Origin: Candidatus Palauibacter rhopaloidicola
Lineage (GTDB): Bacteria; Gemmatimonadota; Gemmatimonadetes; Palauibacterales; Palauibacteraceae
Length of the DNA: 64,000 bases
Reading direction: 5' to 3'
Assembly (NCBI GenBank): GCA_026914155.1
Contig: JAPPGH010000031.1
Coordinates: 124,001 to 188,000, forward strand
In this document: piece after piece, positions 1 to 64,000 of the stretch
How the letters are laid out: each line of letters starts with the position of its first letter
Position numbering within the stretch: the stretch's first letter is position 1
Program-made: the position numbers and the translations under genes
The notes under the pieces: model-generated
What the model saw: the letters and a program-made list of their open reading frames with translations, nothing else
The model's database searches: none
Told to the model about the DNA's origin: nothing

Positions 1-2
1 CG

Positions 3-971
3 ATGTCGAGCATCCGGGTCCTGGATGATCCGGAACGCAAGGAACTCGCGGTCATCCTGGGGCCGATCGACCTCCCCGCCGGCTCATCCCATCACATGGC
101 GCAACTGCCTGTGCAGGAAGGCGTCATCCCCTTCGACCTGACGATCCGCGGCTATCGCACGCACATCATCGACGGCGACGGCGCGCCGGTCCCGCGCGTC
201 GTGCTGCATCACATGAACCTGCTCGATCCCGGACGGCGGGAGCTGTTCCTGCCGATCATGCTACGGGTCCTGGCCGCGAGCCACGAGACGCGGCCCGTGA
301 GCTTCCCCGGATGGCTGTTCGGCATTCCGATGAAGGGCGGTTCGAGATTCCTCGCGCTCACGATGCTGCACAATCCGACGGAAGCGGACTACGAGGGCGT
401 CACCGTCCACCTGACGCTGGAGTACGAGCGCCTCGCCCGCCTGCCCGTCTACCCGGTAGCGCCGTTTCATCTCGACGCGATGTACCCCGAGGTCTCCGCG
501 ACGAAGGCCTGGGACCTGCCGCCCGGACATTCGGTCAAGACATGGGAGGCAAGTCCCGCGATCCGCGGGCTCATCATCGGGCTCGGGGGCCATCTCCACG
601 CGCACGCCTCGCGACTCCGTCTCGAGAACCTGTCGACGGGCGAGGTGCTGTACGACATCCGGCCCAACCTCGACGAGGCCGGGCACGTCGTGGACATCCC
701 GGCGCTCATGTACAAGGGGCGCGGCGTGGGTGCGCTCGTCGTCCCGGAACACCGCTACCGGATCACCGTCGAGTACCGAAATCCGTTCGATTCGGTGATC
801 GAGGACGGCGGCATGGGTTCCATCGCGGGCGCGTTCATCCCGCTGGAGGACTGGCCCGCCGCCGATCCCCGCGGGGCGTTATTCTCCGCCGACTACGACT
901 GGGTCCTCCGCAGCCAGATCGAACACGGGGTCGTCAGCTCCCCCGGCTGTACTCCGTGCGACCGCCGATGA
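3..971 (+). CDS. PHM/SURNod19-like protein with copper-monooxygenase-type fold, probably 5'-truncated by the window
   Basis: The 322 residues visible contain a histidine pair in VVLHHMNLLDP (about residue 69) and GGHLHAHASRLRLEN (about residue 195). Both are reminiscent of the metal-site histidines of the jelly-roll domains of peptidylglycine monooxygenase-like and SURNod19 (stress-upregulated Nod19) proteins. There is no signal peptide at the ATG at position 3, although relatives are usually exported, so the true start probably lies left of the window. The 3' end overlaps the convergent amidohydrolase by 38 bp. The family call rests on motif resemblance only; the substrate is unknown. Confidence 0.5.
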   Translation: MSSIRVLDDPERKELAVILGPIDLPAGSSHHMAQLPVQEGVIPFDLTIRGYRTHIIDGDGAPVPRVVLHHMNLLDPGRRELFLPIMLRVLAASHETRPVSFPGWLFGIPMKGGSRFLALTMLHNPTEADYEGVTVHLTLEYERLARLPVYPVAPFHLDAMYPEVSATKAWDLPPGHSVKTWEASPAIRGLIIGLGGHLHAHASRLRLENLSTGEVLYDIRPNLDEAGHVVDIPALMYKGRGVGALVVPEHRYRITVEYRNPFDSVIEDGGMGSIAGAFIPLEDWPAADPRGALFSADYDWVLRSQIEHGVVSSPGCTPCDRR

Positions 972-2709
972 TCGTGTAGTCGACCACGGTCTCCAGGATC
1001 TCGTCCGCGGGAATCGTGAGGATGTCGCGGGACAGGATCGTGATGTCCGCCAGCTTCCCGACTTCAAGCGTCCCCTTGAGGTCTTCCTCGAACGCGGCGT
1101 ACGCGTTGGCCCACGTATAGGAACGCAGCGCCTCCTCGCGCGTCATCGCCTGCCCCTCGAAGAAGGTCTCGCCCCCCTCGATCACGCGCGTGACCGTGCA
1201 GTGGAAGCTCGCCAGGGGGTCCGCGTCCTCGACCGGGACATCGGTGCCGTTCGTCACGATGACTCCGGCCCGCATGAAGTCCCGCCACACATAGGCGCCC
1301 GAGCGCGCCCGGCCCGGCCCGAGCCGGAGGATGATCCAGGGACCGTCGGAGCAGGCGTGGACGCCCTGCATGGAGGCGATGACCCCGAGTTCGGCGAAGC
1401 GCGGAATATCCGCCGGATTCACATGCTGCGCGTGCTCGATCCTCCAGCGCAGGTCGCTCATGTCCGCGTGGTCGGCGAATGTGCGCCCGTACAGGTCGAG
1501 CACCTCGCGGTTCGCGCGGTCGCCGATCGCATGCGTATTGACCTGATAGCCCCGCTCGATCGCGAGCCGCGCGATGCGCTCGATCTCCTCAGGCGGCGTC
1601 GTCGGAAGGCCGATGGAGGATGGCATGTCCGCATAGGGCTCCAGCAGCCAGGCGCCGTGCGACCCGAGCGCCCCATCCGCGACCTGCTTGATCGACCTCA
1701 CGGTGAGCCGGTCGCCTCCGTATCCCACCATGTAGTAGTCGTCCAACCGCCCCTCGAGCGCCTCCATCCCGCCCTGCAGCATCACGTAGAGCCGCACGGG
1801 CAGCGCGCCCTCGTCCGCGAGCGTCCTGAGCAGGTCCACCGTCCCGAAGCCGGAACCCGCGTCCTGGAAGCTCGTGACCCCCTTCCGAAGCAGCTCCTCG
1901 TTCGCGAGCCGCACCTGTTCGCGGGCCCGCTCCTCGCGCTCGGCCTCGGAGCGGTTCGCCTCCTCCTCGGCAAACACCGCCCGCGCCAGCCGCTGCGCCG
2001 TCTCTCTCAGGACGCCGGTGGGTCTCCCCGTCGCGTCGTGCACGATCTCGCCGCCCGGCGGGTTGGGCGTGTCGGCGTCGATGCCGGCGAGCTCGAGCGC
2101 CCTCGCGTTCACGAAGGAGGCGTGCCCGCTCGCATGCGTAAGAATGACCGGATTGGCGGGGCTCACCGCGCTGAGGCCGTCGTGGACCGGCTGCCCCTCG
2201 ACCATCGGATCCGGCGACTCGCTCCACTTCTCCTGGTGCCATCCCCTGCCGCTGATCCAAGCGCCCGGATCCGCGCCCGAGGCCGCCTCTCCCACCAGGC
2301 TGACGATGTCGTCCCAGGTGTCGGCGGTCGTCAGGTCGAGAATCATGCGCGCGTTACCCAGACCCATGAAATGACCGTGGCCTTCGATGAATCCCGGGAT
2401 CGCGAGCCGACCCCCGAGGTCGATGACCTCGGTGCCTTCCCCGATCCATCCGGAGATGTCGTCGTCGGCTCCGAGCGCGACGATCCGTCCGTCCCGCGAC
2501 GCGAGGGCGCTCACCACCTCCCCGCCTTCGCCCGCCAGGGTCGCGATCTTCCCGTTGGTAAGGACGAGTTCAGCCACGTCTGTGGGCGGATCCGAGACGG
2601 CCGCGCCGCCCGCACCCGCCGAATCCCCGGCGTCGGTCGCGCAGGCCGCAAGGGCCGGAAGAAGAAGAAGCCGGGCTGGAACGGACGAACCTTCGCGATG
2701 TCGAATCAT
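934..2709 (-). CDS. YtcJ-like amidohydrolase, lipoprotein
   Basis: A 591-residue metal-dependent amidohydrolase of the YtcJ/AepA group, which hydrolyses C-N bonds in a TIM barrel. The metal-ligand motifs appear in order: HGH in PGFIEGHGHFMGLG (about residue 95), HAIGD, the EHAQH stretch, and NGTDVPVED near the C-terminus. I chose the ATG at 2709 because it gives a short basic N-terminus, a hydrophobic LLLLPALAAC lipobox with Cys23, then a low-complexity linker. The frame stays open upstream to 3486, but that extension lies antisense to the beta-barrel gene and looks non-coding. The substrate cannot be told from sequence. Confidence 0.9.
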   Translation of the reverse strand: MIRHREGSSVPARLLLLPALAACATDAGDSAGAGGAAVSDPPTDVAELVLTNGKIATLAGEGGEVVSALASRDGRIVALGADDDISGWIGEGTEVIDLGGRLAIPGFIEGHGHFMGLGNARMILDLTTADTWDDIVSLVGEAASGADPGAWISGRGWHQEKWSESPDPMVEGQPVHDGLSAVSPANPVILTHASGHASFVNARALELAGIDADTPNPPGGEIVHDATGRPTGVLRETAQRLARAVFAEEEANRSEAEREERAREQVRLANEELLRKGVTSFQDAGSGFGTVDLLRTLADEGALPVRLYVMLQGGMEALEGRLDDYYMVGYGGDRLTVRSIKQVADGALGSHGAWLLEPYADMPSSIGLPTTPPEEIERIARLAIERGYQVNTHAIGDRANREVLDLYGRTFADHADMSDLRWRIEHAQHVNPADIPRFAELGVIASMQGVHACSDGPWIILRLGPGRARSGAYVWRDFMRAGVIVTNGTDVPVEDADPLASFHCTVTRVIEGGETFFEGQAMTREEALRSYTWANAYAAFEEDLKGTLEVGKLADITILSRDILTIPADEILETVVDYTIIGGRTEYSRGS

Positions 2710-2901
2710 GGTATCCCTGACCTCGATGTGAGCCGTTCGGCCCATCATAGCGGCGCGCCATGAATGGTGCACAGGACTCGCGCGGGAGCCGTTCTCTCTG
2801 CTACCCCGCCGGAGCCCGTGCGGGTACGTTTCACGGAAGTCTTCAAGGCTCCGGGGCGCTTCCCGGATCTTCCGCAAACGAGGTGAGAGAAGGCCGAAGC
2901 A

Positions 2902-3522
2902 ATGGGGAGAACGCGCAACCTGGGGAGGTGGGGAGCCGGCCTCGCGCTGGGTCTCGCCTGCGCCCTTCCGGCGGACGCCGGAGCCCAGATCGGCATCGTC
3001 GCGGGCTACAATCGCGACACGCTCGCCGAGTTCCTGCCGGAGAACGGATTCGACCTCACGGACATCACGGACGGGTATCACGTCGGGGTGTTCCTGAACT
3101 TCAACCTCGCGACCTTCTCCGTACGGCCCGCCCTCATCTACCATCGCATGCCGGAACTCGTCGCGATGGCCGGAGACGAACGGGTCCAGTTCGACATCGA
3201 CATGGTGGAGATTCCGCTGGATTTCCGCATCCGGCTCCCCCTGCCGGCCGTTCAGCCCTACGTGCTGGGCGGACCCGTCCTGACCTTCCCTTCCAGCACG
3301 TTTTCGGGCGTGGACGACCTCCTCACGGCGCGCCCGGTTCGCGTGGAGTTCGGCGTCGGCCTCGAACTCGACCTCGGTTTCCGGCTCTGGCCCGAGGTGC
3401 GCTACGGATTCGGGATCGGTTCGCTGATGGAGTCCGATGTCGCCATCGGGTCCCAGGTCCTCCGGGGCGATGGACAACCCCGGCACGATGCCCTGACCCT
3501 GCGGCTCGGCATCAGCTTCTAG
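2902..3522 (+). CDS. Outer-membrane beta-barrel protein
   Basis: A 206-residue protein with a cleavable signal peptide ending ADAGAQ, then alternating amphipathic strands (for example VGVFLNFNLATFSVRPALIY and VEFGVGLELDLGFRLWPEVR) and a terminal aromatic residue in LRLGISF. This is typical of the small 8-stranded barrels annotated as outer membrane beta-barrel domain. A GAGAGAAGG purine stretch lies about 8 bases before the ATG. It stands alone, divergent from the amidohydrolase. No specific function is visible. Confidence 0.8.
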   Translation: MGRTRNLGRWGAGLALGLACALPADAGAQIGIVAGYNRDTLAEFLPENGFDLTDITDGYHVGVFLNFNLATFSVRPALIYHRMPELVAMAGDERVQFDIDMVEIPLDFRIRLPLPAVQPYVLGGPVLTFPSSTFSGVDDLLTARPVRVEFGVGLELDLGFRLWPEVRYGFGIGSLMESDVAIGSQVLRGDGQPRHDALTLRLGISF

Positions 3523-3668
3523 ACCTCGGCAAGGCGCGGCCAGCGTCGTGCCGCAGTCCGCCCGGCGCGGCGGCCGGGGGAGACTCGTGGCACTTGACCC
3601 TTCGACCGCTGGTTCGCCATTATGGCTCCGAACCGAATAAACGCCGAAAGACCGTCAGGCGGGAGACG

Positions 3669-4739
3669 ATGCTCGGAGTTTCGGAGCCACGACCTTCGAT
3701 CCGGGGGCGCGGAAGCGCGCACAACCCGGCGAACCGCTTTCTCCCTCTCGCGGTCGAGCGGGAGGCCTGGACGCTCGCGTCCGATCCGGATCCGCGGACG
3801 GAGATTCTCGAGGACCGATCCCGCTCGATCATCTCCTACAACCACAGTCCCGATCTCGGTTTCGACGCCAGCCTGAACCCCTACCGCGGCTGCGAGACCG
3901 GGTGTTCCTACTGCTACGCGCGACCGACGCACGAGTACTTCGGGCTCTCCGCGGGACTCGACTTCGAGAGCCGGATCCTCGCGAAGCCGGAGGCCCCGGC
4001 GCTGCTCAGGCGCGAACTGGCCTCGCCGCGCTGGAAGCCTCAGGTGCTGGTGCTCAGCGGAGTGACGGACCCGTATCAGCCGCTGGAGCGCCGGCTCGGG
4101 ATCACGCGCCGCTGCCTCGAGGTGCTGGCCGAGGCCCGGAACCCGGTCGGGATCGTGACCAAGCACCACCGGGTGACGCGGGACATCGACCTCCTGCGTG
4201 AACTCGCGCGCTACGACGCGGTGCAGGTCCAACTCTCCATCACGACGCTGGACCGCTCGCTGCAGCGAAAGATGGAGCCGCGGGCCTCGACCCCCGAGCG
4301 GCGGCTCGACGCGATCGCGCGGCTGGCGGATGCGGGCATCCCGGTGGGCGTAAACGTCGCGCCCGTGATTCCCGGACTCACGGACCATGAGATCCCGGAC
4401 ATCCTGGAGGCGGCGGCGAAGGCGGGGGCGGGGCGGGCGATCTACATCATGCTTCGCCTTCCGTTCGGCGTCGCGGCCCTGTTCGAGGATTGGCTGCGAC
4501 GCAACTGTCCGGACCGGACGCAGAAGGTGCTCAACCGCATGCGGGCGTTGAGAGGCGGGAGCCTCTATGCGTCGACCTTCGGCGAGCGGATGCGCGGGCG
4601 CGGCCCGTTCGCCGAACAGGTCGCGCGGCTCTTCTCACTCGCGCGTGCGAAGCACGGAATCGAGCCGCGCGACTACGACCTCTCGGCGGAACACTTCCGG
4701 CCGCCGAGGGCCGGCCCCCAACTGGGCCTGTTCGACTAG
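3669..4739 (+). CDS. SPL-like radical SAM protein (PA0069 family)
   Basis: A 356-residue cytosolic radical SAM protein. The cluster-binding motif is CETGCSYC (C-x3-C-x2-C, about residue 75) within LNPYRGCETGCSYCYARPTH, the hallmark of the Rv2578c/PA0069 proteins related to spore photoproduct lyase. SGVTDPYQPLE and VNVAPVIPGLTD are further family motifs. The start at 3669 follows a GGCGGGAGACG purine run; an open upstream extension to 2760 is antisense or frameshifted noise over the barrel gene. The stop overlaps the convergent PDZ gene by 4 bp. The biological substrate of the family is unknown; DNA photoproduct repair is only a suggestion. Confidence 0.9.
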   Translation: MLGVSEPRPSIRGRGSAHNPANRFLPLAVEREAWTLASDPDPRTEILEDRSRSIISYNHSPDLGFDASLNPYRGCETGCSYCYARPTHEYFGLSAGLDFESRILAKPEAPALLRRELASPRWKPQVLVLSGVTDPYQPLERRLGITRRCLEVLAEARNPVGIVTKHHRVTRDIDLLRELARYDAVQVQLSITTLDRSLQRKMEPRASTPERRLDAIARLADAGIPVGVNVAPVIPGLTDHEIPDILEAAAKAGAGRAIYIMLRLPFGVAALFEDWLRRNCPDRTQKVLNRMRALRGGSLYASTFGERMRGRGPFAEQVARLFSLARAKHGIEPRDYDLSAEHFRPPRAGPQLGLFD

Positions 4740-5677
4740 TGTGCCCCCCGCCGCAACCTGAACGGACGCTCGTCCTCCAACTCAACGGTGAGCGTCTGCT
4801 CCACGCCGTCGCGGACGATGCGGAGCGACACCTCCCCCGGCTCGAGATCCGCGAGCTCCCGGCGCAGGTCGTTGGGGTCGTCGACATCCTCGTCGCCGAG
4901 TCCGACGATCACGTCGCCCGCCCGCAGGCCGCCCTCCGCCGCCGGAGTGTCCTCGTGGACGGAGGTGACGAGGACGCCGCCCTCCACCCCGAAGTACTCC
5001 GCGAGCTGGTCGCCCAGGCTCTGCGTGTTCGCGCCGAGTCGCAGCCGACCCGAGAGGTAGAAGACGCGACTCAGCCCCTCGGCCACGCCTTCCTGCGCCT
5101 CCCGAACCCGGACCTCCATTTCGCGGGCCCTCTCGGCGAGCTGCGCGGCGCGCGCCCTTTCCCGCGACGCGTCAACCACGCGGCGCGAAAGGTCGATCTG
5201 CGGAGAAACGAACGTCATGCCACCGGTCCCCGAGAAGAAGCCCGTGCGCTCCGCGAGTTCGACGGACACATCGCGTTCCGCTCCGCCGCGCAGCACGGTG
5301 AGATCCACGACGCGCCCGGGCGGCGTTTCGCCCAGCAGGCGGCGAAGTTCCGCCACACTCTCGACGCGCTCGCCGTACCAGGCCACGACCACGTCGCCCT
5401 CCTCGATGCCGGCTTCCGAAGCCGGTTCGCCGTCCATGACCCCGTCGATGTAGACACCGTACGGGCGAGACATCCCGAGGTCCGATGCGCGCTCTCCGTC
5501 GACATCGAGGATCTGCACTCCGAGGTATCCGCCACCCCCGGAAAAGGCCACGCGGACCTGTTCGCGCCGCTCGTCCTCATCCTCCTCCTGGGCCGCGACC
5601 GGCGCCAAACCCGAGGACAACCCGGCAACCAGCGCCACGGCAAGCCCGACGGCGAGCGAATCCTTCCAGTTCTTCAT
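4736..5677 (-). CDS. Exported protein with two PDZ domains
   Basis: 313 residues. A signal peptide (GLAVALVAGLSSGLAPVAAQ) is followed by PDZ domain 1 (about 50-145, with GYLGVQILD and EASEAGIEEGDVVVAWYGE-type sequence), a helical, possibly coiled segment rich in Arg, Glu and Ala (about 165-205), and PDZ domain 2 (about 215-305, with AAEGGLRAGDVIVGLGDEDV). There is no trypsin-like protease domain, so this is not a complete DegP/HtrA. It may be a periplasmic adaptor or a regulator of a protease encoded elsewhere. It is followed after about 140 bp by the SPFH gene on the same strand. Confidence 0.85.
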   Translation of the reverse strand: MKNWKDSLAVGLAVALVAGLSSGLAPVAAQEEDEDERREQVRVAFSGGGGYLGVQILDVDGERASDLGMSRPYGVYIDGVMDGEPASEAGIEEGDVVVAWYGERVESVAELRRLLGETPPGRVVDLTVLRGGAERDVSVELAERTGFFSGTGGMTFVSPQIDLSRRVVDASRERARAAQLAERAREMEVRVREAQEGVAEGLSRVFYLSGRLRLGANTQSLGDQLAEYFGVEGGVLVTSVHEDTPAAEGGLRAGDVIVGLGDEDVDDPNDLRRELADLEPGEVSLRIVRDGVEQTLTVELEDERPFRLRRGAH

Positions 5678-5820
5678 GTATCCTCCCTCGGGACCGTTCC
5701 CCCAGGTGGTGAATCACGGCCTACGTTTCGGCCTCGTTTCCTGAAGGGTCGGACACTCCGGGGAGGGCCGTCGGTTGCCCGACTCCGGCGACCCGTTGCG
5801 AGAACCGCCTGCGGGCTGCG

Positions 5821-6666
5821 CTAGCGGTCCGGGGCGAAGAAGAGGGGGATGCCTCCCTCGGTCGGTGCGATGACCATGTTGTTGTTCCCCTCGCCGATCT
5901 TCCCGAGCATCTCCAGGTAGCGCCAGTACAGGTAGCGCTGGCCCGAGATGCCGGCGAGGCTCTCCGCGATGATGTCCTGCGCATCCCGGATCCCCTCGGC
6001 CTCCGCGCGCTGCTGGTTCGCCTGCTCGACCACGACCTGGGTCTGGTACTCCTCGGACTGCACCTGCTGCTCGCGCGACAGCTTCGCCTCGATCGCCTCG
6101 CGGATCGTCTCCGGCGGCACGACCTCGCGCACGAAGAAATCGGTGATCTCGAGTCCGCGCGGATTGAGGCGCTCCGTCATCAACGCCTCGATGCGGCCGG
6201 AGATGCCCGTCCGGTTGGTGGACAGAATGTCCGAGGCCTCGATCTCCGCGATCGCGTCCCGGATGGCGGAGCGATACGTGTTGTAGACGAACGCGGCGAC
6301 GGCGTTCTCGTTCCCCACCGTGAGATAGAGGTGGACGGCGCTGTCCGGGTTGATGCGGTAGCGGTAGGCGGCGTCGACGGCGATCTGGAGCTGGTCCGAG
6401 GTGAGGGCGTCCAGGCGCTCGGCCTGTCCGCCGAGCGGGTACTGGACTTCGCGCAGCGGATAGTTCGTCCACGAGCGCAGGACGTTGTGGTACAGCCCCT
6501 GCGTGTAGGGGCGGGGCGCCACGGCGCCCGTCACCGGGTTGCGCTTGACCGCCACCTCGTATTCGTCGACGCGGTTGAAGCCGAACACGAACAGGATGAG
6601 TACGAAGAGAACCCCGGCGACGGCGGCCACCGTGCCGATGCGAAGCGATTTCACTGATTGAGCCAT
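5821..6666 (-). CDS. SPFH/band-7 (prohibitin-like) membrane protein
   Basis: 281 residues. One N-terminal membrane anchor (VAAVAGVLFVLILFVFGF, about 14-31) is followed by an SPFH/band-7 domain (about 35-205) and a Glu/Gln/Ala-rich helical segment (SREQQVQSEEYQTQVVVEQA) of the type that mediates oligomerisation in prohibitins, flotillins and HflK/HflC. I chose the ATG at 6666 because a GGGAGGACGAG Shine-Dalgarno precedes it closely; an in-frame ATG at 6774 has none. It probably forms a ring or scaffold in the inner membrane. Confidence 0.88.
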   Translation of the reverse strand: MAQSVKSLRIGTVAAVAGVLFVLILFVFGFNRVDEYEVAVKRNPVTGAVAPRPYTQGLYHNVLRSWTNYPLREVQYPLGGQAERLDALTSDQLQIAVDAAYRYRINPDSAVHLYLTVGNENAVAAFVYNTYRSAIRDAIAEIEASDILSTNRTGISGRIEALMTERLNPRGLEITDFFVREVVPPETIREAIEAKLSREQQVQSEEYQTQVVVEQANQQRAEAEGIRDAQDIIAESLAGISGQRYLYWRYLEMLGKIGEGNNNMVIAPTEGGIPLFFAPDR

Positions 6667-6844
6667 TCTCGTCCTCCCAAAAAAACCGAGACAGTGCCCG
6701 CGGGCGCCGAGGCCGCGCGGACGGTGTTTGCTTGCCTTCACTGCAAGATAAGCCCGCGCTCGCGCCCTTCCCACCTCGCGGGGCGGGACCGTACGGATTT
6801 GCTACACTCCTGGCGGGAGGATCATTCGTTAACTCCGGGCAGCC

Positions 6845-6873
6845 TTGACTCGGTATAACGGAGTTTATATAGT
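6845..6873 (+). promoter_or_regulatory. Sigma-70-type promoter for the padR operon
   Basis: TTGACT (6845-6850), a 17-bp spacer, then TATAGT (6868-6873), 41 bp before the padR start. It sits in an AT-rich island (6851-6896) that stands out in this GC-rich window. That island also holds three similar ATATAG/ATATCG elements (about 6867, 6878, 6889), which could be PadR operator half-sites; PadR regulators commonly repress their own promoters. Confidence 0.65.
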
Positions 6874-6913
6874 AGGTATATCGTTCCTGATATAGTGAGC
6901 CCCGGACGGTCCC

Positions 6914-7489
6914 ATGAGCCTCGATCACATCCTTCTCGGCCTGCTGCGGGAACCTGCGAGCGGATACGACCTGAAGGACTCTTTCAACGAGACCGTCGTG
7001 CACTTCTGGTCGGCCGAACTCAGCCAGATCTACCCCACCCTCAAGCGGCTCGAAGAGCGGGGACTGCTCCGAAGCCGGCTCGAACCCTCCCCGAGGGGGC
7101 CGGACCGCCGCGTCTACACATTGACCCGGGAGGGACGGGCGGAACTGCGCCGCTGGGTGCGCGGCGGCCCGGTGGTCGGGGCCGAACGGTTCGCCTACCT
7201 CGCGCAACTCTACTTCATGAGCGCGGTCGACGACCTCCGCGAGACACGCGCCTTCATGGTGGACCTGCGCGACCATCTCGCGGGCCGGCTCGCGGAACTG
7301 CGGACGATTGAGCGGAAGATCTTCGCCGCTCACGGAGACCGGCCGGAGCGGTACAGCGACGACGGGTTTCACCGCTTCGCGACGCTGCGCATGGGCATCG
7401 ATTCCATCGGCGCAAAGGTGAACTGGTGCGACCTGACGCTGGCGGCCATCGACCGGCGCCTCGGCTGCCCCCCGGAAGCCGCGCCATGA
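6914..7489 (+). CDS. PadR-family transcriptional regulator
   Basis: 191 residues. The N-terminal winged helix (about 1-80) starts LDHILLGLLREPASGYDLK and continues with LSQIYPTLKRLEERGLL and VYTLTREGRAELRRWV, the canonical PadR core. A C-terminal helical dimerisation domain (Vir-type, about 95-185) follows. Its stop overlaps the next start (ATGA), so it is probably co-translated with the membrane protein that follows. A good promoter with possible operator repeats lies just upstream, suggesting autoregulation. The effector is unknown. Confidence 0.9.
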   Translation: MSLDHILLGLLREPASGYDLKDSFNETVVHFWSAELSQIYPTLKRLEERGLLRSRLEPSPRGPDRRVYTLTREGRAELRRWVRGGPVVGAERFAYLAQLYFMSAVDDLRETRAFMVDLRDHLAGRLAELRTIERKIFAAHGDRPERYSDDGFHRFATLRMGIDSIGAKVNWCDLTLAAIDRRLGCPPEAAP

Positions 7490-8229
7490 CCCCGCTGCTC
7501 GACGCGCTCCTCCGGATACACGTGGCGGCGGGTTTCGTCGGTCTCGCAGCGTTCTGGATTCCGGTGTTCGCCCGCAAGGGCGGTCGGGCGCACGTGCGGG
7601 CGGGGCTCGTCTACACCTGGTGCGCCTACGTCGTGACGCTGTCGGCCATCGTTCTGGCGGCGGGGAGGTTCGCGTCCCACCTGGGTCAGGGGATCGGCGT
7701 AGCCGAACGACCGGACCTCTACGGTCTCCCCCTGTTTCTCGGCTACCTCGGCGTGACGACATTCGCCGCGGTGCGGCAGGCGATGCGGGCCGTGGCCACG
7801 CGACGGGTGCCGGAAACGCTGCGGACGCCGTTCCACGAGGTCCTCGCCTGGGCGTCCATCGCGGGGAGCGTCACCGTCATCGCGTTCGCGCTGGGACTGT
7901 GGTCCAGCGTCTCGCCGATCCTGCTGGGGTTGAGTCCGATCGGCCTCCTCACGGGGTCGCGCATGCTGCGACTCATGCGGAACCCCGGCCGCGAGCCCAT
8001 GGGCTGGTTCTACAGCCACATGGCGTCGATGCTGGCGGGCGGCATCGCGTTTCACACCGCGTTCGCCGTCTTCGGCGCGCCGCGCCTGTGGGACTACGCG
8101 ATCGAAGGGCCGCTCGCGCTTGTCCCGTGGCTGCTCCCGACCGCGGTCGGCGTCCCGGCCATCGTTATCTGGACGCGGCGCTATCGGCGGAAGTTCAAGC
8201 CCGCCTCACGCCGCGCGGCTCCCGGCTAG
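7486..8229 (+). CDS. Multi-pass inner-membrane protein of unknown function (DUF2306-like)
   Basis: 247 residues with about six or seven hydrophobic helices, for example IHVAAGFVGLAAFWIPVFAR, YVVTLSAIVLAAG, LPLFLGYLGVTTFAAV, IAGSVTVIAFALGLW, MLAGGIAFHTAFAVFGA and GPLALVPWLLPTAVGVPAIV, ending in a basic tail. The start is the ATG overlapping the padR stop by 4 bp, implying translational coupling and control by PadR. It resembles small DUF2306-type membrane proteins with conserved His residues, but I cannot assign a function. PadR-linked membrane proteins are often transporters or stress proteins. Confidence 0.8.
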   Translation: MTPLLDALLRIHVAAGFVGLAAFWIPVFARKGGRAHVRAGLVYTWCAYVVTLSAIVLAAGRFASHLGQGIGVAERPDLYGLPLFLGYLGVTTFAAVRQAMRAVATRRVPETLRTPFHEVLAWASIAGSVTVIAFALGLWSSVSPILLGLSPIGLLTGSRMLRLMRNPGREPMGWFYSHMASMLAGGIAFHTAFAVFGAPRLWDYAIEGPLALVPWLLPTAVGVPAIVIWTRRYRRKFKPASRRAAPG

Positions 8230-8253
8230 CCGGCCGGGATAACACTCCGCGTC

Positions 8254-8271
8254 AGCGCCGGAGCGGGCGCT
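8254..8271 (+). terminator. Hairpin after the padR operon
   Basis: AGCGCC and GGCGCT form a perfect 6-bp stem around a 6-nt loop, followed by AGTTT. It lies between convergent genes and touches the stop codon of the gamma-glutamyltransferase gene. There is no long T-run, so this is a weak call. Confidence 0.35.
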
Positions 8272-10033
8272 AGTTTCCGCGGGCACCGCCGTCGAAGGCG
8301 CGGCTGTCGGAGGCCCCCCAGCGAAGTCCCGTGTCCCAGTCGATGTAGATCCCCATCGCCTGCCCCTGTCCGCCGCGGGTCCGCGTCACGTGTCCCATGC
8401 CTTCGTAGAGACGCTTCGTGTCGGGCGAGAAGCCCCACTCCTCGAACGAGGTCACGTCGGGCAGCCACTGGTGGTGGATGCGGGGCGACTCGATGGCCCG
8501 GCCGAACTGCGACCCGGTCATCCCGTGGTCGATGACGTTGAGCACCACCTGCAGCGTGGTGTTGATGATCGTCCGCCCCCCCGGACTCCCGATCGCGAGC
8601 ACCGGCCGGCCGTCGCGCGCGACGATCGTCGGCGTCATGCTGGACAGCGGCTGCTTTTCCGGCGCCACGAGATTGGGCGGCGTCCCGATGGTGCCGCGTG
8701 AATTCGTGCGGCCCGGGACCGCGTTGAAATCGCCCAGTTCGTTGTTCAGCAGAAAACCCGCGCCGGGGACGACGACGCTGGAGCCGTAGCCGAACTCGAG
8801 CGTGTACGTCACCGAGACCGCGTTCCCCTCGGAGTCCACGACGGAGTAGTGGGTCGTCTCCTCGCTCGCCTGGAGGAAGGCTCCGTTGAAGGCGGCCGAA
8901 TCGCTCCTGGAGGCCCTCTCCATGTCGATGCTCGCCCGCAGGCTACCGGCGTATTCCTTGGAGGTCAGACGTTCGATCGGCATGTCGGGATTGAACTTCG
9001 GGTCCCCGAGATGGAGCGCGCGGTCCGCGTAGGAGCGCCGCATCGATTCGGTGAGCAGGTGCAGGTAGAGCGCCGAATTGTGTCCGATCTCGGCCAGGTC
9101 GTATCCCTCGAGGATGTTCAGCATCTCCACGAGCCCCGTGCCGCCCGAACTCGGCGGCGGCATCGAATAGACATCGTAGCCCCGGTACGTCCCGTGGATC
9201 GGGGTCAACTCGTCCGCCTCGTAGCGGGCCAGGTCCTCCTCCGTGATCAGGCCTCCGTGCTCGGCCATGAAGTCGGCCAGCAGCTTGGCTGTCTTGCCGC
9301 GGTAGAAGCCGTCGTGCCCGTCGCTCTGGATGCGGCGCAGCGTCTCGGCGAGGTCCGGCTGCCGGAAGGTCTCCCCCGGCTCGTACATGCGGACGCCGTC
9401 CTTGAGGAAGGCCGCGCGGGTGGCGTCGTAGAGCGGTCCGGCCCGGCCGGGCAGAGAGCGGAGCCAGTTCTGCATCGCCCACGTCGAGGGCATGCCGTCC
9501 TCGGCCAGCCGGATCGCGGGCTCGAGAAGATCCGCCCAGGGCAGTCGGCCGAGGCGCTGGTGCGCCTTCCACATCCCGGCCACGGTGCCCGGCACGCCGA
9601 CAGCGAGCAGGCCGATGTGGTTCGAGTTGTCCCGGACCTCACCGTTCGGGCCCAGGTACATGCGCTCCGTCGCCGAGAGCGCCGCCTTCTCGCGGAAGTT
9701 GAACGTCGTCACTTCCCCGTCCGCCCCGTGATACACGAGGAACCCGCCGCCGCCCACGTTGCCGGCCGAGGGGAGGGTCACCGCGAGGGCGAAGGCCGTG
9801 GCGACGACGGCATCGACCGCGTTCCCACCCTTGTCGAGGATCTCCCAGCCCGCTTCCGAGCCGAGGTAGTGGCTGCTCACGACCATGCCTCCCTGCGACG
9901 GCGCCGCCATGCGGCCCGACTGGGCGGCGAGCGGCGCGAGGGCGACCATGCTGGCGGACACGCACACGGCGAGGATTCGGGCGGCGAACGCGAACGCGTG
10001 CTTCCGGTGCATTAGCGCATGATTCCTGGGCAT
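8270..10033 (-). CDS. ggt: Gamma-glutamyltransferase (Ntn hydrolase)
   Basis: 587 residues, exported (signal peptide about 1-35 ending LAPLAAQ). It is synthesised as a proenzyme and would self-cleave before the Thr in EETTHYSVVD (about residue 400). The large-subunit motifs GGNAVDAVVATAFAL and GGGGFLVYH and the small-subunit motifs PLSSMTPTIV and GSPGGRTIINT are all present. It would transfer or hydrolyse gamma-glutamyl groups from glutathione and related peptides in the periplasm. It starts 89 bp after the cyclase-family gene on the same strand, so the two are probably one operon. The frame stays open to 10945 but antisense composition rules out that extension. Confidence 0.95.
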   Translation of the reverse strand: MPRNHALMHRKHAFAFAARILAVCVSASMVALAPLAAQSGRMAAPSQGGMVVSSHYLGSEAGWEILDKGGNAVDAVVATAFALAVTLPSAGNVGGGGFLVYHGADGEVTTFNFREKAALSATERMYLGPNGEVRDNSNHIGLLAVGVPGTVAGMWKAHQRLGRLPWADLLEPAIRLAEDGMPSTWAMQNWLRSLPGRAGPLYDATRAAFLKDGVRMYEPGETFRQPDLAETLRRIQSDGHDGFYRGKTAKLLADFMAEHGGLITEEDLARYEADELTPIHGTYRGYDVYSMPPPSSGGTGLVEMLNILEGYDLAEIGHNSALYLHLLTESMRRSYADRALHLGDPKFNPDMPIERLTSKEYAGSLRASIDMERASRSDSAAFNGAFLQASEETTHYSVVDSEGNAVSVTYTLEFGYGSSVVVPGAGFLLNNELGDFNAVPGRTNSRGTIGTPPNLVAPEKQPLSSMTPTIVARDGRPVLAIGSPGGRTIINTTLQVVLNVIDHGMTGSQFGRAIESPRIHHQWLPDVTSFEEWGFSPDTKRLYEGMGHVTRTRGGQGQAMGIYIDWDTGLRWGASDSRAFDGGARGN

Positions 10034-10122
10034 TGAAGGGCCTCCTCCAGGGGTTTCGCGGGGGATGTCGCGCAGTCGCGCGCAATGTCGGCGGAATGCG
10101 CGCGGCCGGAAAGGGAGGGCCG

Positions 10123-10992
10123 TCAATTCGCCGGCGGCACGAGCGCGACGGCGCGCAGGGGACCTCCCGATCCGCCCGAGATCTTCATCGGCAGGGCGAT
10201 GACGGTCGCGCCGCGGGCCGGAAGACGGTCGAGGTTCGTGAGATTCTCGAGACCGGGCGCGTTCGCCGCGGCGACGATTTGATGGACGATGAAGTCGGTG
10301 GACGCCCCGTAGTCGATGGAAGCCACGTCGGCTCCGAGGGCGGCGGCCTCGCGCTCCTCGACGAGGAGGCGCGCGGCGGCCTCGCCGTAGCTTGGGAAGT
10401 GGAGCTGCGACGCATCCCCGGGCGTGTCGTCCCCGAGGTAGGAGAGGGCGTCGGGCCAGCGCGCGCTCCACCCCGTGCGAAGGAGGACGATGCTCCCGGG
10501 CTCGATCGGACCGTGCTCCGCCTCGTGCGCCTCCACATCGGCCACGGTCAGCCGGTAGTCGACGTCCTCCGCCGCCTGGGCGGTCACGTCGATCACGACC
10601 GCCGGGCCGATGAGGCGCCTGAGCGGGATCGACGCGACGTCGGGCCCTCCCTCGAGGAAATGGATGGGGGCATCGATGTGGGTGCCGCCGTGTTCGGCCG
10701 TCGCCAGGGAGTAGGCGGAGTAGAAGTAGCCGCCCTCGGTCTCGCCGAAGGCCAGTTCCTGCAGCGCGAACCCGGCGGTGTCCGTCGGCCAGTAGACCGT
10801 CTCCTCGCCGAAGGCGTGGCTGAGGTCGACGAGGTCGTAGCCCTCCAGGTCGAGCGGTCCCGGAGCTTCGACGCTCGCGTCTTCCGAGGCGGCCGGCGTG
10901 TCGCCGGGCGTCTCCACCCAAACCGAACAGGCCACCGCCGCGCACCCGGCGAGGACGGCGGCCGCCGCGCGAGAAAGCTCCGAAATCGCCAT
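10123..10992 (-). CDS. Cyclase/kynurenine-formamidase-like metal hydrolase, lipoprotein
   Basis: 289 residues. It has the cyclase-family zinc motif HGGTHIDAPIHF (about residue 100), then DVTAQ, GSIVLLRTGW and GADVASIDYGAS. The N-terminus (AAAVLAGCAAVAC) looks like a lipoprotein signal, so the enzyme is likely periplasmic or membrane-anchored, unlike cytosolic KynB. It is first in a probable two-gene unit with ggt. The substrate is not determinable; N-formylkynurenine is only one of several known for the family. Confidence 0.88.
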   Translation of the reverse strand: MAISELSRAAAAVLAGCAAVACSVWVETPGDTPAASEDASVEAPGPLDLEGYDLVDLSHAFGEETVYWPTDTAGFALQELAFGETEGGYFYSAYSLATAEHGGTHIDAPIHFLEGGPDVASIPLRRLIGPAVVIDVTAQAAEDVDYRLTVADVEAHEAEHGPIEPGSIVLLRTGWSARWPDALSYLGDDTPGDASQLHFPSYGEAAARLLVEEREAAALGADVASIDYGASTDFIVHQIVAAANAPGLENLTNLDRLPARGATVIALPMKISGGSGGPLRAVALVPPAN

Positions 10993-11108
10993 GCGGTTCC
11001 TCCCTTCCCTCCTGAGCCCTGCCGGGCGTCGTCCGGGGGTCCTTTCGGCGCGTCGACCGGGGTCCGTCCGGCGCGCCGCCCGAGCCCTGAAAGTGGCGAC
11101 TCGCGGTT

Positions 11109-11126
11109 GGCGAAGCGAGATTCGCC
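11109..11126. repeat. Inverted repeat at the translation-initiation region of the EamA gene
   Basis: GGCGAA and TTCGCC form a perfect 6-bp inverted repeat with a 6-bp spacer, ending one base before the ATG at 11128. In the mRNA it would form a hairpin covering the ribosome-binding region. It may be coincidental in such GC-rich DNA. Confidence 0.3.
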
Positions 11127-11127
11127 C

Positions 11128-12012
11128 ATGCGCAAGATCACTCGGGGCCTCCTCGTCGTATTCCTTGCCTCCCTCGGGTACGGGGCCCTGCCGATCTTCG
11201 CCAAGCTCGCACTCGCGGAGGGCGTCGAGGTGCTGCCGCTGCTGGCCTGGCGCTTCCTGCTCGGGAGCGGGCTGCTGTGGATCTTCGTGGTCGCCACCGG
11301 GCGGCCCCGGCCCCCGCGCGGACGACGGACCGGCCTCGTCCTGCTCGGTCTGCTGTACGCAGTCAACTCGGTGTGCTACATGCTGGGGCTCGACCGCCTT
11401 CCGGCTTCGGTCGCGACGCTCGTCCTGTTCACCTATCCGGCGATGACCGTGCTCCTGGCGCGGTTCTGGGTCGGCGAACGCTTCACTCCGCGCCGCATCG
11501 CCGCGCTGGCGCTCACGACCGCCGGGTGCGCGCTAACCGTCGGCACGGGACTCGGAGGGGGGGATGCGCTGGGCGTGGGACTCGTCATGCTCGCGGTCGT
11601 GTTCCTGGCCCTGTGGATCGTGCGGAGCCACGGCGTCTTCGCCGGTTTGCCGCCCATCTCCGCCACGGCCACGGCCCTGGCATCCACCGCCATCGCGATC
11701 TCGGCAGCCGGGCTGGCCACGGGAGGCATCGGCGTGCCGCTCGCGCCCGCCCCGCTGCTCCTCCTGGGCGCGATTGGCCTCTTCTCGACCGCCGTCCCCA
11801 TCACGGCGTTCCTGATCGGGATCCAGTGGATCGGCCCGGGCCGGGCGGCGACCGCCGCCACCATGGAGCCCGCCGTGACCCTCGCGCTCGCCGCAGCCGT
11901 GCTCGGCGACCGTCTCTCGGCCGGACAGTGGCTCGGCGCCGCGCTCATCCTCGCCGGAGTCATCTCGCTCCGGCTGGAACCTCGCTCGGACATCGCCGAT
12001 GGCCACCCCTGA
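11128..12012 (+). CDS. EamA/DMT-superfamily transporter
   Basis: 294 residues with ten predicted hydrophobic helices arranged as two EamA repeats (about 5-140 and 150-285). Typical sequences are LASLGYGALPIFAKLALAEG at the first helix, LPASVATLVLFTYPAMTVLL, and the second-repeat counterpart TAATMEPAVTLALAAAVLGD. It likely exports metabolites such as amino acids or nucleobases. It overlaps the downstream sigma-factor gene by 14 bp, but the sigma factor may start later. Confidence 0.9.
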   Translation: MRKITRGLLVVFLASLGYGALPIFAKLALAEGVEVLPLLAWRFLLGSGLLWIFVVATGRPRPPRGRRTGLVLLGLLYAVNSVCYMLGLDRLPASVATLVLFTYPAMTVLLARFWVGERFTPRRIAALALTTAGCALTVGTGLGGGDALGVGLVMLAVVFLALWIVRSHGVFAGLPPISATATALASTAIAISAAGLATGGIGVPLAPAPLLLLGAIGLFSTAVPITAFLIGIQWIGPGRAATAATMEPAVTLALAAAVLGDRLSAGQWLGAALILAGVISLRLEPRSDIADGHP

Positions 12013-12673
12013 TGCCCGCACAGCCGGCGGTACTCCAACCTTTCGGACAAAGGGCGCGTCTCAAGATCGAAACGGGAACGCGGACCAGGACGTGATCGAA
12101 CCGAACGGAAAACCCCGGGAACACGGGTCGGACGCGCGGGCGGAAGGGCAGCCTTCCGCCGGCGTCGAGGCGGACGTGCGGGCGGCGACGTTCGGGGATG
12201 CCGAGGCGTTCGAGCGCCTCTACCGCGCCCATGTATCGCGCGTCTACGGGCTCGCGTGCCGAATGGCCGGGAGCGAACGGGCGGACGAACTCACGCAGGA
12301 TGTCTTCGTTCGGGCGTGGGAGAAGCTCGGGACGTTCCGCGGCGATGCGGCCTTCAGTTCGTGGCTGTACCGGTTGGCGGTGAACCTCCTGTGCAGCCGG
12401 CTGCGAGCGCTGAAGCTGCAGCGGGAACGGGAGATGGCGAACGAGATTCCGCTTGCCGTGGCCCGGGCGCGGCGCGACAGCGTCGAGATCCGCCTCGACT
12501 TCGAGGTCGCGCTCGAACGGCTGCCCGATGGGGCCCGCGAGGTCTTCGTCCTGCACGACGTCGAGGGCTACAAGCACCGCGAGATCGCGGAGCAGTTGGA
12601 CATCACGGCCGGCACGTCCAAGTCCCAGCTGCACCGGGCGCGGATGATTCTGAGACGGCACCTGGAGAGGTAG
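11999..12673 (+). CDS. ECF-type RNA polymerase sigma factor
   Basis: 224 residues. Region 2 (about 70-135) has RLYRAHVSRVYGLACRMAG, ELTQDVFVRAWEKL and FSSWLYRLAVNLL; region 4 (about 165-222) has LERLPDGAREVFVLHDVEGY and a helix-turn-helix HREIAEQLDITAGTSKSQLH. The first 55 residues are polar, unconserved-looking and overlap the EamA gene, so an in-frame GTG at 12092 is an alternative start. The next gene is its probable anti-sigma factor, followed by two DUF4097 proteins, an arrangement typical of envelope-stress regulons. Confidence 0.93.
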   Translation: MATPDARTAGGTPTFRTKGASQDRNGNADQDVIEPNGKPREHGSDARAEGQPSAGVEADVRAATFGDAEAFERLYRAHVSRVYGLACRMAGSERADELTQDVFVRAWEKLGTFRGDAAFSSWLYRLAVNLLCSRLRALKLQREREMANEIPLAVARARRDSVEIRLDFEVALERLPDGAREVFVLHDVEGYKHREIAEQLDITAGTSKSQLHRARMILRRHLER

Positions 12674-12681
12674 TTGAGCCG

Positions 12682-13431
12682 ATGACAGATCGAGAACAGC
12701 GGAAGGATCGCTTTCGGGACCGTCTTTCGGAGTACCTCGACGGCAGCCTCGGCGTCGAGGAGGAGGTCCTGATCGAGCGGCACCTGGAGCGTTGCGAGGA
12801 TTGCGCCCGGACGCTCGCCGAACTCGAGGACGTGGTGGACCGGGCCGCGAGCCTCGGGCCGCGCGAACCGGTCGAGGATCTGTGGCCCGGAATCGCGGCG
12901 CGGATCGGCGCCCGGTCCGCCGGCCTCGCGGGCGCGGCGCCCGACACCTCCGAAGCGCCGGCCCGGCGCAGGCCGCCCGCCGGCCTCATCGCGCGTTTCG
13001 CGCCGCAACTCGCGGCCGGCATCGCGCTGGCGTGGCTCTCCGGGGCCCTCGTGTGGACGGCCGTGGCGCGGGACGACCAAGCGAACGCGGGCACGGCGGG
13101 CGCCTCACCGGGACTCGGCGTCCCGTCGCTGCTGCCCCCGGCCGTGCAAAGCGCCTCGACGCTGGAGGGCAGCGGATCGAGCGCCGAGGAATACGCCCGT
13201 CTGATCGCCGAACTCGAGCGTGTGCTGTTCGACTCGGAGCGGCCGCTGCCGCCGGAGACCGTGGCGCGCATCCGCCGCGCGCTCGTGACGATCGACCGGG
13301 CCATCGAGGACGCCCGCGCGGCGCTGCTCGAACTGCCCGATGACCCCTACATCCAGCAACACATGGAGAACACGATGCGACGCAAGTCGGAGTTCCTTGC
13401 CCAGGCCGTTCAACTCGCGGCGACCGACTGA
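12682..13431 (+). CDS. Zinc-finger anti-sigma factor (zf-HC2), membrane-anchored
   Basis: 249 residues. The N-terminal anti-sigma zinc finger has the motif HLERCEDCARTL (H-x3-C-x2-C, about residue 35), which would bind the sigma factor encoded 8 bp upstream. One hydrophobic segment (AAGIALAWLSGALVWTAVA, about 115-133) is the likely membrane anchor. The periplasmic C-terminal half contains a long helical region (SAEEYARLIAELERVLFD) resembling the periplasmic part of metal- or stress-sensing anti-sigma factors. Its stop overlaps the next start (TGATG). Confidence 0.9.
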   Translation: MTDREQRKDRFRDRLSEYLDGSLGVEEEVLIERHLERCEDCARTLAELEDVVDRAASLGPREPVEDLWPGIAARIGARSAGLAGAAPDTSEAPARRRPPAGLIARFAPQLAAGIALAWLSGALVWTAVARDDQANAGTAGASPGLGVPSLLPPAVQSASTLEGSGSSAEEYARLIAELERVLFDSERPLPPETVARIRRALVTIDRAIEDARAALLELPDDPYIQQHMENTMRRKSEFLAQAVQLAATD

Positions 13432-14306
13432 TGGGCGCGGCGACGGTGGTCCTGACCGCAACCGCTCTCGTAGCGACGAGCCCCGGCGCGCGCGACACGA
13501 CGTTCGTCGTTCCCGAGGGCGCGCGCATCGAGATCGAACACCGCGAGGGAGACATCCGCGTGATGGGCGCGGCCAGCCGCGAGGCGCGGATCGTGCTCGA
13601 CGACGATGACGGCCGGATTCTCGTGCAGTCCTCGGGCGGCACGATTCGGCTCGGCTCGAGCCCGAGCGGCGACGGCGCGGACTTCCTCCTTTACCTGCCG
13701 GAGGATGTCGACGTGAGCGTGGTCGGACACGAGGGCGACGTCACGGTCGCGGGCATCGTCCGCGGCACGGTGACCGTGAGAACGGCCGACGGAGACGTGG
13801 AGATCGACGGTGGCGCCAGCGTCAGCATCGCCACGCTGGACGGCTCCGTGAGGATATCGAACACCGGAGCCGCGACGGTCAGCGTGACGGACGGCGACGT
13901 GTGGCTCGATCAGGTCGCGGGAGCCATGAGCATCAGCGGCATCGACGCCGACATCATCGTCACGAACGCCGACACGCGCGCCATCTCGGTCGCCACGGTG
14001 GACGGCGACGTCTGGTACGACGGCGCCCTTCACGGCGACGGCACCTACTCGCTCAGCACCCACGACGGGGATGTGACGTTCGCCGTCCCCGAGAACGCCG
14101 GCGCCCGCATCTCCGTGTCCACCTTCGATGGAGAACTCGAACCCTCGTTCCCCGTCCAGTTTCAGGGAGGCGGCGTGCGGGGGGGACAGTTCACGGTCGG
14201 CGACGGATCGGCCGAGGTGACGCTGAAGTCGTTCGACGGAGACATCCTCCTCGTCCGGCCGGGAGAGCGCACCCCCGACCTCGATAGTCAGGAACCTACG
14301 AGATAG
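13431..14306 (+). CDS. DUF4097-type beta-solenoid exported protein
   Basis: 291 residues. A short N-terminal hydrophobic segment (VVLTATALVATSPGA) is followed by a repetitive beta-strand domain with recurring DGDV/EGDI turns (EGDIRVMG, EGDVTVAG, DGDVEIDG, DGDVWLDQ, DGDVWYDG, DGDVTFAV, DGDILLVR), the pattern of DUF4097/DUF4098 adhesin-like beta-solenoids. The start overlaps the anti-sigma stop. Genes of this family often sit beside ECF sigma/anti-sigma pairs and probably act in the envelope; the molecular role is unknown. Confidence 0.85.
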   Translation: MGAATVVLTATALVATSPGARDTTFVVPEGARIEIEHREGDIRVMGAASREARIVLDDDDGRILVQSSGGTIRLGSSPSGDGADFLLYLPEDVDVSVVGHEGDVTVAGIVRGTVTVRTADGDVEIDGGASVSIATLDGSVRISNTGAATVSVTDGDVWLDQVAGAMSISGIDADIIVTNADTRAISVATVDGDVWYDGALHGDGTYSLSTHDGDVTFAVPENAGARISVSTFDGELEPSFPVQFQGGGVRGGQFTVGDGSAEVTLKSFDGDILLVRPGERTPDLDSQEPTR

Positions 14307-14355
14307 CCAGTACCCACGAGACAGCTACGAACCCACGAGAACGGGGAGCAGCGTG

Positions 14356-15141
14356 ATGCGGAATACAGTGCGACAACTCGCCGCGGCGGCGGCATGGCTG
14401 GTGTGCCTGGGGGCGGTGGAAGCGCAGGCCCAGGACTTCGAATGGCAGGGATCCGTGGATCGCGGAGACGCGATCACGATCCGCGGCGTGAACGGCTCCG
14501 TCACGGCGAGCGCGGCGAGCGGCAGCGAGGTTCGGGTTCGGGCCACGAAGCAGTGGGACGACGACGACCCGGATTCGGTCCGCATCGAAGTGGTCGAGGA
14601 TTCGCGGGGCGTCGTGATCTGCGCCGTCTACCCGACGAGGCGCGGGCGCGACCCGAACCGCTGCGGCCGGGGCGACGACTACCGCATGAGCGTCAACAAC
14701 AACGACGTGAAGGTGCACTTCACGGTCGAGGTGCCCGCGGGCGTCGAACTCCAGGCCCGCACGGTGAACGGGGAGATCGAGGCGCGGGGGATCGCCGATG
14801 AGGTGGAGGCGCAGACCGTGAATGGCGGGATCGAGGTGCAAGGCAACGGCCCGGTGTCCGCGGAGACCGTGAACGGCGAGATCGAGGCGCGGCTCGGGGG
14901 CGAAATCTCCGAGGACCTTCGCTTCAAGACGGTGAACGGAGGCATCCGGCTCGTGCTCCCGAACGGCACCGATGCCGATGTCGAGATCCGGACGGTCAAC
15001 GGCGCCATCGACACGGAGTTTCCCCTCACCATCCGCGGGCGCTGGGGACCCAAGTCCGCCTCCGGCGAGATCGGCTCCGGAGGGCCGGATATCGAGGTGA
15101 GCACCGTGAACGGCAACATCGCCCTCGTCCGCGGAGGCTGA
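14356..15141 (+). CDS. Second DUF4097-type beta-solenoid exported protein
   Basis: 261 residues with a clear signal peptide ending GAVEAQAQ. The solenoid carries a repeated TVNG turn (TVNGEIEARG, TVNGGIEVQG, TVNGEIEARL, TVNGGIRLVL, TVNGAIDTEF, TVNGNIALVR) at a spacing of about 17-30 residues. I chose the ATG at 14356; a GTG one codon earlier is possible. It lies 49 bp after the first DUF4097 gene and is probably the last gene of the sigma-factor operon. Cys pairs around residues 95-110 could form a disulfide. Confidence 0.87.
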   Translation: MRNTVRQLAAAAAWLVCLGAVEAQAQDFEWQGSVDRGDAITIRGVNGSVTASAASGSEVRVRATKQWDDDDPDSVRIEVVEDSRGVVICAVYPTRRGRDPNRCGRGDDYRMSVNNNDVKVHFTVEVPAGVELQARTVNGEIEARGIADEVEAQTVNGGIEVQGNGPVSAETVNGEIEARLGGEISEDLRFKTVNGGIRLVLPNGTDADVEIRTVNGAIDTEFPLTIRGRWGPKSASGEIGSGGPDIEVSTVNGNIALVRGG

Positions 15142-15180
15142 CGCCACGGGCGGGCGCCCGAAGCGACGCCGAGTCCCGGC

Positions 15181-16821
15181 TCAGCCGAGTGTTGAGGCGA
15201 ACGTCGGGGCGCGGCGCTCGTTCGTGGCCTGCTCGTAGGCGTAGGCGATCCGCAGCAGCGTGGGCTCCGTCCAGGCGGGGCCGAAGAACGAGACGCCCGT
15301 CGGGAGACCGCGCACAAATCCCATCGGCACCGTGATGTCCGGATAGCCGGCGATCGCGGCGGGGGCGGCCGACGATCCGCCGTCGAGCCGGTCCCCCTTG
15401 ATGTGGTCGGTCGGCCACGGGAGGTCGCGCGTCGGTGCGACGATCGCATCCAGGTCGTGCTCCCGCGCCAGGCGGTCGATCCCGTCCTCCCGGTTCGCGC
15501 GCTGAATGGTGGCGACGGCGTTCAAGTATTCGGGGTCCGTGAGGGGTCCCCTCGCCTGGGATGCGATCAGGCGTTCCTGGCCGAAGTGCGGCATCTCCCG
15601 GTCGGCGTTCCGCTCGTTGAACTCGATGACCTCCGCCAGGCTCTTCACCGGGGCGTCCGGACCCAGCCCGGCCAGGTAGGCGTTGAGGTCGGCCTTGAAC
15701 TCGTATTCGAGCAGCACGAGTGAAAGAGGGTCGTTCCACGCCGCCGCGTCCATGTTGGCGGGGTCGATGATGACCGCCCCCTCGGCCCGCATCGCCTCGA
15801 CGGCCTCGTCGAACAGCGCTAGCACGCGCGGGTCGAAGCCGGGGAAGCTGCGCACGACCCCGATGCGAGCGCCCCGTAGGCCGCCCGCGTCGAGGAACTG
15901 CGTGTAATCGGTGTGCGCGCGGCCTTCGCTCGCGGCGGTGGCAGGATCTCGCGGGTCCACGCCCGTGCAGGCGCCGAGCAGGGCCGCCGCGTCGCGGACC
16001 GTCCGGCACATGGGTCCCGCCGTGTCCTGTGAATGGGAGATGGGGATGACCCCGGCCCGGCTCCACAGTCCGACGGTCGGCTTGATGCCCACGATGCCGT
16101 TGCTCGAGGAAGGACACATGATGGAGCCGCCCGTCTCCGTCCCCACCGTGAGCGCGCAGAGGTTCGCCGACGCCGCGACGCCGGAGCCGGAACTCGAACC
16201 GCACGGGTTCCGGTCGAGCGCGTAGGGGTTCCGGCACTGGCCGCCGCGCGCGCTCCAGCCGGAGGTCGCGCGCACGCCCCGGAAGTACGCCCACTCGCTG
16301 AGATTCGCCTTGGCGAGGATGACGGCCCCCGCCTCGCGCAGCCGCGCGGCCACGAACGAGTCCTGCGGCGGGATCGAGCCCTCCAATGCGAGCGAACCCG
16401 CCGTCGTCGTCATCCGGTCGTGCGTGTCGATGTTGTCCTTGAGCGCGACCGGAATACCGTGCAGCGGGCCGCGCACGTTCCCCACCGCGCGCTCGGCGTC
16501 GAGTTCGTCCGCGATCGCGAGCGCGTCGGGGTTCGTCTCGATGATGGAGCGCAGTTCCGGGCCCTGCCCGTCCAGCGCCTCGATGCGTTCGAGGTACATC
16601 TCCGCGATCGAGCGGGCCGTCCGCACGCCCGCCGCCATGCTCGCCTGGAGCTGTTCGACCGTCACCTCGTCCAGCTCGAACGGCGGCACGGCCATCGCGC
16701 CGCCCGCGTCGCCGGCGGCGGAACCGTCTGACCCGCCTTCCGGCGCGCAGCCCGAGGCCGCGGCCACCGCGCCGAGTCCTCCGGCAACGCTGGCTCCGAT
16801 GAAGCTTCGTCGATCGATCAT
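15181..16821 (-). CDS. Amidase-signature enzyme, Tat-exported
   Basis: 546 residues. The Tat-type signal MIDRRSFIGASVAGGLG is followed by a Cys after SG (possible lipoprotein). The amidase-signature catalytic triad is visible: Lys in GIPVALKDNIDT (about residue 131), then the Gly/Ser-rich GSSSGSGVAASANLCALTVG with the cis-Ser, and the nucleophile Ser in TETGGSIMCPSS. It would hydrolyse amide bonds in the periplasm; the family ranges from peptide amidases to aryl acylamidases. It is divergent from the DUF4097 operon end and sits 95 bp from the stop of the VPS10-like gene. Confidence 0.92.
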   Translation of the reverse strand: MIDRRSFIGASVAGGLGAVAAASGCAPEGGSDGSAAGDAGGAMAVPPFELDEVTVEQLQASMAAGVRTARSIAEMYLERIEALDGQGPELRSIIETNPDALAIADELDAERAVGNVRGPLHGIPVALKDNIDTHDRMTTTAGSLALEGSIPPQDSFVAARLREAGAVILAKANLSEWAYFRGVRATSGWSARGGQCRNPYALDRNPCGSSSGSGVAASANLCALTVGTETGGSIMCPSSSNGIVGIKPTVGLWSRAGVIPISHSQDTAGPMCRTVRDAAALLGACTGVDPRDPATAASEGRAHTDYTQFLDAGGLRGARIGVVRSFPGFDPRVLALFDEAVEAMRAEGAVIIDPANMDAAAWNDPLSLVLLEYEFKADLNAYLAGLGPDAPVKSLAEVIEFNERNADREMPHFGQERLIASQARGPLTDPEYLNAVATIQRANREDGIDRLAREHDLDAIVAPTRDLPWPTDHIKGDRLDGGSSAAPAAIAGYPDITVPMGFVRGLPTGVSFFGPAWTEPTLLRIAYAYEQATNERRAPTFASTLG

Positions 16822-16916
16822 GGCGATCTCCCTCTCTTCAGCGGCTCTCTATCCCGGTCCGCCGTCGCGCCGAGTCCGAAAGACGTTCCCGCGGGAACGT
16901 CCGGCGGCGACGCGGC

Positions 16917-19900
16917 TCAGAACGAATCGTCCGTGATGATGAGCATGCCGAGGCCGCGCAGCGTCTCGTTGAGCGCGGCGACGTCCGTCCGCACGAGTTC
17001 CTCGAGTTCGGCGAGGTGCGCCTCGAGCTGCTCCCGCAGCAGCGCCTTCACCTCCACCTGCTGGTCCGTGGGGCGGAAGTCCGCGATCGCGAGCGCGCCG
17101 ACCAGGTAGCCCAGCTTCTGGAGGAGCCGCGCCTCGAAGCGCACCCCGTCCTGGCCCTGCCCCGTCAGGCGCAGATCGACCATCGTCTCCTGCAGGTCGA
17201 TGAGCTTCTGCCTTAGATCCTCGACCGACGCGGAGAGGTCCTCGTCCTCCGCGAACCGCGACAGCGTCCCGAGCTGGACGCGCATCGCCTCCACGCGGTG
17301 CACGGCCTCGCCCGCGCGCACGACGTCCTCCCGCACCTCGCGGATGAAGGCAAGCTGCTCGGCGATGTCCGCCTCCGTCCCCGCGGAATGCGGGTCCTTC
17401 AGCACGGTGAGCCGCTGCTCGTGGATCGCCCCGTCCGCCGTCAGCCGCACGGTGTACTCTCCCGGCGGCATCAGCACCGAGATCTGCGCTCCGCCCGGCG
17501 CCGGCCGTCCCTCTTCCCCGACCTCGATGTGCTCGGCATACCTGGGCGACGTGAGCATCCGGATCGGCTCGTTGGGCTCGTCCCTCAGGTCCCAGTGGAT
17601 CCGGTTCACACCCGCGCGGTTCGGCGCCTCCAGCGTGCGCACGACCGCCCCCGACCCATCCAGGATCTCGATCGTCGGTCCCTCCGAGGCCTCCCCCGCG
17701 AGCCAGTAGTTGAGCGACGCCCCGTACTCCGGGTCCTCTCCGATCGTGGGGTCGTCATAGGGGATCGAGGGGGGCGTGATCGGCCGGAAGCGGTACGCGT
17801 CGCGCGGCGCGAACAGGTGCGAGGCCGACGCCATCACCTCCGGCGTCAACTGCTGGATCGGCGACAGGTCGTCGAAGATCCAGAACCCGCGCCCGTACGT
17901 GCCCACGACGAGATCGTTGAAGTGCTCCTGGATCACGATCCCCGACACGGGCGCCGCCGGCAGGTTGTTCTGCAGCGGCTGCCAGTCGTCCCCGTCGTTA
18001 AAGGAGACGTAGATCGCGTTCTCCGTCCCCACGTAGAGGAGTCCCTGCCGCACCGGGTCCTCGATGATGATCTTCGTGTAGCTCAGCATGCTGGGCGGGA
18101 TGCCGTCGACGATCTTCTCCCACGAGGCTCCGAAGTCCCGCGTCCGGTAGACGTGCGGGTCGCGGATGTTCACCTGGTGGCCGTCCGCCGCGATGTAGGC
18201 CGTGCCCGCGTCGTAGCGCGAGGGCGCGATGCTGCGCACGCCGATCCACTCCGGCAGCCCGGTGACGTTGCCCGTCACGTCCGTCCAGTTTTCCCCGCCG
18301 TCCCGCGTGATGTGGAGCTTGCCGTCGTTCGTGCCCGCCCAGATGAGGCCCGCCTCGATCGGCGACTCCGCGATCCCGAACACCGTGCCCGCGTACTCCA
18401 CGCCGATGTTGTCGCCCGTGAGCCCGCCCGAGGGGCCCATCCGGCTGCGGTCGTTCAGCGTCAGGTCGGGGCTGATCACCTCCCAGCTCTGCCCGCGGTT
18501 CCGCGTGCGGTGCACGTGCTGGCTCCCCACGTAGATCGTCTCGTTGTCGTGCGGTGAGATGTGGACCGGAGCGTCCCATATGAAGCGGTAGCGCACGCCG
18601 GAGGCCGGCCCCCGGCTCTGCTCGGGCCACACCTCGACGGCGCGGTACTGCCGCCGCTCCTCCTCGTAGCGGACGACGATGCCGCCCACCATCCCCGATC
18701 CCGAGGCCGAGGACCACACGATGTCGGGGTCGGTCGGATCCGGCGTGGCGAAACCGCTTTCCCCACCCCCCACATGGTGCCACATGCCGCGCGGGATGTG
18801 GTTGATGCCCCGCACGCCGAGGATCCGGCTGTTGCTGGGGCCGCGATAGGTCGGCTCGTCCTGCTTGTTGCCGAGCACGTTGTAGGGGACCGCGTTGTCC
18901 ACCGTCACGTGGTACATCTGCGCGTTCGTGAGCCGCTGCCGGAACCACGACTTCGTGCGGTTGATCGAGATCGAGAGGCCCTGGTCGTGCGCGACGATCA
19001 TGCGGTCGGGGTTCGTGGGGTCGATCCACATGTCGTGGTGGTCGCCGCCGGGCGCCTGCGGCCGCGGCGTGACGTCCAGCGTGCGCCCTCCGTCCGTCGA
19101 CACCGTGAAGGAGGCGGTGAGGAAGTAGGCCTCGTCCTCGTCATCGGGCGAGATCACGACGCGCGAGTAGTAGTGCGGCCGCCCCATCGCGTTCCGGTTG
19201 CGGGTGATGAGCGCCCACGTGCGGCCCCCGTCCTCGGAGCGCCACAACTGGCCGTCCTCGGTGGGCTCGCCGTCCCACGGAATCCCGTCCCCCGTCTCCA
19301 GCATCGCGTAGATCCGCTGCGGGTTCGAGGGCGCGACGGCCACGGCCACCTTGCCGACCGGCTTCTTCGGGAGGCCGATCGTGTTGTCCGGTCCGTTCAG
19401 CTTCTCCCACGTGTCCCCGCCGTCGCGCGACACGTGCAGACCGCCGCCCGGACCGCCGCTCGTGCGCCCCCAGGTGTGGATCTCGAGCTGCCAGGTGCCG
19501 GCGAAGAGGATGCGTGGGTTCGACGGGTCCATCGCGATGTCCGAGCACCCCGTGTCCTCGTCGATGAAGAGGACGTGTTCCCAGCTCTCGCCGCCGTCGG
19601 TCGTGCGGTAGACGCCCCGCTCCGGCTGCGGCCCGTAGGAATGGCCCAGCGCGCAGACGAAGACGATGTCGGGGTTCGTTGGATGGATGAGAAGGCGCGG
19701 GATGCGTCCCGTGGGTTCGAGCCCCATGAGGGTCCAGGTTTCCCCCGCGTCCGTCGACTTGTAGACGCCCTGCCCAACCGAGACGTGGCTGCGGATCTTC
19801 CCTTCCCCCGTCCCCGTCCAGACGATGTTGGGGTCCGTCGGAGAGACGGCGAGCGAGCCGATCGACTGCACCGGCTGGTCGTCGAACATCTCGTCCCAGT

Positions 19901-20138
19901 TCACGCCGCCGTCCGTCGTCTTGTAGATCCCGCCCGAGGCCGCGCCCACGTAGTAGGTGTACGGCTGGCCGGGGATCCCCGCCGCCGCGCTGAAGCGGTT
20001 CCCCTCCGGGCCGATGTTCCGCCACCGAAGCGTTTCGTAGGCCGCCGGATCGGGAGCGGCCTGCGCCGCCAGCGGCGCGATGGCCGGAAGCGAGAGGATG
20101 AGAAGCGCGAAGAACGCGCAGAAAGGTCGGACGCGCAT
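16917..20138 (-). CDS. VPS10/sortilin-type beta-propeller exported protein (glycosyl-hydrolase-like)
   Basis: 1073 residues. The signal peptide ends PLAAQAA. Then come repeated BNR/Asp-box motifs across two propellers (SGGIYKTTDGGVNWDEM, GVYKSTDAGETWTLMG, RGVYRTTDGGESWEHV, LHVSRDGGDTWEKL, LHITRDGGENWTDV, HVYRTRDFGASWEKI). A C-terminal region of about 300 residues has beta-sandwich and helical parts. Proteins of this layout are common in Gemmatimonadota and Bacteroidota and are annotated as VPS10-domain or glycosyl hydrolase proteins without proof of enzymatic activity. I chose the ATG at 20138 for the signal peptide; the frame is open 120 bp further. Confidence 0.9.
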   Translation of the reverse strand: MRVRPFCAFFALLILSLPAIAPLAAQAAPDPAAYETLRWRNIGPEGNRFSAAAGIPGQPYTYYVGAASGGIYKTTDGGVNWDEMFDDQPVQSIGSLAVSPTDPNIVWTGTGEGKIRSHVSVGQGVYKSTDAGETWTLMGLEPTGRIPRLLIHPTNPDIVFVCALGHSYGPQPERGVYRTTDGGESWEHVLFIDEDTGCSDIAMDPSNPRILFAGTWQLEIHTWGRTSGGPGGGLHVSRDGGDTWEKLNGPDNTIGLPKKPVGKVAVAVAPSNPQRIYAMLETGDGIPWDGEPTEDGQLWRSEDGGRTWALITRNRNAMGRPHYYSRVVISPDDEDEAYFLTASFTVSTDGGRTLDVTPRPQAPGGDHHDMWIDPTNPDRMIVAHDQGLSISINRTKSWFRQRLTNAQMYHVTVDNAVPYNVLGNKQDEPTYRGPSNSRILGVRGINHIPRGMWHHVGGGESGFATPDPTDPDIVWSSASGSGMVGGIVVRYEEERRQYRAVEVWPEQSRGPASGVRYRFIWDAPVHISPHDNETIYVGSQHVHRTRNRGQSWEVISPDLTLNDRSRMGPSGGLTGDNIGVEYAGTVFGIAESPIEAGLIWAGTNDGKLHITRDGGENWTDVTGNVTGLPEWIGVRSIAPSRYDAGTAYIAADGHQVNIRDPHVYRTRDFGASWEKIVDGIPPSMLSYTKIIIEDPVRQGLLYVGTENAIYVSFNDGDDWQPLQNNLPAAPVSGIVIQEHFNDLVVGTYGRGFWIFDDLSPIQQLTPEVMASASHLFAPRDAYRFRPITPPSIPYDDPTIGEDPEYGASLNYWLAGEASEGPTIEILDGSGAVVRTLEAPNRAGVNRIHWDLRDEPNEPIRMLTSPRYAEHIEVGEEGRPAPGGAQISVLMPPGEYTVRLTADGAIHEQRLTVLKDPHSAGTEADIAEQLAFIREVREDVVRAGEAVHRVEAMRVQLGTLSRFAEDEDLSASVEDLRQKLIDLQETMVDLRLTGQGQDGVRFEARLLQKLGYLVGALAIADFRPTDQQVEVKALLREQLEAHLAELEELVRTDVAALNETLRGLGMLIITDDSF

Positions 20139-20301
20139 GTTGTGCCTCGCCGGGTTGAACTGGACGAATGCCGGAAATGTGCCGGGCAAGCACGGTGCGC
20201 CGGACGAGCCCGGCTGACAAGACCCGTCGGAGGCCAGAGAAAGGGGATGCCGCGGCACGAAAGTGGCTGCGGTCCGCCGGCAGGCCTATCGTGAGAAGAC
20301 C

Positions 20302-21525
20302 ATGTCACTTCCCTACATCACTTGGCAGGATGCCCTCCTGATGCCGGAGGACGGACGTCGCCACGAAGCGATCGATGGCGAGTTGTACGGCACGCCGGCC
20401 CCGAGCACGCGCCACCAGCTTGTCAGCGGGCGTCTCCTCACGGCGCTGGGCGACATCCTGGACGATCCGGGATACGGCGAGATGTTCATCACCATGACGG
20501 CCGTCGAGTTCCCGGAGACGCGCGAAGGCGTGATGCCGGACCTCATGTTCGTGTCCAACGAACGACGGGGGATCATCACGGAGAACTGGCTCGTAGGCGC
20601 GCCGGACCTGGTGATCGAGATCACTTCTCCGGTGACGGAAGACCGGGATCGCGGGATCAAGCTCGACTTGTACAGGAGGCAGGGAGTACGCGAGTACTGG
20701 ATCGTCGATCCCGACCGGAATGCGGTCGACGTATGGCGGTTCGGGGAGGAGCCGGAGGAAGAGCGCTTCAGGACGGAGCTACCCGTTCGGCTTGGAGCGG
20801 ATCAGGTCGGCGCGATCGACCTGAAGGTCGTTTTCTCGCGAGACTTGTTCCGGTTCCGCGAAGCGGTGGTCCACCGAAGCGGTAGGCGGCGCTCCGTTGA
20901 GAGCGGGATGATGAAGCCGGCGACCATAGGGGCGGACTTGGAGATCACTGCCGCCCGGAGCTACGATGTGTCGACCATGCAAATCCCCTCGATCACCTGG
21001 CAGGACGTCCAGCAGATGCCGGAAGACGGCAATCGCTACGAGGCGATCGAGGGTGACGTTTACATGACCCCCGCCCCGACGTTCCGCCACCAGCGCGTCA
21101 GCCTCCGACTGCTGGTGGCCCTGGACCGGATCCTGGAACAACCCGGGCACGGCGTGGTCGTGCAAGCGCCGTTCGGTGTCGAGTTTCCGGCCACGGGAGA
21201 AGGCGTTCAGCCGGATCTGTTGTTTGTCTCCAACGAGCGGCGCAGACTCATCACGAACGCGGGGCTCACGGGCGCACCGGACCTCGTGGTCGAGATCCTC
21301 TCACCTTCCACCGCCAGCCGCGACCGGGGCCTCAAGCTCCGCCTATACGAGCGTCAAGGCGTGCGCGAGTACTGGGTCGTGGATGCGGACGAGAACACCG
21401 TTGACGCTTGGCGGTTCGGGGAGGATCCCGCGCACGAGCGCTTCACGACGAACCTCCCGGTCCGGCTCGGAATCGAAGAGGTCGGCTCGATCGACCTGAA
21501 AGCCGTCTTCGCTCCTGACTTCTGA
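20302..21525 (+). CDS. Double Uma2-family nuclease: two DUF820 domains fused in frame
   Basis: 407 residues made of two homologous Uma2/DUF820 domains. Domain 1 is about residues 1-188 and domain 2 about 226-407; domain 2 has its own Met at 20977. Each has the PD-(D/E)XK-like core: EFPETREGVMPDL, PDLVIEITSP and K in KLDLYRRQGVREYWIVDPD for domain 1; EFPATGEGVQPDL, PDLVVEILSP and KLRLYERQGVREYWVVD for domain 2. The linker contains the translated equivalent of the leader before the fourth copy, so the fusion probably arose by loss of a stop codon. Domain 2 may still be made separately. The biological role of Uma2 proteins is unclear. Confidence 0.85.
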   Translation: MSLPYITWQDALLMPEDGRRHEAIDGELYGTPAPSTRHQLVSGRLLTALGDILDDPGYGEMFITMTAVEFPETREGVMPDLMFVSNERRGIITENWLVGAPDLVIEITSPVTEDRDRGIKLDLYRRQGVREYWIVDPDRNAVDVWRFGEEPEEERFRTELPVRLGADQVGAIDLKVVFSRDLFRFREAVVHRSGRRRSVESGMMKPATIGADLEITAARSYDVSTMQIPSITWQDVQQMPEDGNRYEAIEGDVYMTPAPTFRHQRVSLRLLVALDRILEQPGHGVVVQAPFGVEFPATGEGVQPDLLFVSNERRRLITNAGLTGAPDLVVEILSPSTASRDRGLKLRLYERQGVREYWVVDADENTVDAWRFGEDPAHERFTTNLPVRLGIEEVGSIDLKAVFAPDF

Positions 21526-21539
21526 CGCGCTCGCCGACC

Positions 21540-22085
21540 ATGCCGCTTCCCTCGATCACCTGGCAGGACGTCCAGCAGATGCCGGACGACGGAAATCGCT
21601 ATGAGGCGATCGAGGGCGATCTTTACGTCACCCCCGCTCCCACTCCGCGCCATCAGATCCTTCTGCTGCGCCTGTACGATGCCCTGCGTCCGCTGCTCAC
21701 TAGGCCCCGTGGCGTACTGCTGGTCGCACCCGTTGGCGTCGAATTCCCGGATACCCGCGAGGGCGTGCAACCGGACCTCCTGTTCGTGTCGAGAGAACGT
21801 CTCGGCATCATCGGAGACGCGTCGCTGAGAGGAGCCCCGGATCTCGTCATCGAAATCCTCTCACCCTCGACGGCCGGCCGCGACCGCACGACCAAGCTCG
21901 AACTCTACGAGCGGCAGGGCGTGAGGGAATACTGGATCGTCGACCCTGCCGAGGGCGCTGTCGACGTGTGGCGGTTCGGCGAGGAGCTTGCTCACGAGCG
22001 CTTCACGGAGATCCTCCCCGTCAGGCTCGGCACCGAAGAGGTCGGCGTCATCGACCTGCGGGCTGTGTTCGCGCCCGACCTCTGA
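21540..22085 (+). CDS. Uma2-family nuclease, third copy
   Basis: 181 residues, a full single Uma2/DUF820 domain. It begins with LPSITWQDVQQMPDDGNRYE, shared almost verbatim with the preceding domain. The catalytic-core residues are in EFPDTREGVQPDL, PDLVIEILSPSTAGRD, KLELYERQGV and EYWIVDPAEGAVDVW. It starts 14 bp after the double-domain gene and was produced by local tandem duplication. No partner gene is obvious. Confidence 0.9.
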   Translation: MPLPSITWQDVQQMPDDGNRYEAIEGDLYVTPAPTPRHQILLLRLYDALRPLLTRPRGVLLVAPVGVEFPDTREGVQPDLLFVSRERLGIIGDASLRGAPDLVIEILSPSTAGRDRTTKLELYERQGVREYWIVDPAEGAVDVWRFGEELAHERFTEILPVRLGTEEVGVIDLRAVFAPDL

Positions 22086-22088
22086 TCT

Positions 22089-22451
22089 TCAGATCCAGAC
22101 GTCCGACTCGGCGGTGAGGTCGCCGCGCTCGTCGCCGGTGTTCACGACGCCGCGGGGTTCGACGAGCATCAGCTTCACCTCCCCCTCGGCGACCGGGCGG
22201 TGCTTCACGCCGCGGGGGACGACGTAGAGTTCGCCGGGGCCGATCTCGACGGCGCCGTCCGGGAGGTCGATCCGCAGCGTGCCCTCGAGAACGAAGAACG
22301 CCTCGTCCGTGTCCGCGTGGTCGTGCCACACGAACTCGCCCTTCACGCGCGCGATCTTGAACAGGTAGTCATTGAGTTCGGCGACGACGCGCGGCTGCCA
22401 GTAGTCCGGCAGAAGGCCGAACTTCTCCTCCAGGTTGACGGCTTCCTTCAT
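22089..22451 (-). CDS. Cupin-domain protein
   Basis: 120 residues forming one small cupin barrel. Motif 1 is FVWHDHADTDEAFFVLEG (His, His, Glu ligands) and motif 2 is GELYVVPRGVKHRPVA (His ligand), so it should bind a divalent metal. I chose the ATG at 22451 because the protein then starts at the conserved MKEAVNLEEKFG; the open frame upstream to 22619 is Arg/Ser-rich and unlike cupins. It interrupts the Uma2 array on the opposite strand. Possible roles include a small dioxygenase or a mannose-6-phosphate isomerase-like protein; it is not specifically assigned. Confidence 0.88.
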   Translation of the reverse strand: MKEAVNLEEKFGLLPDYWQPRVVAELNDYLFKIARVKGEFVWHDHADTDEAFFVLEGTLRIDLPDGAVEIGPGELYVVPRGVKHRPVAEGEVKLMLVEPRGVVNTGDERGDLTAESDVWI

Positions 22452-22543
22452 CCCCGACTCTCCGCTCCGTGGTTCGCTTCGGTCGTCACTTGAGCCTCCC
22501 GCAGGTCCATATCCCGATCTCCATGAGCAACACAACGATGCGT

Positions 22544-22562
22544 CATACCGAGTCACGGTATG
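22544..22562. repeat. Inverted repeat in the divergent cupin/Uma2 intergenic region
   Basis: CATACCG and CGGTATG form a perfect 7-bp inverted repeat around AGTCA. It lies 93 bp upstream of the cupin start and 171 bp before the fourth Uma2 copy. This size and spacing suit a dimeric regulator operator, but nothing ties it to a specific regulator. Confidence 0.35.
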
Positions 22563-22732
22563 CCTCGTAGGTGCGGGGTGTCGAGCGGGAGCGTCGAGCC
22601 GGAATTGCTCGCGGCTCATTCCGGCCCCGTCGCCGGAGGGGCGGCATTGCAGTTGAGAGCTGGATGAGCAGGGGCCGGACCGTGGGGTTGGACTTTGGTT
22701 TCACCCCCGCCCGGAGCTATGATGTGCAGACC

Positions 22733-23290
22733 ATGCCGCAATCCTCGACCGCACCCGTCACCTGGCTCGACGCCCAGCGAATGCCGGACGACGGCAACCG
22801 TTACGAGGTCATCGGGGGCAAGCTGTACGTGACCCCCGCACCCTCGATCCGCCACCACCGCATCACCAGACGGCTCTTCCGCGCCCTCGATCCTCTGCTC
22901 GTGAAGGCAGGACGCGGAGAGCTGTTCTGGGCACCCGTCGGGGTTGAGTTCCCGGTCACGGGCGACGGAGTCGAGCCCGACCTGATGTTCGTGTCCGCCG
23001 AGCGGAGGGGGATCGTGGGGAAGGACTGGATCCGGGGCGCGCCCGATCTGGTGGCTGAGATCCTCTCCCCCTCCACGGCCCGCCGCGACCGGAGCAAGAA
23101 GCGGGACCTGTACGAGCGCCACGGCGTGCCCGAGTACTGGATCGTCGATCCGGACGCGAACGCCGTGGATGTGTGGCGCTTCGGTGAAGATCCCGAGCAC
23201 GAGCGCCACACGACAACGCTCCCGGTGCGGCTCGGCTCGGAGCGCCTCGGCACCATCGATCTGCGGGACGTCTTCCGCCCCGACTCCTGA
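22733..23290 (+). CDS. Uma2-family nuclease, fourth copy
   Basis: 185 residues, a single Uma2/DUF820 domain with APVTWLDAQRMPDDGNRYE, EFPVTGDGVEPDL, PDLVAEILSPSTARRD, KRDLYERHGVPEYWIVDPD. It has diverged more than copies 2 and 3. The 28 bases ending at its ATG match 25 of the 28 ending at the Met of domain 2 in the double gene, which dates the leader duplication with the gene. A GTG-started gene of a different family follows after 20 bp. Confidence 0.88.
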   Translation: MPQSSTAPVTWLDAQRMPDDGNRYEVIGGKLYVTPAPSIRHHRITRRLFRALDPLLVKAGRGELFWAPVGVEFPVTGDGVEPDLMFVSAERRGIVGKDWIRGAPDLVAEILSPSTARRDRSKKRDLYERHGVPEYWIVDPDANAVDVWRFGEDPEHERHTTTLPVRLGSERLGTIDLRDVFRPDS

Positions 23291-23310
23291 CGGTCCAATA
23301 CCGCAAGCGG

Positions 23311-24309
23311 GTGGAAGCCGCTTACCGGCACTTTTTTCGCGACATTGAGATCGATCCGGAGACGGGGACGACGCCGCGGCAAGCTGACCGGAAGTTCGCG
23401 ACCTATCCGTACATCGGCTCGCGGTACGGCACGGATCCAGATGTAAGGAGGCTCCTCGTTGTCGGACTCGACATCGGGTCGGACGAGACACCGCGTCGAC
23501 TCCAGCACTTCGAGGAGAGGCGTCAAGCCATCGAGTGCACGCCGTTGCCTGAACTCAACGCGCATATCGCAGGCACGTACTTCACGGCCCTGAAGTACGC
23601 CTGCCCCGGCCAGGGCTGGGACCAAGTCAAGGACCGCGACCAGACCTGCAGAGCTATCCTGAAGGACGGTTACGCACTCGGAAGCAATCCGCTGTCGTAC
23701 GTTGCCCTGACGAACTTCTACAAGTGGGTGACGAAGAACCGGGGGAAAAAGGGGGGCGGTCAGGATCGCACGCACGTCGTCGTGTTCCAAGGCGCGGTCT
23801 TCGCCAAGCCTCGATTCCGACGAATCCCCAGTTCCGTCGATCGGCTTGGCGTCGAATGGCACGTGCTCCTGCATCCTTCCAACCGAGAACGTGGCGGGCG
23901 GTGGCCAAAGGAAACGACACGTCCAATACTGGGCAGCACGGATGCGAAGGATGATTCATCCCCGCCTTCACGGGCCGTCATGGACCACCCGGTGCCGCAG
24001 TCAGGAGGGACGGAGCGCTACAGGGGGCTCTTCAGGGACGATGCGTTGGTATTGGGCCTGATCGCTTTGGAAGGCCAGAATCAAGCGGTCCAACTCCACG
24101 ACGTGGTGGCCCATGTACTCGAGCAGGGGTACGCCGGGCCGCGTGGCGGGAAGGGCTCCGCCATCTACTTTGCATGTCGCTGGCTGGCGAAGCACGGGAA
24201 GCCGGTCCGCGGCTTCGTCATCACATCTCCGCGCCGTGGCTACTACCGCCTCGACAAGGCGACGAGTGCTCAAATTGCGGCATGGAGTACCGACGCGCGT
24301 GGATCGTGA
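23311..24309 (+). CDS. Uracil-DNA-glycosylase-superfamily-like protein with C-terminal winged-helix-like region
   Basis: 332 residues from a GTG start; the frame extends a little upstream, so the start is uncertain. LLVVGLDIGSDE (about residue 50) resembles UDG motif 1, and WHVLLHPSNRERGGRW (about residue 190) resembles UDG motif 2 (HPS). Between them lie AGTYFTALKYA and NPLSYVALTNFYKWVTK, similar to the UDG fold core. The C-terminal 90 residues (LHDVVAHVLEQGY to RRGYYRL) look like a winged helix. The family assignment is by motif only. Its place after the Uma2 cluster suggests DNA modification, repair or defence, but this is inference. Confidence 0.55.
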   Translation: MEAAYRHFFRDIEIDPETGTTPRQADRKFATYPYIGSRYGTDPDVRRLLVVGLDIGSDETPRRLQHFEERRQAIECTPLPELNAHIAGTYFTALKYACPGQGWDQVKDRDQTCRAILKDGYALGSNPLSYVALTNFYKWVTKNRGKKGGGQDRTHVVVFQGAVFAKPRFRRIPSSVDRLGVEWHVLLHPSNRERGGRWPKETTRPILGSTDAKDDSSPPSRAVMDHPVPQSGGTERYRGLFRDDALVLGLIALEGQNQAVQLHDVVAHVLEQGYAGPRGGKGSAIYFACRWLAKHGKPVRGFVITSPRRGYYRLDKATSAQIAAWSTDARGS

Positions 24310-24333
24310 CCAGTGTTGCTCAGACGTCGTCGT

Positions 24334-24450
24334 TCAAGGTGTTTCGACCTCGTAACCCAATTCCTTGAGACGTCTGCGGGCCGTATCGAGTTGTTGTTGG
24401 CTGAAGAGCGGCGCGAATTCGGGTTCGAGGACTTGCCTTTTGTCTGTCAT
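24334..24450 (-). CDS. Possible 38-residue protein
   Basis: This ORF starts with ATG at 24450, overlapping the stop of the 17-codon ORF before it (ATGA). The product is MTDKRQVLEPEFAPLFSQ followed by QQLDTARRRLKELGYEVETP: polar, with an amphipathic helix and a conserved-looking C-terminus. Its composition is not that of antisense noise. It could be a small regulatory or antitoxin-like protein. It lies in the 3' end of the CRTAC1 transcript, converging on the UDG-like gene. No family recognised. Confidence 0.35.
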   Translation of the reverse strand: MTDKRQVLEPEFAPLFSQQQLDTARRRLKELGYEVETP

Positions 24451-24500
24451 CGCAACGGATTCTCCCAGCGCTCGATCTCGTCCAGCAGCATGACGCTCAT
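24447..24500 (-). CDS. Possible 17-codon leader ORF
   Basis: ATG at 24500 overlaps the stop of the large TPR/VCBS gene by 4 bp (ATGA) and its own stop overlaps the next ATG the same way. The product would be MSVMLLDEIERWENPLR. It may only serve to couple translation to the 38-residue ORF, or be chance. Confidence 0.2.
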   Translation of the reverse strand: MSVMLLDEIERWENPLR

Positions 24501-27500
24501 CGGTCCTCCGGGGGCGGGATCACGCGGGTGAGGTAGTCCGCGAGTCGCGCGTCCGGGGCTTCGGCGCGCCCTTCCTCGGGGGACGGGGGGTAGCCGGACA
24601 GGGTTCGGGCCGGGAGGGGCACGACCCGGTCGCCGGTGGCGGTGTTGAGGTCTCCGTCCTTCACCCAGCCGTCGGAGTAGATGAGGAGGGTGCGCTTCCA
24701 ACCCGCGGGCAGCGGCGGGAACGCCTCGGCGTCGAAGCGGAGGGTGATCTCGTCGCCGGCGTTCTGGATCACGTAGCGGTCGTCGCCCTCGGACACGAGG
24801 TCGGTCACGTCGCCGAAGCGGGTGTAGAGGCCGAACAGGTCGTGCCAGCGGGGCTCGACGGTGACGGAATCGTAGTCGAACCAGTGCGGGCCGTAGCGGC
24901 CGCCCTTCCTGAACTCGCGCGCGAAGCCCCGGTAGTGGATGTCCGCGTTGCGCGGGGCGAGCGACGTCACGCGCGCCTCGTCCTCACCCGGGTGCGCGGG
25001 GCCGGTCGTGAAGAAGGCCTCGTCCCAGTAGACCATGAGATTCGTGCGGATCCGCACGCGCCGGTCGTCGGTCGGGAAGAGGCCGCGCAGGTCGGCGATG
25101 ACCGTCTTGTCCTTGCCCGACGGGAAGCTGAGGCCGGGGATGGCGGGCTGCCACTCGCCGCCGGGGCCCATCACGTCGAGTTCCGGGAAGTGCGGCGCGA
25201 GGGCGTCCGACTGGCCCATGGCCACGTTGATGCTCGCGTCGGTGGGGAAGATCCAGCCCGTGAGGAAGAGGGTGACGTCGCCCGACGCGGCCTCGGGGCC
25301 GAGGTCGAGGATGAGTTCGTGCGGCTCGGCGATCCCCTGGAAGCGGCCGGGGCGGAACGACGAGACGTAATCGAAGTCGCGCTCGGCGAGCGCCTCGCGG
25401 TGATCCCGCCCGTTCTCGTCCGTGGCGGAGACCGGCGCGTGCCGCGCGCCGACGCGCCACAGTTCGAGGTCGATGGGCGCGGGGGGGATGAAGGCCTCGT
25501 TCACGTAGACGTCGATCGCGGAGGGATGGTCGATGGCGACGAGGTTCACACCGTCCACGTAGATCGTCTCCCACAGTTCCTCGGTGATCTGCATCACGTA
25601 CTCGCCATCCAGCGGCTGGAACACGCCGTCGGGGAGGCGCCGGTACTCCTGCGAGGGGAAGGCGGGGGCGTAGGCGCGCTGGCCGCCGCCGAGGATGCCG
25701 AGGGGCATGCCGAGGGCGCTCTTCCACATCATGTCGCCCACGAACTCGAACCCGTCGCCGTCCCACACGTAGAGCATCGGGCAGGAACCCTTGAGCGTCT
25801 GCTCCTCGACAAGGTCCTGGTCGGTGCCCGGGAAGTAGAGGTCCTGCGGGACGCCGTTCGGCCAGTAGACGCGGACGACATCCGCCTTCAGGCGGCCGTC
25901 GAGGCCGATGAGAGTGGTGGGGTCCGTGACGGTGTGGACCTGGAAGAGGTCCCCGGCCCGCACCTCGACGCGCGCGCCGATCCCGAAGCGGTTGTTCTTG
26001 CGGCTGCCCTCGCCCAGCCCGGCGAGGTCGAGTCGGAAGTAGTGGTTCGCGTTGCCGCCGTCGTTGCGCAGGAGACGCGGATTCCCGTCCGCTCCGAGGA
26101 CGAGGAGGTCGGCGTCGCCGTCCTCGTTGTAGTCGAACGAACGAACGGAGCGAAGCGCGAACGGCAGATCCGGGAGGAAGTCGTCGGCCGCGGCCAGCCG
26201 CCCTTCCCCTTCGTTGCGGAACAGCCGGAGCCCGGAGCCGGACGGGGCGCCGGAGGCCGGGGGCGTGCCGGCCACGGCGAGATCCAGCCGGCCGTCGTTG
26301 TCGAAGTCGACGAAGAGCAGGTCGCGCGGGGCGAGGCCGTTCAGCGGCACAGTGGCGGCGAGCGTGAAGGCGTCGGAGGGGGAGCCGTGCAGCAGGCGGA
26401 CCCGGTCGGCCCCGGCGGCCGCGATGTCGAGCCAGCCGTCGCCGTTCACGTCGCCGATCGCCACGGCCTGCGCGGGCTCGGACGCCGCGCCGGAGAGGCG
26501 CTCCGTCCGCTCCGCGAAGGTGGCCGCGCGCTCGTTGTCCAGGAGGCGGAGGCCGCCGTCGCCTTCCGCGAGCACGATGTCGAGGTCGCGGTCGTCGTCG
26601 AGGTCGCCGAAGGCCGCGTCACGCGTGTCGGCGTCCGCCGGGCCTGCGAGGCCGAAGTCCGCCGCCATCTCGGCGAAGGTGAGGTCGCCGTTGTTGCGGA
26701 AGAGGCGGTTCGGGCCCGTGTGCGGCTCGAACACGTCGAGGTCTCCGTCCTGATCCAGGTCCGCCGCGAACACGCCATGGGCCGCGGAGGTCGCCGCGCC
26801 GGCCGAACCACCAGCCGGCGGCGGGAGCGCGATCTCCTCGAAGCCTCCGGCCGGGTCGTTGCGGTAGGCGCGCGGTGCGCTCCCGGCGAACCAGGCGTCG
26901 AGGCGGCGGTCGTCGTCGAGGTCGACCCAGATCGCGGCCGCGGCGTCGCCGGCGTCGATAGCCCCGACCTCATCGGAGGCGTCCACGTAGCGGCCGAGGT
27001 CCACGCGCAAGGCGCGCCCTTCCCCGCCCCGGCTCCACAGCAGGTCTTCGTCGCCGTCCCCGTCGAAGTCGCCGATCGCCGTCGCGGCGGCTACGGGGGC
27101 CTCCGCCCCGGCCTCCGCTTCCGACGACGGGGCGAGCGTCGCGAGTCCGGCCAGATCGGACGCCTCCGTGTAGCGCAGCGCCGCGAGCACGGCCTCCGGC
27201 TCCTGGACGCGGAGGGTGACGAGGAAGCTGAAATCGAGTTGCGCGACGCCCGCGAGGGGGCCGCCCGGTTGTCTCAGCTCTTCGAGGCTCGCCTGGTAGG
27301 GCGAGGTGACCTCGAATGCGGCGCGGAAGTCGCCGAACTGGCTGATCGCCGTCGATGCGTCGCCATCCAGGAGGGCATCTTCGGCGGCCTCGAAAGCCGC
27401 GCGCGGCCCGGGGCGGAAGTCCGGGGCGACCTGCCGCAGACTCTCGATCGTGCCCAGGGCGGCGTCGAGTTCGCCGCGCGCGAGTTGCGCATCGGCGAGT

Positions 27501-28054
27501 TCGGCGAGAGCGGCCAGGTTGCCCGGCGCGGCCGCCGCCAGGCGCGCGAGAACGTCCGCGCGGGCATCGGAGTCCACTCCCGCCGCCCGGGCCTCCACCT
27601 CCGCCAGCCCCCACAGGCTGCGCGCGTGGCCCGGGTCCGCCGCCAGCGTCTCGTCCAGCAGCGCCCGCGCCTCCCCGAAGTCGCCCGTCTCGGTCCGCAG
27701 CGTGGCCAGCGCCAGCGTCAGCTCCGGATCGTCCGGCGCCCGCTCGCGCGCCTCGAGGAGGCTCTCCTCGGCCGCCTCGTAGTCCGCCGCCTTGAGCGCC
27801 GTGAGGCCGAGTCCCGCGTACCCCGCGGCCTCCGCCGGCGCCATCTCGACGAGGCGCCGGTAGTCCGCCCGCGCGTCCTCCAGGCGGTCCTGCTGGAGCG
27901 CCGCGTCCGCCGTCCCGCGCGTCGCGAGGATCTCCGCCAGAGACGCCTCCGGCACCGGCGCCCCCGCCTCCCCGCAGCCAACGATCAGCGCGAGGAAGGT
28001 CAACCCGCGAACTCGGATCGGGGCCGGACTGCCAGACCGCTTCGGTTCCGTCAA
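24497..28054 (-). CDS. Large TPR-VCBS-ASPIC/UnbV (CRTAC1-type) lipoprotein
   Basis: 1185 residues. A lipobox (LIVGCGE, about residue 27) is followed by TPR-like helical repeats (about 35-260: DARADYRRLVEMAPAEAAGY, DYEAAEESLLEARERAPDDP). Then come FG-GAP/VCBS repeats (about 330-680) with Ca-binding turns such as DFDGDGDEDLL, DLDQDGDLDVF and DVNGDGWLDIA, an ASPIC/UnbV domain (about 680-770, NNRFGIGARVEVRAG, VRVYWPNG) and a C-terminal region of about 400 residues I do not recognise. The start is TTG at 28054, supported by GGAGGAG 6 bases upstream. Likely surface-exposed. Confidence 0.88.
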   Translation of the reverse strand: MTEPKRSGSPAPIRVRGLTFLALIVGCGEAGAPVPEASLAEILATRGTADAALQQDRLEDARADYRRLVEMAPAEAAGYAGLGLTALKAADYEAAEESLLEARERAPDDPELTLALATLRTETGDFGEARALLDETLAADPGHARSLWGLAEVEARAAGVDSDARADVLARLAAAAPGNLAALAELADAQLARGELDAALGTIESLRQVAPDFRPGPRAAFEAAEDALLDGDASTAISQFGDFRAAFEVTSPYQASLEELRQPGGPLAGVAQLDFSFLVTLRVQEPEAVLAALRYTEASDLAGLATLAPSSEAEAGAEAPVAAATAIGDFDGDGDEDLLWSRGGEGRALRVDLGRYVDASDEVGAIDAGDAAAAIWVDLDDDRRLDAWFAGSAPRAYRNDPAGGFEEIALPPPAGGSAGAATSAAHGVFAADLDQDGDLDVFEPHTGPNRLFRNNGDLTFAEMAADFGLAGPADADTRDAAFGDLDDDRDLDIVLAEGDGGLRLLDNERAATFAERTERLSGAASEPAQAVAIGDVNGDGWLDIAAAGADRVRLLHGSPSDAFTLAATVPLNGLAPRDLLFVDFDNDGRLDLAVAGTPPASGAPSGSGLRLFRNEGEGRLAAADDFLPDLPFALRSVRSFDYNEDGDADLLVLGADGNPRLLRNDGGNANHYFRLDLAGLGEGSRKNNRFGIGARVEVRAGDLFQVHTVTDPTTLIGLDGRLKADVVRVYWPNGVPQDLYFPGTDQDLVEEQTLKGSCPMLYVWDGDGFEFVGDMMWKSALGMPLGILGGGQRAYAPAFPSQEYRRLPDGVFQPLDGEYVMQITEELWETIYVDGVNLVAIDHPSAIDVYVNEAFIPPAPIDLELWRVGARHAPVSATDENGRDHREALAERDFDYVSSFRPGRFQGIAEPHELILDLGPEAASGDVTLFLTGWIFPTDASINVAMGQSDALAPHFPELDVMGPGGEWQPAIPGLSFPSGKDKTVIADLRGLFPTDDRRVRIRTNLMVYWDEAFFTTGPAHPGEDEARVTSLAPRNADIHYRGFAREFRKGGRYGPHWFDYDSVTVEPRWHDLFGLYTRFGDVTDLVSEGDDRYVIQNAGDEITLRFDAEAFPPLPAGWKRTLLIYSDGWVKDGDLNTATGDRVVPLPARTLSGYPPSPEEGRAEAPDARLADYLTRVIPPPEDR

Positions 28055-28060
28055 CGCACA

Positions 28061-28067
28061 CTCCTCC
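28061..28067 (-). promoter_or_regulatory. Shine-Dalgarno deciding a TTG start
   Basis: GGAGGAG (minus strand) sits 6 bases before the TTG at 28054. No ATG or GTG near there gives a lipoprotein signal, so this site supports the TTG as the start of the large TPR/VCBS gene. Confidence 0.6.
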
Positions 28068-28130
28068 CGTCCATGGAATTACGCGAACCGCCCCGCCGCT
28101 TCGAGCGCCGCCGGAAAGCCCGATACCGCC

Positions 28131-30656
28131 CTAACTTACCGGCCGCACCCTCTTCTTGAGCACGAAGAGCCCCTCGCGCATGCTCGTGACGATAATGGTG
28201 CCGCTCTCGAAGAACGGATACGTGCTCCACGCCCCGCCGAAGCCCGGACCCTCCTGATACGGGGCCGTGTCGAAGAAGCCCACTTCGCGCGGGTTCACGG
28301 GATCGGAGATGTCGAGCACATGGAGGCCGTAGCGGTAGTTGGCCTGATACGCGAAGCCGTCCTTCAGGTAGAGATTGTGGGCGCTGGCGGGAAGCGAGCC
28401 CATGAACTGGTTGACGAGCACCGGATCCTCCAGGTCGCTCAAGTCCCAAATCAATGTCCGCGTGGTTTCGACCGCGCCGGAGATCACGTCGGACTCGTCG
28501 TCCTGATAGAAGTAGCGGTGATCGGGAGTGAGCCAGCCCTGGTGGATGTAGGCGGCATTGGGCGACGTCGCGCGAGACACCGCGTAGGGGTTCTCCTTGT
28601 CGGTCACGTCGACGATCTGAAAGTACCGTCCGTTCGAGTTGAGGCAGATCTCGCGCCCCTCGTATCGTTCGTCGGGACCCCGGTAGAGCACGCACTGCGC
28701 GTCGTGGGTGCCGCCGTCCTCCTGAAAGCACCCAACGAACTCGGGATTCCGGGGGTCGTTGATGTCGATCATGTGAAGACCGCCGCCGCAGGATTCGCGC
28801 CCCGCGCCGCTGCCCACCGCGTAGGCGAACCCGGTTTCCTCGTTGATCACGATGTTGTGCGAGCTCGCCACCCCACGGTAGTGGACGTCGGGCTCGAAGA
28901 GCGCGGGCATGTCGCCGGGCGCCACGTCGCGCAGGCGGGTGAGGTCGAAGACCTGCATGCCGTGGTCGCCCGCTCCGTCGGCCACGATGAAGGCGTGGTC
29001 CTTGTACGTCTTGATGTCGCGCCACAGCTGCGACGGGGGCGTGCCGTCGGGTTTGGGCAGATCGCCGACCAGGACCGGACGGGTGGGATCCGACAGGTCG
29101 ATGAACGAGGTGCCGTCGTTGCGTCCCACCAGCGCATACTCGCGCCCGGTCTCTCGGTCGGTCCACCCCCAGTTGTCGTTGGCGCGGACGCCCCGGGCGT
29201 TGCCCTCGGCCCGCAGAATGGAGTTGGGAATGAACGCGAGCAGCTCGACTTCGCTGCAATCGAAGGGGCCGACGCCGCCCTCCACGCAGCGGCGCTCCTC
29301 GCCGACCATGGGCTCGAGGGCATCGGGGGCGCTTGCGAGCATGCCCGCCGCCGCCCAGCCGGAGCCGCTGTCCTCGAAGAGGTGGACGGAGCCCGACTGA
29401 TGGTGCATGCCGGGCGCTCCAACCGCCGCGAGCGCTCCGTCCGCGACCACCAGTCCGCCGAAACGGTCGCGCTCCACCGTCTCTTCGCGAGGGAGGGCGA
29501 TGCGGCGCGGCCGCCGGGGAAGGGTGCCGTCCGCTTCGGCCTCGTAGACCAGGACGGCACCGGTCTCGTTCTCGCGCTCCGTTGGCGCACCCACCCACAC
29601 GTCGGGTCCGGAGAAGGCGACCGCCGCGCCGAAGCGGTCGCCCTCTGCGCCGCCTTCGAGCACTATCCGCTCCTCGGCCACCCACGAACCGGAGCCGACC
29701 TCCCAGGCGTACACGAGGACCGCCCCGCGATCGGCGTCCGCGCCCGGCGCGCCGATCAGAAGCCGGTCGCCCTCCGCGGAGAGCGCGACACCGAAGCCGG
29801 AGCCCGCGCCTTCCCCCGACCCTATCAATCCGGTTTCCGTCCAGCCGTCCCCACTCAGGTCGAAGCGGTAGACGCGGCCCGTCCCCTCGCGGCTCTCGCC
29901 CCGGGCCTCGCCGCCTCCCTCGATCCGCGGACCCCAGCCCGGAGCACCGACGAGCAGGCCGCGTTCCGTAAAGGCCACCACCGCTCCGAAGCGGTCGCCC
30001 GGGCCGCCGCCCGAAGGGCGCAACTCCGTCCGCTTCGTCCACCGGCCGTCGGCGCCGCGCCGGTACGCGTGGATCGTGCCCGCCGCGCCGGCATCGTCCC
30101 GGACGTCCGCCCCCCCTCCGCCCGGACCATCGGCCGGGTCGGGCGTGCCCACCATCAGCCACTCGCCCTCCGCCGCCAGCGCCAATCCGAAGTCGGTCCC
30201 GCAATAGCCGTCAAAGCGGCAGTCCGGCGAAAGACCGCGGACCTCATCGGCCGTGATCGCGTCCCGCCATACCCATCCGCCGCCCTCGCCACGCCCGAAG
30301 ATCTGGATGCCGGTCCCGCGCATGCCGACGAAGAGATGGTCGCCGGCCGCGGCCAGCACCGTGCCGAAGCCATCGGCGATCTCGGGGTCCGGCCCACGAA
30401 TCACGCCGGACTCCATCCACCCCTCCTCTCCTCTTGTGTACACATACACGGCGCCGGGGCGGAAGTTGGTGGTCGGCTCGGCTACGAGGAGCTCGCCTTC
30501 GTGGATCAGCACCGAGTGGCCGAACGAGCCCGACTGGCCCGCGACCGGAGTGCCGGCGAAGACGGCGGCGGCGCACGCGATCACGAAGAGCAGGGCGGGC
30601 TGCGGAGTGGCGGGACGGAGGGCGGCGGCGAGGCGCGCGGGGCTCGATGGGGTCAT
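28131..30656 (-). CDS. Choice-of-anchor-B family protein with FG-GAP and LVIVD propellers (copy 1)
   Basis: 841 residues. The signal peptide ends AGTPVAGQ. The N-terminal half (about 45-460) is an FG-GAP/integrin-alpha-like propeller with repeats such as DGFGTVLAAAGDHLFVG and DRFGAAVAFSGPDVWVGAP. The C-terminal half (about 480-835) is the anchor-B/LVIVD propeller with NWGWTDRETGREYALVGRND, LWRDIKTYKDHAFIVADGAG, SHNIVINEETGFAYAVGS, CGGGLHMIDIND and HQGWLTPDHRYFYQDDE. It ends in KKRVRPVS without a recognisable sorting tag. Probably secreted or surface-bound; the ligand is unknown. Two paralogues lie at 46904 and 52354. Confidence 0.88.
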   Translation of the reverse strand: MTPSSPARLAAALRPATPQPALLFVIACAAAVFAGTPVAGQSGSFGHSVLIHEGELLVAEPTTNFRPGAVYVYTRGEEGWMESGVIRGPDPEIADGFGTVLAAAGDHLFVGMRGTGIQIFGRGEGGGWVWRDAITADEVRGLSPDCRFDGYCGTDFGLALAAEGEWLMVGTPDPADGPGGGGADVRDDAGAAGTIHAYRRGADGRWTKRTELRPSGGGPGDRFGAVVAFTERGLLVGAPGWGPRIEGGGEARGESREGTGRVYRFDLSGDGWTETGLIGSGEGAGSGFGVALSAEGDRLLIGAPGADADRGAVLVYAWEVGSGSWVAEERIVLEGGAEGDRFGAAVAFSGPDVWVGAPTERENETGAVLVYEAEADGTLPRRPRRIALPREETVERDRFGGLVVADGALAAVGAPGMHHQSGSVHLFEDSGSGWAAAGMLASAPDALEPMVGEERRCVEGGVGPFDCSEVELLAFIPNSILRAEGNARGVRANDNWGWTDRETGREYALVGRNDGTSFIDLSDPTRPVLVGDLPKPDGTPPSQLWRDIKTYKDHAFIVADGAGDHGMQVFDLTRLRDVAPGDMPALFEPDVHYRGVASSHNIVINEETGFAYAVGSGAGRESCGGGLHMIDINDPRNPEFVGCFQEDGGTHDAQCVLYRGPDERYEGREICLNSNGRYFQIVDVTDKENPYAVSRATSPNAAYIHQGWLTPDHRYFYQDDESDVISGAVETTRTLIWDLSDLEDPVLVNQFMGSLPASAHNLYLKDGFAYQANYRYGLHVLDISDPVNPREVGFFDTAPYQEGPGFGGAWSTYPFFESGTIIVTSMREGLFVLKKRVRPVS

Positions 30657-30766
30657 CGCGGACGGTCTCCTGGAGGCGGGTCTTGGCGGACGAATGATCG
30701 GTTTCGGACGGCGCTCGCGCCAGATGCCATCGCCCTCGCGACGGCCGCCGCCGCGCCGGCGGAGGG

Positions 30767-32563
30767 CTACTCGCGGATGGTGAGTGCCGCGCCCGCCTCA
30801 ACGGGTCCGGTGACGGTTCGGGCACCTCCGGGCCAGACGACGACGACGCTGTCGGCGCGCGCGCCGCCGCCCAGGCCGGCGAGCACGGGGTTCGCCTCGG
30901 ACTGTGACAGGTAGGACGAGGCGGTCGAGACCACGAACCGCTGCGCTACGTCTCCCACGAACACCCGCACCGTCGCCCCGACGGCGCCGAGATTCGGCGC
31001 CGCCCCCTCCAGGCGCAACCGCACCCAGCCGGGGCCGGGCTCGAGGTCGTTGCGGAACAGCTTCGCCGGCCCGCCGTTCGTCGACACCACCAGGTCGAGG
31101 TCCCCGTCCCGGTCGAAGTCGAGCGTCGCCACGCCCCGCGCCACGATCGGCTCGTCGAACCCTCCGCCCGCCATCGCGCCGGCGTCGATGAACCCCCCGC
31201 GCCCGTCGTTACGGAACAACTGCGGCGGCTGCGCGAAGGTCACGTCTCCCTGGATCGCCTCGATCTCCGGCTCGATGTGGCCGTTCCCGAGCACGAGATC
31301 CACGTAGCGGTCGAGGTCGAAGTCCGCGAAGCGGAGCCCGAACGTCAGCGGAAGCAGCGTCGACCGTGTGAGCCGGGCCGACCCGGCCAGATCCTGGAAC
31401 AGTCCCGCCTGGATCTGCGTGAACAGCGATACGGGCTCGTTGGAGAAGTTGCCGATCGCGATCGAGAGTTGCCCCCGGTTGAGGATGTCCCCCACGTCGA
31501 CCCCCATCCCGGCCCGCGCCCGGCCGAACTCGTCGAAGGCGACCCCCGCGTCGAGCGCCACGTCGGCGAAAGTCCCGTCTCCCTCGTTCCGATAGAGGAA
31601 GTTCTGGTAGGTGTCGTTCGCGATCGCGACATCGGGGAGGCCGTCCCCGGTGAAGTCGTCGATGACGATGCCGAGCGATTTCCCCTCGGGATTCTCGAGG
31701 CCGGATTCGGCCGTCACGTCCCGGAAGCGCCGCGCGGGGGTCTGGTCCGTGGCGCCGGGGTCCGAGGAGGCGCCGGCCCCCGCCGACGCCGGCTCGTTCC
31801 GCAGGAGGCGGCAGGACTCGCCGTTGTACTCCTCGGGGGTCGCGTAGGACTTGTTCACGCCGTCGCGGGTGAAGAAGAGGTCGGTCTCCGGCGTCCAGTC
31901 CACGTAGTTGCAGACGAGGAGGTCCAGCCAGCCGTCGCCGTCCGCGTCGAACCAGGCCGAAGCCGTGGACCAGGCGGGATCCGTCGCGCCCGGCGCGTTC
32001 CCCGCCGTACCCGTCTCCGCGGTCACGTCGGTGAATCGTCCCCCGTCGTTCCGGTACAGCCGGTTGTCCCCGACCGCCGTCACGTAGAGGTCCGTGTCCC
32101 CATCGGCATCGTAGTCGGCCGCCGCCCCGCCCATGCCGTAGATGGGCCGGTCGAGGCCGGCCTCGCGCGTGACGTCGCGGAACGTCCCGTCGCCGAGGTT
32201 CCGCAGGAGCGTGGATCGGGCCCCCCGGTCCTCCGCGCGCCCCTCCCAGCCGGTGCTGTTCACGAAGAAGAGGTCGGGCCAGCGGTCCCCGTCGTAGTCG
32301 AGCACGACGACGCCGCTGCCCATGGTCTCGGGCATCCACTTCTCTCCGAAAGCGCCCGTGGCGTGGACGAAGTCGACCCTCGCGGTCGCCGTGACGTCCG
32401 TGAAACGGATCGAGGTCGTCGCGTCGCTGCCCTGGCGCGCCGTGAAACTCGGGCGCGTCTGGGTATAGGACGGAGCCTCCGCGTCTTCCGGTTCGTCGGG
32501 ACCGCAGGAAATCGCCGCCGCGAGGAGGCAGATCGAGAGGGGTCCGGCGCCGCGAGCGTTCAT
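30767..32563 (-). CDS. CRTAC1-type FG-GAP/ASPIC-UnbV lipoprotein
   Basis: 598 residues with a lipobox (LLAAAISCG, Cys20). FG-GAP/VCBS repeats with Ca-binding turns follow (DYDGDRWPDLFF, DYDADGDTDLYV, DADGDGWLDLLV, DFTGDGLPDVAI, DFDRDGDLDLVV), and the C-terminus carries an ASPIC/UnbV domain (LGAVGATVRVFVGD, VVVVWPGG). Its ATG overlaps the stop of the upstream cytochrome/TPR gene by 4 bp, so the two are co-translated. Such pairs may form a surface complex, but no experiment is known to me. Confidence 0.92.
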   Translation of the reverse strand: MNARGAGPLSICLLAAAISCGPDEPEDAEAPSYTQTRPSFTARQGSDATTSIRFTDVTATARVDFVHATGAFGEKWMPETMGSGVVVLDYDGDRWPDLFFVNSTGWEGRAEDRGARSTLLRNLGDGTFRDVTREAGLDRPIYGMGGAAADYDADGDTDLYVTAVGDNRLYRNDGGRFTDVTAETGTAGNAPGATDPAWSTASAWFDADGDGWLDLLVCNYVDWTPETDLFFTRDGVNKSYATPEEYNGESCRLLRNEPASAGAGASSDPGATDQTPARRFRDVTAESGLENPEGKSLGIVIDDFTGDGLPDVAIANDTYQNFLYRNEGDGTFADVALDAGVAFDEFGRARAGMGVDVGDILNRGQLSIAIGNFSNEPVSLFTQIQAGLFQDLAGSARLTRSTLLPLTFGLRFADFDLDRYVDLVLGNGHIEPEIEAIQGDVTFAQPPQLFRNDGRGGFIDAGAMAGGGFDEPIVARGVATLDFDRDGDLDLVVSTNGGPAKLFRNDLEPGPGWVRLRLEGAAPNLGAVGATVRVFVGDVAQRFVVSTASSYLSQSEANPVLAGLGGGARADSVVVVWPGGARTVTGPVEAGAALTIRE

Positions 32564-35500
32564 CGACCTCCGCCGCCGCCGGATCTCGCGATCGGTCGCA
32601 GTTCGTGCGTGCGGATATCCTGTGCCATCAGGTTCACGCCGGGGTTCTCCGCCCTGTAGGCCCTCGTGATCGCCTGCGCCGCCTCGTCGATCCGGTAACG
32701 CTCGAACGCCGCCTCGCCCAGCGCCGCCTCCGCGTCGCGCCCCAGCGCCCGCAGGCTGAGCATGCGGTTGTAGTGCGCCTGCCGGTGCTCGGGGTCGATG
32801 GCCAGCGCCCGTTCGAACGCCTCGACCGCCGCCTCGTACCGCTGGTCCAGATACCGCGTCCTCCCCAACTGGAACCAGGCCTCGCGATCCTCGGGGAAGG
32901 CATCGAGCACCGCAAGGTACGCCGCCTCGGAGGCTTCGTACGCGCCGTCCTCCTGGTGCGCGCCACCCCAGACCCAGGCCACGCGCGGGTTGCCCGGTTG
33001 GATGGTTTCGGCCCGCTCGAGGTTGTCGAACGCGTCGTCGAGGTTGCCGGCGATGAGCGCCATGCGGGCCAGGTTGAGCGGCCCGTCCACCCGGTCCGGG
33101 AAGAACTCCGCCACCCGCTCGAAGGGGCGCTCCGCGAGCCGGTCGTTCCCCTCCCTGAGGAGGGCGATCCCGTAGTCGTTGTAGCGGACCCAGATCTCCT
33201 CATCCTGCTCCTCGATCGCCACGGGATCGACGCGGCCTCCGACCCCGATCACGACCTCGTCGCGGGCGATCTCCGTGATCGGCAGGTCCGGGACATCGTC
33301 GAACTCCGCGAACCCCTGCGGGTTGGCCCCGAACGCGAACTCCGTGTAGGCCCGGTCGAACTTCCGCCACAGGAGGCGCGCCCGCACCGTGAGCGACCCC
33401 TCGGGCAGGTCGGGCGGCAGCGTGATCCGGTAGTGGGCGACGTCGGCGCTCCCGGGGCCGATCACGTTCACCGCCGCCGTCACGTGGATGTCCTGCGCGT
33501 TTCGCTTCTGGATCGGCCGCCCCTCGCGGTCGAGGATCACCGACTTGAAGAAGTGCGCCATCGGATCGAGGTGCCCGTCCGCGCCGATCTCGCCGCTGAT
33601 CGCGATCCGCCGCCCCTCCGCGTCCACCAGTTCGAACTCGAGCCAGCCCTCGTTGGAGTCGTTCGTCCCGCCGGGGAAGGTGTGACCCACGCCCTGGTTC
33701 CGGACCACGACCTCGAACATCACCGTCTCCCCCGGAGACACGCTCGGAGGCGAGAGATCGAGCCCCATCTCGGGGTCGTCGTTGGGACCGCGCCGGATGG
33801 CGAAGATGTCGACCCGCAGCTTCTCGTCCCGCAGGAACTCCTCGATGCGGTGGATCGTGGCGGTGTCCCCGCGCAGGAAGGGAAGGGCCGTGTTCACGGC
33901 CAGGAAGCGGTGCGAGCGCACCATCCCGTTCTCGGCCGAGACGTCGCCCAGCGGCGCCTCCTCCGGCGGCATGTGACAGTCCTGGCACACGCGCGCGGCC
34001 GCGGGGAGGTAGAAGGTGCGCGAGGCGTTCCGCGCCACCCCGCTGTCGTGCCACGCGTCGTATTCGTTCTGCCCCCGCAGCCAGCGGTAGTTATTCACCG
34101 GCTCCGTGAGGCTCACCTTGTGGCAGGTGGCGCAGAACTCCGACGTCGAATGGACCGGCTTCAGGAGTTGCGCCATGTGGACGGAGGGCTTCGCCTTGAG
34201 CGCCGCGTCGTGCAGGTAGGCGCCGAGCGTGCCGGCCTCCGCGTCGGCGAACAGGTAGGGGTCCTCCTGCTCGTCGGCGATGTTGTAGTTGCCGTTGCCG
34301 GTGTTGTCGTGGATGCGGTCGATCGCGTGGCAGGCGAGGCAGGTGAGCCCGGCCTGCGCCTCGACCGTGGCGGGATCGATCGGCGCGTCCATGGCGCCGG
34401 CGAGCATGAGCGCGGGATCATGGCACCCGCTGCACCACTTGCTCTTCACGCGCCCGGCCGCGTCCGGCTCGAGCCCGAACTCCCGCAGGTGCGCGATCAC
34501 TTCCGGCCCCGCCTCCAGCGACCCCTCCCGCATGTCCTCGATCGTCGCCGTATAGAACGGGTTGTTGAAGGAGGCGAAACGGTGCGCGGAGGTCGCCCAC
34601 TGGGCCGTCACATCGGGGTGGCAGCGTACGCACTGGGTGGCGCCGATGAGTTCGTCCGCCGCGAACCCCCGCCGTTCCACCTCGGAGCGGACGCGGGCCG
34701 CGCGCTCCCGGGCCGCCTGCGCGGCGAGTTCTCCCGCCTCGGTGCGGGTGATGATGCGGGAGGGCAGGTAGGTCCCCGTGCTCGTCGTGGTCGCGGCCGG
34801 GAAGAACGGACTTTCGGGCGGCACGAGCCCCGTCGGGACGAAGTCGGCGTCGACGAAGCGCGACACGTCGCGGTCGCGGCCTCCCGGCCCCTCGTTCAGG
34901 CCCTGGGCGAGCGCGGCCTCGGCCTCCGGCGTGAGTTGCAGCCCGCGGTGGGTGAAGCTGTGCCACGCGATGAGGACGAAAAGGACGGCGCCGGTGGCGA
35001 GCGCGAAGCGGCGCGCCCGCACGCCCGGCGGACGGGCATAGCTCACGAGCCGGTGCCCGGCGTAGGCGGAGACGATGAGGACGGCGCTCCCCACGTGCGC
35101 CCACCACGCCCAGCTGTTCTCCCGGCTCGCCGCCGCGGTGAGGATGAAGAGTCCCGTGAGGACGAGGACGCCGCCCACAAGCCCCATCCCGATCCCCGTG
35201 AGAATCGAGGCGCGGTGCTTTCGCTTCCACACCCTCGGGAGGTGCGCCGCGAGGAACCCGAACATGACCGCCGCCAGCAGCAGTCCCACGCCCGTGTGCG
35301 TGAGCACCATCGCCTGGAAGAGCTGGGGGAGCGAGTTCTCTCCCACCGCGAAGAAGTCGAGCCCCAGCCCGTCCGCAAGCCGGTTCGCGAGCAGGTAGAG
35401 CGTGTTCGCCAGCATGAACACCGCGACCCCGAGCCCGAACCGCAGCCAGCGCCGCTGCCCCGCCCCCAGGATAGAGCGCAGCACCGGCCGCCCTCGCCCG

Positions 35501-35610
35501 GCGTCGGCCCCGGAGCCGCCGGCCTCGTCGACCACTCCGGCGCGGTCCGACGCACCGGATCGGGCCGCGTTCGGCGCCCCCTCCTCCGTCTCCCGCCCGC
35601 GTCCATTCAT
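32560..35610 (-). CDS. Membrane-anchored pentaheme cytochrome c with C-terminal TPR repeats
   Basis: 1016 residues from the chosen ATG at 35610 (frame open to 35679). Four hydrophobic helices lie in the first 220 residues (FGLGVAVFMLANTLYLLANR, GVGLLLAAVMFGFLAA, GMGLVGGVLVLTGLFILTA, FALATGAVLFVLIAW). Five CxxCH c-heme motifs follow: CVRCH, CSGCH, CLACH, CATCH, CQDCH, with spacing like cytochrome c554/NrfB-type proteins. A beta-rich domain comes next, then TPR repeats (YEAAVEAFERALAIDPEHRQ). It probably passes electrons at the periplasmic face. The Ala/Gly-rich first 40 residues are poorly supported. Confidence 0.88.
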   Translation of the reverse strand: MNGRGRETEEGAPNAARSGASDRAGVVDEAGGSGADAGRGRPVLRSILGAGQRRWLRFGLGVAVFMLANTLYLLANRLADGLGLDFFAVGENSLPQLFQAMVLTHTGVGLLLAAVMFGFLAAHLPRVWKRKHRASILTGIGMGLVGGVLVLTGLFILTAAASRENSWAWWAHVGSAVLIVSAYAGHRLVSYARPPGVRARRFALATGAVLFVLIAWHSFTHRGLQLTPEAEAALAQGLNEGPGGRDRDVSRFVDADFVPTGLVPPESPFFPAATTTSTGTYLPSRIITRTEAGELAAQAARERAARVRSEVERRGFAADELIGATQCVRCHPDVTAQWATSAHRFASFNNPFYTATIEDMREGSLEAGPEVIAHLREFGLEPDAAGRVKSKWCSGCHDPALMLAGAMDAPIDPATVEAQAGLTCLACHAIDRIHDNTGNGNYNIADEQEDPYLFADAEAGTLGAYLHDAALKAKPSVHMAQLLKPVHSTSEFCATCHKVSLTEPVNNYRWLRGQNEYDAWHDSGVARNASRTFYLPAAARVCQDCHMPPEEAPLGDVSAENGMVRSHRFLAVNTALPFLRGDTATIHRIEEFLRDEKLRVDIFAIRRGPNDDPEMGLDLSPPSVSPGETVMFEVVVRNQGVGHTFPGGTNDSNEGWLEFELVDAEGRRIAISGEIGADGHLDPMAHFFKSVILDREGRPIQKRNAQDIHVTAAVNVIGPGSADVAHYRITLPPDLPEGSLTVRARLLWRKFDRAYTEFAFGANPQGFAEFDDVPDLPITEIARDEVVIGVGGRVDPVAIEEQDEEIWVRYNDYGIALLREGNDRLAERPFERVAEFFPDRVDGPLNLARMALIAGNLDDAFDNLERAETIQPGNPRVAWVWGGAHQEDGAYEASEAAYLAVLDAFPEDREAWFQLGRTRYLDQRYEAAVEAFERALAIDPEHRQAHYNRMLSLRALGRDAEAALGEAAFERYRIDEAAQAITRAYRAENPGVNLMAQDIRTHELRPIARSGGGGGR

Positions 35611-35728
35611 GCCCCGAACGAAACCGCAACCGCCACGCCCGCGCAACCAACACCGGCCTTTCCGCATATTCCGTCGCACGATGCCGACGCCTCGGGCTGC
35701 GCTAGCATCGATCAGAACATATTCGTCT

Positions 35729-35763
35729 GTATCGTTCTTGAATGTTCGATAACAGAACGGTAC
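35729..35763. promoter_or_regulatory. Inverted repeat, candidate operator of the HTH-ImmA/IrrE gene
   Basis: GTATCGTTCT (35729-35738) and AGAACGGTAC (35754-35763) form 10-bp arms matching at nine positions, with a 15-bp spacer, in a locally AT-richer stretch 57 bp before the ATG at 35820. This is a plausible autoregulatory site for the XRE-type HTH encoded next. I cannot fix a promoter with confidence. Confidence 0.5.
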
Positions 35764-35819
35764 GTTTGAACGGGAACCGCAACGGTGAAGAGAGGAATCA
35801 CCGACGAGGGAGAACGCGC

Positions 35820-37091
35820 ATGATCGACGCGATGCGATTGGCGGGGCGACTCCGCGAGGCGCGCGAGGCGCACGGCCTGAGCCAGAAGGACGTCGCCGAG
35901 GCGCTGGACGTGCCGCGCTCCGCAGTGAGCAAGATCGAGAGCGGCAAGCGTGCCGTCTCGACGTTGGAACTCACGAGAATGGCTGACCTGTACGCCCTCT
36001 CCGCCTCGTTCTTCCTCTCGGATGAGGCGGAACGGCGGAGCGAAGACCTGGCCCATGTCCTCCTGCGGGCCCTTCCCGAAACCCGGGAGGATCCGCAAGT
36101 CGCGCACGCCGTGCGCTCCAGCGTGCTGTTGTGCCGGGAGGGCGCGTCGCTGCGGCGACTACTGGGTCGGGCTGTCGAGCCGGCAGTGCCGAGCTACGCT
36201 GCACGGACCGGATCCACGAGCGATGCGATTCGGCAGGGAGAGGCCGTCGCCAGGGAGGAGCGGCGCCGCCTCGGGCTCGGCGATGTTCCGATCCGGAGCG
36301 TAGCCGGCCTCATCGGCGATCAGGGCATCTGGGCCGCAGCTACCGCATTGCCCGACGGTCTGTCCGGGCTGTTCGTGAACCACCCGGATGTCGGTTTCGC
36401 CGTGCTGGTCAACCGGCGGCATGGGGAAGCTCGGCGGCGATTCTCCTACTCGCACGAGTACGCACACGTCCTGTTCGACCGCGACCGCACGATCACGACG
36501 TCTCGCCGTGACAACGCCTCCGGGCGTCTGGAAACGAGAGCCAACGCCTTCGCGGCGGCGTTACTCATGCCGCCGGGCGGTGTCGCCGAACAGCTCGAAC
36601 GAATGGGCAAGGGACGCCCGAGCCGGAACGCACAGGCCATCTTCGACGTCGCAAACGACTCCGCGATTACGGCGGAGATCCGGACCCGGCCAGGATCCCA
36701 GCAGCTTACGTACGCGGACGTGGCCGTCCTGGCGCGACATTTCGGCGTCAGCTTCGAGGCGGCGGTTTGGCGGCTGAAGAGCCTGAAACACACGTCCGCA
36801 TCGGAATCCGCCGCGCTGATCGAGCAGAAGAACATTGGGAATCGGTACATCCGGATGTTGGACCGGAGCCCGGACGCCGAAGCATGGGACGGGGACGCGC
36901 GCAAAGGCGCCTCCGGCCGCAGCGTGGGGGCCGGTCACGACCGGGAGCTGCGCGGTCAACTCCTCCGCCTCGCGATCGAGGCGTTCCGCCGGGAAGCGAT
37001 CTCGCGCGGACGGCTGCTCGAGATCGGTCGGAGGCTTGACATCGCCGGCGACGACATGCTCGACGTCGCGATGGCCGCACGACCTTGCTGA
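35820..37091 (+). CDS. XRE-type HTH plus ImmA/IrrE metallopeptidase
   Basis: 423 residues. An XRE helix-turn-helix (about 8-65: GRLREAREAHGLSQKDVAEA, VPRSAVSKIESGKRAVS) is followed by an ImmA/IrrE-type zinc peptidase domain with FSYSHEYAHVLFDRDR (HExxH, about residue 218) and the downstream ETRANAFAAALLMP Glu. A further helical C-terminal part is present. I chose the ATG at 35820, preceded by GAGGGAGA. It is the first gene of a chained cassette with PIN and zeta-like genes. HTH-Zn-peptidase (COG2856) proteins next to PIN toxins are a known toxin-antitoxin-like arrangement, so it is probably the regulatory or antitoxin component. Confidence 0.9.
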   Translation: MIDAMRLAGRLREAREAHGLSQKDVAEALDVPRSAVSKIESGKRAVSTLELTRMADLYALSASFFLSDEAERRSEDLAHVLLRALPETREDPQVAHAVRSSVLLCREGASLRRLLGRAVEPAVPSYAARTGSTSDAIRQGEAVAREERRRLGLGDVPIRSVAGLIGDQGIWAAATALPDGLSGLFVNHPDVGFAVLVNRRHGEARRRFSYSHEYAHVLFDRDRTITTSRRDNASGRLETRANAFAAALLMPPGGVAEQLERMGKGRPSRNAQAIFDVANDSAITAEIRTRPGSQQLTYADVAVLARHFGVSFEAAVWRLKSLKHTSASESAALIEQKNIGNRYIRMLDRSPDAEAWDGDARKGASGRSVGAGHDRELRGQLLRLAIEAFRREAISRGRLLEIGRRLDIAGDDMLDVAMAARPC

Positions 37092-37681
37092 TTCGAGAGC
37101 GCCCGCTCCCCGGCGTGGTCGTGGCGGACACATGCGTCCTGTTGAACTTCATCCAGATCGACCGTATGGACCTGATCGGAGCCCATCCGGATGCGTTCAT
37201 GGCCACGGACCATGTGGCGTCCGAGATCACCGACCTTGCGCAGTTCGAGTGTTATGAAAACGCCCGCCGAGCGGGTTTCGTCGCGGAAGAGCACGTCACC
37301 GACCCGGCCGAGGTGGAGATCTTCCTTCGTCTCGAAGGTTCAGGACGCCTCGGCGCCGGAGAACGTTCCGCCATCGCGGTCGCCCTGAATCGCGGCTACC
37401 GTCTCGCAACGGACGACAACAAGGCCATCAAGTGGGCGGCGCGGGAGGCGGCCGTGGCCACGCGGGAACTCCGTTTCGTCCGCACGGAAGACATCGTGAC
37501 GGAACTGATCCAACACCGAGCGCTGACAATCGCGACGGCCGACGCGATGCTCACCGACTGGGCGGCGAACCATCGTTTCAGGCGTGACTTCTCGTCCTTC
37601 CGCACGATGATGATCCGGGAACGCCCCGTGCCGTGGATCACCGTTGATCCGAACCGATACGCCCGCGCGCGTCTCTCGTGA
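37085..37681 (+). CDS. PIN-domain ribonuclease-like protein, probable toxin
   Basis: 198 residues. The acidic residues of the PIN active site are visible: Asp in VVVADTCVLLNF (about residue 15), Glu in LGAGERSAIAVALN (about residue 93) and Asp pair in RLATDDNKAIKW (about residue 109). The TTG start overlaps the HTH-ImmA stop by 7 bp; no ATG is available before the first Asp. The stop overlaps the zeta-like gene (GTGA). It is probably a Mg-dependent RNase held in check by the upstream HTH-ImmA protein; that is inferred from organisation. Confidence 0.82.
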   Translation: MLIRERPLPGVVVADTCVLLNFIQIDRMDLIGAHPDAFMATDHVASEITDLAQFECYENARRAGFVAEEHVTDPAEVEIFLRLEGSGRLGAGERSAIAVALNRGYRLATDDNKAIKWAAREAAVATRELRFVRTEDIVTELIQHRALTIATADAMLTDWAANHRFRRDFSSFRTMMIRERPVPWITVDPNRYARARLS

Positions 37682-38481
37682 GAGTGCTGGTCATCGCAGG
37701 TCCGAACGGGGCCGGCAAGACGACGTTCGCAATGGAGTACCTGCCCCTCATGGGGACGGAGATACCGTTCGTGAACGGTGACGTCATCGCTGCACAGTTG
37801 AATCCCAACGCACCGGATGAGGCAGCTTGGGAAGCCGGAAGAATCGCGCTTCGCCAAATGGCTTCGTACGCGGCAGACCGCAAGGATTTTGCGTTCGAAA
37901 CCACGCTGAGCGGCCGGGCGTACGTGCGTCGCCTCGTCGAGTGGCGTGAACGGGGTTACCGGATCGGCATGATCTACCTCCGCCTGCCATCGGCGGACCA
38001 CGTTGTGCGGAGGGTGGCCCAGCGCGTGAGCGAAGGGGGACACGATATCCGTGAGCCGGTCGCGCGCCGCCGGTTCGAGCGAAGCTGGCGCCATTTCGTC
38101 GACTTGTACCGGCCGGTTGCCGACGAATGGCAGGTCTACGACACTTCGAGCCGACCCCCGATCCTCATCGACAAGTCGGAACTGGCGGACATACTCCCGA
38201 TGCCTCCGTCCGAATGGCGCGTCCGCGAGACGCCGGCTGCAACGGGTGTGGGCGCGCGGCCTGCGTCCGACCGCCGCGACAGTTCCACAAGGAGAAGCGC
38301 CATGACGGAGGAGGCAACACGGACCGCATATCGGTTCCCGGAGGGGGAACCGTCGGTCAAGAACGTCATGATCGCCCTCCGCCGCGCGCAGGAGGTCGCT
38401 TTGGCCCGGGCCGAGGCCGTCCGGCAACGTCAGGAAGAGGAAGCGCGGGCCGAGGAGACCTCGTCCGTCACTGAAGGTTGA
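37678..38481 (+). CDS. Zeta-toxin-family P-loop kinase with an extra C-terminal segment
   Basis: 267 residues from GTG. Walker A is AGPNGAGKTTFAME (about residue 7), followed by FVNGDVIAAQLNP, FAFETTLSGRAYVRRL and GYRIGMIYLRLPSADHVVRR, the signature of COG4185/zeta-like proteins that phosphorylate small molecules such as UDP-N-acetylglucosamine. Known single-domain members are about 190-200 residues, so the final 60 residues are extra. They begin at an internal Met with a strong Shine-Dalgarno (see next entry). The GTGA overlap with the PIN gene implies coupled translation. Confidence 0.85.
   Translation: MRVLVIAGPNGAGKTTFAMEYLPLMGTEIPFVNGDVIAAQLNPNAPDEAAWEAGRIALRQMASYAADRKDFAFETTLSGRAYVRRLVEWRERGYRIGMIYLRLPSADHVVRRVAQRVSEGGHDIREPVARRRFERSWRHFVDLYRPVADEWQVYDTSSRPPILIDKSELADILPMPPSEWRVRETPAATGVGARPASDRRDSSTRRSAMTEEATRTAYRFPEGEPSVKNVMIALRRAQEVALARAEAVRQRQEEEARAEETSSVTEG
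38302..38481 (+). CDS. Possible separately initiated 59-residue protein in the 3' end of the zeta-like gene
   Basis: An in-frame ATG at 38302 is preceded by AAGGAG (38289-38294) with a 7-base spacer, a better ribosome-binding site than most annotated starts here. The product starts MTEEATRTAYRFPEGEPSVK and is a charged Ala/Glu/Arg helix. It could be a small antitoxin or partner made from the toxin gene, or merely the tail of the 267-residue protein. Confidence 0.4.
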   Translation: MTEEATRTAYRFPEGEPSVKNVMIALRRAQEVALARAEAVRQRQEEEARAEETSSVTEG

Positions 38482-38576
38482 TCGCGCGCGGACACTTGAC
38501 GGCCAGGCGCTCGACCACTCACCCCATCAAGAGCTTGGGAGGCGTGCACGGCTTCGGCGGACGACGCGGAATTATG

Positions 38577-38614
38577 GCGAGTTTAGCGATGTTATCCTCT
38601 GGAGCTAAACTCGC
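38577..38614. promoter_or_regulatory. Perfect 11-bp inverted repeat upstream of the thioredoxin-reductase-like gene
   Basis: GCGAGTTTAGC (38577-38587) and GCTAAACTCGC (38604-38614) are exact reverse complements separated by 16 bp, 82 bp before the start at 38696. No T-run follows on either strand, so an operator is more likely than a terminator. A half-site-like ATAAACGAG follows at about 38625. Confidence 0.5.
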
Positions 38615-38695
38615 TGATCTCGGCATAAACGAGATCGTCGCGCCGCCTCGAGGCGACCCCCTTCCGAGCGAAGACCGAACAACCGATACGGAGCG

Positions 38696-39661
38696 ATGAG
38701 TACAGAAAACGTCGTCATCATTGGCTCGGGCCCCGCCGCGTGGACGGCGGCCATCTATGCGGCCCGGGCGAACCTGAATCCGCTCGTGTTCGAGGGTGCG
38801 GGGAGCCGCACCATGATCCCCGGCGGGCAGCTCATGTTCACAACGGACGTGGAGAATTATCCCGGTTTCCCCGAAGGGGTTAGCGGCATCGACATGATGT
38901 TGGACTTCAAGAAGCAGGCGCTGCGTTTCGACACGCGCGTGTTCACCGAGGACATCGTGGAGGTCGACTTCTCGAGCCGACCCCTCCGCCTGCGCTCGTC
39001 CGGGAAGCAGGAGGTGCTCGCGGAGACCGTGATCGTGGCGACCGGCGCCAACGCGCGCTGGCTCGGCGTGCCGGGCGAGGAGCGGCTCGCGCAGAGCGGC
39101 GGCGGGGTGTCCGCGTGCGCGGTGTGCGACGGCGCCCTGCCCGTCTTCCGGGACCAGGTCCTCGCCGTCGTGGGGGGCGGCGACAGCGCGATGGAGGAAG
39201 CGCTCTACCTCACCAAGTTCGCGAGCGAGGTGCTGCTCATCCACCGGCGCGACGAACTGCGGGCGTCGCAGATCATGCAGGAGCGGGCCTTCGCCAGCGA
39301 CAAGATCCGCTTCCTCTGGAACCGGACCGTGGAGGAGGTGTTCGGGGACGAGGCGATCACCGGCATCCGCCTGCGGGACACGGTGACGGGCGAGGCGTCG
39401 GACGTCGAGGTGGGGGGGATGTTCGTGGCGATCGGCCACATCCCCAACACGGCGTTCCTGCAGGGCCAGGTCGACCTCAAGGAGAACGGCTACGTGGACA
39501 TGCCCACGCCGTGGCGCACGGAGACGAACGTGCCCGGAGTGTTCGCGGCGGGCGACGTCATGGACGACTACTACCGGCAGGCCGTCTCCGCGGCGGGCAC
39601 CGGCTGCATGGCCGCCCTCGACGCCGAACGCTTCCTCGCCCACAACGGCGCCGCCGGCTGA
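38696..39661 (+). CDS. trxB: Thioredoxin-disulfide reductase (NADPH-dependent flavoprotein)
   Basis: 321 residues. The FAD-binding [16 protein letters not shown] (about 10-25), redox-active CAVCDG (about residue 139), NADPH-binding [18 protein letters not shown] and [19 protein letters not shown] near the C-terminus are all in place. It reduces thioredoxin using NADPH in the cytosol. The ATG follows GGAGCG. A strong inverted repeat lies in its promoter region, suggesting specific regulation. It converges on the SSS symporter. Confidence 0.95.
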
Positions 39662-39666
39662 CCACG

Positions 39667-39703
39667 GCCCGATCGCTCGGCGCGTGTCTGGCGAGCGCCG
39701 GGC
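39667..39703. terminator. Bidirectional terminator-like hairpin
   Basis: GCCCG-AT-CGCTCG pairs with CGAGCG-C-CGGGC across a 12-nt loop (5 bp plus 6 bp with a small internal loop). It lies between the convergent trxB and symporter stops. No T-run. Confidence 0.45.
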
Positions 39704-39717
39704 AACGAATCACCGGC

Positions 39718-41247
39718 TCACCAGAAGATGATGTAGAGGACGGCGGCTCCCGCGATCACGCCCCCGGCCCAGAGTCCGGCGCGGGGGGCGGGCGTCAGGT
39801 CCACGCCGTCCGCGGCGCGCGGAAGCCGGCGCGGGGCCTCGAGCGGGTCCACCGCCGTGACCACCACGATGTAGGCGCCGATCGCGAGGAAGGTGATCGC
39901 CATGTGGTGGAGGAACGCGACCTCCGGCAGCAGCCACAGGAGGAGGCCGTAGACGGGGATCCCGAGCACCATCCCGCCGAAGGCGGCGGCCGGCGGCGTG
40001 CGCGGCGCGAAGATGCCGAACAGGAACGCGGCCACGATCCCCGGCGAGATGAACCCCCAGAACATCTGGATGTACTCGAACACGCTCGGCGCCCGGGCCA
40101 CGACCGGCGCCCACAGGCACGCCACGACGACCAGAACGCCCGTCGTCACCCGTCCCACGACCATGAGCCGCCGTGATGAAGCCGCCGGCCGGAGGTGCCG
40201 CTTGTAGAGGTCGACGCTGAAGATCGTCGCCGCCGAGTTGAGCATCGAGTCGAGCGAACTCATCACGGCCCCGAACAGCGCCGCGAACATGATCCCCGTC
40301 AGCCCCGCCGGGAGGAGTTCCCGCATCATCACTGGGTAGGCCTGGTCCGGGTTCGTCACCTGATCGGCGAACAGCTCCGCCGCCATGATCCCCGGAAAGA
40401 TGATGATGAACGGGATGAACAGCTTGATGAAGCCGGCCAGGAAGAGCCCCCGCTGCCCGTCCGCCAGGCTGCGCGCCGCCAGCGTGCGCTGCGTGATGAA
40501 CTGGTTCAGTCCCCAGTAGAAGATGTTGGGGATCCACAGTCCGCCGATGAAGACGGCCAGCCACGGCATCTCCGGGTGGTTGAAGGGCAGGACCGTGTGG
40601 AGCTTGCCGTCCGCCGCCTCGAGGAAGGGACCGATGCCGCCCATGGCCCGGAACCCCAGTACGGTGACGAGCACGCCGCCGAGGAGGAGCGCCACCCCCT
40701 GGAGGAGGTCGGACCACACGACCGCCTTCAGCCCGCCGTAGATCGTGTACCCGCCCGCGAGCACGCCGATAAGCCAGATGCCGGCTCCCGTGTCGAGGCC
40801 GAAGATCGACTCCAGGGCGAGCGCGCCCGAATACAGCACCGTCGCGAGGGCCACGAGCACGTACGCCGCGAGGATGAAACCGGCCATCAGGGTGCGCGTG
40901 CGAACGTCGTAGCGGAATTCGAGGTACTCGGGGATGGTGTAGATCCCCGCCGCGAGGAAGCGCGGGAGGAAGAAGAGTCCGACGAGGACGAGGGTGACGG
41001 CCGCCATCCACTCGTAGCTCGCGATTGCGAGGCCGATGTCGTAGCCCCGCCCGGCCATCCCCACGAAGTGCTCCGTCGAGATGTTCGACGCGATGAGCGA
41101 GAAGCCGATCAGCCACCACGGCAGATTGCGCCCGGCAAGGAAGTACCCCGCCGCGTCGCGCCGCCCCCGCGAGGCATACAACGACACGCCCACGACCAGC
41201 ACCAAAAACCCCGCGAACGCCGCAACGTCCAGCGGCCGAAAGTTCAC
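39718..41247 (-). CDS. Sodium:solute symporter (SSS/SGLT family)
   Basis: 509 residues with about 13-14 hydrophobic helices. Family signatures include YFLAGRNLPWWLIGFSLIAS, SNISTEHFVGMAG, GLKAVVWSDLLQG and FGAVMSSLDSMLNSAATIFS. It likely imports a sugar or other organic solute with sodium, as in the SGLT-like branch. The start is GTG at 41247; the gene begins 7 bp after the DUF2007 stop, so it is probably translated from the osmC-DUF2007 transcript. Confidence 0.93.
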   Translation of the reverse strand: MNFRPLDVAAFAGFLVLVVGVSLYASRGRRDAAGYFLAGRNLPWWLIGFSLIASNISTEHFVGMAGRGYDIGLAIASYEWMAAVTLVLVGLFFLPRFLAAGIYTIPEYLEFRYDVRTRTLMAGFILAAYVLVALATVLYSGALALESIFGLDTGAGIWLIGVLAGGYTIYGGLKAVVWSDLLQGVALLLGGVLVTVLGFRAMGGIGPFLEAADGKLHTVLPFNHPEMPWLAVFIGGLWIPNIFYWGLNQFITQRTLAARSLADGQRGLFLAGFIKLFIPFIIIFPGIMAAELFADQVTNPDQAYPVMMRELLPAGLTGIMFAALFGAVMSSLDSMLNSAATIFSVDLYKRHLRPAASSRRLMVVGRVTTGVLVVVACLWAPVVARAPSVFEYIQMFWGFISPGIVAAFLFGIFAPRTPPAAAFGGMVLGIPVYGLLLWLLPEVAFLHHMAITFLAIGAYIVVVTAVDPLEAPRRLPRAADGVDLTPAPRAGLWAGGVIAGAAVLYIIFW

Positions 41248-41254
41248 ACTTGTC

Positions 41255-41455
41255 TCACGTCATCGCGTCGCGGAGGGTCTGCCTCGCTTCTTCGTGCCGG
41301 CTGGCGGGCACGCGGAGGACTTTTGCGGCCGCCGTCGGGCCCCAGGACACGGGTGCGAACTCCCCTTCGACCCTGAAGGGGATGTCGTCCGCCTCGAGGG
41401 CGAGCCGCGCCGCGAGGAATTCGCTCTCATCCCACGCCTCGAACACGCGGACCAT
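41255..41455 (-). CDS. DUF2007 (putative prokaryotic signal-transducing) small protein
   Basis: 66 residues. MVRVFEAWDESEFLAARLAL and an RVEGEFAPVSWGPT-type centre then VPASRHEEARQTLRDAM match the DUF2007 layout (VxxxxxxxEAxxaxxxLexxgI...VxxxdxexAxxiL). I chose the ATG at 41455 because AAGGAG lies 7 bases upstream; a GTG at 41473 is also open. It sits between osmC and the symporter in a tight minus-strand unit. Function unknown. Confidence 0.75.
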   Translation of the reverse strand: MVRVFEAWDESEFLAARLALEADDIPFRVEGEFAPVSWGPTAAAKVLRVPASRHEEARQTLRDAMT

Positions 41456-41483
41456 GTCCTCGCTCCTTATCACGTCGCCCCCA

Positions 41484-41954
41484 TCATGATGAAGCAGGGA
41501 TCTCTTCGATGTCGGCGGTCCAGGTCACCTCGATCGCGCCCTCCAGCGAGCGGGCGGTGGGGCACTTCGCGCCGTGGCTGGCGAGGGCGCGGTCGACCGT
41601 CTCCCGGGCTTCGGTGGGGATGCGGAGCCGGTAGTGGACGATGATTTCCTCCAGCGTCGGCATACGGTCGCGGAGGCGGTTGATCCCCTCCACTTCGGCG
41701 GCGATGTCGTCGGGGGCCAGGCGGATGCCGCGCACTTCCAGTGCGCCGTTGAGCGTGCCCAGCATTCAGGCTCCGGTCGCGGCCACCTGGTAGTCGACGG
41801 GGAGGGGCAGATCTTTCGCGTCGATCCGGTAGTGGGACTTGATGGGACCGTGGACTCCGAAGTCGATCTCGGTCCCCTCTTCGAGGCGGGCCCGGCGATG
41901 CACGCCTCCGATCTTTTCGAGACGCGCGCGGGCAGTGTAGAACGGTTCGGACAT
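41484..41954 (-). CDS. OsmC-family peroxiredoxin-like protein with in-frame TGA, probably selenocysteine at the first catalytic Cys
   Basis: Read through the TGA at 41766-41768, the product is 156 residues, a normal OsmC length. Residues 1-62 end PLPVDYQVAATGA; the TGA is residue 63; the frame resumes MLGTLNGALEVRGIRLAP. In OsmC the first catalytic Cys is at exactly this place, after a small-residue A-x-G-[AG] turn. The second catalytic Cys is present in HGAKCPTARSLEG (about residue 132). A hairpin with SECIS features follows the TGA. The start has AAGGAG 8 bases upstream. The enzyme would reduce organic hydroperoxides in the cytosol. The alternative is a nonsense mutation or sequencing error splitting the gene. 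Confidence 0.75.
41730..41746 (-). promoter_or_regulatory. Candidate bacterial SECIS hairpin in osmC
   Basis: On the minus strand GCGCAC and GTGCGC form a perfect 6-bp stem around loop TGGAA. The stem starts 19 nt and the loop 25 nt after the TGA, and the loop starts T-G-G. Bacterial SECIS elements need a stem-loop shortly after UGA (loop roughly 16-37 nt away) with a conserved G in the first loop positions; this fits. Confidence 0.65.
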
Positions 41955-41962
41955 GATGTGCT

Positions 41963-41968
41963 CTCCTT
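41963..41968 (-). promoter_or_regulatory. Shine-Dalgarno of osmC
   Basis: AAGGAG (minus strand) lies 8 bases before the ATG at 41954 and fixes that start over the upstream open frame to 42026. No equally good site precedes the ATG at 41765 after the TGA, which argues against the second half being a separate gene. Confidence 0.6.
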
Positions 41969-42050
41969 TACGAAGCCGCCTTCCCTGTCGCATTTTCGGG
42001 CGGCGAGATTCGGGCGGGACGCGCAAACGGAACGATCAAGAGCAACCAGC

Positions 42051-43868
42051 ATGACGTCAACCCGCGACAGGAACCGCCTTCCGGGAGGAGCGGCGGGCCA
42101 AATCGTGGCCGTGATCCTCATGGCGGGCGGGATCGCGGCCTGCGGGCGGGGTTCGGCCGAGACGGCGGACACGGCCCCGCCCAGCGACCTGTCGGCGCTC
42201 AGCGACCGCTTCTGGGACGCCTACCTCTCCTGGAACCCGCTGCAGGCGACCTATCTGGGAGAACACCGCCTCAGCGACCGCGTTCGCGACATCTCGCCGT
42301 CGGGCCGCAACAATCGCCGCCGCGAGGTTCGTGCCCTCACGGATGCCCTCGCAGCCATCGACCGTCCGTCGCTGCCGCCCGAGGAGCGGCTGACCTTTCT
42401 CGCACTCGACCATCAGCTCTCGGCGGAGGTCGCCGAGCAGACGTGCGACCTCGAGGTGTGGGTGGTGGACCACCGAGAAGGGTTTCAGCTCGATTTCCTC
42501 AACATCGTGGGAGCCCAGCCGCTCGAGACGCCGGTCGACGGCGAGCGCATGATCCGGCGCTGGAACGCGTTCGCGGACTACATCGACGACTACATCTCCA
42601 ACCTCCGGACCGGTCTCGAGACGGGGCGGGTCGCCGCGCGTGCGTCGGTGAACCGGACGATCGTGCAGCTCGACGCCCTCCTCGAACGACCCGTGGAGGA
42701 ATGGCCGATCTACGCCCCGGCGGGGACGCGGCTCGACGCGTGGCCCGAGGGGACGCGCCACGACTTCCGGGCCGGCATCCGCGAGGCCGCCTCCGAGCGC
42801 ATCCGGCCGGCCTACGCGAGACTCCGGGACTTTCTGCGCGACGAACTCTATCCGCACTCGCGCACGGGCGTGGCGGTCGGACTCTCCAGCCTGCCGGGCG
42901 GCAGCGCCTGCTACGAGGCGATGATCCGCACCTTCACGACGCTCGAACTGACGCCGGCCGAGATCCACGCCCAGGGTCTGGCGGAGCTGGAGAGGGTCCA
43001 CGATGAGTTGCGGACGCTTGGGCAGGAAGTCCTCGGCGCCTCCGACCTGAAGGAGGTTCAGCAGCGGCTGCGGTCGGACCCGGAGATGTTCTTCCGGTGG
43101 CCGGGGGAGATCGTGCAGATGGCCGAGGAGGCGTACGCGCGGGCGACCCTCGTCATGCCCGAATGGTTCGGCACGACGCCGCGGACGGAGATGGTGATCC
43201 GTCCGATCCCGCTGTACGAGGCACCGCAGAGCCAGCTCGCCTACTACCGGGAGCCAGCGCCGGACGGATCGCGCCCCGGCACCTACTACGTGAACACCTA
43301 CCGGCCCGAGATCCGGCCCCGGTACCAGGCCGACGTCCTGAGCTTTCACGAGGCGATTCCGGGACACCACCTCCAGACGACGATCGCCCAGGAGGTCGCA
43401 GGGCTGCCCGAGTTCCGCAAGCACCTCGGCTCGGTCGCTTTCGTCGAGGGGTGGGCGTTGTACGCGGAGCGGCTCGCCGATGAAATGGGCCTCTACGTGG
43501 ACGACCTGAGCCGCATCGGCCTCGCCTCCTACGATGCGTGGCGGGCCAGCCGGCTCGTCGTCGACACCGGGATCCACGCCTTCGGATGGACCCGGGAGGA
43601 GGCGATCGACTTCGTCCGCGAGAACACGCTGCTCGCCGAGGTGAACATCGAGAACGAGGTGGACCGCTATATCACGTCGCCCGCCCAGGCGCTCACCTAC
43701 AAGCTGGGGCAGCTCGAGATCTCGCGGCTGCGCGCCAAGGCGGAAGCCACGCTCGGGGAGGCGTTCTCCATCGCGGAGTTCCACGACCGCGTGCTGGAGA
43801 ACGGCGCGCTGAGCCTGCCCGCGCTCAGCGACGCGATCGACAGTTGGCTCGCGGAGACCGCCAGCTAG
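42051..43868 (+). CDS. DUF885 family metallopeptidase-like lipoprotein
   Basis: 605 residues. A lipoprotein signal (VILMAGGIAACG, Cys31) is followed by the all-helical DUF885 domain. The zinc-peptidase-like motif SFHEAIPGHHLQTTIAQE is at about residue 440 and VEGWALYAERLADEMG about 30 residues later supplies the Glu. The family resembles M2/M32-type helical peptidases and is usually periplasmic. The ATG at 42051 was chosen for the lipobox; the frame is open upstream but runs antisense through osmC. Stands alone, divergent from osmC. Confidence 0.92.
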   Translation: MTSTRDRNRLPGGAAGQIVAVILMAGGIAACGRGSAETADTAPPSDLSALSDRFWDAYLSWNPLQATYLGEHRLSDRVRDISPSGRNNRRREVRALTDALAAIDRPSLPPEERLTFLALDHQLSAEVAEQTCDLEVWVVDHREGFQLDFLNIVGAQPLETPVDGERMIRRWNAFADYIDDYISNLRTGLETGRVAARASVNRTIVQLDALLERPVEEWPIYAPAGTRLDAWPEGTRHDFRAGIREAASERIRPAYARLRDFLRDELYPHSRTGVAVGLSSLPGGSACYEAMIRTFTTLELTPAEIHAQGLAELERVHDELRTLGQEVLGASDLKEVQQRLRSDPEMFFRWPGEIVQMAEEAYARATLVMPEWFGTTPRTEMVIRPIPLYEAPQSQLAYYREPAPDGSRPGTYYVNTYRPEIRPRYQADVLSFHEAIPGHHLQTTIAQEVAGLPEFRKHLGSVAFVEGWALYAERLADEMGLYVDDLSRIGLASYDAWRASRLVVDTGIHAFGWTREEAIDFVRENTLLAEVNIENEVDRYITSPAQALTYKLGQLEISRLRAKAEATLGEAFSIAEFHDRVLENGALSLPALSDAIDSWLAETAS

Positions 43869-43941
43869 GAGCGCCTCACGGAAGCCCGGAGCGCGGCCGC
43901 CGCGTTGAGGGGACGTTGATCCGGCGCGGCACATTCACGCC

Positions 43942-45006
43942 ATGCGCTCTCTCGGCAGGATTCCACGGCGTCGGGTCCCCGTGCCCCCGGCCGCGGAGCC
44001 TCGCGGCTTCGCGCTGCCATCGGTCATGCTCACCCTGCTGCTCGTTTCGCTCATGGCGGCCGGCGGCTTTTTCGTCACCTGGGTCGACGGACAGTCCGCC
44101 CGCGCCTTCGCGCGTTCCACGGAGGCCTTCTACGTGGCCGAGAGCGGGCTCGCGACGGCGCTCGCGCTCGCCGAGCTGCCGAACCCTTCCGTGCCTCCCG
44201 TCACGCTGGGCGGGGGAACCGCGACGGTCTCCTTCGAGCATCTCCTCGAACTGCGGCCCGGAGAGGCCGTGTACCGCGTCGAATCCCTGGGACGGGTCGT
44301 CTACGGCGGCGCAACCTTCGAGCGGTCGGTGGGGCAGCTCCTCTGGGTGGCCGGACCGCCGCGAATCCCCGGCGCGCTCGTCCTCGTGGGGAGCGCGGGC
44401 GCCGTGCCCCCGAAGGGGACGATCACGGGGCTCGATGCGTTCGGGAGCGCCTGTCCGCAGCAGCCGTCGCCGGTCGCGGGCGTCGCGTACTGGGGCGGAC
44501 CGGCGCCGGCGCCCGATTCGCTGCTCACGATCTCGGGATCCCCGGCGGACCACCGGATGGCGGCCGGTGTGTCTGTCACGGCGGAAACGGGGATCCGCTG
44601 GACGGAACTGCTCGCGTCGTGGGGCCCGCGTCCCGACGCGGTCGTGCCGCCCGATCCGTGGCCGTCTCCGGGAGCCGATTCGTCCTATACGCGGATTTCG
44701 GGATCGGGGACGCTCGGGGCGGGCTCCAGCGGGCGTGGCGCCCTCGTGGTGGAGGGCGACCTGACGCTCGACGACGGCTTCGCCTGGAGGGGGCTCATCC
44801 TCGTGGGCGGCGCCCTGATCCTGAACGGGGACATCTCGATTCAGGGGAGCGTGGCAAGCGGGCTCGCGGGTGGCGTGGGGGTGGCGGCGGACTTCGGCCG
44901 CCACCGCGTCGATCTGCGCTTCAGCGCCTGCGCCGTCGCGGCGGCCGCGGAGCGACTCACCGCGCCGGCAGCGGCCATCCCCGGCACATGGTACGAAGTC
45001 TGGTAG
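43942..45006 (+). CDS. PilX-like type IV pilus-associated (prepilin-like) protein
   Basis: 354 residues. Near the N-terminus RGFALPSVMLTLLLVSLMAA resembles a prepilin/PilX N-terminal hydrophobic helix (about 22-50), with the GF...-LxLxLL pattern but without a canonical GFTLIE sequence. It is followed by FYVAESGLATALALAE, the PilX N-domain helix. The rest is Gly/Pro/Ser-rich beta structure with an internal solenoid-like stretch (LVVEGDLTLDDGFAWRGLIL). Possibly a minor pilin or a type II secretion pseudopilin-like protein. No other pilus genes lie in the window. Confidence 0.7.
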   Translation: MRSLGRIPRRRVPVPPAAEPRGFALPSVMLTLLLVSLMAAGGFFVTWVDGQSARAFARSTEAFYVAESGLATALALAELPNPSVPPVTLGGGTATVSFEHLLELRPGEAVYRVESLGRVVYGGATFERSVGQLLWVAGPPRIPGALVLVGSAGAVPPKGTITGLDAFGSACPQQPSPVAGVAYWGGPAPAPDSLLTISGSPADHRMAAGVSVTAETGIRWTELLASWGPRPDAVVPPDPWPSPGADSSYTRISGSGTLGAGSSGRGALVVEGDLTLDDGFAWRGLILVGGALILNGDISIQGSVASGLAGGVGVAADFGRHRVDLRFSACAVAAAAERLTAPAAAIPGTWYEVW

Positions 45007-45010
45007 TCCC

Positions 45011-45028
45011 GGCAGGCGGTGGCCTGTC
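45011..45028. terminator. Terminator-like hairpin between convergent genes
   Basis: GGCAGGC pairs with GCCTGTC (one G-U pair) around GGTG, 5 bp after the PilX-like stop and overlapping the convergent hydrolase stop at 45027. A short AGAGGTTT follows. Confidence 0.4.
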
Positions 45029-45824
45029 AGAGGTTTGCGGCGACGAGGTCCGGGAGGCCGTCGGGATTGTCTACGTGCAGCCAGTGCCCGCCGGCGAGCT
45101 CGTGGAGATGTACCCGGCCGTTCAGCGTCGCCGCCCGAAATCGCGTGCGATCGTCCGCCGAGAGGATGTCCGACTGCGCGGCCCGCACGACATGGATTTC
45201 CGATGGGGGGACGGGCGTCTCGATGACGTCCCAGAGGTCGCGCCTGAAGTAGTCGGCAAGCAGTTCTTCGGCCGCGTCGGGGTCGAGGCGCCACCGGTAG
45301 CCGGCGTCGACGAGGACGAGGTTGGTCGCCAGCCAGTGCGCGACGGGCGAGGCGAAACCCTCGGCCTCCACCGCGGAGACGGCGTCACGTCGCTTCGCGA
45401 AGGGCCCCGGGTGCCGGCGAATCACGTCCAGCAGCCGGGCGGCTCCGCCGCCGGGCGAGCGGCGGGAGGGGGTCGCGTCGATCACCCATGTCTGGCCCGG
45501 CGCCGTGGCCGCAGCCACCATCAGCGCCACCTTGCCGCCGAAGGAGTGCCCGAGGATCGCGTCCACGGGCCGCTCGAGCGACGCCGAGAGGTCGAGCACG
45601 TCGTGCACGCACGCCGCAAGTGTGTGCGGCGGCTCAAAGCGGGGGGAGTGCCCGTGCAGCCTCAGGTCGACGAGCACGGCTCCCCATTCGGGACGCCGGG
45701 CGACGAGCCGGCGGGCGAATGAAGCCCAGTTGCGGCCGGTGCCGTAGATGCCGTGCAGCACGTAGAGCCAGCGCCGGGAACCCGCCTCCGAGACGGTGTA
45801 CTGATGCAGGAATGGTCGAGACAC
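45027..45824 (-). CDS. Alpha/beta hydrolase
   Basis: 265 residues. The order of motifs is WLYVLHGIYGTGRNW (oxyanion HG), the nucleophile elbow GHSFGGK (about residue 92), AQSDILSADD with the likely Asp, and GGHWLHVDNPDGL with the catalytic His. It is similar to YbfF/ABHD11-type esterases and acyl hydrolases; the substrate is unknown. Its start is 20 bp from the divergent YheT-like gene, so the promoters must overlap the coding regions. Confidence 0.9.
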   Translation of the reverse strand: MSRPFLHQYTVSEAGSRRWLYVLHGIYGTGRNWASFARRLVARRPEWGAVLVDLRLHGHSPRFEPPHTLAACVHDVLDLSASLERPVDAILGHSFGGKVALMVAAATAPGQTWVIDATPSRRSPGGGAARLLDVIRRHPGPFAKRRDAVSAVEAEGFASPVAHWLATNLVLVDAGYRWRLDPDAAEELLADYFRRDLWDVIETPVPPSEIHVVRAAQSDILSADDRTRFRAATLNGRVHLHELAGGHWLHVDNPDGLPDLVAANL

Positions 45825-45844
45825 GGGACGAAAGGTAACGGATC

Positions 45845-46855
45845 TTGAAGAACCTGTCGGCGTTCGAGCCGGCGCCGGGCCTCCGGAATCCTCACGCGCA
45901 GACCGTGGTGGGGCGGATCGTGCGCCGGCGCTTCGAGCCGCGGTACGACCGGGTTCGGCTCGACACGGACGACGGCGATTTTGTCGATCTCGACGTGTGG
46001 AGGGGACCGGAGGGGCCCTCGGGTCTGTGCCTTCTTCTCCACGGACTCGAGGGAAGCGCGCGCTCCGGCTACATGGTGACCACGAGCGAGGCGCTGGCGG
46101 CCGCCGGCATCCAGGCGGTGGCGCTCAACTTCCGTTCGTGCAGCGGGGAGCCGAACCGTCTGCCGGGCGCCTACCACTCGGGTCGGACGGACGACATCGA
46201 GCGGGCCCTGGACTGGATGGCGGCGCGTTACCCGGGTCTCCCGCGAACCGCGGTGGGGTTCTCGCTGGGCGGGAACGCGCTCCTCAACCTGCTGGGGCGG
46301 GAGGGCGGCGGCCGGGGTCTCGTCGCCGCGGCCGCCGTGTCGGTTCCGTACGACCTCGAGTCCAGCGCCGACGCCCTGCAGCGCGGGATGGGACGCGTGT
46401 ACGGCCGCCGTTTCCTCCGCAGCCTGCGGGAGAAAGCTCGCGAGAAGGCCGTGAGGTTCCCGGACGTGGTGGCGCCCGGGGCGGCGAGGGCGCGCACGAT
46501 TCGCGAGTTCGATGACCGGCTCACGGCGCCGATCCACGGCTTTCGCGACGCCGCCGACTACTATGCGCGCTGCAGCGCGAAGCATTTCGTGGACCCCGTG
46601 GACCTTCCCATGCTCCTCATCCACGCGCGGGACGACCCGCTCGCTCCGGGGAGCTCGGTGCCCGTCGAGACGATCCGGCAACGTCCGAATCTCTCCCTGG
46701 CGCTGACGGAGCGGGGAGGACATCTCGGGTTCGTCGGCCGGGGACGCGGCATGGGGCGGGCCGACGCGCGAACGGGCTGGCTGGAAGAGACCGTTGCCCG
46801 CTACATCTCGCGGGCCATGCATCGGACAACGCATCCGGATTCCGGCGTGTTTTAG
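45845..46855 (+). CDS. YheT-family alpha/beta hydrolase
   Basis: 336 residues from TTG (no ATG nearby; GAAAGG precedes). PAPGLRNPHAQTVVGRIVRR at the N-terminus is the YheT/EMB8 signature; LLLHGLEGSARSGYM gives the oxyanion region, GFSLGGNALLN the nucleophile Ser (about residue 140), HARDDPLAPG the Asp and GGHLGFVG the His. Homologues act on acyl esters or lipids; the natural substrate is unknown. Two hydrolases lie head to head here, which may reflect common control. Confidence 0.9.
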   Translation: MKNLSAFEPAPGLRNPHAQTVVGRIVRRRFEPRYDRVRLDTDDGDFVDLDVWRGPEGPSGLCLLLHGLEGSARSGYMVTTSEALAAAGIQAVALNFRSCSGEPNRLPGAYHSGRTDDIERALDWMAARYPGLPRTAVGFSLGGNALLNLLGREGGGRGLVAAAAVSVPYDLESSADALQRGMGRVYGRRFLRSLREKAREKAVRFPDVVAPGAARARTIREFDDRLTAPIHGFRDAADYYARCSAKHFVDPVDLPMLLIHARDDPLAPGSSVPVETIRQRPNLSLALTERGGHLGFVGRGRGMGRADARTGWLEETVARYISRAMHRTTHPDSGVF

Positions 46856-46903
46856 ATGGTTTGTACGACTATTGTCCGCAGCCTTCAGGATGGGAGTTAT
46901 TTC

Positions 46904-49291
46904 ATGCGCGGATTTTCACGAGTCGCGGCCCTGGCGGCCGCCTTCGCCTGCCTGGCCACGCCGGTCGCGGGGCAGGGTTTCGGCCGCAGCCTCCCGGTCG
47001 CGGTCTCCTCCGGCCAGGTCCTCATCGCCGAGAGCGGCGGCCCGACTTCCACGGGAGCCGTCTACGTCTACGAACGGGGACCGGATGGATGGGCCGTCTC
47101 CGCCGAAGTCGCGCCCTACGCGGCGGAGGAGGGCGGCCGGTTCGGGATTTCGCTCGCCGTCGACGGCGACCGCATGCTCGTCGGCTCGCCCGGCGCGGCC
47201 CACGTGTTCGAGCGGAGCGACGGAGTTTGGGAGGAGATCGCAACGCTGAGGCCGGCCGATCTGCCGGAGGGGTTCCTCTTCGGCACCAGCGGGGCGATCA
47301 CGGGCGACATCGCGCTGGTGTCGGCGCCGGGACGGGCGCCCCGGCAGGGGGCCCGTGCCGCCGGCCGCGTCTACTTTTTCGAGTGGGACGGCTCCGCCTG
47401 GAATGAAGCCGGGTCGGTCGAATCCCCCGAGGCAGCCGCCGGAGACGGGTTCGGCGCCGCGATGCTCACAGATGGCCGGGTGGCGGCGATCGGCGCTCCG
47501 GGGACCGCCGACGGTGCCGGGGCCGTGTTCTTCTTCACGCGGGCCGAGGACGGCGCCTGGACGGCGGCGCCGGAACCGCTCACGGCCGCGGAAGCGGGCG
47601 AGAACGCGGGCTTCGGAAGCGTCCTGTACGGCGAGGACACCGACGACGGCTTCCGGCTCGTAGTCGGGGCCCCCGGGGCCGGGGGCGTGGGCATCGCCTA
47701 CACCTTCACGCCCGACGGCGATGCCTGGAGGCCCGAAGGCCGGCTTTATCCGCCGATCGTCGCCGGGGGCGGCCGGTCCTTCGGCGGGAACTTCGCCAAC
47801 GCCTTTGCGGCCGTGGACGGAGAGATCTGGATCGGCGGATCCGGCGCCGGCGCGGGCCGCGAGGGGCGCGTGCTTCGCTACTCGACCGACCCCGCCGGCG
47901 GGGTCGAGTTCGCCGGCGCCCTCTCCGCCTCGAACCGGGACGCGGGCGATGGCTTCGGCGGCGGGGTCGCCGCGCAGGGTGACGTCGCGGTGGTCGCCGC
48001 GAGCCGCAAGGACTACGGGATGGGGACCGCCTACATCTTCGAGCGGCGGGGCGATGAGTGGGTCGAGACGGCCGAGGTGTGGAGCGACGCGAAGAACTAC
48101 GCGGCGATCAACGGCCACGAGGTGGGCTGCGAGGAAGGCGTCTCGGCCGACTTCGACTGCAGCGAGGTGAACATCCTCTCCTTCATGCCGGTGCAGTCGC
48201 TCGGGGCGAACCGCGGCGTCCGGGTCAACGACGTGTGGGGCTGGACCGACCCCCAGACCGGGCGCGAGTACGCCCTCGTGGGGCTCACCGACCAGGCTTC
48301 CTTCGTCGACATCACCGACTCGCAGAACCCGCGCTACGTCGGGCGTCTTCCCATGACGGAGGGCGCGCGCGGCAGCGTGTGGCGCGACATCAAGGTCTTC
48401 AGGGATCACGCCTTCATCGTTTCCGATGGGGCGGGAGATCACGGGATGCAGGTGTTCGACCTCACCCGGCTGCGCGATGTGGGGAGCGAGCCGGTCACCT
48501 TCGAGGTGGATGCCCACTATGACGGGATCGCCTCCGCGCACAACATCGTGATCAACGAGGCCACGGGCTTCGCCTACAGCGTGGGATCGAGCGGAGGGGG
48601 CGAGACGTGCGGCGGCGGCCTCCACATGATCGACATCAACGAACCGACGGAGCCGAGCTTCGCGGGCTGCTTCGGTCACGAAGGCACCGGGCGTCGCGGC
48701 ACGGGGTACTCGCACGACGCGCTCTGCCTGATCTACGACGGCCCGGACCGCGAGCACGCCGGCAAGGAGATCTGCTTCGGGTCCAACGAGACCGACGTCT
48801 CGATCGCGGACGTCACCGACAAGGAGAACCCGATCCCGCTGTCGACCGCCACCTACGCCAACGTCGCCTACGCGCACCAGGGCTGGGTGACGGAGGATCA
48901 CCGTTTCTTCTACCTGGGAGACGAACTCGACGAACTGAGAACGCAGTTCTCGGGTACGCGCACGATGATCTTCGACATCACGGACCTCGACGACCCCGTG
49001 CTCGTCAAGGAGCACTTCGGGGAGTCCACGGCGAGCGACCACAACATGTACGTGCTCGGCGACCTGCTCTATCAGTCGAACTACAACAGCGGACTGCGGA
49101 TCCTCAACGTGAGCGACCCCGAGAATCCGACCGAGGTCGGCTTCCTCGACACCGTGCCGTACGCCGAGGGGCCGTCGATGGGCGGCTCGTGGAGCAACTA
49201 TCCGTACTTCGCGAGCGGGACGATCATCGTGACGAGCGGAAACGAGGGCCTGTTCATGGTGAAGTACCAGAAGCCGGAACTCGTCCCGTAA
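46904..49291 (+). CDS. Choice-of-anchor-B family protein with FG-GAP and LVIVD propellers (copy 2)
   Basis: 795 residues from the ATG at 46904 (GGGAG upstream). The signal peptide ends ATPVAGQ. The N-terminal FG-GAP propeller has GRFGISLAVDGDRMLVGSPG and DGFGGGVAAQGDVAVVA. The C-terminal LVIVD propeller has VWGWTDPQTGREYALVGLTD, VWRDIKVFRDHAFIVSDGAG, AHNIVINEATGFAYSVGSSG, CGGGLHMIDINE and HQGWVTEDHRFFYLGDELDE. Compared with copy 1 it lacks one or two N-terminal blades. The stop overlaps the next start (TAATG), so it is co-translated with the YncE-like protein. Confidence 0.88.
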   Translation: MRGFSRVAALAAAFACLATPVAGQGFGRSLPVAVSSGQVLIAESGGPTSTGAVYVYERGPDGWAVSAEVAPYAAEEGGRFGISLAVDGDRMLVGSPGAAHVFERSDGVWEEIATLRPADLPEGFLFGTSGAITGDIALVSAPGRAPRQGARAAGRVYFFEWDGSAWNEAGSVESPEAAAGDGFGAAMLTDGRVAAIGAPGTADGAGAVFFFTRAEDGAWTAAPEPLTAAEAGENAGFGSVLYGEDTDDGFRLVVGAPGAGGVGIAYTFTPDGDAWRPEGRLYPPIVAGGGRSFGGNFANAFAAVDGEIWIGGSGAGAGREGRVLRYSTDPAGGVEFAGALSASNRDAGDGFGGGVAAQGDVAVVAASRKDYGMGTAYIFERRGDEWVETAEVWSDAKNYAAINGHEVGCEEGVSADFDCSEVNILSFMPVQSLGANRGVRVNDVWGWTDPQTGREYALVGLTDQASFVDITDSQNPRYVGRLPMTEGARGSVWRDIKVFRDHAFIVSDGAGDHGMQVFDLTRLRDVGSEPVTFEVDAHYDGIASAHNIVINEATGFAYSVGSSGGGETCGGGLHMIDINEPTEPSFAGCFGHEGTGRRGTGYSHDALCLIYDGPDREHAGKEICFGSNETDVSIADVTDKENPIPLSTATYANVAYAHQGWVTEDHRFFYLGDELDELRTQFSGTRTMIFDITDLDDPVLVKEHFGESTASDHNMYVLGDLLYQSNYNSGLRILNVSDPENPTEVGFLDTVPYAEGPSMGGSWSNYPYFASGTIIVTSGNEGLFMVKYQKPELVP

Positions 49292-50400
49292 TGGCAGGGA
49301 TGATCAGCGCGCTGCGGTCCGGCCTCCTCGCCCTGGGGATGGCCGGACTCCTGGCGGTTGGGGCCGCCGCGGCGGGGGGCGTGACCGCGCCCTCCGCCGA
49401 AGGTCCTTTCCTCTACGTGGCGAACCAGGAGGCGGCGGCCGTGACCGTCATCGACCTCGAGACCCACGAAGTCGTCGAGGTCATCGACCTCGAGGCCATG
49501 GGGTACGGGGCCAACGCAAAGCCGCATCACGTCGCGGTCGAGCCGGACGGGTCGTTCTGGTACGTGTCGCTCATCGCGGCCAACCGGGTGCTCAAGTTCG
49601 ACCGTGACAACGAGCTCGTCGCTTCCGTCGAGTTCGAGCGGCCGGGCCTCCTCGCGCTTCACCCTTCGGAGCCCTGGCTCTTCGTGGGGCGGTCGATGGC
49701 GGCGGTGAACCCGCCCCAGCGCATCGGCCGGATCGACCGGATGTCGATGGAGGTCGAGGAATACGATGTCTTCATCCCGCGTCCGCACGCGCTGCTGGCG
49801 AGCCCCGACGGGGGGTGGGTCTACGCGGGCAGCCTGGGAGAGAACTCCGTCGTCACGGTCGAAGCGGAGAGCGGCCAGGCCGAGTTGCTCAGGCTTCCCG
49901 GCTCCGGGGCGATGCCTCACGTCCTCGTGCAATACGCGATCTCCCCGGACGGCGAGACGCTCGTTGCGACGGCGGAGATGACGGCCAAGCTCCTCGTCTT
50001 CGATGTCACGGAGCCGGTGGCGCCGAAGCTCGTGGGGGAGCTGGACGTGGGCGCGCGGCCGTGGCACCCTAGCTGGTCGGCGGACGGGCGATGGATCTGG
50101 TTCGGCAACCTGGGCGCGAACGAGGTCACGCTCGTCGACACCTCCGACTGGTCCGTGGCCGCCGTGATCCGGGGCGAGGGCCTCGCCGAACCGCACGGCA
50201 GCGTGCTCTCGCCGGACGGCTCCCGACTCTACGTGGCGAACCGGAACGAGACCGGCTCCTACGCGTCGTCGGACCGGATGGGATACGACGCGCCCGGCGG
50301 TACGGTCGTCGTCATCGACACCGCGACCCGCGAGATCATCGACGTCATCGAGACGCCGCCCTACGCGTCGGGCATCGGTCTCGCCTCCAGCCCGCACTGA
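49291..50400 (+). CDS. YncE-like beta-propeller exported protein
   Basis: 369 residues. After a signal peptide (about 1-30) there are seven-bladed-propeller repeats with the YncE-type pattern FLYVANQEAAAVTVIDLETH, HHVAVEPDGSFWYVS, WVYAGSLGENSVVTVE, ISPDGETLVATAEMTAKLL and RLYVANRNETGS. It could be a binding or scaffolding protein in the periplasm. The start overlaps the preceding anchor-B stop by one base, which suggests the pair work together. Confidence 0.85.
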   Translation: MAGMISALRSGLLALGMAGLLAVGAAAAGGVTAPSAEGPFLYVANQEAAAVTVIDLETHEVVEVIDLEAMGYGANAKPHHVAVEPDGSFWYVSLIAANRVLKFDRDNELVASVEFERPGLLALHPSEPWLFVGRSMAAVNPPQRIGRIDRMSMEVEEYDVFIPRPHALLASPDGGWVYAGSLGENSVVTVEAESGQAELLRLPGSGAMPHVLVQYAISPDGETLVATAEMTAKLLVFDVTEPVAPKLVGELDVGARPWHPSWSADGRWIWFGNLGANEVTLVDTSDWSVAAVIRGEGLAEPHGSVLSPDGSRLYVANRNETGSYASSDRMGYDAPGGTVVVIDTATREIIDVIETPPYASGIGLASSPH

Positions 50401-50413
50401 GGGCGCCGGCAAC

Positions 50414-52330
50414 GTGAGCCGCATGGCCGGGCCCCGCAGTCGGCGGGCCGCGCCGGGAGCGTTGACCGCTGCTCTTTTGGCGGCGGGGTGCGCATCGAGC
50501 GGCGCCGGTCCGGGGGAGTTGGCGCCGGAGCGCGCGGTCGGCGGCGAACCCGGATTCGTCCGCGCCGTCACCCCCTTTCCGGTGTTCGACGAGTCCGGAA
50601 ACGCGTACGAAATCCCCTTCCTCGGCGGCTTCAACGTGCCCCGTCCGCAGTGGGTGGACATCGATGGAGACGGCGACCTCGACCTCTTCGTGCAGGAGAC
50701 GACGAACCGCCTGCTGTTCTTCGAGCGCGAGGACACGCCGGACGGACGGCGCCACACCTGGCGGCCGGCGGCGTACTCGGACCTCGAGGTCGGAGAGTGG
50801 TTCCGCTTCGTGGATGTCGACGCGGACGGAGACCGGGACCTGCTCGCGGAGTCCCCCTTCAGCTACATGAAGCTCTACCGGAACACCGGTACGGCGGGCG
50901 GGGCCGTATTCGAACTCATCGCGGACACGCTCCGCGACACGCGCGGGGAGGCGATCTTCTCGGACCGCCAGAACATCCCCAACGCGGCGGACATCGACTG
51001 CGACGGGCGCCTCGACCTCTTCATCGGCCGCCTCGTGGGGACGGTCACGCGCTACGAGGCCACGGGCGCGATCGGGGAGAACGCCTCGCCCTTCCGGCAC
51101 ATCACGGACCGTTTCGAGGACATCGAGATCGTCGCCGACCCGGCCGCGGCCGGGGGCGTGCCGCCCTTTGACGGCCCGGACGCGGGCGGCCCCACCCTGC
51201 ACGGGGCGAACACGATGGCGCTCGCCGACTACGACGCGGACGGCGACACGGACATGTTCTGGGGCGACTTCTTCGAGGCCGGGCTTCTCCTGATCGAGAA
51301 CGCGGGCTCGTGCGAGGCTCCGAACCTCCGCGTGGAACCGCGTCCCTTCCCCCTCGACGACCCGATCCGGACGAGCGGCTACAACGCGCCGACCTTCGGC
51401 GACTACGACGGCGACGGCGACCTCGACCTGCTCATGGGCGTGCTCGGCGGCGCGTACAACGCGAACACGACGACGGCCGACAACCTCATGCTCTTCTCGC
51501 AGGAGTCCGACGGCGGCTTCGAGCTGCGGACGCGACGCTTCATCTCGCAGATCGATGTGGGCAGCGAGAGCGTGGCCTCCCTCGCGGATCTCGACGGCGA
51601 CGGCGACCTCGACCTCCTGCTCGGCAACAAGATCGACCCCGCGGACCTGTCGAACTCGCGCGTCTTCCTGTTCGAGAACGAGGGGAACGGGACGGAGCCG
51701 GTCTTCCGCCGGACGGGCGAGTTCGACCTGCCGGGGGCCTACCACAACGCGCCGGCCTTCGGCGACCTGGACGCGGACGGCGACCTCGACCTGTTGCTCG
51801 GCACCTGGCGCGACGAGATCCGCTACGTGCGGAACGAGGGCTCGGCCATGGAACCCCGCCTCACGCTGGTGGACTCCGCGTTCGTCGAGATCACGCGCGG
51901 GAGCAACGCGACGCCCGCGCTCGGCGACCTGGACGGGGATGGAGACCTCGACCTCATGATCGGGGAGTCCTCGGGGGCACTGAACTACTACGAGAACGTC
52001 GGCTCCGCTTCGGAACCGAGCTTCGAATTCGTGAGCGATGAGTACGGGGAGATCGACATCGGCCGGCGGAGCTTCCCCAAGCTCCTCGACCACGACGGCG
52101 ACGGCGACCTCGACCTCATCGTCGGCACCGAGTCCGACGGGATCCGCTACTTCCGGAACGATGGGACTCCCGCAGCCCCGAACTTCGTGGAGGCCGACGG
52201 CGGGTTCCCCTCCGCCGACGATCTTCCGCTGTTCGCGACGCCGGAGTTCGGGGACCTGGACGGGGACGGCGATCTCGACCTCGTCGTGGGCGCCGCCGGA
52301 GGCGGCCTCTACTACTTCGAACGACGTTGA
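50414..52330 (+). CDS. FG-GAP/VCBS-repeat lipoprotein
   Basis: 638 residues. A lipobox AALLAAGCASSG near residue 27 is followed by many VCBS/FG-GAP repeats with Ca-binding turns (DIDGDGDLDLFV, DVDADGDRDLLA, DYDGDGDLDLLMG, DLDGDGDLDLLLG, DLDADGDLDLLLG, DHDGDGDLDLIVG). The start is GTG at 50414 or ATG at 50423; both keep the lipobox. It follows the YncE-like gene by 13 bp and precedes the third anchor-B gene by 23 bp, giving a four-gene surface-protein operon. Confidence 0.88.
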   Translation: MSRMAGPRSRRAAPGALTAALLAAGCASSGAGPGELAPERAVGGEPGFVRAVTPFPVFDESGNAYEIPFLGGFNVPRPQWVDIDGDGDLDLFVQETTNRLLFFEREDTPDGRRHTWRPAAYSDLEVGEWFRFVDVDADGDRDLLAESPFSYMKLYRNTGTAGGAVFELIADTLRDTRGEAIFSDRQNIPNAADIDCDGRLDLFIGRLVGTVTRYEATGAIGENASPFRHITDRFEDIEIVADPAAAGGVPPFDGPDAGGPTLHGANTMALADYDADGDTDMFWGDFFEAGLLLIENAGSCEAPNLRVEPRPFPLDDPIRTSGYNAPTFGDYDGDGDLDLLMGVLGGAYNANTTTADNLMLFSQESDGGFELRTRRFISQIDVGSESVASLADLDGDGDLDLLLGNKIDPADLSNSRVFLFENEGNGTEPVFRRTGEFDLPGAYHNAPAFGDLDADGDLDLLLGTWRDEIRYVRNEGSAMEPRLTLVDSAFVEITRGSNATPALGDLDGDGDLDLMIGESSGALNYYENVGSASEPSFEFVSDEYGEIDIGRRSFPKLLDHDGDGDLDLIVGTESDGIRYFRNDGTPAAPNFVEADGGFPSADDLPLFATPEFGDLDGDGDLDLVVGAAGGGLYYFERR

Positions 52331-52353
52331 ATCCCGTTGAAAGGATGTAAAGG

Positions 52354-54831
52354 ATGTATCTGCTGAATAGAACGCGCACCTTCCTCGCCGCGGCCGTCTG
52401 CGGCCTGCTCGTGCCGGGAGCGGCCGAGACCCAGGAATTCGGCGGCACGGTGGTGCTCGACGAGGGCACGATCATCGTCAGCGAAGCGGTCGACCCGGCT
52501 GCGAATCCACAGGACCCATCGTCGGCTTCGCCCCGCACGCTCTACGTGTACGAGAGGGCGGGCGAGGGCTGGGAGCGCACGGGCACGCTGCGCGCGCCGG
52601 AACACGGCGGCGCGGATTATTTCGGCCGCTTCGTGCTCGCGGACGGCGACCAACTGCTGGTCGGCGCCACGGCGCTCGACTCGGATGGGGACGGCCAGAG
52701 CGACGGCAGCGTCCTGATCTTCCGGCGCAGCGGCGATGGGTGGGAATTCGAGCGCTACCTGCGACCGGAGAGCGTACCCCCCGGCGTGTCTTTCGGCCGT
52801 TTCGCCTCGATCGGTGGCAACCTTCTTGTCGTCACCGCGCTGGGTTATCAGGAAACCGGCGGGGCCTGGGTCTTCACGCGCGGCGATGATGGCGAGTGGA
52901 TCGAGGACGGGATACTGACCTCCGCCGACCCGGACCCGCAGCAGGAGTTCTTCGGTTGGGGGGCCCACACCGATGGCGAGCGCGTGATCGTGGGTGCCTT
53001 TGCCGGGCCACAGCTGCCCGGGGCGGCGTACGTGTTCGGCCGGGATTCCGAGGGTGACTGGGTGCAGGAGGCACGGCTCGGCCACGAGGGCGACGAGAGG
53101 CAGCCGGGAGCGGCGTTGGTGGCGAATCGCGCCGCGGTTCTCGCGGTCGGCATCAACGGCTCGCACGCCCTTCTCGGGCTGCCGGGCGCCTACGACGGGG
53201 CGGGGACGGTCCTCAACTACGTGCGCCGCCCGTCCGGCGACTGGGTGCGCCAGGGATCGCTGGCGGCGTTCCACCGTCAGCCCGGCGACTACTTCGGGGC
53301 GACCATCGCGGCGCGTGATGACGAACTCTGGATCGCGGCGCCCGGCGCGGGCCGTTTCGGCGCGATCTACGCCTTCTCCCGGGATGCCGCGGCCGCGGAT
53401 TTCGGCTCGGCGACCCGCATCGGCGCGGGCCCCGGAACGGATGCGGGAGATGGCTTCGGCCTCTCGATCTCCGCCGCCGGCGACATGGCGGTCGTCGGAC
53501 AGCCGTGGGACGATTCGGCGCTCGGTTCCGCCGTCGTGTTCGAGAACCGGGATGGCACATGGGCCGAAACGGCGAAGCTCTTCATCCCCGAGGAACGGCG
53601 CCCGCTGACGGCGCTCTCCGAGATCGACTGCGGCGACGACGGCATGGCGGACCAGTTCACCTGCAACCAGGTGGACGTGATCTCGTTCCTGCCGCTGGAT
53701 GAGATCGGCGGCACCGACCGCGGTATCGAGACGAACGACGTGTGGGGGTGGACGGACCCGCAGACGGGGCGCGAGTACGCGATCGTCGGACGCACCGACG
53801 GCACCGCGTTCATCGACATCTCCGACCCCGCGGCGCCCGTCTATCTCGGCAATCTACCGAAGACCCCCGGGTCGCTCACCCAGTCGTGGCGCGACATCAA
53901 GGTCCATGCGGATCACGCGTTCGTCGTCGCGGACAATGCGGGCGAGCACGGGATGCAGGTGTTCGACCTCACGCGGCTGCGCGACGTGCGCAATGCGCCG
54001 GTCGAGTTCGATCCCGACACGGTGTACGAGGGGATCGCGAGCGCCCACAACGTCGTGATCAACGAGGAGACCGCGACCGCCTACGCAGTCGGTTCGAGCG
54101 GCGGCGGCGAGACGTGCGGCGGTGGGCTCCACATGATCGACATCAGCGATCCGAGGGCGCCGAGCTTCCTGGGGTGCCACGCGGAGGCCGGCACCGGGCG
54201 AGGGCAGACCGGCTACACGCACGACGCGCAGTGCGTGAACTACCGCGGCCCGGACGCCGAGCACGCCGGGAAGGAGATCTGCCTCAAGGCCAACGAGACG
54301 GCGGTCGTGATCGCGGACGTGACGGACCGGGACAATCCCGTCACGCTCTCCACGGCCGAGTATCCGGCGGTCGCCTACACGCACCAGGGCTGGCTCACCG
54401 AGGACCACCGCTACTTCTACCAGAACGACGAACTCGACGAGATGTCTTCGGTGGGCCAGGCGCAGCAGACCGGCACGGAACCCGACATGGAGGCGAGCCG
54501 CACGCTCATCTGGGACGTGTCGGATCTGGACGATCCGATCCTCGTCAAGGAGCACTTCGGGGAGACGTTCACGATCGACCACAACCTCTACATCGTGGGC
54601 GATCTCATGTACCAGTCAAACTACGTGAGCGGGCTGCGCGTGCTCGACATCAGCGACCGCGAGAACCCGCGCGAGGTCGGCTTCTTCGACACGGTGCCGT
54701 GGGACGAGTCCGTCACCTTCGACGGCTCGTGGTCGAACTACCCGTTCTTCGCCAGCGGGACGATCGTCGTGTCGAGCGGCAAGGAGGGCGTGTTCTTCCT
54801 CCGGTACCGTCGGCCGGAACTGGTGCCCTGA
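52354..54831 (+). CDS. Choice-of-anchor-B family protein with FG-GAP and LVIVD propellers (copy 3)
   Basis: 825 residues. The signal peptide ends AAETQ. The FG-GAP half has DYFGRFVLADGDQLLVG and DYFGATIAARDDELWIAAPG; the LVIVD half has VWGWTDPQTGREYAIVGRTD, SWRDIKVHADHAFVVADNAG, AHNVVINEETATAYAVGSSG, CGGGLHMIDISD and HQGWLTEDHRYFYQNDELDE. It is closest to copy 2 in the C-terminal half. A repeated AAAGGATG motif precedes the ATG and provides the ribosome-binding site. Both plus-strand copies end RxPELVP, unlike copy 1. Confidence 0.88.
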   Translation: MYLLNRTRTFLAAAVCGLLVPGAAETQEFGGTVVLDEGTIIVSEAVDPAANPQDPSSASPRTLYVYERAGEGWERTGTLRAPEHGGADYFGRFVLADGDQLLVGATALDSDGDGQSDGSVLIFRRSGDGWEFERYLRPESVPPGVSFGRFASIGGNLLVVTALGYQETGGAWVFTRGDDGEWIEDGILTSADPDPQQEFFGWGAHTDGERVIVGAFAGPQLPGAAYVFGRDSEGDWVQEARLGHEGDERQPGAALVANRAAVLAVGINGSHALLGLPGAYDGAGTVLNYVRRPSGDWVRQGSLAAFHRQPGDYFGATIAARDDELWIAAPGAGRFGAIYAFSRDAAAADFGSATRIGAGPGTDAGDGFGLSISAAGDMAVVGQPWDDSALGSAVVFENRDGTWAETAKLFIPEERRPLTALSEIDCGDDGMADQFTCNQVDVISFLPLDEIGGTDRGIETNDVWGWTDPQTGREYAIVGRTDGTAFIDISDPAAPVYLGNLPKTPGSLTQSWRDIKVHADHAFVVADNAGEHGMQVFDLTRLRDVRNAPVEFDPDTVYEGIASAHNVVINEETATAYAVGSSGGGETCGGGLHMIDISDPRAPSFLGCHAEAGTGRGQTGYTHDAQCVNYRGPDAEHAGKEICLKANETAVVIADVTDRDNPVTLSTAEYPAVAYTHQGWLTEDHRYFYQNDELDEMSSVGQAQQTGTEPDMEASRTLIWDVSDLDDPILVKEHFGETFTIDHNLYIVGDLMYQSNYVSGLRVLDISDRENPREVGFFDTVPWDESVTFDGSWSNYPFFASGTIVVSSGKEGVFFLRYRRPELVP

Positions 54832-56048
54832 GACGCTCGGGACACCCGTCCGCGGCGGCCGGCGGGCCGCTGGCGGCGCGGGCGCTCGCGCTCCTGGCAG
54901 GGGTGGCGAGCTGGGGATGCTCGGATGGCACGGGCCCCTCCCCGGCTCCGCCCCCGCCGCCCGTGCCGCCGGAGCCCGTCGCCTTCGAACTGACGGCGAA
55001 CGAGGTGTTGACCGGGCTCTCCCAGCCGGTTTTCCTCGCCGCTCCACCGGGCGACGCGAGGCTCTTCGTCGTGGAGCAGACGGGCCGCATCCGCATCGCG
55101 AGCGCGGACGGACAACTCCTCGGCGACCCCTTCCTCCACCTCTCGGGCCGCGTGGGAACGGCGCCCGAGGGCGGCCTCCTGACGATGGCCTTCCACCCGC
55201 GGTACGCGGACAACGGACAGGTCTTCGTCTACTACACCGACCCGGGGGACGACACGGTGGTCGAGCGTTACACCATCTCGGGGGACCCCGACCGCCTCGA
55301 CCCGGGTTCGGCGAAGCGGATCCTCGCGCTCACGCAGCGCCGCCAGAACCACAACGGCGGCATGCTGCAGTTCGGGCCCGACGGGATGCTGTACATCTTC
55401 CTCGGCGACGAGGGCGGGGCCGGCGATCCGTTCGGCAACGGGCAGAATCCGGAGACGCTGCACGGTTCGATCCTCCGCATCGACGTGGACGGAGGCGACC
55501 CGTACGCGATCCCGGACGACAACCCCTTCGCCGGAGAAGAGGGTGGGCGGGGCGAGATCTGGGCCATTGGCGTCCGGAACCCGTGGCGCTCGACCTTCGA
55601 CTTCGCGGACAACGTCCTCTACGTGGCGGACGTGGGCCAGAACGAACGCGAGGAGATCAACGCGGTGCCGGCGGGCGAGGCGGGCGTGAACTACGGCTGG
55701 AGCACGATGGAGGGATCCGCCTGCTACCAGAGTTCCGGGTGCGACATGTCGGGGCTCACGCTGCCCGTCGTCGAGTACATCCACGATGGCAACGTCTGCT
55801 CGGTGACCGGAGGATACGTCTACCGCGGCTCACAACTCCCCGAGATTGCGGGGCACTACTTCTACTCGGACTTCTGCACCGGCTTCCTGCGGAGCTTCCG
55901 GTTCGACGGCGGACAGGCGACGGACGAGCGGCGCTGGAACGTGGGGAGCCTCGGGGCGGTGTCGTCCTTCGGCGTCGACGGCGCCGGGGAACTCTACGTC
56001 GTGAACCTCACCGGCTCCGTCTCCCGCCTGGAGCGCCGCCAGCCGTAG
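54828..56048 (+). CDS. PQQ-type soluble aldose-sugar (GSDH) dehydrogenase-like lipoprotein
   Basis: About 406 residues. FHPRYADNGQVFVYYTD, QNHNGGMLQFGPDGMLYIFL, GDEGGAGDPFGNGQNPE and WAIGVRNPWRSTFD are the glucose/sorbosone dehydrogenase signature. An N-terminal helix (ALALLAGVASWGC) and a Pro-rich linker follow, suggesting a lipoprotein. No ATG, GTG or TTG precedes that segment in frame; the CTG at 54828, overlapping the previous stop (CTGA), is the only initiator-like codon, so the start is unresolved. It oxidises aldoses in the periplasm if PQQ is available. Confidence 0.85.
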   Translation: MRRSGHPSAAAGGPLAARALALLAGVASWGCSDGTGPSPAPPPPPVPPEPVAFELTANEVLTGLSQPVFLAAPPGDARLFVVEQTGRIRIASADGQLLGDPFLHLSGRVGTAPEGGLLTMAFHPRYADNGQVFVYYTDPGDDTVVERYTISGDPDRLDPGSAKRILALTQRRQNHNGGMLQFGPDGMLYIFLGDEGGAGDPFGNGQNPETLHGSILRIDVDGGDPYAIPDDNPFAGEEGGRGEIWAIGVRNPWRSTFDFADNVLYVADVGQNEREEINAVPAGEAGVNYGWSTMEGSACYQSSGCDMSGLTLPVVEYIHDGNVCSVTGGYVYRGSQLPEIAGHYFYSDFCTGFLRSFRFDGGQATDERRWNVGSLGAVSSFGVDGAGELYVVNLTGSVSRLERRQP

Positions 56049-56066
56049 CGGCCCGAGGCCGGGCCG
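56049..56066. terminator. Bidirectional terminator-like hairpin
   Basis: CGGCCCG and CGGGCCG form a perfect 7-bp stem around AGGC, starting directly after the GSDH-like stop codon and lying 34 bp from the convergent beta-barrel stop. No T-run. Confidence 0.45.
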
Positions 56067-56099
56067 AAGTGGCCGGCGGCGGCCGACGGATCGGCACGC

Positions 56100-56900
56100 T
56101 CACACTCTGAACGTCAGCCCCACCTGGAAGAGCAGGAAGTCGACATCGGAGGCAATGGGGGAGAACGAACTCCCGCCGAAGCCGTCCTCGACGATGCTCC
56201 CGGGCACGAGATACTCCGTGCGGCCGTGCCTCCGGTACTGGGCTTCGAGCTTCAACACTATCGGCTTGGCGGACCGGCGGACCGGGATCGCGAGCCCGCC
56301 GCCGACGCCGTACGCCGCCCGCACGTCGTCGAAGTTCACCGTCGTTCCCTGATAGGGCGAGTCGCGATAGAGCGTCTCGTAGAGATCCCAACCGGGCTCG
56401 ACCGAGCTGACCGTGAAGAAGTAGCCGAGCCCCACGAAGCCGTTCACGAAGGGCTGGACGGGGCCGTACGGAAGCCGGATCTCGGGGCCGAATCCCAGGT
56501 AGCCGATGTTGTTCTGCGTGACGATGTCGGTCAGGATCCGGTCGGTCGCAGCGAATACGGGGACGCCAAGCGTCTCCGACCCGTATTCGACGAAGCCGGC
56601 TTCGAACCGGACCCGGAAGGCGGGGGAGTCCTGGAAGCCAAGCAGGGCCGTGAGCGCTCCCCCGAAACCGTCGTTGACGAACGAACGGAACTGCCCCCGC
56701 GGCGCCATCAGGGACAGGGTGCCGCCCAGATCCCACTGCGTGCCGTTTCCGCCCGAAGAGGGGTCCCGGGGCGGTTGGCCGGGGATCTGTCCGCCAGGCA
56801 CCTGCGCCGCCACGTCCGCGGGCGCCAGCGTCACCAGCGTCATCAGTACGGCGAGTCCGGCCCCGAGCCTGCCGGGGCTCCGCATCCGCGTACGCATCAT
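56100..56900 (-). CDS. Outer-membrane beta-barrel protein
   Basis: 266 residues. A signal peptide ends ADVAAQ; a Pro/Gly-rich segment (VPGGQIPGQPPRDPSSGGNG) precedes alternating amphipathic strands (TQWDLGGTLSLMAPRGQ, FRVRFEAGFVEYG, VQPFVNGFVGLGYFFTV) and ends VGLTFRV with a C-terminal hydrophobic strand. I chose the ATG at 56900 (GGAAGGAG upstream). Similar in type to the 2902 gene but longer; function unknown. Confidence 0.8.
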   Translation of the reverse strand: MMRTRMRSPGRLGAGLAVLMTLVTLAPADVAAQVPGGQIPGQPPRDPSSGGNGTQWDLGGTLSLMAPRGQFRSFVNDGFGGALTALLGFQDSPAFRVRFEAGFVEYGSETLGVPVFAATDRILTDIVTQNNIGYLGFGPEIRLPYGPVQPFVNGFVGLGYFFTVSSVEPGWDLYETLYRDSPYQGTTVNFDDVRAAYGVGGGLAIPVRRSAKPIVLKLEAQYRRHGRTEYLVPGSIVEDGFGGSSFSPIASDVDFLLFQVGLTFRV

Positions 56901-57001
56901 CTGTCCCGCTCCTTCCCGCGTCTCCAGGGCGTCCGGTCGGTCGCCCGGCCCCGCGCTCGGTGTCTCTCGTCGTCCCGTAGACGGCCGCACTCCGGAAACC
57001 G

Positions 57002-57805
57002 TCACAGCGTAATCTCGCCCGTAAGATAGAGCGCCGCACGGCCGGCGATCGTCACGCGGTCCCCAAGATGGCGACAGATGAGGGTACCGCCGCGGGCGCT
57101 GATCTGCCGCGCCTCGAGCGGCGCCTCGCGGCGACCGAGCCGCTCGGCCCAGTAGGGCGCCAGCGTGCAGTGCGCGGAGCCCGTGACCGGATCCTCCGGT
57201 ACGCCGACGCTCGGTGCAAAGAAGCGGGACACGAAATCCGTGCTCACTCCGGGCGCGCTCACGATGATCCCGAGCCGATCCAGCCCGCGCAGCCGCGCGA
57301 AATCCGGCTTCAGCTTCCGGACGTCGTCCTCGGCCTCGAGGAGGACGAGATAGTCCCGCTCCGAGGCCAGGACCTCCGCGGGCTCCGCTCCCAGCCCCTC
57401 CACCAGGGCGCGAGGGGCCTCGCGCGACACCGCCGGACGCGCCGGAAAATCCATCACGAACAGGTCCCCGTCGCCCCGTTCCACGACGAGTTCGCCGCTT
57501 CTCGTCTCGAAGCGTACGCTCTCGCGACCCGGGGCCAACCTCTCGAGGATGACCCAGGCGGAGGCAAGCGTCGCGTGTCCGCACAGGTCGACCTCCGAAA
57601 GGGGCGTGAACCAGCGGAGCCCGAACCCGCCCTCTTCTCTCTCGTCGTCGCGAACGAAGAACGCGGTCTCGGAGAGGTTGTTCTCCGCCGCGATCTTCTG
57701 CAGGACGTCGTCTTCGAGCCACGCATCGAGCGGACAAACGGCCGCCGGATTGCCCTCGAAGGGCCGGTCCGAGAAGGCGTCGAGCTGGTAAAGCGGAATT
57801 TTCAT
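57002..57805 (-). CDS. PhzF-family isomerase/epimerase-like protein
   Basis: 267 residues. The N-terminus IPLYQLDAFSDRPFEGNPAA and NLSETAFF with the conserved Glu, then LRWFTPLSEVDLCGHATLAS and GVPEDPVTGSAHCTLAPYW, are the PhzF hallmark motifs of the diaminopimelate-epimerase-like fold. The Glu in NLSETAF is the probable catalytic base. The substrate is unknown; phenazine genes are absent. ATG at 57805 with GGAGA upstream. Confidence 0.93.
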   Translation of the reverse strand: MKIPLYQLDAFSDRPFEGNPAAVCPLDAWLEDDVLQKIAAENNLSETAFFVRDDEREEGGFGLRWFTPLSEVDLCGHATLASAWVILERLAPGRESVRFETRSGELVVERGDGDLFVMDFPARPAVSREAPRALVEGLGAEPAEVLASERDYLVLLEAEDDVRKLKPDFARLRGLDRLGIIVSAPGVSTDFVSRFFAPSVGVPEDPVTGSAHCTLAPYWAERLGRREAPLEARQISARGGTLICRHLGDRVTIAGRAALYLTGEITL

Positions 57806-57955
57806 GCGTTCTCCGTGCGGCGTGAAACTCCCGGGGGGCCAGCCCCCATTGCGGTCCACGCAAACTAGTGTCGTGTCCCGGAAGTCCGCGAGCCAGCGGG
57901 CGTGCCGGGGCGCGGGGTTCACGGTACGCGGCCGTGCCGGTAGATTCGGCCCATC

Positions 57956-57974
57956 CGCGCGGAATGTCCGCGCG
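57956..57974. repeat. Inverted repeat in the PhzF/EVE divergent intergenic region
   Basis: CGCGCGGA and TCCGCGCG are perfect 8-bp arms around ATG, 41 bp before the EVE start and 150 bp from the PhzF start. It could be an operator; in GC-rich DNA such palindromes also arise by chance. Nothing else is evident in the 210-bp gap. Confidence 0.35.
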
Positions 57975-58015
57975 CCGTCCCGACGCGGGGCAGACATAAG
58001 CAAGGAAGGCGCGAC

Positions 58016-58489
58016 ATGCCGGTCGAAATCACCGGATACTGGCTGGCCAAGACCGAGCCTCACGTGTATTCGATCGACGACCTCGCCCTGGACGGCGAGA
58101 CGGAATGGGACGGCGTGCGCAACTACCAGGTCCGGAACTTCATGCGCGACCGGATGAATCCGGGCGAGAAGGTCCTCATCTATCATTCCAACACGAAGGT
58201 GCTCGGCGTCTACGGCGTGGCGGAAGTCGCGGGTCCGGCGCACCCGGACTCCACCCAGTTCGACCCCGACAGCGGCTACTTCGACCCGAAGTCCAGCCCG
58301 GAGAATCCCCGCTGGTGGTGCCCCGATTTTCGCTACGTGGAGACCTTCGGGACGCCGGTGACCCGGCAGATGATGAAAGAAACGGCCGGCCTCGAGGCTA
58401 TCAATGTCATGAAACGGGGCATGCGACTCTCGGTCATGCCGGTGACGGAGGAGGAGTTCGAGATCATCCTCCGCCTTGGACGCGGATAG
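58016..58489 (+). CDS. EVE-domain protein (thymocyte nuclear protein 1-like)
   Basis: 157 residues. GYWLAKTEPHVYSIDDLAL, WDGVRNYQVRNFMRD, GEKVLIYHSNTKVLGVYGVA and PRWWCPDFRYVETF are the EVE (PUA-like) domain motifs; the domain binds modified bases in DNA or RNA. Single-domain EVE proteins are common and their role is debated (modified cytosine reading, restriction-related functions). The start has AAGGAA upstream. Stands between PhzF and LemA. Confidence 0.92.
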   Translation: MPVEITGYWLAKTEPHVYSIDDLALDGETEWDGVRNYQVRNFMRDRMNPGEKVLIYHSNTKVLGVYGVAEVAGPAHPDSTQFDPDSGYFDPKSSPENPRWWCPDFRYVETFGTPVTRQMMKETAGLEAINVMKRGMRLSVMPVTEEEFEIILRLGRG

Positions 58490-58507
58490 GGAGAACAGAG
58501 GCAGGTC

Positions 58508-59056
58508 ATGTTGTGGTTCCTGATCATACTCGCGGCGGTCGCCTTCATCGTCATCGGCATGTACAACAGCCTCGTGCGGCTGCGCGTACGCGTGAACGGC
58601 GCCTGGGCCGACATCGATGTCCAGCTCAGGCGCCGCTGGGACCTCATCCCCAACCTCATGGAAACCGTCGAGGCATCCGCGGGCCACGAACGCGAGACCC
58701 TCGAGGCCGTGATCGAGGCGAGGAACCGGGCCATGGGTGCGCGGGGGCCCGCCGAAGCGGGTGCGGCGGAGGGAGCGCTCGCGGGGGCGCTCGGGAGGCT
58801 CTTCGCGCTCTCGGAGGCCTACCCCCGGCTGCGGGGAGTCGAGGCGTTCACGGACTTCCAGCACTCCCTCGATGAGATCGAGGAGGCGGTGCAGAACGCG
58901 CGGCGCTACTACAACGCCGTCGTCCGGGACTACAACACGAAGGTACAGGTCTTCCCCACGAATCTGCTCGCTGGGCCGTTCGGCCACACACGCCGGGAGT
59001 TCTTCTCGCTAGACGACGAGCGGCAGCGCGAGGGGCCGCGGGTGGCGTTCTCGTGA
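58508..59056 (+). CDS. lemA: LemA-family membrane protein
   Basis: 182 residues. One N-terminal helix (LWFLIILAAVAFIVIGMY) is followed by the LemA core LRVRVNGAWADIDVQLRRRW, DLIPNLMETVEASAGHE and EAYPRLRGVEAFTDFQHSLD, ending NAVVRDYNTKVQVFPTNL. It exposes a helical bundle to the periplasm. Its stop overlaps the next gene (GTGA), a LemA-DUF2207 pairing seen in many bacteria. Confidence 0.93.
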   Translation: MLWFLIILAAVAFIVIGMYNSLVRLRVRVNGAWADIDVQLRRRWDLIPNLMETVEASAGHERETLEAVIEARNRAMGARGPAEAGAAEGALAGALGRLFALSEAYPRLRGVEAFTDFQHSLDEIEEAVQNARRYYNAVVRDYNTKVQVFPTNLLAGPFGHTRREFFSLDDERQREGPRVAFS

Positions 59057-60825
59057 AGCTCCGGCGTCCGCGACGCGCCGCGGAGGCGGCGGCCCGAGCC
59101 GCCATGCTGGCAGGCGCCACGGCCGGCGTCCTCTGTCTCTTCCTCTCCCCGGCGGCCGCGCAGGAGCGCTCCTGGCGCATCGAGGAGTTCCACGCCGACA
59201 TCCGGGTGCTGGAGAGCGGGGCCATCGAGGTGACCGAAACGATCCGGCCCCGGTTCAACGGAAGCTACAACGGAATCTACCGGACGATTCGCGTCGAGGA
59301 CCGGATCAACGGGTTCCGCCGCAAGCTGCGCCTTTCGGTGGAGGCGGTGACGGACGCGGACGGGAATCCGCTGCGCTACGAGTCGAAGCGCGATGGGGAC
59401 TACCTGAACACGACGATCTGGGTACCCGGCGCGGTCGACACGGTGCGCACGGTCCGACTCTCCTACGGCGTGACGAACGGGCTCCGCTTCTTCGAGGCGG
59501 ATGAGGAAGAGGACGGTATCGTCGAGGCGTACGACGAACTGTACTGGAACGTGACGGGGACCGCATGGCCGGTCCCGATCGAGACCGCGAGCGCGACCGT
59601 GAGACTTCCGCCGACGGTCGGGGGCGTGCGCGCCCACGCCTTCACCGGGGGTTACGGTGCCACGGGCCAGGACGCGACGGTCGACGTCACGGGTGCCCGG
59701 GTCGACGTGCGAACCGATCGGCCGCTCGCCTTCCGGGAAGGCCTGACGATCGGGATCGGATGGAATGCCGGCGTCGTGTTGCGGCCCACGGCGATGGACC
59801 GCGCCGGCATGTACCTGTTCGACAACTGGCCGCTCTTCCTGCCCTTCTTCGTGCTCGCCTTCATGTACCGGCGCTGGAACGAGCGGGGGCGCGATCCCGA
59901 AATCGGGTCGATCGAGCCGCGCTACGAGCCGCCCGGCAATCTGTCGCCCGCCGAGGTCGGCGTCATCGTCGACAACCGGGCGGACCTGCGCGACATCACG
60001 GCGACGCTGATCGACCTCGCGGTGCGGGGGCACCTGACGATCGAGGAAGGCGAGGAGAAGGACTACACCTTCGAGCGGCGCGACAACCCTGGCGACCGCC
60101 TCGCCCCGCACGAGAGCGCGCTCCTGCAGGCGGTGTTCGGGGGGCGGAGGACCCGCCGGCTCTCGGACCTCAAGGACCGCTTCTACAAGGACCTCCCGGA
60201 ACTGAAGTCGAAGTTGCTGGCGACGCTCATCGAGCACGGCGTGTACACGGAATCGCCGACCATCGTCGCCGGGAAATACGTGGGTCTGGGGTTCCTGGTC
60301 GGCATCGTGATCTTCTTCGGCGGGCTGCTCGCCCAGGCCGTGCTCCCGCTGGCGATGGGGGCCGTGCTCGGGGCGGCCATCGGCTCCGCGTTCGTCATCG
60401 TGGTGTTCGGACTCTTCATGCCGGCGCGCACGAAGAGGGGGACCGAGCTGTTGCGGCAGGTGAAGGGGTTCGAGGAATTCCTCACGCGGGTCGAATCCGA
60501 CCGCTACCGGCGGAAAGTCACGGGTCCGGAGATGTTCGAGAAGTGTCTTCCGTACGCCATGGCGCTCGGCGTCGCGGCGCAGTGGTCGCGGGCCTTCCGG
60601 GATCTGTATCGCGAACCCCCGGACTGGTATCATGGGCACGCTCTTTCGACGTTCAACTCTCACATCCTTGTCTCGAACCTGAACAGCATGTCCGCGGAGA
60701 CGCACAGCGTGATGCAGTCCGCGCCGCGCAGCGCCCAGGGATCGAGCTTCTCGGGCGGAGGGATCCCGGGGGGCGGCGGCTTCTCGGGCGGCGGCTTCGG
60801 CGGAGGTGGAGGAGGCGCATTCTGA
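59053..60825 (+). CDS. DUF2207 membrane protein
   Basis: 590 residues from GTG. A signal peptide (about 1-35 ending PAAAQE) precedes a beta-rich periplasmic DUF2207 domain (RIEEFHADIRVLESGAIEVT, NGIYRTIRV). A hydrophobic helix near residue 255 (LFLPFFVLAFMYRRW) leads to a cytosolic winged-helix-like region (LIDLAVRGHLTIEEGE) and two more helices near 415-455. The C-terminus is Gly-rich (FSGGGFGGGGGGAF), as in relatives. Overlaps lemA; the function of the pair is unknown. Confidence 0.92.
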   Translation: MKLRRPRRAAEAAARAAMLAGATAGVLCLFLSPAAAQERSWRIEEFHADIRVLESGAIEVTETIRPRFNGSYNGIYRTIRVEDRINGFRRKLRLSVEAVTDADGNPLRYESKRDGDYLNTTIWVPGAVDTVRTVRLSYGVTNGLRFFEADEEEDGIVEAYDELYWNVTGTAWPVPIETASATVRLPPTVGGVRAHAFTGGYGATGQDATVDVTGARVDVRTDRPLAFREGLTIGIGWNAGVVLRPTAMDRAGMYLFDNWPLFLPFFVLAFMYRRWNERGRDPEIGSIEPRYEPPGNLSPAEVGVIVDNRADLRDITATLIDLAVRGHLTIEEGEEKDYTFERRDNPGDRLAPHESALLQAVFGGRRTRRLSDLKDRFYKDLPELKSKLLATLIEHGVYTESPTIVAGKYVGLGFLVGIVIFFGGLLAQAVLPLAMGAVLGAAIGSAFVIVVFGLFMPARTKRGTELLRQVKGFEEFLTRVESDRYRRKVTGPEMFEKCLPYAMALGVAAQWSRAFRDLYREPPDWYHGHALSTFNSHILVSNLNSMSAETHSVMQSAPRSAQGSSFSGGGIPGGGGFSGGGFGGGGGGAF

Positions 60826-60826
60826 C

Positions 60827-61309
60827 ATGACTTCCAGCACGAAGACCTCGGTCGGCGACCGCGTGGAGCCGTTCACGCTGCCCTACGAAGCCGGAGGAAC
60901 GATCGATCTCGGGGACCACATCGGCCGCGACCGGATCGTACTCCTCTTCTTCCCCCTCGCCTTCACCTCGGTCTGCACGGCGGAGATGTGCCGGCTCCGG
61001 GACGAGTGGAACGCCTACGCGTCGCTCGACGCCGCCGTGTTCGCGATCTCCGTCGACAGCCCGTTCGTCACTTCCCGCTTCAGGGCCGAAGAGAAGATCC
61101 CCTTCCCCATCCTATCCGACTTCAACCGCACGGTGTCGCGTGACTGGGGCGTGCTGTACGAGGAGTTTCACGGGTTCCGGGGCGTCGCCAAGCGGTCGGC
61201 GTTCGTGATCGGAACGGACGGCCGGGTAGCGTACAGGTGGGTGTCGGAGGACGCGGGCGTGGAGCCCGACTACGAGGAACTCCTGCAGGCGGTTGCCGAC
61301 GCGCCCTGA
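60827..61309 (+). CDS. AhpC/TSA-family peroxiredoxin (AhpE/BCP-like)
   Basis: 160 residues. LLFFPLAFTSVCTAEMCRLR carries the peroxidatic Cys (T-S-V-C, about residue 50) with a second Cys five residues later. PFPILSDFNRTVSRDWGVL and the C-terminal FVIGTDGRVAYRWV are peroxiredoxin features. It reduces hydroperoxides in the cytosol. I chose the ATG at 60827 after GGAGG; it begins just after the DUF2207 stop. The second Cys close to the first could be a resolving Cys, as in the atypical group. Confidence 0.92.
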   Translation: MTSSTKTSVGDRVEPFTLPYEAGGTIDLGDHIGRDRIVLLFFPLAFTSVCTAEMCRLRDEWNAYASLDAAVFAISVDSPFVTSRFRAEEKIPFPILSDFNRTVSRDWGVLYEEFHGFRGVAKRSAFVIGTDGRVAYRWVSEDAGVEPDYEELLQAVADAP

Positions 61310-61344
61310 GGACAGAGACGAACCGCAGCCACGGAGATGATCCG

Positions 61345-61689
61345 ATGTCGATACCGCTCGCGCAGCAGCAGTGCATCCCCTGTCGAGGCGGGGTCCCACC
61401 CCTGGAGGGAGAGGCCCTCGACGCGCTGGCGGAGGAACTCGGGGCCGCATGGCGAGTGGTGGACGGCCACCACCTCGAGAAGGAGTACCGCTTCCCCGAT
61501 TTCGTGACGGCGCTCGACTTCGTGAATCGCGTGGGTGGGATGGCGGAGGAGCAGAACCATCACCCGGACCTGTTCCTCGCGTGGGGACGGGTCGTCGTCC
61601 GGATCTGGACGCACAAGATCGACGGGCTCACGGAGAGTGACTTCGTGTTCGCGGCGAAGGCGGAAACGCTGCACCGACCGCGGGCGTGA
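61345..61689 (+). CDS. 4a-hydroxytetrahydrobiopterin dehydratase (pterin-4a-carbinolamine dehydratase)
   Basis: 114 residues. EYRFPDFVTALDFVNRVGG, AEEQNHHPDLFLAWGRVVVR and WTHKIDGLTESDFVFAAK match the PCD/DCoH family, with the catalytic E-x-x-H-H pattern. It regenerates pterin cofactor from the carbinolamine. The N-terminus has an extra CIPCRGG segment. The next gene's GTG overlaps its stop (GTGA). Confidence 0.93.
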   Translation: MSIPLAQQQCIPCRGGVPPLEGEALDALAEELGAAWRVVDGHHLEKEYRFPDFVTALDFVNRVGGMAEEQNHHPDLFLAWGRVVVRIWTHKIDGLTESDFVFAAKAETLHRPRA

Positions 61690-62924
61690 ACCACAGGATG
61701 TCCTCAAGGGCCATCGAGGAGCCCGGAGACCACGGACGACGGATCGGCGCGTACCGGGGGGCCGAGCCCGGTCCGCTCGTCATCTGTATCGCCTCGCTGC
61801 ACGGAAACGAACCGGCGGGTATCGCGGCGCTGGAACGAGTATTGGACGTGCTCTCGTCGAACCGGTTTCGGATGCGCGGGGACCTGGTCGGCCTCCGTGG
61901 CAACCTTCAGGCGCGCAGAGCGGGTACGCGGTTCATCGACGAGGATCTCAATCGCGTGTGGCAACGCGAGCGCGTGGACGCGGTACTGGAGTCGCTGCGC
62001 TCCGGGGAGCCGGCGCGGGAGGGGGACAGGGGGCCGATCGTGGGGAGCGCCGAGTTGGCGGAACAGCGGGATCTTCTGGCCGCCTTCCAGGCGGAAGACC
62101 GACGCGCGCGCGGGCCCATCCACGTCCTCGACCTTCATACCACATCAGCGGAAAGCGCGCCTTTCACGACGCTTGGGGACACGCTTCAGAACCGGGCACT
62201 CGCACTCCGCCTTCCCGTCCCGGTGGTCCTGGGACTGGAAGAGCAGATCGATGGCGCCATGCTCCACTACTTCGACCGCCTGGGCTGGGCGAACATCGGC
62301 ATCGAGGCGGGGCAGCACGCGGCCGCGTCGTCCATCGACGTGCACGAGGAGGCCGTGTGGATCCTGCTTGAGACCCTCGGACTGATCGAGGAAGGAAGCG
62401 CACCGGGTCCGGGCGACCTGAAGGCGCGTCTCGCTCGCCGCGCAGAAGGCCTGCCGAGTGTGCTGGATGTCCGCTATCGCCACGTCGTCTCGGAGGAGGA
62501 CGAATTCCGGATGCACCCGGGGTTCAGGAACTTCGACGTGGTCGACGCGGGGCAGGAACTCGGCGCGGACCGGGCCGGACCGGTGCGGACGGCGTTTGCG
62601 GGCCGCGTCTTCCTCCCACTCTACCAGCGGCAAGGCGACGACGGTTTCTTCATCGTCCGGCAGCGGGCTCCCGTGTGGCTGAAAGTGTCCCGTGTACTTC
62701 GGACGGCCGGTGCGGATCGCGCGGCCACATGGCTTCCGGGAGTACGGCCGCATCCCGCACGGAGCGACGCCGTCGTCCTGGCGCGCTGGGCGCGCAACCG
62801 GGGGGTGATCGGGCTCCTCCACCTCATGGGGTTCACCGTCCGGGGCGAGAGCGGCGGGGCGGTGCTGGTGCGACGCCAGGAAGGGCCCGCCCGCCAGCCG
62901 GAGTCTGCGCCCACCGGCGGTTAG
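61686..62924 (+). CDS. Succinylglutamate desuccinylase/aspartoacylase-family zinc carboxypeptidase-like
   Basis: 412 residues from GTG (alternative ATG at 61698). Zn-binding ASLHGNEPAGIAALE (H-x2-E, about residue 40) and later HVLDLHTTSAESAPFT are the family motifs, with the extra C-terminal beta domain of AstE/ASPA-like enzymes. It may release acyl groups from N-acyl amino acids. The GTGA overlap couples it to the pterin dehydratase. Substrate not determinable. Confidence 0.88.
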   Translation: MNHRMSSRAIEEPGDHGRRIGAYRGAEPGPLVICIASLHGNEPAGIAALERVLDVLSSNRFRMRGDLVGLRGNLQARRAGTRFIDEDLNRVWQRERVDAVLESLRSGEPAREGDRGPIVGSAELAEQRDLLAAFQAEDRRARGPIHVLDLHTTSAESAPFTTLGDTLQNRALALRLPVPVVLGLEEQIDGAMLHYFDRLGWANIGIEAGQHAAASSIDVHEEAVWILLETLGLIEEGSAPGPGDLKARLARRAEGLPSVLDVRYRHVVSEEDEFRMHPGFRNFDVVDAGQELGADRAGPVRTAFAGRVFLPLYQRQGDDGFFIVRQRAPVWLKVSRVLRTAGADRAATWLPGVRPHPARSDAVVLARWARNRGVIGLLHLMGFTVRGESGGAVLVRRQEGPARQPESAPTGG

Positions 62925-62930
62925 CTAGCC

Positions 62931-64000
62931 TTGGCTCGTCGCCGGCCCCGGTTGGGAACCCGCGCCGCCGCGGTCGCGCTCGCGGGCGGCGCCGTGGGGG
63001 TGGGCGCGTGCGGAACGGAAGTCACGCCGCCGGAGCCCCGGGAAAACCGGAGTCCGGTGGCGGTGGACGCCCTCCCCGACATCGACGTACGGCTCGGGCA
63101 TCCGGCGGTCATCGACGCCGCTGCCTGGTTCCGGGATCCGGACGGCGACGCGCTGACGTTCGACGCGAGATCCCTCGACGCCGGCGTGGCCCGCGTGACG
63201 GTTGCCGAAGATCGGGTGACGGTGGAAGGGGTCGCGCCGGGGTCCGCGATCATGGAGGTCACTGCCCGCGACGGCGGCGGGCTTGCGGTCGCGCAGCGCT
63301 TCGAGGCGACGGTCGGGGCCGGGGTCGCACTCACGCTCGGCGTGGCGCAGGCGCGGGAGGGCGGCATCGCGCGCGTCGAAGTCGTGCTCGACGAGGCCGC
63401 GGCATCGCCGCTGACCGTGCGCTATTCGCTGGGCGTGGATGACGCGCGGCTGACGCATGACGCGGATTCGGCGGATGTGCTCGACCCGAGCGAGGGCGAG
63501 GTCGAAGTCCCGGCGGGGGCGAGCGGCACCGTCATCGAGATCCGCATCGCCGACGACGATGAGATCGAGCCGCCCCGGGAAGTCCTCACCCTTGCGCTGG
63601 ATCGACCCGCAACCGGGAGCGGCTTCGTGCTCGCCCCTCCTTCGAGCGCCACGGTGGTCATCCGGGAGGGAGTGTGCGACCGGACGGCTGCCGTGCGCGA
63701 CGCGATCGTACGCGGGCTCCGGGCCGACGACTGCAGCGCCCCCGACGGCCAGGCCCTGGCCGAGCTCCGGACGCTGAGGGTCAGGCCCCGGGAGCCCGGC
63801 CTCGAGGCGGGAACCGGAGCCGTCCGCGGCGGACTGCGCCCGGCCGACCTGAGCGCCCTTTCCGGCCTGGAGTGGCTCTCGCTTCAGGACTACCGGCTGG
63901 GAGCCCTTCCCCCCCGGGCGTTCTCCGATCTCTCCAGCCTGGAGGTGCTCAATCTCGCGGGAAACCTGATCGCGGATCTGCCGCCGGGCGTGTTCGCGGG
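62931..64000 (+). CDS. Exported lipoprotein with cadherin/Ig-like, Calx-beta and leucine-rich domains; cut by the right window edge
   Basis: An open frame runs from TTG at 62931 past the end of the window (about 356 residues visible). The N-terminus LAGGAVGVGACG fits a lipoprotein signal. Then come an Ig/cadherin-like domain with WFRDPDGDALTF, a Calx-beta-like domain (AREGGIARVEVVLDEAAASP, IEIRIADDDEIEPPREVLTL) and, at the edge, leucine-rich repeats (LSGLEWLSLQDYRLGALPP, LSSLEVLNLAGNLIADLPPG). A surface adhesion role is plausible. No ATG is available for the lipoprotein start, so TTG is inferred. Confidence 0.7.
   Translation, partial: MARRRPRLGTRAAAVALAGGAVGVGACGTEVTPPEPRENRSPVAVDALPDIDVRLGHPAVIDAAAWFRDPDGDALTFDARSLDAGVARVTVAEDRVTVEGVAPGSAIMEVTARDGGGLAVAQRFEATVGAGVALTLGVAQAREGGIARVEVVLDEAAASPLTVRYSLGVDDARLTHDADSADVLDPSEGEVEVPAGASGTVIEIRIADDDEIEPPREVLTLALDRPATGSGFVLAPPSSATVVIREGVCDRTAAVRDAIVRGLRADDCSAPDGQALAELRTLRVRPREPGLEAGTGAVRGGLRPADLSALSGLEWLSLQDYRLGALPPRAFSDLSSLEVLNLAGNLIADLPPGVFA

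Follow-up and report, generated by a model that had tools for sequence, protein, structure and literature searches.

Described OsmC-like selenoproteins and Sec-rich families

In most selenoprotein families the ordinary cysteine (Cys) versions are more numerous than those with selenocysteine (Sec). An OsmC-like selenoprotein with the motif UxxT was described, in the text on the Sargasso Sea data, from 3 Sec and 10 Cys sequences (PMC1088965), and the text on the GOS data counts 5 Sec and 161 Cys members (PMC2398784); the first-pass annotation, made from the sequence alone, was thus right in placing such proteins in marine surveys. OsmC-like selenoproteins also appear in passages of the reviews PMC9312934 and PMC13188914. 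Families in which Sec dominates were likewise reported in the GOS text, with Sec versus Cys counts of 427/56 for the SelW-like, 255/21 for the UGSC-containing and 235/110 for the PrdB family (PMC2398784).

The locus presented here lies within a 64-kb stretch of DNA, analysed in its entirety and called the window below, and its host belongs to the Palauibacter genus group within the Gemmatimonadota. Judging from the Sec machinery of the genome and the anatomy of the RNA, the gene, a member of a family concerned with peroxide defence, almost certainly yields an OsmC-superfamily selenoprotein in which Sec would be inserted at UGA codon 63 instead of termination. The original proposal that this UGA codes for Sec is supported by the machinery, by relatives that keep the TGA, by the alignment with the structure 1UKK and by a covarying hairpin.

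The OsmC gene and its in-frame TGA

The gene is located on the minus strand at 41484..41954 and, translated with read-through, gives a protein of 156 aa with Sec at position 63. The frame opens with ATG at 41954-41952 and runs through 62 codons to the internal TGA (41766..41768), which is followed by 93 codons and the stop TGA at 41486-41484. Re-reading of the minus strand bore out that this single frame is broken only by the TGA at residue 63. The read-through product, which around this residue reads ...PLPVDYQVAATGA-U-MLGTLNGALEVRG..., matches PF02566 with 45.8 bits (gathering threshold 27.5, E 8.6e-12), and the gene has matches in most genomes of its family (29 of 35). The Sec context UMLGT carries Gly at +3 and Thr at +4; Gly at +3 is shared by the relatives' Sec contexts that were displayed. 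A Shine-Dalgarno-like AAGGAG (41963..41968, minus strand) lies 9-14 nt ahead of the first ATG. The claim that such a signal precedes only the first half did not hold: GGAG is also found 6-9 nt ahead of the ATG that abuts the internal TGA.

In profile comparison U63 and C131 are in register with the first and second conserved Cys of Thermus thermophilus OsmC (1UKK). The TGA thus takes the place of OsmC's first catalytic Cys, as had been proposed, and the second catalytic Cys within AKCPTAR, the putative resolving one, is retained (Cys131 codon at 41562..41564, minus strand, in KCPTAR). 1UKK is the best match among OsmC/Ohr structures, although a weak one, with E 3.4e-6 for a profile of the window protein and its relatives (12 sequences) and 3.3e-5 with alignment A4. 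Cys131 does not vary in alignments A1, A2 and A4, both catalytic positions are invariant, as Sec or Cys, in A2 and A4, and G33, V34, H35, D54, G66 and T67 are invariant among 41 aligned members. When the window gene was compared with its congeners (11 of the 14 with type A inside the genus), every one of the 11 comparisons gave a lower dN than dS on either side of the TGA; downstream dN/dS reaches about 0.6 (L022), and in some close pairs the downstream changes are few.

Genomic neighbourhood

The neighbours of the OsmC gene in the window are an open frame of 72 aa, an SSF transporter, a DUF885 gene and a thioredoxin reductase. The 72-aa frame (41255-41473, minus strand) lies just downstream and has no Pfam or NCBIfam match; the thioredoxin reductase (38696-39661, TIGR01292, 376.6 bits) is encoded on the other strand, 1.8 kb past the end of the OsmC gene. 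Among 61 type-A loci, several of which are cut by contig ends, the 72-aa frame adjoins the OsmC gene in 6, all close relatives, DUF885 is nearby in 13, mainly inside the genus, and thioredoxin reductase in 7 (one of them weak, 30%), again mainly inside the genus. A conserved operon partner was therefore rejected, since neighbours are kept mainly within the genus and none is conserved; as the arrangement with thioredoxin reductase is mainly genus-limited, no partnership is claimed for it.

No tRNA and no Rfam match was found within the 64-kb window. A GC3 scan of the window returned 7 sites, of which only 22083 has long frames on both sides; considered as a further selenoprotein site, it proved to be the codon at which a Uma2-family gene naturally ends. 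The scan missed the known OsmC site and so has no bearing on the absence of other selenoprotein genes.

The candidate SECIS hairpin

A SECIS-like hairpin, GCGCAC-TGGAA-GTGCGC, is located at 41730..41746 (minus strand), its candidacy resting on conservation, covariation and synonymous constraint. Its perfect 6-bp stem, which starts 19 nt after the TGA, and its loop TGGAA are as first described. The rules for bacterial SECIS elements set out in the text of PMC13188914 are a stem of 4-16 bp, a loop of 3-9 nt with G in its first two positions, a distance of 16-37 nt between UGA and loop, and a minimum free energy of at most -7.5 kcal/mol. The hairpin of the window agrees with the rules in that text: it has 6 bp, a loop UGGAA with G at position 2, a distance of 25 nt and, for the 17-nt hairpin alone, -9.7 kcal/mol (PMC13188914). 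The U and A of the loop can pair, leaving GGA. With the window sequence the hairpin is part of the minimum-energy fold when 40 or 54 nt from the UGA are folded, and another pairing is preferred when 45-51 nt are folded whole.

When stretches of 54 nt starting from the UGA were compared, 71 of the 73 distinct Sec sequences allowed all six pairs, and 69 of those 71 have the loop UGGAR; when 74 peptides were recoded at random with the codon usage of the window, the expected share with all six pairs was 5.3% on average. The single Cys sequence forms 2 of the 6 pairs, and the hairpin is absent from it. The two Sec sequences without the common stem are both of type B. In L043, L044, L047 and L112, which represent two distinct type-B sequences, GAGCCC-TGGAA-GCCAGA is found in place of the common stem, and their SECIS may pair differently.

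Across 62 distinct rows 98.7% of the paired cells can pair, versus 93.9% with partners shuffled, and the covariation score of 0.219 (0.126 when shuffled) was reached in 0 of 500 shuffles. The stem changes are C-G to U-A in 5 rows and A-U to G-C in 18 rows, so that the codons GCA..GTG, GCG..GCG and GTG..GCA go together. Double-changed pairs (188/500) and pair types (500/500) showed no excess over the shuffles. Within the genus, in a set of 11 sequences made up of the window's own and 10 of the 14 others, codons with an invariant amino acid vary synonymously at 3 of 15 positions just after the UGA versus 60 of 87 elsewhere (p 8e-4), and at none of the 6 hairpin codons.

TGA at the homologous codon among relatives

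The homologous codon is TGA in 136 of 137 aligned rows, which include the window gene twice, as the same gene from two collections, and other duplicates; the distinct Sec loci number 96, 74 of type A and 22 of type B. The aligned stretch is free of any further stop in 125 of the 137 rows, and in the other 12 the additional stop, at codon 153-155, is the natural end. The relatives thus retain the frame together with the TGA, a point that the first-pass annotation had singled out for checking. Within the family, matches were found in 29 of 35 genomes and 46 of the 47 matches listed carry TGA; the 47th, at a contig end, covers residues 90-152 alone. The TGA falls in the Sec column in all 30 family matches checked for position. 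Of the named loci (the best 80 of 109 in the genome collection) all but one, 79 in total, show TGA at this codon; the exception, with TGT, comes from a Syntrophobacteraceae bin. The relatives come from bins of Candidatus Palauibacter and other Gemmatimonadota. The profiles used for these searches have Cys in this column and so give TGA no advantage over a Cys codon.

In a sample of the phylum 115 of 395 genomes match at E 1e-15 or better. Each of the 150 matches listed, from 107 of these 115 genomes, contains one TGA, its position having been checked for the 30 matches fetched as loci; the other 8 genomes fall outside the matches listed. The phylum of the Syntrophobacteraceae bin yielded 33 matches in 32 of 345 genomes, 32 of them with TGA (position checked for 25) and one without, and a third phylum, that of a Candidatus Eisenbacteria bin, gave matches in 7 of 47 genomes, with TGA at the site in 7 of 7. 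The subfamily is therefore present in three phyla with Sec as its usual form, and in the genomes searched it is almost wholly Sec, with a single Cys form (L199). Twenty distant OsmC loci were fetched from the window's own phylum; 13 were alignable, all with Cys. These 13 were added for comparison to a larger set in which 193 aligned loci, duplicates included, comprise 178 Sec and 15 Cys, after 7 of 200 had been dropped for having no match to the clade profile. A search of plasmids and viral contigs found no relative.

It is also worth mentioning that some type-A genes (L061, L064, L069, L086, L094 and L095) come from bins whose titles name Acidobacteria, Acidobacteriota or Deltaproteobacteria, which may reflect transfer, or wrong binning or titling.

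Sec machinery of the genome and of the phylum

The first-pass annotation had made its reading conditional on a Sec machinery, and the genome holds all of it: tRNA-Sec (79.7 bits; called SeC with anticodon TCA by ARAGORN), SelA (500.7 bits), SelB (369.7 bits) and SelD (369.3 bits). The bin, of 4.1 Mb in 63 contigs, is 95.76% complete with an estimated contamination of 6.11%, and the sel genes lie on contigs other than that of the OsmC gene. The SelD gene (L048, G000:C7:90616-91542) itself has one in-frame TGA, in the context SHGAG-U-ACKLG, and is predicted to encode the Sec form of selenophosphate synthetase. Termination at UGA persists alongside this machinery; of 10 window genes inspected for their stop codon, 7 end at UGA, the OsmC gene included.

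SelA is present in 16 of the 17 genomes of the genus; across the phylum, a threshold of E 1e-60 gave it in 282 of 395. Genomes that carry the OsmC gene have SelA in 108 of 115 cases and those that do not in 174 of 280, a difference for which the Fisher p of 9e-12 is indicative only, the genomes being related. Six of the seven OsmC-bearing genomes lacking SelA have tRNA-Sec. One genome, G356 (86% complete, 600 contigs), yielded neither SelA at 1e-60 nor tRNA-Sec, and its OsmC codon is not among the matches listed.

A second gene in the genome, related groups and the Cys form

The genome of the window contains a second OsmC gene, paralogue B (L158, G000:C57:120787-121245), which is 35% identical and has TGA at the same catalytic position as well as a GCGCGC hairpin. 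For a tree, 79 of the 193 aligned proteins were chosen, among them 11 of the 13 distant Cys proteins that could be aligned, and the Sec column was masked in every row that has Sec. Types A and B, together with group D from the second phylum, form one branch (ABD, support 100/100), within which the Cys protein L199 also falls; by coordinates, L199 and L117 are one gene. A clade of all Sec proteins leaving L199 outside was rejected (p 3e-7), and L199 belongs with ABD, not with the other Cys proteins. It is drawn nested inside ABD; this nesting is not significant (p-AU 0.26), and a change from Sec to Cys in L199 is a suggestion. One Syntrophobacteraceae bin, of 7.1 Mb and unknown purity, carries both a Sec copy (L198) and the Cys member L199.

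Yet another group, C (L182-L194), found in other genomes of the phylum, is a third group of OsmC Sec candidates, with the motif UTSMT in most members and a hairpin of its own, TCGCGC-TGTAY-GCGCGA. Group C stands apart among Cys proteins, with 100/100 for the group. A joint clade of ABD and C was not rejected (p-AU 0.26), and long branches, of which the program warned, meet near C; for both reasons no claim of two Sec origins is made. Two members of group C score 58.8 and 62.4 bits with NF041052, below its cut-off of 95.

Alternative readings of the UGA

A TGA is one base away from a Cys codon and the source genome is a bin with an estimated contamination of 6.11%, so that a miscalled Cys codon, or a disabling TGA in a pseudogene, had to be weighed. 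Base-call error is made implausible by the occurrence of the same TGA in many separate assemblies, and a decayed gene fits neither the lower dN than dS on both sides of the codon in every comparison nor the lack of any other stop ahead of the natural end; this explanation is very improbable. Only slightly less so is the production of two proteins, the first half ending at the UGA and the second restarting, by translational coupling, at the abutting ATG (TGAATG). The window itself invites it, with an ATG directly after the UGA and a GGAG 6-9 nt ahead of that ATG. Among the 96 distinct loci, however, the codon after the UGA is ATG in 42 and CTG, CTA or CTC in 54, and ATG with a Shine-Dalgarno-like quartet ahead of it occurs in 3 only, the window among them. 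The restart was rejected on these counts; its product would be without residue 63, and it would leave the covarying hairpin and the link with SelA unexplained. For reading of the UGA by a general suppressor or an altered genetic code no point in favour was found. Genes of the window, the OsmC gene among them, end in TGA, the association with SelA is strong (its p being indicative for these related genomes), and the site is the catalytic Cys column, all of which make it the most improbable of the explanations considered.

Another alternative concerns function and is compatible with Sec insertion: the UGA codes for Sec, and the protein is not a peroxidase but an enzyme with a different substrate, perhaps a disulfide or persulfide reductase that depends on the selenol. 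The weak similarity to OsmC/Ohr structures, a score below the cut-off of the sole NCBIfam OsmC model matched, and the set of residues invariant in the 41 aligned members (G33, V34, H35, D54, G66 and T67) speak for it, whereas retention of both OsmC catalytic positions, as Sec and Cys, speaks against it. We regard it as unlikely, yet deserving more weight than any explanation without Sec.

Proposed Sec insertion and function

As regards the favoured reading, Sec insertion, a ribosome reaching UGA codon 63 in the OsmC mRNA would find the downstream hairpin acting as a SECIS and recruiting SelB with Sec-tRNA, whereupon Sec would be inserted and termination avoided. Beyond the designation of an OsmC-type redox enzyme, what follows on function we infer from homology. 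In the OsmC/Ohr mechanism a peroxidatic Cys reacts with the hydroperoxide, a second Cys resolves the product, and reduction comes from a thioredoxin or lipoyl system. By analogy, the protein is probably a thiol-dependent peroxidase with Sec63 as its peroxidatic residue: Sec63 would attack the hydroperoxide and become a selenenic acid, which Cys131 would resolve as an Se-S bond, itself to be reduced by thioredoxin or a lipoyl-type system.

On the wider question we lean, with some reserve, towards an OsmC lineage that is deep, reaches across at least three phyla, has two paralogues in a single genome and uses Sec by default as its catalytic residue, Cys being secondary and very rare. If true, such a lineage would reverse the usual pattern of bacterial thiol oxidoreductases and could escape methods that depend on close Cys homologues. 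Sec-OsmC genes are also predicted in many Gemmatimonadota genomes, where automatic annotation probably shows a truncated OsmC. The family is small and single-domain, and the Sec protein L198 and the natural Cys protein L199 from one bin would allow a simple test of the benefit of Sec.

Comparison with known systems

No description of a Sec-dominant OsmC family was found in text passages of PMC1088965, PMC2398784, PMC9312934 and PMC13188914. OsmC is not named in the main text of the deep-Sep paper (PMC12013277), titles and opening parts of abstracts on selenoproteins or selenocysteine in Gemmatimonads (including PMC8938466 and PMC8318568) contain nothing on a Sec-OsmC, and neither selenium proteins nor OsmC gave a text match in PMC10469786, the paper on Palauibacterales. 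A well-supported OsmC subfamily with Sec as the rule thus appears to be undescribed. According to its text, the Sargasso Sea method required of a candidate at least 2 Cys homologues and more than half TGA/Cys pairs (PMC1088965); a nearly Cys-free family could fail this filter, and distant Cys OsmC proteins might rescue it.

The OsmC-like selenoprotein described from the Sargasso Sea and from GOS (COG1765 YhfA / PF02566) shares with the window protein the OsmC superfamily, the Sec residue, a bacterial SECIS and an origin in marine bacteria. Its published motif is UxxT, whereas the window reads U-M-L-G-T, and Cys forms are in the majority in it, whereas Sec prevails in the subfamily of the window; the two are set apart here by the published descriptions and could be identical. 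NCBIfam NF041052 (OsmC_like_Se, OsmC-related (seleno)protein) covers the same superfamily, and its name allows for either Sec or Cys. With 21.1 bits the window protein falls far short of the curated cut-off of 95 bits, and none of 298 genomes of the phylum has a match over that cut-off. The OsmC/Ohr thiol peroxidases (1UKK, T. thermophilus OsmC; 1NYE and 1QWI, OsmC; Ohr) have their two catalytic positions in register with those of the window protein, as seen with 1UKK, but the latter has Sec for the first Cys and is distant in sequence. In the SelW-like, UGSC-containing and PrdB families of the GOS text Sec exceeds Cys, as it does here, and their counts give a Sec-rich family its precedent, although none of them is an OsmC family. 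As OsmC-like selenoproteins have been in the literature since 2005 and a few families dominated by Sec are on record as well, the protein is not new in kind; its subfamily differs from the OsmC-like selenoproteins of the Sargasso Sea and GOS texts in the prevalence of Sec and in lacking the motif UxxT.
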